DNA of 13,503 bases from Candidatus Aenigmatarchaeota archaeon (GTDB lineage Archaea; Aenigmatarchaeota; Aenigmatarchaeia; QMZP01; QMZT01), in NCBI GenBank assembly GCA_030634615.1, contig DAOWAL010000021.1, forward strand, positions 1 through 13,503, in the 5' to 3' direction. Of the stretch, positions 1 to 13,503 are shown in pieces (the first letter of the stretch is position 1; each line of letters opens with the position of its first letter). A program made the translations under genes and the position numbers. Below the pieces are notes generated by a model. The model searched no databases. It was not told the origin of the DNA and was given only the letters and a program-made list of their open reading frames with translations.

Positions 1-1263
1 AAGGGAGTAAGGGATTTCCTCCCGGAAGACAAAATTCCCAGGCAGTCTATAGTGGACACGCTTAGGGAAACGTTTGAAAGATTCGGCTTTTCACCGCTGG
101 AAACACCGGCAATTGAAAGGCTTGATTTACTTACTGCAAAGTTTGCAGGCGGTGATGAAATACTTAAAGAGGTGTTTAAACTAAAAGATCAGGGAAAGAG
201 AGATCTCGCCCTTCGTTATGATTTAACAGTTCCGATGAGCAAAGTTGTCGGGATGAATCCAAACATTCCAAGACCATTCAAAAGATATCAGATCCAGCCT
301 GTGTGGAGAGATGGGCCAATCAAGTTTGGAAGATACAGAGAATTCTGGCAGTGCGATGTTGATACAGTTGGTACAAAATCAATGATGGCTGATGCTGAAA
401 TATTATCAATTGCAGGTGAGGTTTTCCGTGCACTTGGTCTTTCTGCTGTAATAAAAGTGAACAACAGAAAGCTTCTCAATGGCATAATTGAATATGCCGG
501 AATTGAGAAAAACAAAATGGATGCTATTTTGTCAATAGATAAACTCGAAAAGTTCGGTTCAGGTGCTGTTAAAAAAGAGCTTAAAGAGAAAGGCTTTGGA
601 ACCAAGGAAATTATCAAACTAATGAAAGTTCTTGAATTAAAAGGAAGTAATAAAAAAGTTCTTAGTGGCATTGAGAATATGGTAACAAGCGAAGATGGAA
701 AAGAAGGTGTAAAGGAACTCAATGAACTTGTTGAATACTGTAAGATCATGAAGTGTGATATAGAAATAGATGTTTCCTTAGCAAGAGGACTTGAGTATTA
801 TACCGGTCCTGTCTTTGAAGTTTTCCTTAAAAAATCAAAAGTGACATCTGCTGTTGCAGGTGGCGGAAGGTACGACAAAATGATAGGCATGTTCATAGGA
901 AGAGGAGAGTATCCTGCAACAGGAATATCTTTTGGACTTGAACCAATTTTTGAAGCACTCAAAGAAAAGAAAATGATAGAAACACCAAAAACAGTAACAA
1001 AAATTCTTGTGATACCGATAGGTGTGCAGAAAGAAGCCATAAGTGTTGTAAAAGAACTGAGAGATTTAGGTGTTAACACAGAAGTTGATTTGATTGGCAG
1101 GGGAATATCAAAAAACTTAAACTATGCAAACTCTCTTGGAATACCTTACGTGGTTTTCCTCGGTAAACAGGAACTGGAATCAGGGAAAGTCAAGCTTCGT
1201 GATATGACAAGCGGGAAAGAAAAGATGCTAAAGGTTTCTGAAATTCCAAAAATCATAGCTTGA
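1..1263 (+). CDS. hisS: Histidyl-tRNA synthetase, 5'-truncated by the window edge
   Basis: Charges tRNA-His with histidine in the cytoplasm; class II synthetase. The frame is open from base 1 and begins KGVRDFLPEDKIPRQ, which matches the normal HisRS N-terminus, so the GTG at 52 is internal and only a few residues are missing. In the 420 visible residues: RYDLTVP at 72-78 and motif 2 at about 96-118 (FKRYQIQPVWRDGP, then FGRYREFWQCD). The HisA motif LARGLEYYTG is at 260-269, with its catalytic-type Arg at 262, and AGGGRYD is at 286-292. The C-terminal anticodon-binding domain starts near 336 (KILVIPIG). One oddity: in motif 3 (GISFGLEPI) the position normally holding the class II Arg is Pro315. 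The next gene starts 62 nt downstream with its own promoter. The identification is secure. Confidence 0.97.
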   Translation, partial: KGVRDFLPEDKIPRQSIVDTLRETFERFGFSPLETPAIERLDLLTAKFAGGDEILKEVFKLKDQGKRDLALRYDLTVPMSKVVGMNPNIPRPFKRYQIQPVWRDGPIKFGRYREFWQCDVDTVGTKSMMADAEILSIAGEVFRALGLSAVIKVNNRKLLNGIIEYAGIEKNKMDAILSIDKLEKFGSGAVKKELKEKGFGTKEIIKLMKVLELKGSNKKVLSGIENMVTSEDGKEGVKELNELVEYCKIMKCDIEIDVSLARGLEYYTGPVFEVFLKKSKVTSAVAGGGRYDKMIGMFIGRGEYPATGISFGLEPIFEALKEKKMIETPKTVTKILVIPIGVQKEAISVVKELRDLGVNTEVDLIGRGISKNLNYANSLGIPYVVFLGKQELESGKVKLRDMTSGKEKMLKVSEIPKIIA

Positions 1264-1269
1264 AGGTCC

Positions 1270-1320
1270 TTTTTAAATCTCGTTTCCAATACTCAATTTC
1301 CAGTCAATTTTAATGGTGAT
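1270..1320 (+). promoter_or_regulatory. TATA box and SD for the PIN-ATPase-KH gene
   Basis: A TATA-like TTTTTAAAT lies at 1270-1278, and GGTGAT at 1315-1320 is complementary to the archaeal 16S 3' end (ATCACC). A transcription start about 26 nt after the TATA box would fall near 1300, giving a short leader that contains the SD 5 nt before the ATG at 1326. The T-run at 1270-1274 could also end hisS transcripts. Seen in sequence; promoter activity is inferred. Confidence 0.55.
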
Positions 1321-1325
1321 AAAAA

Positions 1326-3161
1326 ATGGTAATGGGAAGAATAAGACACATGAAAAATCATACCAAAACTCCGAAAGTAATAGTTCCGGATACTTCTGTT
1401 CTCATAAACAGAAAACTTACTGAAATGATCAAAAAGAAAAAATTTGAAAATGTTAAAATCATAATACCTCGTATTGTTATTGACGAGCTTCAGGCCCAGG
1501 CATCAAGGCATAAAGATACCGGTTTTCGTGGTCTGGATGAAATAAAAAAGATAAAGGAACTTTCAGAAAAACACGGAATAAAATTAAGTTTTGATGGGAC
1601 AAGACCAACACAGGAAGACATAAACCTTGCAAGGAAAGGGAGACTCGATGCCCTTATCCGTGATTTTGCAGTCAAGGAAAAGGCAACACTTCTTACAAGC
1701 GATTATGTTCAGGCACTTGTTGGCGAAACAGAAGATGTTTCTGTTATGTATGTCCGATTTGATGTTACGGAAAAATCAATAAAACTTGAAGAATTCTTCG
1801 ATAAAAATACACAATCGGTTCACCTTAAAGTTGGCGTAAAACCATATGCTAAAAAAGGAAAACCAGGAGAAGTAAATCTTGTCTATTTGAATAATAAGAT
1901 AATAACCGAAGATGAAATAAAGTCAATAAATTATGAAATATTATCAAGGACACATAAGGATCCTAACTCATTTATAGAAATAGGAAAGAGTGGTGCAATG
2001 GTTGTACAAATGGGTAATTATCGTATAGCAATGACAAGACCACCATTTTCTTCAGGAACTGAAATAACAGCAGTAAGGCCAATTGTGAAACTTGAGTTGA
2101 AAGATTACAAACTTCACAAAGAACTTGAAAAAAGGATACTTGAAGGTTCTAAAGGCGTTTTGATAGCAGGACCTCCGGGATCGGGTAAATCCACTTTTGC
2201 AGCCAGCATTGCAGAATTCATTTCCAAAAAAGGCAAAATCGTTAAAACATTCGAACAACCAAGGGATTTGCAGGTAGGTCCTGAAATAACACAGTATGCT
2301 CCTTTGGAAGGAGATTGGGAAAAAACAGCAGAACTTCTGCTTTTAGTAAGACCTGATTATACAATCTTTGACGAAATTAGAAAAACAAGGGATTTCAGGG
2401 TGTTTTCAGACATGCGACTTGCCGGGGTTGGTATGATTGGCGTTGTGCATGCAACGGACATAATTTCAGCTATACAGCGATTTATAGGAAGAATAGAGCT
2501 TGGAGTTATACCTCATGTTCTTGATACTGTCATATACATAAAGAATGGTGAAATAGAAAAGACATATTCAGTCAATCTCTTGGTAAAAGTTCCAACAGGT
2601 ATGGTTGAAAAAGACCTTGCCAGACCAGTTGTTGAAGTCAGGGATTTTGAAACAAGAAAACTCGAATATGAAATTTACACGTTTGGGGAAGAAAATGTCG
2701 TGATACCTATCAAAGAAGCTCCAAAAGAGCTCAAAAGCAAAGTTCTCAGAGTTATAAAAAGAGAACTTGGTGCTATTGTAAAAGAAGATCAGGTAGAATT
2801 TTTATCGGATAACAGAGTTGTGATAAAAGTCAGAAACGATTACATTGCAAAGATAATCGGAAAACAGGGAAAAAACATTTCAGATCTTGAAAGAAAAACA
2901 GGAATCGGTATTTCAATTGAACCGCTTGAACAAACTTTCAAAAACGAAATAAAACACAGCGTGAATGAAAGGGGCTCAATGTTCATGATAAGAGTTGAAA
3001 AAAGATTTTCAGGGAATCAGGTAGATCTATACGATGGTAATGAATATCTCTTTTCCCCGCTTGTTGGCAGAAATGGTGTAATAAGAGTAAAGAAAAAATC
3101 TGATGAAGGCAAAAAAGTCCTAAGAGCACTTAGTTCAAGAGATCTTAAAGTGATGGCTTAA
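1326..3161 (+). CDS. PIN domain - VirB11/PilT-type ATPase - KH domain protein
   Basis: Three fused modules in 611 residues. The PIN nuclease-like domain spans about 17-140, with acidic residues Asp22 (VPDTSVLI), Glu54 (VIDEL), Asp108 (GRLDAL) and Asp126 (LLTSDY). A secretion-type AAA+ ATPase spans about 240-420, with Walker A GPPGSGKST at 282-290, a Walker B-like IFDE at 347-350 and a HATD box at 375-378. A KH domain has its GxxG loop GKQG at 512-515, followed by a basic tail. This is the archaeal 'PilT family ATPase' architecture (COG1855 type) at its usual length. Its cellular role is not firmly established; PIN plus KH suggests action on RNA coupled to ATP hydrolysis. The ATG at 1326 is chosen because GGTGAT sits 5 nt upstream; ATGs at 1332 and 1350 are less well placed. 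Its stop codon abuts the stop of the convergent DUF1003 gene. Confidence 0.93.
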   Translation: MVMGRIRHMKNHTKTPKVIVPDTSVLINRKLTEMIKKKKFENVKIIIPRIVIDELQAQASRHKDTGFRGLDEIKKIKELSEKHGIKLSFDGTRPTQEDINLARKGRLDALIRDFAVKEKATLLTSDYVQALVGETEDVSVMYVRFDVTEKSIKLEEFFDKNTQSVHLKVGVKPYAKKGKPGEVNLVYLNNKIITEDEIKSINYEILSRTHKDPNSFIEIGKSGAMVVQMGNYRIAMTRPPFSSGTEITAVRPIVKLELKDYKLHKELEKRILEGSKGVLIAGPPGSGKSTFAASIAEFISKKGKIVKTFEQPRDLQVGPEITQYAPLEGDWEKTAELLLLVRPDYTIFDEIRKTRDFRVFSDMRLAGVGMIGVVHATDIISAIQRFIGRIELGVIPHVLDTVIYIKNGEIEKTYSVNLLVKVPTGMVEKDLARPVVEVRDFETRKLEYEIYTFGEENVVIPIKEAPKELKSKVLRVIKRELGAIVKEDQVEFLSDNRVVIKVRNDYIAKIIGKQGKNISDLERKTGIGISIEPLEQTFKNEIKHSVNERGSMFMIRVEKRFSGNQVDLYDGNEYLFSPLVGRNGVIRVKKKSDEGKKVLRALSSRDLKVMA

Positions 3162-3644
3162 TTACTTCTTGGCGTTCTTGGAATTTTTTATATCACGTAT
3201 TAACTGTTTAATTATTTCTAGGTCTCTTTGCATGTCTTCAATTTCCAGCTCTGCTTTTTTGTCTACCCTGTAATTTTGTTCAGCTCTAAGACGATCCCTT
3301 TCCGTTTGTCTGTTCTGGCTCATTAAAATTATTGGGGCCTGTATAGCAGCAAGACATGAAAGTACTAAATTGAATAGAATAAATGGATAAGGATCCCACC
3401 GGAGATTAACCATGTGAATATTTATCGCTATCCACACGGCCATAAAAAAGAAAAATATTATAAGGAATGTCCAGCTACCAAACCACCTTGTTACCCAGTC
3501 AGATGCTTTCTGACCAAATGTCCTCTGTCTGGGTGATCTCATTATTGTATCAAGAACTTTTTTTTTCTGATCTTCAGTGACTACTTTTTTCTTTATTTCG
3601 TTTTTTGTCAGAAGTTTCTTCTGAGGTTTGACTGGTTTATCCAT
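3162..3644 (-). CDS. DUF1003 family membrane protein
   Basis: 160 residues. A basic N-terminal segment (about 1-45) is followed by two membrane spans, about 57-77 (WTFLIIFFFFMAVWIAINI) and about 86-108. The second carries the family signature DPYPFILFNLVLSCLAAIQAP, continuing into the conserved SQNRQTERDR and a charged helical C-terminus (KKAELEIEDMQRDLE). Pattern and length fit DUF1003 (Pfam PF06210), an inner-membrane family of unknown function in bacteria and archaea. No SD precedes the ATG, but a TATA box lies 25 nt upstream, so the mRNA is probably leaderless. It lies 37 nt downstream of the 87-aa gene on the same strand with no clear terminator between, so read-through from the surface-protein transcript is possible. 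Its stop codon directly abuts that of the PIN-ATPase-KH gene (TAATTA at 3159-3164). Confidence 0.9.
   Translation of the reverse strand: MDKPVKPQKKLLTKNEIKKKVVTEDQKKKVLDTIMRSPRQRTFGQKASDWVTRWFGSWTFLIIFFFFMAVWIAINIHMVNLRWDPYPFILFNLVLSCLAAIQAPIILMSQNRQTERDRLRAEQNYRVDKKAELEIEDMQRDLEIIKQLIRDIKNSKNAKK
3184..3189 (+). terminator. Possible T-run terminator for the PIN-ATPase-KH gene
   Basis: A six-T run begins 22 nt after the stop codon at 3161, inside the 3' end of the convergent DUF1003 gene. Archaeal transcription often ends at U-tracts without a hairpin, so this is a reasonable but weak candidate. On the opposite strand an equivalent run (A6 at 3111-3116) lies about 46 nt past the DUF1003 stop. 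Confidence 0.3.
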
Positions 3645-3665
3645 AATAATAATTAGAGCGTTTCC

Positions 3666-3673
3666 TATAAATT
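3666..3673 (-). promoter_or_regulatory. TATA box for the DUF1003 gene
   Basis: On the minus strand AATTTATA is centred about 25 nt before the ATG at 3644. That spacing places the transcription start at or next to the start codon, consistent with a leaderless mRNA. The sequence from 3645 to 3660 has no SD-like motif. Confidence 0.5.
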
Positions 3674-3681
3674 AGCTCCTG

Positions 3682-3945
3682 CTAAAGTAGGTTTTCCATT
3701 TCTTCAAGATCATCTGAAATCCCGCTTATATCATTTCCAAGATCGGAAAGTGTGTCTGCTGCTTGATCTGGTGTATTGATAACAACAGCCCCTGGAGATA
3801 TCAAACCGCTGTAACTTCCGTAAATAAAAACACCAACGACACCTACTAGTACAATGACCACAAAAGCAAGGGCATACAATTTCTTTGAACTCGTACTACT
3901 TTTTCCATCCTTCTTGTTCATTTCTTCATAAAGGCTTCTAGCCAT
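3682..3945 (-). CDS. Small single-pass membrane protein (87 aa)
   Basis: I do not recognise a family. The protein has a polar, Lys-rich N-terminus (1-22, with KK at 11-12 and 21-22), one strongly hydrophobic span at about 23-43 (LYALAFVVIVLVGVVGVFIYG), a short linker, and an acidic C-terminal segment at about 58-87 (PDQAADTLSDLGNDISGI, then SDDLEEMENLL) with heptad-like spacing of Leu/Ile. The positive-inside rule puts the N-terminus in the cytoplasm and the acidic helix outside. The ATG at 3945 follows an unusually strong SD (AGGAGGGG), only 17 nt after the stop of the giant secreted protein, so the two are almost certainly cotranscribed. Inference: it may anchor or assist the giant protein, whose own C-terminus is coiled-coil-like and lacks a membrane span. 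Confidence 0.8.
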   Translation of the reverse strand: MARSLYEEMNKKDGKSSTSSKKLYALAFVVIVLVGVVGVFIYGSYSGLISPGAVVINTPDQAADTLSDLGNDISGISDDLEEMENLL

Positions 3946-3950
3946 CTAAT

Positions 3951-3958
3951 CCCCTCCT
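3951..3958 (-). promoter_or_regulatory. Strong ribosome binding site of the 87-aa gene
   Basis: The minus strand reads AGGAGGGGATTAG before the ATG at 3945. This is the longest match to the archaeal anti-SD seen in the window, with one mismatch to GGAGGTGAT. It lies in the 17-nt gap after the giant gene, so the small protein can be initiated on its own from a shared mRNA, possibly at a higher rate than the leaderless giant protein. Confidence 0.75.
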
Positions 3959-3962
3959 AATT

Positions 3963-6900
3963 TCAGGAAACCATAATTTCAAGTATGGATTTCATGAAAT
4001 CCCTCAATATCTTTATACTATTCTTAATTTCAATTCTTACCTCTTCCAAATTTTCTAAATTGTTTCTTATTTTTGAAATGGTGTTGTCGACAATTTCTTT
4101 GACTTCACTGAACATTTTAGCAGCTTTGTTGAATTTATTACTCCTTTCTATATCATCGATAGAGTAATAATATTCAGACAGTGCATTCGCTTTTCTTTCA
4201 AGTATGTCCATTTTTGCACGTATGCCTTCTAGTTTCATTACCATTTCAAGTATATCTTCTCTTTCGATTTCCTTTATGCAGCATACTTCAGATCTTGTCT
4301 GGCAACCAAATCCTGATATTTCAAATCCATCTTTGCATGGTGACTGGAAGTAGATACAGTGTCCATCCATTTCTTCACATTCAGTCCCAGTGGCTTTTAT
4401 GTCACTTGGATATTTGTCAAGATACGCTTCTATAAGCTTTGTTGGTTCTCCTGATATACATCTATAATGAATTTCACAACCATAATTTGTGCATTCACCT
4501 TTAAACTCTTCTCTATGTTCATCTTCACTACAGCCACATTTAGAATCAGTAGAATCTCCTCCACAATAAGGTAATGGTTCTGCAACAGGTATATCTGCTG
4601 CAATCATACCCGTGAACATATCTGAATCCAGAGGAATTTCTTCATTTGATTCTAAAACTACACCTTCGGAATGTACTATCTCCACTGGTGGCGCAACTAT
4701 TGATTTTGTGTAATCAACTACAGCTGACAGGGCAGTTGTTGTGATGTAAGGTTCGTATCCAATTATACCTATCAGGAATGTTTTATGTGTCCAGAAGTAT
4801 ACGCTTTGACCATAGTTACTCATTACGTATATGTACTCTCCGTTTATTTTCTTTTCATTTGGCGAACTATATATGAAAATATCTGCCAGCATTTTTTCTA
4901 ACTGTTCTCTTGTTTCAAAATTGTAAACAATTGTAGTATACGGCTTTCTATATTTTTCATAAATTGCCATATAACCTGCGACGTTGCTTGGTCCGGGGAA
5001 AAACGTAGATTCCTTGTAAATGTAATTTTGTATGTTCTCTAGTATGAGATATTTACCAAGAACATCTTGATCATAAACCTTGAAAAAACCAGTACCAGTA
5101 TTCCAACTGTAGCTATATTCTCCCACAGCCTTTGCTCCAGTGTAGATACCGGTGTATCTGCACCTACTTTTGGTTTCACATGGTGGGCAGTAATAACCTG
5201 TTCTGCATGAACAAGTTTCTCCCATATTACACGACACACTCAATGTAATTGTTTCAGTGTCACCGTAAGGGTTTTTAACAGAAACCTCTAGCTGCTTATC
5301 CTCAAGCTGGTCTATATCAAAATAATTGCTTTCTATTTTAACAACTTCCCCTATACTGTATGCATTTTTGTTGGTGTGTAGATACATGTGTGTATATGAA
5401 GGAACACATCTGTAGTATGTGCACGTTTCCTGTTCTATGCAATCAAATTCTGCATATTCATTAATACCGTCTATGGTAGTGTAAGCATAACCACCGCAAC
5501 TACTTTTCCATGTTATTTTTTGCCTCTCTGTTCCATAAACATCAGTCACACAAGTTCCTATTCCGCTGCAACTAAACTTTCCTCCATCGGAATCAGCAGA
5601 GTAGCATTTTTCCACAGAATTTGACCCTCTGAAAACACACTTTACTTGTTCTTTGGAATTTTCTATACAATCTTCAGGACAATAGTATTCAGAAGATTCA
5701 AGCCTTTCATACCAACCGCAGATATAGTCACCACAATTTAAATTGCAGCTTAAATCGTCATCATTTTCATCTATCATTCCATCACAGTCGTCATCCACAC
5801 CATTGAAACATGTCACTTCCGGGGTTGGGTTCATTACTCCCTCAATACTTCCACAATCAGAATCTATTCCTGCATGGCATCCATCTCCGTCAGTGTCCTG
5901 AAATTCACCGTTTATTAACTCTATGCCACAATCTTCAGTTTCTGAAAATATACACGCGCCATCAACACAACCGTTTGGGCAAACATACATTTCGGCTGCA
6001 TGCATGGTGTTCAAACAATACTGTTCTTCCAAAGTATTACTTTCAGAGACACACTGCCTATCTGTTGTTCCATCTTTGATACAACAATCATCTATTATAA
6101 CCCAACTTGTCCAATCCGCGGTTCCGCTTAATGTCCCTTTAATATAATAATTCCTTCCGCCATCATAATCAGTGCATTCTAACTTTCTTACTGGTCCTGT
6201 TAAAGTTCCTGTATCTATGTGATCATATCCACCTGAGTTGTACAATATTGTTATATCAAGTGTATAGCTTGTTTCAGTTTTCAATACCTCTTCGCCCCAG
6301 TTTAGATTATAGTCAATGCTGGGACAATGTTCCTCTATGACCGCTGATCCACCTGGACCAATTTCCATGTAAGTCCCTTCCCCATTACACCCAATGGTAT
6401 TGAAAGTGATTGTATCATATCCGTAGAGCTTCGCTTCAATCGACTTTATCTTAACTTGTGTTGCGATTTTACTGTTCCAAAGTTTCAGATGTAAAGTACC
6501 ATCAGACCTTAATTCCCAATCAGAAGGTGCTCCGAGGCCTGTAAACCCTGTAGCTGTTTTTCCTGTGTATGTTACTGCTGTTGTCATACCTGATATAGAG
6601 ATTGCTGTGCTACCGCCACTGCCACCCCCGCCGGATGATGGTAATTCCGGAACAACACCGCACGGTGCCTCGAATTTTTCTTTGACATAACCATCTTTGC
6701 AAACACAACTTGGATCCGATGAATATTGACCACAATAATTAACTTGCTTACAATCAGCTGGGCAATTTTCTTCGTTTTCCGGAACCGGGCACCCTTCAGC
6801 CATGCATACTATATCATCACATATACCATTTCCACAACTTGGGGTACAATCTCTTTGGCATTTGACATGACAATAAGTTATACAATAAGTTGGTGATTCT

Positions 6901-9572
6901 GGGACTGATGAGATAACTGATGTTGTTGATACCATAGCTCCGCTTACAGCGATGCCAGTATTAGATGAAGTTGTTTTCATTTCATACGCTTCTTCTTCAA
7001 CAGCGCACACTGTATCACATATGAGCTCTTTTTCTGTACTACTGCAAAAACCATCTCCACATTCATCATCAAACACAATATTTATGGTTTCTTTGTCGGA
7101 TATGTACGCACATTCCTCCTGATTTACAGAAACTATGAATGTCCATTCTCCTTCGATTTCAGGTTGATGTGGGACTGTTGTAGAATATTTATAGATACCG
7201 TTGGAATCGGTGTAATATTTTACTGAACCGCTATTGGTTAAGTCATCTCTTTCTGCATAATAATTAAACATTTGATAAGGCATCAAGTTTCCATATTCAT
7301 CAAAAATTGTTACTTTATATTCCACATAATCTCCAGAATAGTAAGTATTTTTGTTGAAGTCCAGATTAATTCTTGTTGGACAATTTATTTTTTTACAATC
7401 TTGTGAACAACTACTCCAACTTTCCCCTAATTCGCATTTTCCGTTTCCGCAGACTATATTATTTTCAATACATGCTCCGTCTGAGCATTCATTTGGGCAC
7501 TCATATCTGCAACCACCAAGTCCTGAATGACCACATCCATCTTGGGTTGGAATACCGTTATTCCACCCGCAATCTATCTCATATAGGTATTTTCCATCTT
7601 GGCAATAATCACTATAGCATTTTTCTCCGGAGCAAGCCTTTCCATATTCATAATAATTCCTTCCGCCGTCAGAATCTGTACATGTTTGATTGGATGCATA
7701 TTGTATACAGGCCCCATATTCGCAGCCATTTGGACAATCATAAGTATGTACACCTAGATCTTCTATACATGTTCCCTCTTGCAGTGTTACTGGCGTCACA
7801 CACTCGTCTGTCCAGTAGCCGGTATATTGCGGAGGAGGGTTCGTTGTAGTTCCTTTTTCATAATAATCTCTACCGCCGTCAGAATCTGTACATGTTTGAT
7901 TGGATGCATATTGTATACATGCTCCTTCCATGCACCCATTAGGGCACACATATCCTTCGTGGAAATACTGGTTTGGATTTTCTTCGTACCCAGGAGGGCA
8001 AAAATTCTCAACAAGATAACAATTATCTCCTGAACAGCGTTGTACTGCTTTTCCGGCGTCATAAATTATATGACCACCTGCAAATTGTGGATTCAGAGAA
8101 CATATATCTGGATATTCAAGTCCATTGTAAAATTTGGATCCCTTCGTGTAATAGTCTTTTCCATTATCAGTGTCTGTACATTTTCCTTTGGTTGTACATA
8201 TTCCATTTTCTTCATAACACGATTCGCATCTTATGTTGCTGCTTGGTGTCGATTCACCATCTCCTATCATAGGGGAGCACCAGCTTAATTCTTCGTAATT
8301 ATCGCAATTGTAATTGCATGTATATCCTGACATGCAATCCTCTGACCCTTCTGATTTGTCACAGTAATGACCTGCGTATCCAGGATCACATGTTCCCAAT
8401 CCTAATGCAGGCCCTTCTGTAGCGGCGCTCTGTGTGCAATAAGGGGCATTTGAAGGACAGTCAGCTTCTGTTTTACAGCAACCATTTGGCCATTCACATT
8501 CTAAATCATCGCTAATATAAACTTCAGCGTAACTTACAAAAAGCGAGTCACTCACTTTGTAGATATAGTCTTTATACAATCTTGTGCTTGCTAATACCTT
8601 TTCGCCGTTGAAACTGTTTGTCATGGGTATGGAAAACAATAACTCTGCTTGATCATAGTAATAACTTCCCTCTACATCGTACATTTTTTTTGTGCATTGT
8701 ATCCATCCGCCATAAACGCTTGCGGTTGTTTTAAAATAATCATATGTTGAACAATAGAATTCGAAAAGATCTTGATCCTCTCCTGGTATAAAATATTGTT
8801 GGTTATTTGGGTAATGTTGTATATTTGCTTTTACTATAAACATTTCTCCATTGTTTGCGTAATCCCGCATTTTTTCGATATCACCATATTCAAGTATTCC
8901 AGGAGCATTTGGATTAGATGTACTACCGGAATGTCTTATTTGCAAAACTTTTGTCCATTTCCCTGTTTGAACACATGCTCCATCTTTACACCCATTTGAA
9001 CATTTGATGTTGTATCCTTCACCTATGCATTCTCCCTTTGCTTCGTTTATGAAATATTCGTCCAAATAACAGTTCTCAGTATGACATTCACTAACTGGTT
9101 GCCATGAACATGTTGATACACAATATCCATTTTCTACTTCACCACTTTGTAAAAGCATGCAACTGTCTTTCATTTCATCTAGATAAGTATGTCCAAAGTT
9201 TGCAATTGTAACTCCTTTCGTGAAATAATTTTTACCACCATCGGAATCTGTGCATGGTTCCGATTCGCAGAATTCCGTTGGTGTAGCTCCTGAAATTATA
9301 TCATAAACAAGTTGCGCATCTCCTGGTGTTACCTCACCGTTTTTGTTGGTGTCAATGCAGCAAATGTTTTCCGGTAATACAGATACTCCGAGATAAACAT
9401 TCATTATAGCTTCAGCGTCAGCTTCTGTTATTTGGCCATCACCATTTGCGTCCCCTATTATAGAGTTTGAATGGCATGTGACTACGCTAGGGGCAGAAAC
9501 AGTTGGAACCAAGAAAGAAAGGCACACGAAAATAGAAAATAAAATAACCGGAAAAAACGCAAACTTATTCAT
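3963..9572 (-). CDS. Giant secreted Cys-rich modular protein with dockerin-like domain
   Basis: 1869 residues, probably exported and cell-surface or extracellular. In order: signal peptide (1-27, hydrophobic core then TVSA); dockerin-like pair of Ca-binding loops (41-52 with D41, N43, D45, D52; 74-85 with D74, N76, N78, D85); Cys-rich modules opening with CTDSDGG..YY.KG and closing with CPNGC.DGACI; a beta-type stretch (about 204-357); and Ig-like segments (about 734-835 and 1395-1505). Four CGNG.C...C..DC-type motifs start at 708, 838, 913 and 1280. A Gly/Ser linker lies at 979-988, and a MopE-like CFNGVDDDCDGMIDE at 1255-1269. A Tyr-rich domain (about 1515-1625) precedes a last Cys-rich part (1670-1765) and a charged helical, coiled-coil-like tail (1768-1869). 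By hand I count about 125 Cys. There is no C-terminal membrane span. A TATA box 28 nt upstream and no SD suggest a leaderless mRNA. Function unknown; adhesion or surface-layer work is inference. Confidence 0.93.
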   Translation of the reverse strand: MNKFAFFPVILFSIFVCLSFLVPTVSAPSVVTCHSNSIIGDANGDGQITEADAEAIMNVYLGVSVLPENICCIDTNKNGEVTPGDAQLVYDIISGATPTEFCESEPCTDSDGGKNYFTKGVTIANFGHTYLDEMKDSCMLLQSGEVENGYCVSTCSWQPVSECHTENCYLDEYFINEAKGECIGEGYNIKCSNGCKDGACVQTGKWTKVLQIRHSGSTSNPNAPGILEYGDIEKMRDYANNGEMFIVKANIQHYPNNQQYFIPGEDQDLFEFYCSTYDYFKTTASVYGGWIQCTKKMYDVEGSYYYDQAELLFSIPMTNSFNGEKVLASTRLYKDYIYKVSDSLFVSYAEVYISDDLECEWPNGCCKTEADCPSNAPYCTQSAATEGPALGLGTCDPGYAGHYCDKSEGSEDCMSGYTCNYNCDNYEELSWCSPMIGDGESTPSSNIRCESCYEENGICTTKGKCTDTDNGKDYYTKGSKFYNGLEYPDICSLNPQFAGGHIIYDAGKAVQRCSGDNCYLVENFCPPGYEENPNQYFHEGYVCPNGCMEGACIQYASNQTCTDSDGGRDYYEKGTTTNPPPQYTGYWTDECVTPVTLQEGTCIEDLGVHTYDCPNGCEYGACIQYASNQTCTDSDGGRNYYEYGKACSGEKCYSDYCQDGKYLYEIDCGWNNGIPTQDGCGHSGLGGCRYECPNECSDGACIENNIVCGNGKCELGESWSSCSQDCKKINCPTRINLDFNKNTYYSGDYVEYKVTIFDEYGNLMPYQMFNYYAERDDLTNSGSVKYYTDSNGIYKYSTTVPHQPEIEGEWTFIVSVNQEECAYISDKETINIVFDDECGDGFCSSTEKELICDTVCAVEEEAYEMKTTSSNTGIAVSGAMVSTTSVISSVPESPTYCITYCHVKCQRDCTPSCGNGICDDIVCMAEGCPVPENEENCPADCKQVNYCGQYSSDPSCVCKDGYVKEKFEAPCGVVPELPSSGGGGSGGSTAISISGMTTAVTYTGKTATGFTGLGAPSDWELRSDGTLHLKLWNSKIATQVKIKSIEAKLYGYDTITFNTIGCNGEGTYMEIGPGGSAVIEEHCPSIDYNLNWGEEVLKTETSYTLDITILYNSGGYDHIDTGTLTGPVRKLECTDYDGGRNYYIKGTLSGTADWTSWVIIDDCCIKDGTTDRQCVSESNTLEEQYCLNTMHAAEMYVCPNGCVDGACIFSETEDCGIELINGEFQDTDGDGCHAGIDSDCGSIEGVMNPTPEVTCFNGVDDDCDGMIDENDDDLSCNLNCGDYICGWYERLESSEYYCPEDCIENSKEQVKCVFRGSNSVEKCYSADSDGGKFSCSGIGTCVTDVYGTERQKITWKSSCGGYAYTTIDGINEYAEFDCIEQETCTYYRCVPSYTHMYLHTNKNAYSIGEVVKIESNYFDIDQLEDKQLEVSVKNPYGDTETITLSVSCNMGETCSCRTGYYCPPCETKSRCRYTGIYTGAKAVGEYSYSWNTGTGFFKVYDQDVLGKYLILENIQNYIYKESTFFPGPSNVAGYMAIYEKYRKPYTTIVYNFETREQLEKMLADIFIYSSPNEKKINGEYIYVMSNYGQSVYFWTHKTFLIGIIGYEPYITTTALSAVVDYTKSIVAPPVEIVHSEGVVLESNEEIPLDSDMFTGMIAADIPVAEPLPYCGGDSTDSKCGCSEDEHREEFKGECTNYGCEIHYRCISGEPTKLIEAYLDKYPSDIKATGTECEEMDGHCIYFQSPCKDGFEISGFGCQTRSEVCCIKEIEREDILEMVMKLEGIRAKMDILERKANALSEYYYSIDDIERSNKFNKAAKMFSEVKEIVDNTISKIRNNLENLEEVRIEIKNSIKILRDFMKSILEIMVS
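7663..7709. repeat. 47-bp perfect direct repeat, copy 1
   Basis: Identical over 47 bases to 7873-7919. It encodes residues 622-637 of the giant protein, the join between modules 3 and 4 (GACIQYASNQTCTDSDGG region, including an N-Q-T sequon). The 210-bp spacing equals exactly 70 codons, so loss or gain of one unit stays in frame. Confidence 0.9.
7873..7919. repeat. 47-bp perfect direct repeat, copy 2
   Basis: Partner of the repeat at 7663-7709. It encodes residues 552-567, the join between modules 2 and 3. Identity at the nucleotide level, including third codon positions, argues for a recent duplication or gene conversion rather than selection on the protein alone. Confidence 0.9.
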
Positions 9573-9595
9573 GGTTTATAATTTGTCGAAATTTA

Positions 9596-9604
9596 TTATA
9601 TAAG
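9596..9604 (-). promoter_or_regulatory. TATA box for the giant surface protein gene
   Basis: The minus strand reads CTTATATAA, centred about 28 nt before the ATG at 9572. The bases before the ATG (TTATAAACC) show no SD. This points to a leaderless transcript starting at or next to the ATG. A T5 run at 9622-9626 (minus strand), just past the SRP54 stop and upstream of this box, could end SRP54 transcription, making the surface genes a separate unit. Confidence 0.55.
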
Positions 9605-9621
9605 TATTGATTTGTTTCGGT

Positions 9622-9626
9622 AAAAA
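9622..9626 (-). terminator. Possible T-run terminator after SRP54
   Basis: The minus strand has TTTTT starting 5 nt past the SRP54 stop codon (9632-9634), upstream of the TATA box of the next gene. A U-tract alone can be enough in archaea. There is no hairpin. Weak evidence. Confidence 0.3.
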
Positions 9627-9631
9627 CCAAA

Positions 9632-10966
9632 TTACATGCCCATTCCGAACTGTTTTGCAATTTTCGCTAATGGTCCTCTTTTGAATGCTTTTCCGCCACC
9701 TGTCATTTTCATCATTTTTTTCACTTGTTTATAATTTTTTATAAGGTCTCTAATATCTGATTGTTGTGTGCCAGCTCCCTTTGCAATCCTCTGTATTCTG
9801 GATTGCTTGATTAGATCCGGGTCTTCCCTTTCAGCTGGTGTCATGGAATCTATTACAAACTTCCATTTCTTCATCTTCCCTTCTTGTACATTCATAAAGT
9901 CTTTTGGCATCTTTTTTGTCATTGCTCCACCGGAAAATCCAGGTATCATACCCATTACGTTTGATAGTGAGCCCATTTTCTGAAGTGAACCGATTTGATC
10001 GTAGAATTCATTGAGCGTAAATTTACCTTCCATTATTCTCTTTGCAGACTCTTCCGCTCCGGATTCCTTTGCTTTTTCAAGCAACCCTTCAATATCACCA
10101 TATCCGATAAGCCTTGATACGAATCTTTTTGGGTCATATTCTTCAAAATTATCAAGTTTTTCACCAACACCTATCATTTTTACTTTTGAACCGGATACAG
10201 CGGCAGCAGCAAGAGCCCCGCCACCTTTTGCGGTTCCGTCAACTTTTGTGACAATAATGCCGGTTATACCAACTAATTTGTTGAATTCCTCGGCCTGCTT
10301 TCTTGCGGCCTGACCAATATCAGCCGGTATTACAAGGAATGTCTGATCTGGTTTTATTATCTTTCCCAGATTCTTCAGTTCTTTGGCAAGTTCCCCGTCT
10401 AGTGCGTCCCTACCTGCAGAGTCGAAAATCATTACACTTTCTTTTCCTTTCTTAAGTGCATTTTTTGCAATGTCTTCAGCTTTCTTACCATCGAAATAAA
10501 CAGGTACATCAATTTGTTTTCCTATCTGTTTTAATTGCTCTTTAGCTGCTGCTCTGTGTACGTCGCATGCAACAAGACCAACCGAAAGACCTCTTTTTTT
10601 GAACCATCTTCCAAGTTTACCGGATGTTGTTGTTTTACCTGAACCAAAAAGACCTATTAGAAGTATTTTTTGGTTACCTAAAGCGAGTTTACCTTTCTCT
10701 TTACCAAGAAGTTCAATAAACTCGTCGTAAAGTATCTTAAGGAAATATTCCTTAAGTGTCATACCTTTTGGGTGTTCTTCGTTGAGTATTTTATCTTTAA
10801 TGCTCTTTGACATCTCAAAAACAAGCTTGATATCTACATCTGACTGAATTAGCGTTCTTTGCAGGTCACGGACAATGGATTCGACAGCTTCCTTGTCTAC
10901 AACTCCCATTCCCATGACTCTTTTAAACACGCCTTTTATGCCTGTTCCGAGTTTGTCTAATGCCAT
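9632..10966 (-). CDS. srp54: Signal recognition particle protein SRP54 (GTPase)
   Basis: Binds signal sequences and 7S RNA, and delivers ribosomes to the membrane with the receptor FtsY. Numbered from the ATG at 10966 (444 aa): four-helix N domain, 1 to about 85; P-loop GLFGSGKT at 105-112; G2 DVHRAAAKEQL from 135; G3 DSAGR at 182-186; G4 TKVDG from 240; G5 region around 266 (GVGEKLDNFEEYDPKRF). The Met-rich M domain follows, with the SRP RNA-binding stretch SRIQRIAKGAGT at about 389-400 and C-terminus GMGM. A GTG at 10975 extends the frame by three codons. I reject it because its bases (GTGAT, 10971-10975) look like the SD, 4 nt before the ATG, and because MALDKLG is the usual start. Export of the neighbouring surface protein may depend on this pathway, but adjacency alone does not show it. 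Confidence 0.96.
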   Translation of the reverse strand: MALDKLGTGIKGVFKRVMGMGVVDKEAVESIVRDLQRTLIQSDVDIKLVFEMSKSIKDKILNEEHPKGMTLKEYFLKILYDEFIELLGKEKGKLALGNQKILLIGLFGSGKTTTSGKLGRWFKKRGLSVGLVACDVHRAAAKEQLKQIGKQIDVPVYFDGKKAEDIAKNALKKGKESVMIFDSAGRDALDGELAKELKNLGKIIKPDQTFLVIPADIGQAARKQAEEFNKLVGITGIIVTKVDGTAKGGGALAAAAVSGSKVKMIGVGEKLDNFEEYDPKRFVSRLIGYGDIEGLLEKAKESGAEESAKRIMEGKFTLNEFYDQIGSLQKMGSLSNVMGMIPGFSGGAMTKKMPKDFMNVQEGKMKKWKFVIDSMTPAEREDPDLIKQSRIQRIAKGAGTQQSDIRDLIKNYKQVKKMMKMTGGGKAFKRGPLAKIAKQFGMGM

Positions 10967-10970
10967 AATA

Positions 10971-11015
10971 ATCACTTGGATTAACTTAGATTATAAATTC
11001 TTAGTTATATATAAA
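10971..11015 (-). promoter_or_regulatory. SRP54 promoter and SD
   Basis: On the minus strand TTTATATATAA (11005-11015) is a good archaeal TATA box. A start about 26 nt downstream, near 10984, gives a leader of about 18 nt containing GTGAT at 10971-10975, 4 nt before the ATG. A second AT-rich box (GAATTTATAAT, about 10990-11000) lies closer to the gene and is a weaker alternative. Confidence 0.55.
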
Positions 11016-11023
11016 TAAACCTT

Positions 11024-11033
11024 TTTGCGCAAA
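11024..11033. promoter_or_regulatory. 10-bp palindrome TTTGCGCAAA upstream of the SRP54 TATA box
   Basis: A perfect palindrome lies about 9 bp upstream of the SRP54 TATA box, next to where TFB would bind. Its GCGC core stands out in an AT-rich spacer. It may be an operator for a dimeric regulator, but a single copy cannot prove this. Confidence 0.3.
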
Positions 11034-11040
11034 GTAGGCA

Positions 11041-11093
11041 CACAAAAACGTTTACGAAAAGCACGCTATCGCTTTTTACGTGAAATATTTGTG
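11041..11093. other. Interrupted inverted repeat in the divergent spacer
   Basis: Nested arms: CACAAA (11041-11046) with TTTGTG (11088-11093), ACGT (11048-11051) with ACGT (11078-11081), and AAAAGC (11057-11062) with GCTTTT (11071-11076) around an 8-nt loop. The bulges make a stable RNA fold uncertain. The rest of the 10967-11163 spacer holds only the two divergent promoters, and I see no gene in it. Confidence 0.3.
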
Positions 11094-11133
11094 ATTTTAC
11101 TACACTTTTCAGCAATTTTAATGACAATAGGGT

Positions 11134-11142
11134 ATTTTAAAG
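11134..11142 (+). promoter_or_regulatory. TATA box for the 72-aa gene
   Basis: ATTTTAAAG is centred about 26 nt before the ATG at 11164, and there is no SD in the intervening bases. This is the same leaderless arrangement seen for two other genes in the window, and it supports the plus-strand 72-aa frame over the overlapping minus-strand frame. Confidence 0.4.
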
Positions 11143-11163
11143 TAAAATGCGATATTTGATAAA

Positions 11164-11382
11164 ATGAAGTATTTAACTCCAGTAAAAAACTTCCTTCGAA
11201 GAGGATATATAATAAACGGAGAGGATAGTATAATCCAGATTCATAAAGAAGGAATTTTCTCAAACAAGGAACTACCAATTAAACCGCGGAATTTTAATTG
11301 GGTGCTTCGTAGGAAAATAAACAATTACGCGAAAAAAAATGACGTTGATGAAGTCGTATTTGTCATTGGCGTGAAAAAATGA
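11164..11382 (+). CDS. Hypothetical small basic protein (72 aa)
   Basis: I do not recognise it. The sequence is Lys/Arg/Asn-rich with no membrane span, no signal peptide and no Cys. The N-terminal half looks beta-like (GYIINGEDSIIQIHKEGIF). A basic segment (about 39-58, with RRKINNYAKK) precedes a C-terminal strand-like DEVVFVIGVKK. Size and charge would fit a nucleic-acid-binding protein or a small regulator, but nothing specific supports that. Support for the frame: a TATA box at leaderless distance, and a balanced charged composition unlike the Leu/Tyr/Phe-rich opposite-strand frame. It is divergent from SRP54 and upstream of the 334-aa hypothetical, with which it is probably not cotranscribed because that gene has its own TATA box. 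Confidence 0.6.
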   Translation: MKYLTPVKNFLRRGYIINGEDSIIQIHKEGIFSNKELPIKPRNFNWVLRRKINNYAKKNDVDEVVFVIGVKK

Positions 11383-11462
11383 AAGAAAAAATAGAGAAAA
11401 AAATGTCCAAAAATCCAAAATGGAACGAAATGTGTAGCGTATATGATTTCGGCTTTATTTGA
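11379..11462 (+). CDS. Possible 27-aa ORF overlapping the 72-aa gene (ATGA)
   Basis: The start codon overlaps the 72-aa stop as ATGA, a classic arrangement for coupled translation. The frame reads MKEKIEKKMSKNPKWNEM and ends ...YDFGFI at a TGA (11460-11462). GGCGTGA lies a few bases upstream. At 27 codons this could well be chance. It could also be a real small protein, or the remnant of a longer C-terminal part. There is no family resemblance. Confidence 0.22.
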   Translation: MKEKIEKKMSKNPKWNEMCSVYDFGFI

Positions 11463-11516
11463 GTACTTTTTATCATAAAATTACCAAAACACGCACACAC
11501 TACGATCAATAGAAAC

Positions 11517-11591
11517 CTTTATAAACCCCTGATTTAACTATATTACATAATATGTTTACTATTAATAAGTAACAACTAAATTAGGGGTGAT
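11517..11591 (+). promoter_or_regulatory. Promoter, leader and SD of the 334-aa gene
   Basis: CTTTATAAAC at 11517-11526, with GAAAC just upstream as a possible BRE, is the best TATA box in the window. A start near 11548 gives a leader of about 49 nt, longer than the others here. GGGGTGAT (11584-11591) is the SD, 5 nt before the second of two tandem ATGs. The leader contains a small inverted repeat, TTACT (11556-11560) with AGTAA (11568-11572). The bases 11463-11516 show nothing else. Confidence 0.65.
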
Positions 11592-11596
11592 TCATG

Positions 11597-12601
11597 ATGA
11601 AATATGGCGGTAAAGGATACAAAGCTGTAGATACATTGCAACGAATGGGAGATTCTGCCAGAAGCGTTTTTGGTGGAAGATACAAGTTCGTTGATGATGG
11701 TGAAGGTAATGTTTATGTTGTTAAAAAGAAAGTTGGATCTAAATTAGATTACGCTCTTGAAGAAAAAGATTTTTCTGGTAAATTCTTCGGTACAGATAAT
11801 AAAAGATTACTTAGAAAAACAGATAAATTTTTGAGAAAAAGAATCAAAAAAGCAAAAAAAGGAAAATGTGAAGTACCTCAGAGATTATCTTTCTATGTTG
11901 GTAATTCAAATCAGTTGAAATACAATCACGAAGCTAGTCAAGATGCTGCCAATAATCTTTTTATTAGAAAAAAATATGATCAAGTAGCTGGTACAGAAAA
12001 AATTAAAGATGTTAAAGAAAGAAATAGAAAATTTAAAAATATTGGAAGAGACGTTGCCGTAGGGTCTGCAATAGGCGGTGGTTTTTTGAAAGCTGTTGAA
12101 GGGATGATAAAAATTGCCGATAATGTGACCAGTGATGAAATGCTATACAAAGCTTTAAGTGGAACACTTGGTGACGCTGCTCTTAAAGTTGTGCTTCCTG
12201 CATCGACTGTGGCAATGGCTGCGGGTATTGGTATGGATGCTAACATTGAAACTTACAGGGGGCTAAGAAAAAACATGAAAAAAAATAATATTGGAATAGA
12301 TTTTACTGAGAAAACACCTAACTCTGAAAATTTCAGTGCGTCTATAATAAAAATTAATGATGGTGATAATGTTCGATACATAGCTCATCCTCACGGAGTT
12401 GGCGAAAAACCTTCTATTGATAATATAAACAAAATGTCATCCATAGATTCGAGAACAGGTGTGAAGACGATAACACCAGCTTATACAGAGAAAGTTTTTA
12501 GAACTTACACTACGAGTACACGTGATGAATTAAGTGGAATGGTTAATAGAAAACTCGATAGTCTCGAAAAAAGTGGTAAATCAGTTGTAAGTTCTGTCTA
12601 A
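11597..12601 (+). CDS. Hypothetical protein with basic N-half and two hydrophobic segments (334 aa)
   Basis: I do not recognise a family. Two ATGs occur in tandem (11594, 11597). I choose the second because the SD GGTGAT ends 5 nt before it, the spacing used elsewhere here. Features: N-terminal GGKGYKAVDTLQRMGDSARS; a strongly basic stretch at 69-90 (KRLLRKTDKFLRKRIKKAKK); a Gly-rich hydrophobic segment at about 152-174 with a GxxxG pair (G156, G160); a second Ala-rich hydrophobic segment at about 191-213; and a polar C-terminal third with YIAHPHGVGEKP at 261-272. There is one Cys and no signal peptide. The paired small-residue helices could insert in or lie on a membrane. A viral or plasmid origin is possible but unproven. 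It converges on aIF2-alpha with a 3-nt gap. Confidence 0.82.
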   Translation: MKYGGKGYKAVDTLQRMGDSARSVFGGRYKFVDDGEGNVYVVKKKVGSKLDYALEEKDFSGKFFGTDNKRLLRKTDKFLRKRIKKAKKGKCEVPQRLSFYVGNSNQLKYNHEASQDAANNLFIRKKYDQVAGTEKIKDVKERNRKFKNIGRDVAVGSAIGGGFLKAVEGMIKIADNVTSDEMLYKALSGTLGDAALKVVLPASTVAMAAGIGMDANIETYRGLRKNMKKNNIGIDFTEKTPNSENFSASIIKINDGDNVRYIAHPHGVGEKPSIDNINKMSSIDSRTGVKTITPAYTEKVFRTYTTSTRDELSGMVNRKLDSLEKSGKSVVSSV

Positions 12602-12613
12602 AAATCACTTTTT
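12600..12613. terminator. Short bidirectional A5/T5 terminator between convergent genes
   Basis: AAAAA (12600-12604) and TTTTT (12609-12613) flank TCAC. Each strand therefore has a T5 run at or just after its gene's stop: on plus, 7 nt past the 334-aa stop; on minus, directly after the aIF2-alpha TGA. Symmetric U-tracts like this can end both transcripts in archaea. The stem is too short and AT-only to act as a strong hairpin. Confidence 0.4.
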
Positions 12614-13363
12614 GCTTTCGATTTTAAAACTAGCCTCGCCGTGCTTTTCAAAGTCTTTGGTGATTTTTTCGCCAACGGTTCTTACTTTATTTTCAACTTC
12701 TTTGTAGTTTTTACCGCTGGCTTCAATTATGTATTTTGGAGCAGAAACATACTGGACACTGAGTCCTTCATCTTCGGCTTTCTTTAGTGCCTTTTTGATA
12801 AGCTCAACACCTTCCGGTTCGTGTGTTATCAGTTTTAACAGTCCTTTCACAATGAATGTCTTTTCAGCAAAGTTTTTGTTTGCAATTTCAGTGATTGCTT
12901 TTACCCATTCATCTGTAAGACCTTTCTTTGCAAGTAGATCTGGTGTCTTTAATGACAACTCAAACATCTTTGTAAGAGTACCGAATTCCTCTATTAAAAG
13001 ATCCCATATTTCTTTTTTGGTCTGTGTTAGATCTTTTCCAATGCTTTTCCCGGCCATTTCAAGAAGCTTTTCAGCTCTTCTCTCACGCTTGAATTCATTT
13101 AGTTTTCGTGCAGTATCTTCTCTATGTACTCGTTTTAATGAGAGTGAAACATTCCCTGGTTCTGATCTCATTACTCTGCATACTATGTACTGTTTTTCTT
13201 TGACAAATTCACGTATGTCTCTTACCCATCTAGAAGCAACTTCAGAAACGTGTATAAGACCGGTTGTCTCGTATTCTAGAATGTATACTATGACAGAATG
13301 TGGATTTATTTTGCTAACCCTGCAAACAACAAGTTTGTTTCTTTCAGGTAGCCTTTGACCCAT
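12605..13363 (-). CDS. eif2a: Translation initiation factor aIF2 subunit alpha
   Basis: Alpha subunit of the heterotrimeric aIF2, which brings Met-tRNAi to the small ribosomal subunit. Its 252 residues are slightly short for the family. An N-terminal S1 (OB) domain spans about 8-85 with the conserved LIHVSEVASRWVRDIREFVK and the closing strand VSLSLKRV. A helical middle domain spans about 88-170 (KLNEFKRERRAEKLLEMAGK). The C-terminal alpha/beta domain that contacts the gamma subunit spans about 171-252 (VQYVSAPKYIIEASGKNYKEVE). The strand facing the S1 ligand side (HSVIVYILEYETTG) departs from the common GAYV.L.EY pattern but keeps EY. The SD GGAGG (13371-13375) lies inside the end of S27e, 7 nt before the ATG, and only 2 nt separate the two genes, so translation is probably coupled. 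Confidence 0.95.
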   Translation of the reverse strand: MGQRLPERNKLVVCRVSKINPHSVIVYILEYETTGLIHVSEVASRWVRDIREFVKEKQYIVCRVMRSEPGNVSLSLKRVHREDTARKLNEFKRERRAEKLLEMAGKSIGKDLTQTKKEIWDLLIEEFGTLTKMFELSLKTPDLLAKKGLTDEWVKAITEIANKNFAEKTFIVKGLLKLITHEPEGVELIKKALKKAEDEGLSVQYVSAPKYIIEASGKNYKEVENKVRTVGEKITKDFEKHGEASFKIESKK

Positions 13364-13365
13364 TT

Positions 13366-13503
13366 TTAGGCCTCCACTACACTTTCACTTTTTATTTTCG
13401 CTTTTCCTCCGGTCGGTTGTGCGAGAACTTCACCACAAACAAGGCATTTTACAACAGTTGCCGATTTTTCGAATAATACCTGTTCGTTGTTACATTTCTT
13501 GCA
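13366..13503 (-). CDS. rps27e: Ribosomal protein S27e, 3' part only
   Basis: Zinc-ribbon protein of the small ribosomal subunit. The window holds its last 45 residues, read from 13503: [18 protein letters not shown], then [15 protein letters not shown] and [12 protein letters not shown], then TAA at 13366-13368. The two CxxC pairs are the zinc ligands, and the PTGGKA block is the family signature near the C-terminus. The start and upstream promoter lie outside the window. S27e followed directly by aIF2-alpha is a common archaeal operon order, often preceded by L44e. Confidence 0.93.

Follow-up and report, generated by a model that had tools for sequence, protein, structure and literature searches.

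A giant exported protein encoded in the DNA analysed here is probably displayed on the cell surface by a two-gene module, in which a small protein encoded by the next gene would capture it non-covalently through a membrane-tethered helix. The window, by which we mean the whole stretch of 13,503 nucleotides, is contig C132 of a 1.10 Mb, 83% complete genome from a DPANN archaeon of the Candidatus Aenigmatarchaeota group. The giant is an ORF at 3963..9572 on the (-) strand with an ATG start and 1869 aa. Its proposed tether, encoded 17 bp downstream at 3682..3945 (-), is a small partner of 87 aa with one TM segment and a C-terminal amphipathic helix. An earlier description made from the letters of this DNA (the sequence-only reading) took the giant for an exported protein of a small archaeon with a dockerin-type module and a possible role at the surface, all of which found support. 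Docking through the dockerin was not supported as the main point; the informative feature is the helical tail, which it listed but passed over. The partner gene and a pilin-head domain at residues 991-1129 were both absent from it.

The C-terminal helical tail (residues 1767-1869; 3966..4274 (-)), a proposed three-helix acceptor, matched a profile built from 17 copies (A1) with E = 9.7e-34, and is both present and conserved. The profile gave 56 matches in 41 of the 156 genomes of the class, with one to three tail genes per tail genome; among the 392 archaeal relatives searched, 46 carried a tail, five of them outside the class. Named genomes contained 23 loci with a tail and the domain that usually follows it, several of these being contigs of the window's own class. 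Candidatus Aenigmatarchaeota accounted for 21, and the other two came from archaeon GW2011_AR5 and 'archaeon isolate PL23a_bin.127'. Many tail carriers were Cys-rich proteins, while others included a subtilase with FG-GAP repeats that adjoins a dockerin protein (G036) and a 2532-aa laminin-G/PEGA/NHL protein (G085). Judged by the proteins on which it is found, the tail appears to be a mobile domain of unlike, predicted exported proteins. The protein ended within 20 residues of the tail in 16 of 62 cases, and a further conserved domain followed many of the tails that did not end the protein. In many carriers, as at L043 and L044, this was a Cys-bearing domain with the consensus CGxDGxCFDRAFRVC..., and a C-terminal CxGCLxNGxCDxxECxxCxDC motif likewise followed the tail in many, including the same two loci.

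No Pfam or NCBIfam family matched the tail consistently. Any single Pfam family matched at most four of the 17 members (Fib_alpha, best 20.7 bits against a cut-off of 29.9), and any NCBIfam family at most two. Assignments to Fib_alpha, BLOC1_2, CesA or others were rejected, these matches being weak and helical. The best PDB profile match of the tail was 8a3k, a designed antiparallel four-helix coiled coil (E = 0.0028), as it was for the partner (E = 1.4e-5); both matches were taken to reflect heptad composition, and kinship with 8a3k was rejected.

The linkage between tail and partner genes was strong. A partner, typically close downstream and on the same strand, was found for 54 of the 57 tail genes with at least 300 bp of downstream sequence (53 by script); for the other five of the 62 tail genes (L052, L125, L136, L144, L149) the contig ends within 300 bp. 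Within the class the script found a partner in 47 of 56 cases, to which L129 was added by eye, and outside the class one stood beside all six tail genes. The three tail genes lacking a partner (L040 3635-9220, L118 and L145) each share their genome (G036, G009 and G076, respectively) with a further tail gene that does have one. As a control, 167 non-tail ORFs from these loci, each of 200 aa or more, were put to the same rule of size, distance and hydrophobicity, which picked out 5. With the tested locus left out of the partner profile, the ORF next to the tail gene was recovered in all 47 of the 47 class cases and ranked first in 46. Across the 156 genomes, the partner profile gave 44 matches at E <= 2e-8, 43 of them beside a tail gene; the re-finding of known partners is by construction, but the near absence of others is not. 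The 44th match, in G144, is at the start of a contig, preceded by a truncated gene whose end resembles those of tail genes. At this threshold, 5 of the 48 class partners fell below it or were missed.

The 54 partners were 59-106 aa long (median 70, longest start taken). At the N-terminus, 28 had a lipobox (27 by pattern and L133 by eye) and 26 a TM segment. Their C-terminal ~30 residues, highly variable among the 32 sequences aligned, were of the type I-x-S-x-x-E-A-x-x-x-V-x-x-I-S-x-D-V-x-D-I-S-x-x-L-x-D-I-D-x-x-L-G, with a hydrophobic residue every three to four positions. The window partner belongs to the same family as those beside other tail genes, and its amphipathic helix (residues 58-87; 3685..3774 (-)) aligned with 31 other partners. 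Any Pfam family matched at most one of the 32, and the window partner, which alone was scanned against NCBIfam, gave nothing above cut-off there.

Tail carriers are predicted to be exported and to lack a second anchor. A hydrophobic N-terminus was seen in 48 of 62, contig ends cutting several of the remainder, and no clear membrane segment beyond the signal peptide was recognised in the sequences of the 62. Internal segments flagged at residues 81 and 84 of two carriers were taken as signal peptides behind too-early start codons, because close relatives are shorter and start with the signal. When a secreted protein without an anchor is nearly always encoded next to a membrane-tethered protein that amounts to hardly more than linker plus helix, the simplest reading is a two-part surface anchor. 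AlphaFold predictions for tail-partner fusions from two relatives, the window pair not being among them, placed the partner helix as a fourth helix beside the three helices of the tail.

We propose that the signal peptide would export the giant, which appears to have no membrane anchor of its own and whose C-terminal domain is modelled, in relatives, as a three-helix bundle. The next gene would supply a small membrane protein, inserted by one TM helix here and predicted to be a lipobox lipoprotein in about half of relatives, with a linker and one amphipathic helix as its only extracellular part. By packing against the three tail helices to give a bundle of four, as modelled in the two relatives, this helix may hold the giant non-covalently on the cell surface. 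The displayed part would be modular: in the window giant it combines a dockerin, disulphide-rich modules, a captured pilin head and an Ig-like segment, whereas relatives have a laminin-G protein or a protease of the subtilisin type. The displayed modules of the window would most likely serve docking or adhesion, a proposal that is much less certain. It is an even call whether tail and partner constitute a general, sortase-free display system of DPANN archaea. In such a system a co-encoded helix, tethered by membrane segment or lipid, would join the mobile three-helix domain to make up a bundle of four, and acquiring that domain would be enough to put an exported protein on the cell, be it a dockerin giant, a protease, or a lectin-like or Cys-rich protein, sometimes several per anchor gene; here, the dockerin and pilin head could tie the giant to pili or another cell.

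Comparison with relatives shows which parts of the giant are conserved. The genes around it encode HisRS, a PINA-like ATPase, a DUF1003 protein, SRP54 and aIF2-alpha. The order SRP54 - giant - small TM protein - ... - PINA-like ATPase - HisRS is common to the window, G003 and G007, with a different gene replacing DUF1003 in G007. The giant orthologs at these loci have 1101 aa (G003) and 1688 aa (G007), and both keep residues 706-971 and 1369-1869 of the window giant at ~47-55% identity. The first of these parts (6660..7457 (-)) contains CGNG motifs and an MG2/Ig-like segment, and is 55% identical in G003 and 50% in G007. Within the second lies a conserved core domain (~1385-1762; 4287..5420 (-)), with identities of 48% in G003, 46% in G007 and 24% in G036. 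No Pfam family matched this core, and matches to it were found in 7 of the 156 class genomes. The G007 ortholog (L039 3559-8625) carries a BP74_N domain (PF23621, residues 1002-1117, 141.5 bits) that had no Pfam match in the window giant, indicating that displayed modules vary between close relatives.

Most of the modules described in the sequence-only reading were located. The hydrophobic N-terminus is a predicted signal peptide (~residues 1-27; 9492..9572 (-)), with a best mean of 2.68 over 19 residues and a cleavage site judged by eye, and the count of Cys was 125, against the roughly 125 given before. The five Cys modules begin with CTDSDGG-type motifs at 107, 465, 561, 631 and 1133 and end with CPNGC-type motifs at 191, 543, 613, 692 and 1198. 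All on the (-) strand, they are module 1, CTDSDGG...CSNGC (residues 107-195; 8988..9254), module 2, CTDTDNG...CPNGC (465-547; 7932..8180), module 3, CTDSDGG...CPNGC (561-617; 7722..7892), module 4, CTDSDGG...CPNEC (631-696; 7485..7682), and module 5, CTDYDGG...CPNGC (1133-1202; 5967..6176). The MopE-like motif, CFNGVDDDCDG at 1255, is part of CFNGVDDDCDGMIDE (1255-1269; 5766..5810 (-)); there was no Pfam match to MopE in the giant. Four CGNG motifs had been claimed, of which three are strict C-G-[ND]-G-x-C (708, 838 and 913) and the fourth is presumably the looser CGDYIC. Of the Ig-like segments, the profile search recovered only MG2 at 741-816, weakly, its 13 bits falling far short of the 32.8 required. 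A search for disulphide machinery in the own genome found a DsbA-like Thioredoxin_4 protein and no match to VKOR. On contig C25 of this genome, a 694-aa predicted lipoprotein (L004 532-2616 (-)) has CTDSDGG-like modules and also matches DUF2341, at 25.6 bits where 23.4 are needed.

The dockerin could itself be the working part, the giant docking to a cohesin on the same cell, in an assembly or on a partner cell, with the tail pair secondary; we regard this as possible, if doubtful. The module is not in question: Pfam Dockerin_1 (PF00404) matched residues 40-89 (9306..9455 (-)) above the curated cut-off (26.1 bits against 22.9, E = 1e-5; 32.3 bits in the genome-wide search), upholding the earlier assignment. 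Dockerin Ca-loops are two loops of 12 residues with D/N at positions 1, 3, 5 and 12, a rule that both loops of the giant fit (DANGDGQITEAD at 41-52 and DTNKNGEVTPGD at 74-85, the residues first proposed). The dockerin is 61% identical over 62 residues to that of G036, a relative of the same order, where it starts a 1104-aa protein in another gene neighbourhood. In a survey of the 156 class genomes over cut-off, dockerins were found in 25 and cohesins in 13, with both in 11 (Fisher p = 1e-8, kinship not corrected for). Because dockerins and cohesins co-occur in the class, a missed or foreign cohesin for the giant is conceivable. Against this, however, the giant's dockerin was the only one found in the genome search, no cohesin was above cut-off in its own genome as assembled (83% complete) or in G036, the G003 and G007 orthologs gave no dockerin match, and conservation lies elsewhere in the protein. 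Two sub-threshold cohesin matches in the own genome (C57 and C118) were rejected by eye; we take these ORFs to be COG1361-like and DUF2207-like. Cohesin-dockerin pairs exist in the class and, as far as the data go, the giant's dockerin is an orphan.

An attachment to pili would rest on residues 991-1129 (6186..6602 (-)), a captured type IV pilin head with 51-53% identity to a pilin of the own genome (51% over 142 aa). That protein (L246 4371-4871, start MKRKGQSAMEYLM..., N-terminus MKRKGQSAMEYLMTYGWAILIVIIV) lies behind two T2SSF/TadC (TadC-like) genes, and is called a pilin on the strength of its N-terminus and T2SSF neighbours; no Pfam pilin family matched it. Were the giant a pilus-associated adhesin or minor-pilin-like part, its head would co-assemble with the type IV pilus, and the DUF2341 domain of the CTDSDGG-type lipoprotein would fit, being linked to PilY-type adhesins by Makarova et al. 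(2016, PMC4858521). We find this quite improbable, since the giant has a Sec-type N-terminus by eye with neither a class III signal nor the pilin N-terminal helix, the domain is internal, and neither the G003 nor the G007 ortholog matched it. The giant has thus taken in a pilin head minus the N-terminal helix, a case of domain capture. The partner, for its part, might be an export chaperone or assembly factor for tail proteins and no lasting anchor. It is short, nearly always co-encoded and binds the helical domain in models, and gene linkage and models fit this role as well as that of an anchor. Even so, we think the role unlikely: sequence predicts a membrane tether of one of two kinds, TM or lipobox, for all 54 partners, which lack the length to hold a further domain, and the tail proteins appear to have no anchor besides. 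That the giant and its kin form an S-layer or cell wall is very improbable: they are large, often disulphide-rich and exported, with one to three copies per tail genome, and two-part anchored layers exist in Sulfolobales according to PMC5744192, but the displayed parts vary widely among relatives (subtilase, laminin-G) and 115 of the 156 class genomes had no match to the tail profile. A toxin-immunity reading of a big gene and a small downstream gene was set aside because tail and small gene are conserved while the displayed part varies.

The two-part anchor favoured here follows a principle already known. In the SlaA/SlaB S-layer of Sulfolobales, as PMC5744192 describes it, a secreted protein is held non-covalently by a membrane-anchored second protein. 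The likeness, drawn by description, is that of a secreted and a membrane-anchored protein in a non-covalent pair (modelled here). SlaB, however, is a large stalk of beta-sandwich domains and a coiled coil with a C-terminal TM, whereas the partner, at 59-106 aa, offers a single helix behind an N-terminal TM or lipobox; the proteins displayed are also of many kinds. As neither tail nor partner had a consistent family match, and no description of either was found among titles and abstract beginnings in the open-access literature, we read the pair as a variant on that principle. Surface docking by cohesin and dockerin, with archaeal versions known (PMC9012536), is likewise modular and non-covalent, and the giant carries a dockerin over the Pfam cut-off; here, however, the conserved coupling is that of a helical tail and a co-encoded helix, with no cohesin over cut-off. 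In archaeosortase / PGF-CTERM lipid anchoring, a C-terminal signal keeps exported archaeal proteins on the surface (PMC5744192). The tail resembles this as a C-terminal feature for surface retention, but tail proteins lack a C-terminal TM and the anchor would be a separate gene product. Archaeal type IV pilins are alike in the head related to the own pilin, and differ in that this head sits inside a Sec-type exported giant without the pilin N-terminal helix.

The pair bears on two poorly understood matters, surface retention of large proteins and host contact in tiny symbiotic archaea, and suggests that such cells display proteins by means that have yet to be described. Being recognisable from sequence, a two-gene anchor would allow the surface-displayed proteins of many uncultured archaea to be listed at once. 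Tail and partner helix also make a small, testable binding pair (~105 and ~30 residues) that requires no growth of the organism.

Some loci depart from the usual layout. G036 has two tail proteins, the subtilase/FG-GAP protein (L040 3635-9220) and the dockerin protein (9498-12812), with one partner gene between them, which is possibly one anchor for two displayed proteins. In the genus g80 the tail is N-terminal, and one of four such genes has a partner, upstream. The layout is reversed at L245 2490-4627 (G117:C7), with the partner gene first and a protein whose tail-like helical domain is N-terminal, after the signal peptide. G007, whose giant ortholog has no dockerin match, nevertheless carries two adjacent cohesin ORFs (L248 3232-5057 (-), G007:C4), one of which also bears a MopE motif and a weakly matching dockerin.
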